The notes under the pieces were generated by a model. That model had not been told where the DNA came from and made no database searches. It saw only the letters and a program-made list of their open reading frames with translations. A program made the translations under genes and the position numbers. This document shows, in pieces, positions 1 to 5,460 of a DNA stretch of 5,460 bases (the first letter of the stretch is position 1; every line of letters starts with the position of its first letter). Origin of the DNA: Candidatus Sumerlaeota bacterium (lineage in GTDB: Bacteria > Sumerlaeota > Sumerlaeia > JAFGJS01); assembly GCA_016928995.1 (NCBI GenBank), contig JAFGJS010000002.1, positions 1 to 5,460 on the forward strand, read 5' to 3'.

Positions 1-36
1 ATCTTCCTTCATTACATGAAACACCGCCGGTTTTTC

Positions 37-1437
37 CTATTTTCCAGCGGCGACATAAGGATCAAAGGCAAAGCCGGCGATTTCGCCCCGGCGTCGCGAC
101 GACACGTTATTCTGGTTATACACGATGGCGACTTGAATCGGATCCATTCCCGCTCCGATGTCGAAGATAAAATAAGTCAATGCGTCCTTCACTCCAGAGC
201 CTTGATTCACAATATTCGCGCTCCCCGCGCTCCCCGCATTCACCGTGACGTTCCAAGTGTTCGGGCCATCAGCGCCGTCATTCATGATCAACGTCAGCCG
301 AAAAGGCTGAGCATCAGCGCGTCCGATGATAAAAACCGGATCGAGCGTCGTATCGTACGGCTCGCCCATCAAATATGCCCCGACTTTTACCAGTTGATGG
401 GGCGGATCCGGCAATTGCATTTTTGCATACCAGCTCTTGCCCCCCGGAAAGTTCCCGCCGGACCAGTGTCCAAGAGCTGGCGTCGAGGTTGAGATGGCGC
501 CGATATACGCAGGACGCTGCTCGACGTTGTACTGACTTTCGCCGCCCCAATTGACATCAAAAGTATCCAGCCACACGCCATCCTGCGCCTTCATGCGCCA
601 GATGATATATCCATCCGTGCCATACTCGCCGTCCGCTTCAAGCTCCGCCTTGGTGCGCCAATAACTATTCGTCATGGCGTCGGTCGGTCTGGCTATGACC
701 GACGACGCGGATGTGCTGCCGCCACTTCGAACGCTCGCCGCAGAAACGCCCCTGGCCAACGCGGCAATATAATCACCCGGCAAAGCGGAATCGTAAATAC
801 GTAAATCGTCGATCCGGCCTTTAAATAATGGATCCATGCGCCATTGGCTCTTGCCCAGGCAGTTTTTTGCGGGATTGATATCGGAAGGCTTCAACGTTAT
901 CGAATCAGAAACAACGAGAGCTCCGTTGATGTAAATCGCGCCCGTGACGCCATTGAGCGTCACCGCAACATGCGTCCATTGCCCGACGGCAAGCGGAGAT
1001 GTCTCCAGCATTTGATGATCTTTGCCCTTGCAGATGCCGAAACGACAAGTCTCATTTCCGGTACGAGGGGTCATATACATGTATTCATCGGCGTTGTTGC
1101 CGAAGTCGAAGATATTTTGCCAGGGCGCTCCGCCATCCCAATAGATCCATGCGGCGATCGTGAGATTTTCAGCGTTAACCACGCCTGAAGGAAGCACGAT
1201 ATAATCTCCTGCGCCGTTGAAGCGAATCGCCCCGCCGATCTGGCCATCGACAAAGGAGGCGCTGCCGATAATCTTGCCATCCTTCGCCCCCACATTATCC
1301 CTCGTATTGTCGTCAAAGGCATAATGCGCGATAAGTTGCGGATTCTTTACTGGTTCGCCGCAACCAAGCAATAAGGCCAAAAGCAGCGCTGTGTAGATGT
1401 ATCGTCTTGAAATCTTTCCCTGAAGCAGCACTTTCAT
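37..1437 (-). CDS. LamG-domain (concanavalin A-like fold) lipoprotein with uncharacterised C-terminal domain
   Basis: Predicted 466-residue exported lipoprotein. Residues 1-26 form a lipoprotein signal peptide: basic start (K2, K8, R11, R12), hydrophobic core (about 15-24) and lipobox LLGC with Cys26 as the lipidation site. Residues about 36-230 read as a LamG/Laminin_G_3 jelly roll: an opening 'AHYAFDDNTRDNVG', then 'IRFNGAGDYIVLP', 'LTIAAWIYW', 'GQWTHVAVTLNG', 'AIYINGALV' and the closing 'GRIDDLRIYDSALP'. A Ser/Ala-rich linker (231-248) leads to a C-terminal domain (about 250-466) with 'EYGTDGYIIW' and a terminal 'GEIAGFAFDP' that I cannot assign to a named family. LamG folds usually bind carbohydrate or protein, so a surface glycan-binding role is inferred; no catalytic residues are evident. 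An upstream in-frame ATG at 1482 would add 15 residues, but the ATG at 1437 has GGAG five bases upstream and a normal signal peptide directly after it, so I chose that one. The gene is divergent from glnS. Confidence 0.88.
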   Translation of the reverse strand: MKVLLQGKISRRYIYTALLLALLLGCGEPVKNPQLIAHYAFDDNTRDNVGAKDGKIIGSASFVDGQIGGAIRFNGAGDYIVLPSGVVNAENLTIAAWIYWDGGAPWQNIFDFGNNADEYMYMTPRTGNETCRFGICKGKDHQMLETSPLAVGQWTHVAVTLNGVTGAIYINGALVVSDSITLKPSDINPAKNCLGKSQWRMDPLFKGRIDDLRIYDSALPGDYIAALARGVSAASVRSGGSTSASSVIARPTDAMTNSYWRTKAELEADGEYGTDGYIIWRMKAQDGVWLDTFDVNWGGESQYNVEQRPAYIGAISTSTPALGHWSGGNFPGGKSWYAKMQLPDPPHQLVKVGAYLMGEPYDTTLDPVFIIGRADAQPFRLTLIMNDGADGPNTWNVTVNAGSAGSANIVNQGSGVKDALTYFIFDIGAGMDPIQVAIVYNQNNVSSRRRGEIAGFAFDPYVAAGK

Positions 1438-1442
1438 ATTCA

Positions 1443-1446
1443 CTCC
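1443..1446 (-). promoter_or_regulatory. Ribosome binding site that fixes the start of the LamG lipoprotein
   Basis: On the minus strand GGAG lies five bases before the ATG at 1437. The alternative in-frame ATG at 1482 has no comparable purine-rich site in front of it. The site therefore supports the shorter protein that begins directly at the signal peptide. Confidence 0.7.
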
Positions 1447-1511
1447 GGCGTTATCGTACTTGTTCAACCAGCAAATCCGCATGAATCGACTTGAAGCATC
1501 AACTCGATCCT

Positions 1512-1529
1512 CGGCATGATTTCATGCCG
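1512..1529. promoter_or_regulatory. 18-base palindrome, possible operator
   Basis: CGGCATGA and TCATGCCG are perfect reverse complements around a central TT. As RNA this would be a 7-bp stem with an ATTT loop. No U-run follows on either strand, so it is not a typical terminator. It lies about 75 bases upstream of the LamG lipoprotein start, where a dimeric regulator could bind, but no regulator is encoded nearby. The role is inferred; the symmetry itself is directly visible. Confidence 0.4.
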
Positions 1530-1713
1530 GCAGCTTGGATTTTATCATCATCGCCTCTTACAAGTGAACATTTTTTTTATGCTTTTGTCAAACCTATTGA
1601 TTGCACAAATATACATATCGAGCTCTTTTTCGCGGTGAAACGCCCCTGCCGCTGCAAGCAAGGGATCCAGCCTGAATTGCACTACGCCCATCTCGACTCA
1701 ATACCATACCTTA

Positions 1714-1758
1714 TCTTGCTCTTGCTCCTGCTCCTGCTCCTGCGCTTGATCTTGCTCC
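1714..1758 (+). repeat. Degenerate hexanucleotide array (TCYTGC)n, left arm
   Basis: Seven consecutive 6-base units: TCTTGC twice, TCCTGC three times, one divergent GCTTGA, another TCTTGC, then a partial TCC. On the minus strand the unit reads as GCAGGA/GCAAGA. It forms an imperfect inverted pair with the array at 1848-1877. In one plus-strand frame it encodes a run of leucines, which explains a spurious open frame across the area. Confidence 0.85.
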
Positions 1759-1847
1759 AATTATCCGCCGTGCAGCCCGAAATATTCTTCAACGCAGTGT
1801 AGATCTTTGAATCCAATTTCAGATACCGGATAAAGGAATTCGATCGC

Positions 1848-1877
1848 GAGCAAGAGCAAAAGCAGGAGCAAGAAGCG
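1848..1877 (+). repeat. Degenerate hexanucleotide array (GAGCAA)n, right arm
   Basis: Five 6-base units: GAGCAA twice, AAGCAG, GAGCAA and a divergent GAAGCG. This is the same unit as the left array but in reverse orientation, 89 bases downstream. Aligned against the reverse complement of the left arm, about 26 bases match with a handful of mismatches, so the two arms could fold into a long imperfect hairpin with the intervening segment as loop. Confidence 0.8.
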
Positions 1878-2025
1878 CATCATCCAGATAAACGTGAGAT
1901 GCCCCAATTGCCTGGAGTTGATGAGATATTCATTGACTTTCCCGGCGTAGACGGCAGATTTGCAGTTTTATTCCGTTTGGAGTTGACGCACATTTTTAAC
2001 TACCTGCGCCGGGGAAGGATGCGCT

Positions 2026-3714
2026 ATGTCGAACAGTGACATGCCTGCGGGCAAAACAAATTTCATCCGCCAGATCATCGACGAGGATCTGCGCACGAAT
2101 AAATGGGATGGCCGCGTAATGACGCGCTTTCCCCCGGAACCGAACGGCTACCTGCATATCGGCCATGCCAAGTCGATCTGCCTGAATTTCGGCATCGCCC
2201 GCGACTACAAAGGCATATGCCACCTGCGCTTCGACGACACCAATCCGTGCAAGGAAGAGCAGGAGTACGTCGATTCGATCAAGGAAGACATCCGCTGGCT
2301 GGGTTTCGACTGGGGCGAACATGAGTATTTCGCCTCGGATTACTTTGACCAGCTCTACGAATGGGCGCTGCAGATGATCCGCAACGGCCAGGCCTTCGTT
2401 TGCGACCTGTCGGCGGAGGAAATCCGTCAGACGCGCGGTACGCTCAAAGAGCCGGGCCAGCCCAGCCCCTATCGCGACCGGAGCGTAGAGGAGAATCTGG
2501 ACCTGTTCCAGCGGATGAAAGACGGCGAATTCCCCGATGGTTCGCGCACGCTGCGGGCCAAATGCGACATGGCTTCGCCGAACCTGAATCTGCGCGATCC
2601 GGTGATGTACCGCATTCTGCATGCGCATCATCATCGTTCGGGCGACAAGTGGTGCATCTATCCGATGTACGACTTCACCCACGGCCAGTCGGACAGCATC
2701 GAGCGCATCACCCATTCGATCTGCACGCTGGAGTTCGAGGATCATCGTCCGCTCTACGATTGGTATTGCGATACGCTGGGCATCTATCATCCCCAGCAGA
2801 TCGAATTCGCGCGCCTGAACCTGACCTACACCGTGATGAGCAAGCGCCGTCTGCTGGAGCTCGTGCGCGATAGGCACGTGAACGGCTGGGACGATCCGCG
2901 CATGCCCACGATCAGCGGATTACGCCGCCGGGGCTATACGCCCGAGTCGATCCGGGATTTCTGCGACCGCATCGGCGTAGCCAAGGCTGACAACACCGTC
3001 GAAATCCAAATGCTGGAGCACTGCCTGCGCGAGCATCTGAACAAGGTGGCGCCGCGCTACATGGCCGTGCTCAACCCGCTCAAGGTCGTGTTGACCAATT
3101 ATCCTGACGATCAAACCGAGACGTTGGAAGCGGTGAATAATCCGGAGCGGCCGGAGGATGGCACGCGCGAAGTTCCTTTTTCCAAGGTGCTCTATATCGA
3201 ACGCGAGGATTTCATGGAAGATCCGCCGAAAAAATTCTTTCGGCTTTCTCCCGGCGCCGAGGTGCGCCTGCGCTACGCCTACTTCATCAAATGCGAAGAA
3301 GTCATCAAGGACGCTGACGGCGAAATCGTGGAACTGCGCTGCACGTACGATCCGGCCACGCGCGGCGGCGATGCGCCCGACGGCCGCAAGGTCAAGGCCA
3401 CGCTGCACTGGGTCAGCGCGGCGCACGCCGTGGACGCAGAGGCGCGGCTTTACGACCACCTGTTCGTCAAAGAGAATCCCGGCGCCGTGGAAGATGGACA
3501 GACTTGGATCGACAATCTCAATCCCGATTCGCTGAAGGTTGTGAGCGGCGTCAAACTGGAGCCTGAACTGGCCAAAGTGGCGGCAGGCGCCCATGTGCAG
3601 TTTGAGCGCCTCGGTTATTTCTGCGCCGACGCCAAGGACCACGCGCCCGGCAAGCCGGTCTTCAACCGCGCCGTCACGCTCCGCGACGCTTGGGCTAAAA
3701 TTCAGCAGAAGTAG
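2026..3714 (+). CDS. glnS: Glutaminyl-tRNA synthetase (GlnRS)
   Basis: Class I aminoacyl-tRNA synthetase, cytoplasmic, which attaches glutamine to tRNA-Gln with ATP. The 562-residue length is close to the E. coli enzyme (554). Residues 35-47 carry the first signature ending in HIGH (44-47), and VMSK (270-273) is the KMSKS-type second signature in its usual GlnRS form. D70 in 'LRFDDTNP', Y215 and H219 in '[10 protein letters not shown]' sit where E. coli residues contacting glutamine lie, and '[18 protein letters not shown]' (287-304) is the GlnRS-specific stretch after the signature. The anticodon-binding beta-barrels occupy about 340-545. The frame is intact, with no missing key residue. The start has AAGGA at 2015-2019, six bases before ATG. 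It is the first gene of a likely operon with ubiE and ubiX. GlnRS implies direct charging of tRNA-Gln, although GatCAB could still coexist elsewhere. GltX is unlikely because the signatures are of GlnRS type. Confidence 0.97.
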
Positions 3715-3731
3715 CGCTTTGAAAGGGCATG

Positions 3732-4457
3732 ATGGTCGATAAAAGCGCTGAACGCATCCGTGAAATGTTCAATAGCCTGGCGCCGTGCTACGACAGGATG
3801 AACCGCCTGATGACGTTTCGGCAAGACCAGCGCTGGCGGCGCAGGCTCGTGCGCATGGCGCTGACCGGCGCACCGCGACCGGCTTGCATCCTCGACCTGT
3901 GCGCCGGAACCGGCGATCTGGCGCTGGGCTTCGCGGCTGTGGCTCGGACGAATGATTCGATCATCGCTGTTGATTTTGCCGAAGCGCTGCTTGAACGCGC
4001 GCGCGAAAAGGCGAAGGTCTTGCGCAACGGCGCCGTGCGCCCTGAATGCATCCGCGCCGATGCGCTGAACATGCCGTTCGACGATGCCTCGTTCGATATC
4101 GTCAGCGTTGGTTTCGGCGTGCGTAACTTTGAAGACCTGGAACGCGGTCTGCGCGAGATTCATCGCGTACTGCGCCCCGGCGGCAGGCTGTACGTGCTCG
4201 AAACCAGCCATTGCGAGATCCCGATCCTCCGCTACGCCGTCGAGTTCTACACACGCCGCGTGATCCCCGCCATCGGCCGGATGATCAGCGGCACGCAGGC
4301 TTACGGTTATCTGCGTGACTCCGCCGGAGCGTTCCCGGATCGCCGCGAATTCAGCCGGATCCTGGAGCAATGCGGATTCGCCAACGTGCGCGCCGTTTCG
4401 CTCTCGTTCGGCGCGGCCGCGATTCACATCGGAGAGGCAGGAAGTCATGACCAATAA
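3732..4457 (+). CDS. ubiE: UbiE/MenG-family demethylmenaquinone (or 2-polyprenyl-benzoquinol) C-methyltransferase
   Basis: SAM-dependent C-methyltransferase acting late in menaquinone or ubiquinone synthesis at the membrane surface. The product is 241 residues (E. coli UbiE 251, B. subtilis MenG 233). The N-terminal 'MFNSLAPCYDRMNRLMTF' is the family signature. SAM motif I is 'LDLCAGTGD' (54-62), D81 after 'IIAV' is the expected ribose-binding acid, 'DALNMPFDDASFD' (110-122) follows, then the UbiE hallmark 'GFGVRNF' (127-133), 'RPGG' (148-151), and 'YGYLRDSAGAFPD' (191-203) where the family has its conserved Y..L..S...P motif. Two ATG codons stand in tandem at 3729 and 3732. AAAGGG ends one base before the first and four bases before the second, so I prefer 3732; the difference is one residue. 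The gene starts 17 bases after glnS and overlaps ubiX by 11 bases. Which quinone is made cannot be told from this gene; menaquinone is likelier if the organism is as suspected. Confidence 0.93.
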   Translation: MVDKSAERIREMFNSLAPCYDRMNRLMTFRQDQRWRRRLVRMALTGAPRPACILDLCAGTGDLALGFAAVARTNDSIIAVDFAEALLERAREKAKVLRNGAVRPECIRADALNMPFDDASFDIVSVGFGVRNFEDLERGLREIHRVLRPGGRLYVLETSHCEIPILRYAVEFYTRRVIPAIGRMISGTQAYGYLRDSAGAFPDRREFSRILEQCGFANVRAVSLSFGAAAIHIGEAGSHDQ

Positions 4458-5052
4458 TCCCAACAGCGAGAAAGCCCCGATCGTCGTCGGCGTCACCGGC
4501 GCCAGCGGCGTGATCTACGCCCGCGAATTCATCCGCGAGCTCGCGCGGCAGCGCGTCGAAACGCACCTGATCGTCAGCGATCACGCCCGCACTGTGGCCG
4601 CGGCCGAACTCGGTGTGAGCGGCGAATTCGAGCAATGGCTCAGTCTAAACGAATCCGTGCACGCATGCGTCCGCTTGCAACGCTTCGACGACGTGGCCGC
4701 GAGCTGCGCCAGCGGCACGTTCCGCATTCGCGGTATGGCGATCCTCCCCTGCTCGATGAACACGCTGGGCGCGCTGGCGCACGGAATCGCGGACAACCTG
4801 ATCACGCGCGCCGCCGACGTGTGCTTGAAGGAAAGACGCAAGCTCGTCGTATGCCCGCGCGAAACGCCGCTCAGCCTGATCCACCTGCGCAACATGGCCG
4901 CGCTCGCTGAAGCCGGCGCCACGATCATGCCCTGTATGCCCGGCTTCTACCACGCCCCGGAAACCATCGACGACCTGCTCCAGCTCTTCACCATGAAACT
5001 CTGCGACCAGTTTGATCTGCCATGCTCTTTCTCGCATCGGTGGTTAAAATAA
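4447..5052 (+). CDS. ubiX: UbiX-family flavin prenyltransferase
   Basis: Makes prenylated FMN from reduced FMN and dimethylallyl phosphate, the cofactor of UbiD-type decarboxylases in quinone synthesis. The product is 201 residues, a normal UbiX length. The flavodoxin-like fold begins with 'VVGVTGASGVIYA' (13-25), the FMN phosphate loop. 'PCSMNTLGALAHGIADNLI' (101-119) and 'VCPRETPLSLIHLRNM' (135-150) are family hallmarks, including the conserved R-E pair (138-139); 'MPCMPGFY' (161-168) holds the usual active-site tyrosine; and the protein ends 'HRWLK', with the conserved C-terminal RW. The start ATG is preceded by AGGA (4439-4442), four bases away, inside the end of ubiE. A longer in-frame reading from 4315 would run through ubiE and is rejected. 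The 11-base overlap suggests translational coupling. No ubiD partner is in the window. A Pad1-type role with another decarboxylase is possible but less likely beside ubiE. Confidence 0.95.
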   Translation: MTNNPNSEKAPIVVGVTGASGVIYAREFIRELARQRVETHLIVSDHARTVAAAELGVSGEFEQWLSLNESVHACVRLQRFDDVAASCASGTFRIRGMAILPCSMNTLGALAHGIADNLITRAADVCLKERRKLVVCPRETPLSLIHLRNMAALAEAGATIMPCMPGFYHAPETIDDLLQLFTMKLCDQFDLPCSFSHRWLK

Positions 5053-5076
5053 TAAACTTTATTTCGGGGATAAATT

Positions 5077-5379
5077 ATGTATAAGTATTATTTAATCATC
5101 GCATTCATAGCATTAATTTTCACTTCATGCAGAAAAAAAAGCGATAAATATATTTTTTCTTTGTATTATGAATGTAAGCCAATAGTTGTTTCTCTCGAGA
5201 ATTATAAGTCATTACATAAGAAATATCCCGAATCACTAGACGAATTATCCCAAAATTTCACACGTCCAAGTATTGGTAGCATATGGCGCTATTGTAAACC
5301 GCATAAAGATTGCATGGAATATGAAATAAAGGTATTTATACGACGCAATGGACTCGGCGATGAATTTTGGTTCTTATAA
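5077..5379 (+). CDS. Small AT-rich lipoprotein, pseudopilin-like motif, function unknown
   Basis: A 100-residue product with a short lipoprotein signal: MYKYY, hydrophobic core 'LIIAFIALIF', lipobox FTSC with Cys18. The mature part contains 'ENYKSLHKKYPESLDEL' (about 41-57), which resembles the 'Y...G.YP.sLdeL' element following the pilin helix in GspG-type pseudopilins and in many short uncharacterised lipoproteins. The similarity is by eye and assigns no function. C33, C73 and C79 are the mature cysteines other than the lipidated one. GGGGA at 5066-5070 lies six bases before the ATG. The gene is strikingly AT-rich compared with ubiX, ending 25 bases upstream, and its codons favour A/T in third position, which suggests separate origin or transfer. 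The stop is one base from the putative IS end, so the C-terminus might have been altered by the insertion, though the stop codon itself lies outside the element. Confidence 0.75.
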   Translation: MYKYYLIIAFIALIFTSCRKKSDKYIFSLYYECKPIVVSLENYKSLHKKYPESLDELSQNFTRPSIGSIWRYCKPHKDCMEYEIKVFIRRNGLGDEFWFL

Positions 5380-5380
5380 T

Positions 5381-5460
5381 TGTCCCCAAAAACTGGACAG
5401 CCATTAAGGTGGATTTTTCTCCGGTTTTCGTTCGAAAATTCAGAGGAACGAAAAGGAGAG
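5381..5460 (+). mobile_element. Probable left end of an IS3-type insertion sequence (cut by window edge)
   Basis: From 5381 the sequence TGTCCCCAAAAACTGGACAG starts with TG, as IS3-family ends do, and has the 'CCCCAAAAA-ct-GGACA' look of IS3/IS150-type terminal repeats, including a small internal inverted pair TGTCC/GGACA (5381-5385, 5395-5399). About 70 bases later comes a strong purine-rich ribosome binding site, AAAAGGAGAG (5451-5460), at the very edge, which is where orfA of such an element would be expected to begin. No transposase codon is in the window, so the call rests on terminal-repeat resemblance and layout only. An alternative is an ordinary intergenic region before an unrelated gene. 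Confidence 0.55.
5418..5459 (+). promoter_or_regulatory. Hairpin that would sequester the ribosome binding site of the next gene
   Basis: TTTTCGTTC (5425-5433) is perfectly complementary to GAACGAAAA (5446-5454) around a 12-base loop. After a two-base bulge (GG, 5423-5424) the stem continues with TCTCC (5418-5422) pairing to GGAGA (5455-5459). Fourteen base pairs thus cover the whole AAAAGGAGA ribosome binding site. In transcripts entering from upstream this would hide the site. IS10 and IS50 are known to block translation of their transposases from read-through RNA by the same principle. The pairing is directly seen; the function is inferred. Confidence 0.55.

Follow-up and report, generated by a model that had tools for sequence, protein, structure and literature searches.

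In IS10 and IS50 the element's own transposase transcript begins inside a hairpin whose 5′ arm it lacks, and only RNA entering from outside is silenced. In ISPpu9 the secondary structure of the tnp mRNA leader is part of a regulation in which two small RNAs are also involved (PMC8450116), and for IS2 the promoters generated at the junction of the element's ends are established, in addition to a weak internal promoter in the left end (PMC3299598).

The window examined here (the whole 5,460-nucleotide stretch) is one entire contig ending with base 5460, and its 3′ edge harbors a hairpin composed of an inner stem, in which TTTTCGTTC pairs with GAACGAAAA at 9 of 9 positions around a 12-nt loop, and an outer stem, in which TCTCC pairs with GGAGA at 5 of 5 positions, the two stems being separated by a 2-nt bulge (GG, 5423–5424). 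Taken together, the two 3′ arms fully cover AAAAGGAGA (5451–5459) and, within it, the AAGGAG that we take to be the ribosome binding site of orfA, an analogous GGAG being located 8 nt before the OrfA ATG of the closest relative (L044, genome G012). By the same analogy the start of orfA would lie just past 5460, i.e., beyond the contig. This arrangement of stems and bulge over a complete Shine-Dalgarno site had been described in an earlier, sequence-only reading of the same DNA, whose coordinates and pairing are confirmed. The features involved are the following:

5418–5422, forward strand: 5′ arm of the outer stem, TCTCC
5425–5433, forward strand: 5′ arm of the inner stem, TTTTCGTTC
5446–5454, forward strand: 3′ arm of the inner stem, GAACGAAAA
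5453–5458, forward strand: Shine-Dalgarno-like AAGGAG, presumed orfA ribosome binding site (from the sequence and by analogy to L044 of G012)
5455–5459, forward strand: 3′ arm of the outer stem, GGAGA

The leader (5375–5460) has a predicted folding energy of −23.9 kcal/mol (z = −2.7), equaled by 2 of 200 shuffles, the hairpin by itself being predicted at about −15 to −16 kcal/mol; in this full leader the predicted accessibility of the binding site is 0.07. A search for an intrinsic terminator found none.

That the window edge, a left end, belongs to an IS3-type element, as the sequence-only reading had proposed, is borne out by way of relatives. The closest of these, from the same class (genome G012), has an end that is 88% alike over 32 nt and encodes an OrfA (HTH_Tnp_1) and an OrfB (rve; NCBIfam IS3 family transposase), with profile matches to PF01527, PF00665 and NF033516, the latter at 285 bits vs. 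a cut-off of 160. Elsewhere the exact 19-nt end is found nearly always in Phycisphaerae and other Planctomycetota, and in one Omnitrophota genome. In the Phycisphaerae copies L049, L058, L142 (G389) and L146 (G446) homology is lost soon after the left end, and truncated or decayed copies seem to be common in this class.

Within its own genome the left end (the last 86 bases of the window, or as much of them as fits) occurs at at least 15 places, each at a contig end, with 15 copies identical in sequence, while the matching right end, ..CCACCTTAAAAAATCGATTTTTTGTCTAGACAGAGGGGACAAGCTCA, is present in 14 copies, likewise at contig ends; the repeated element is evidently the cause of the assembly breaks. 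A search with a relative's OrfB found no match to the interior of the element in the contigs of the genome, nor did the left end match any of the viral contigs and plasmids searched. The termini and their immediate surroundings comprise the following features:

5077–5379, forward strand: lipoprotein-like gene disrupted by the insertion and reading into a stop codon of the element; continues in contig C18 (L092)
5372–5374, no strand: left copy of the target duplication TCT, the same TCT following the right end in L092
5375–5380, forward strand: left terminus TATAAT (all 15 copies), which could serve as the −10 of a promoter at the circle junction
5375–5412, forward strand: left terminal inverted repeat region, TTGTCCCC ... 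TTAAGGTGGA; TTGTCCCC and AAGGTGG also in the right end

TATAAT starts the left end in every copy, the sequence upstream of it not being conserved among them, and TAGACA is found near the right terminus in 14 of 14 right ends. Terminal inverted repeats are present, TTGTCCCC and AAGGTGG being common to the 15 left and 14 right ends, and the termini are not of the 5′-TG...CA kind: the right end, read as its reverse complement, starts with TGAGCT and the left with TATAAT, TATA-type left ends (TATAGT or TATAAT) being seen in several relatives too. The right ends (L092, 40–80, and others) also carry two perfect palindromes, AAAAAATCGATTTTTT and TGTCTAGACA, neither of which is present in the left end.

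In contig C18 the right end is followed by TCT, the same 3 bases that precede the left end in the window, and when the flanks are joined over this TCT the frame of the interrupted gene extends and gains a second repeat unit (..YPESLDEL..RPSIG.. and ..YPESLKEL..PPSIG..). The in-frame continuation and the second unit support the view that the left end of the window and the right end of C18 form a pair, as well as a 3-bp target duplication, documented for this one copy. The product of the interrupted gene (5077–5379, together with L092) is short and lipoprotein-like, contains a duplicated unit and has no Pfam family match. The gene lies between the element and ubiX, so that the glnS-ubiE-ubiX unit from which the sequence-only reading had derived read-through is not directly upstream of the element.

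Elsewhere in the window, positions 37–1482 of the minus strand hold a gene whose product has a Laminin_G_3 (concanavalin A-like) domain and, in the region 1715–1875, hexamer-like repeats (CTTGCTCTTGCTCCTGCTCC.., 1715–1760) face a reverse-complement-like stretch, GAGCAAGAGCAAAAGCAGGAGCAAGAAG, near 1849–1875; repeats of a similar kind, GACGAGAACGAG, border a further copy of the element (L001).

RNA entering the element via its left terminus would fold the hairpin over the orfA ribosome binding site. Indeed, the site is predicted to be hidden (accessibility 0.02–0.09) in read-through RNA from 14 of the 15 insertion sites and to be half open (0.46) in the remaining context. In a 411-nt read-through RNA, whose stability as a whole is not unusual, the hairpin is present in the minimum-energy structure as well as in the centroid. 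The element might also be transcribed from a promoter of its own. If the ends are joined with an assumed 3-bp spacer, the TAGACA of the right end comes to lie 18 bp from the TATAAT of the left end and, judging both ends by consensus, this would likely constitute a strong native promoter formed on circularization. Such a near-consensus TAGACA/TATAAT pair would arise only upon end joining. The same 18-bp geometry, with a −35 matching 5/6, is found in L061 and L081, two relatives with TATA-type left ends, and is absent from others. RNA from near 5387, the predicted circle-junction start, retains the whole hairpin, with an accessibility of 0.11. Since the candidate circle-junction promoter starts upstream of the hairpin, circle transcripts and read-through RNA would carry it alike; the hairpin therefore cannot distinguish between them, which makes general damping the better reading.

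The interpretation tentatively preferred here, which we rate at slightly below even probability, is that the window ends with the left end of a high-copy IS3-type element whose leader hairpin covers the orfA binding site and generally damps transposase translation. Both read-through and circle-junction RNA would then translate orfA poorly and the hairpin, if it acts at all, would be a general damper on transposase translation rather than a filter against read-through RNA only. We infer as plausible that the predicted structure forms in vivo, with the circle promoter in use and translation lowered.

A real possibility, though on the less probable side, is that the stem is a by-product of chance or composition, a purine-rich binding site being located downstream of a pyrimidine-rich subterminal segment, and has no selected role. 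Apart from 5425–5433/5446–5454, the whole window has no perfect stem of 9 bp or longer with a loop of 3–20 nt; shuffling leads one to expect 0.4 such stems per window, a number that suits a by-product, and 0.0135 per leader. On the other hand, when the leader is shuffled with its last 15 nt held fixed, a stem of at least 9 bp appears at the place of the hairpin in 0.65% of the shuffles and the binding site is hidden as well as in the real leader in 1.9%, and it is the whole binding site that the pairing covers. The hairpin exceeds chance for a single pre-chosen leader, yet it was selected from a 5.4-kb read. Furthermore, the right end carries a TTTTTC..CCTCCGG segment resembling the 5′ arm region of the left-end hairpin, so that the constant position of this region may reflect a DNA function and it may be at the DNA level that the outer 5′ arm is maintained.

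The family-wide comparison also speaks for a by-product. The compensatory changes in the arms that the sequence-only reading proposed to look for among copies did not emerge: the 15 own copies are identical and thus provide neither a covariation signal nor a test of selection, and the 31 leaders of OrfA relatives display no excess of hidden binding sites, their accessibility averaging 0.51 vs. 0.52 in shuffles with the binding site and coding start kept fixed (mean percentile 0.50). Family-wide conservation of hidden binding sites is accordingly rejected, the relatives being equal to their shuffled controls. The 9-bp arms were sought and not found in the relatives with a similar OrfA, and in the G012 leader the binding site is not hidden beyond shuffles.

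Against a by-product, the start region of a cousin subgroup in Phycisphaerae has a possible pairing partner at the same position: ATTGTTTTCGG, which follows GGTGGA as the 5′ arm region does in the window, is able to base-pair with CTGAAAACAAT or CTCGAAACAAT so as to span the start codon. In the alignment of this subgroup, the sole alignable one, 87% of the cells are paired vs. 30–59% for slid partners, but the covariation is not significant, which fits a by-product: only one cell is doubly changed, and the score is reached in 77 of 500 shuffles. Four Phycisphaerae leaders, closely related and hence not independent, fall at the 2nd to 8th percentile for accessibility of the start region. The nearest match to the outer stem of the window is found in L135 (G421), where TCGTCTCC pairs with GGAGACGA over the binding site, the hiding of which reaches only the 7th percentile. 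The interpretation of TCGTCTCC/GGAGACGA as three compensatory changes was rejected, the 3′ arm being 5 nt off the aligned place. It could be imagined that in the subgroup this left-end segment is an anti-initiation arm directed at the binding site in the window's element and L135 and at the start codon in the Phycisphaerae cousins, keeping translation off unless the RNA starts inside the hairpin; we consider this doubtful.

Less probable still is a read-through-specific protection, in which the element's own transcript would begin inside the hairpin, without the 5′ arm, and RNA from outside alone would be silenced. This was the function suggested by the sequence-only reading, and the part of it that stands is the predicted hiding of the site in nearly all insertion contexts. 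In its favor, RNA from 5434 or later is predicted to leave the binding site open (0.97–0.98), and the Phycisphaerae cousins have TATACT or TAGAAT after the 5′ arm, RNA from there being devoid of that arm and the predicted accessibility of the start region being higher if RNA starts after TATACT (e.g., 0.40 → 0.84 in L122). The specificity is not supported, however: a consensus search of the element revealed no promoter able to start RNA inside the hairpin, past the 5′ arm, TATACT is absent from the window's element, and RNA from the candidate circle promoter would begin before the entire hairpin. Finally, that the inverted repeat is a DNA site, e.g., for a repressor such as OrfA, instead of an RNA hairpin is very improbable, for although IS2 OrfA reportedly binds immediately before the internal left-end promoter (PMC3299598), relatives with a similar OrfA lack the 9-bp arms and it would be a coincidence that the repeat overlaps the binding site.

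If general damping is real, an IS3-type element would join those that limit transposase translation via the mRNA leader, and it would be easier to understand why insertions of a high-copy element within or beside transcribed genes are tolerated, with the caution that, the circle-junction promoter being upstream, the hairpin cannot tell own from read-through RNA. The overall picture would be one of ordinary IS biology with a plausible translational damping, read-through specificity being unsupported.

Compared with the IS3 family at large, the element resembles its members in the end shared with the OrfA/OrfB-encoding G012 relative and in the 3-bp target duplication, whereas its left terminus starts with TA instead of TG and its own transposase frames are outside the assembly. 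The Phycisphaerae IS3 subgroup (L046, L122, L119, L138 and L135) shares the 19-nt end and TTAAGGTGGA, its pairing arm follows GGTGGA at an equal distance, and L135 also has the TCTCC × GGAGA pairing over the binding site; unlike in the window's element, the pairing is in most of these over the start codon, and the subgroup has TATACT in the loop and a TGAGCG/TAAGCG terminus without a −10. With IS10 and IS50, which belong to different IS families, the element shares the predicted hiding of the transposase ribosome binding site on read-through RNA, but the consensus search found no internal promoter yielding hairpin-free RNA, and its junction RNA would keep the hairpin. As in IS2, the ends would form a promoter on joining, although IS2 needs 17 bp and the junction spacing deduced here is 18 bp with a 3-bp spacer. 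With ISPpu9, finally, where two small RNAs take part in the regulation, the element has in common a secondary structure, here a predicted one, in the leader of the transposase mRNA.
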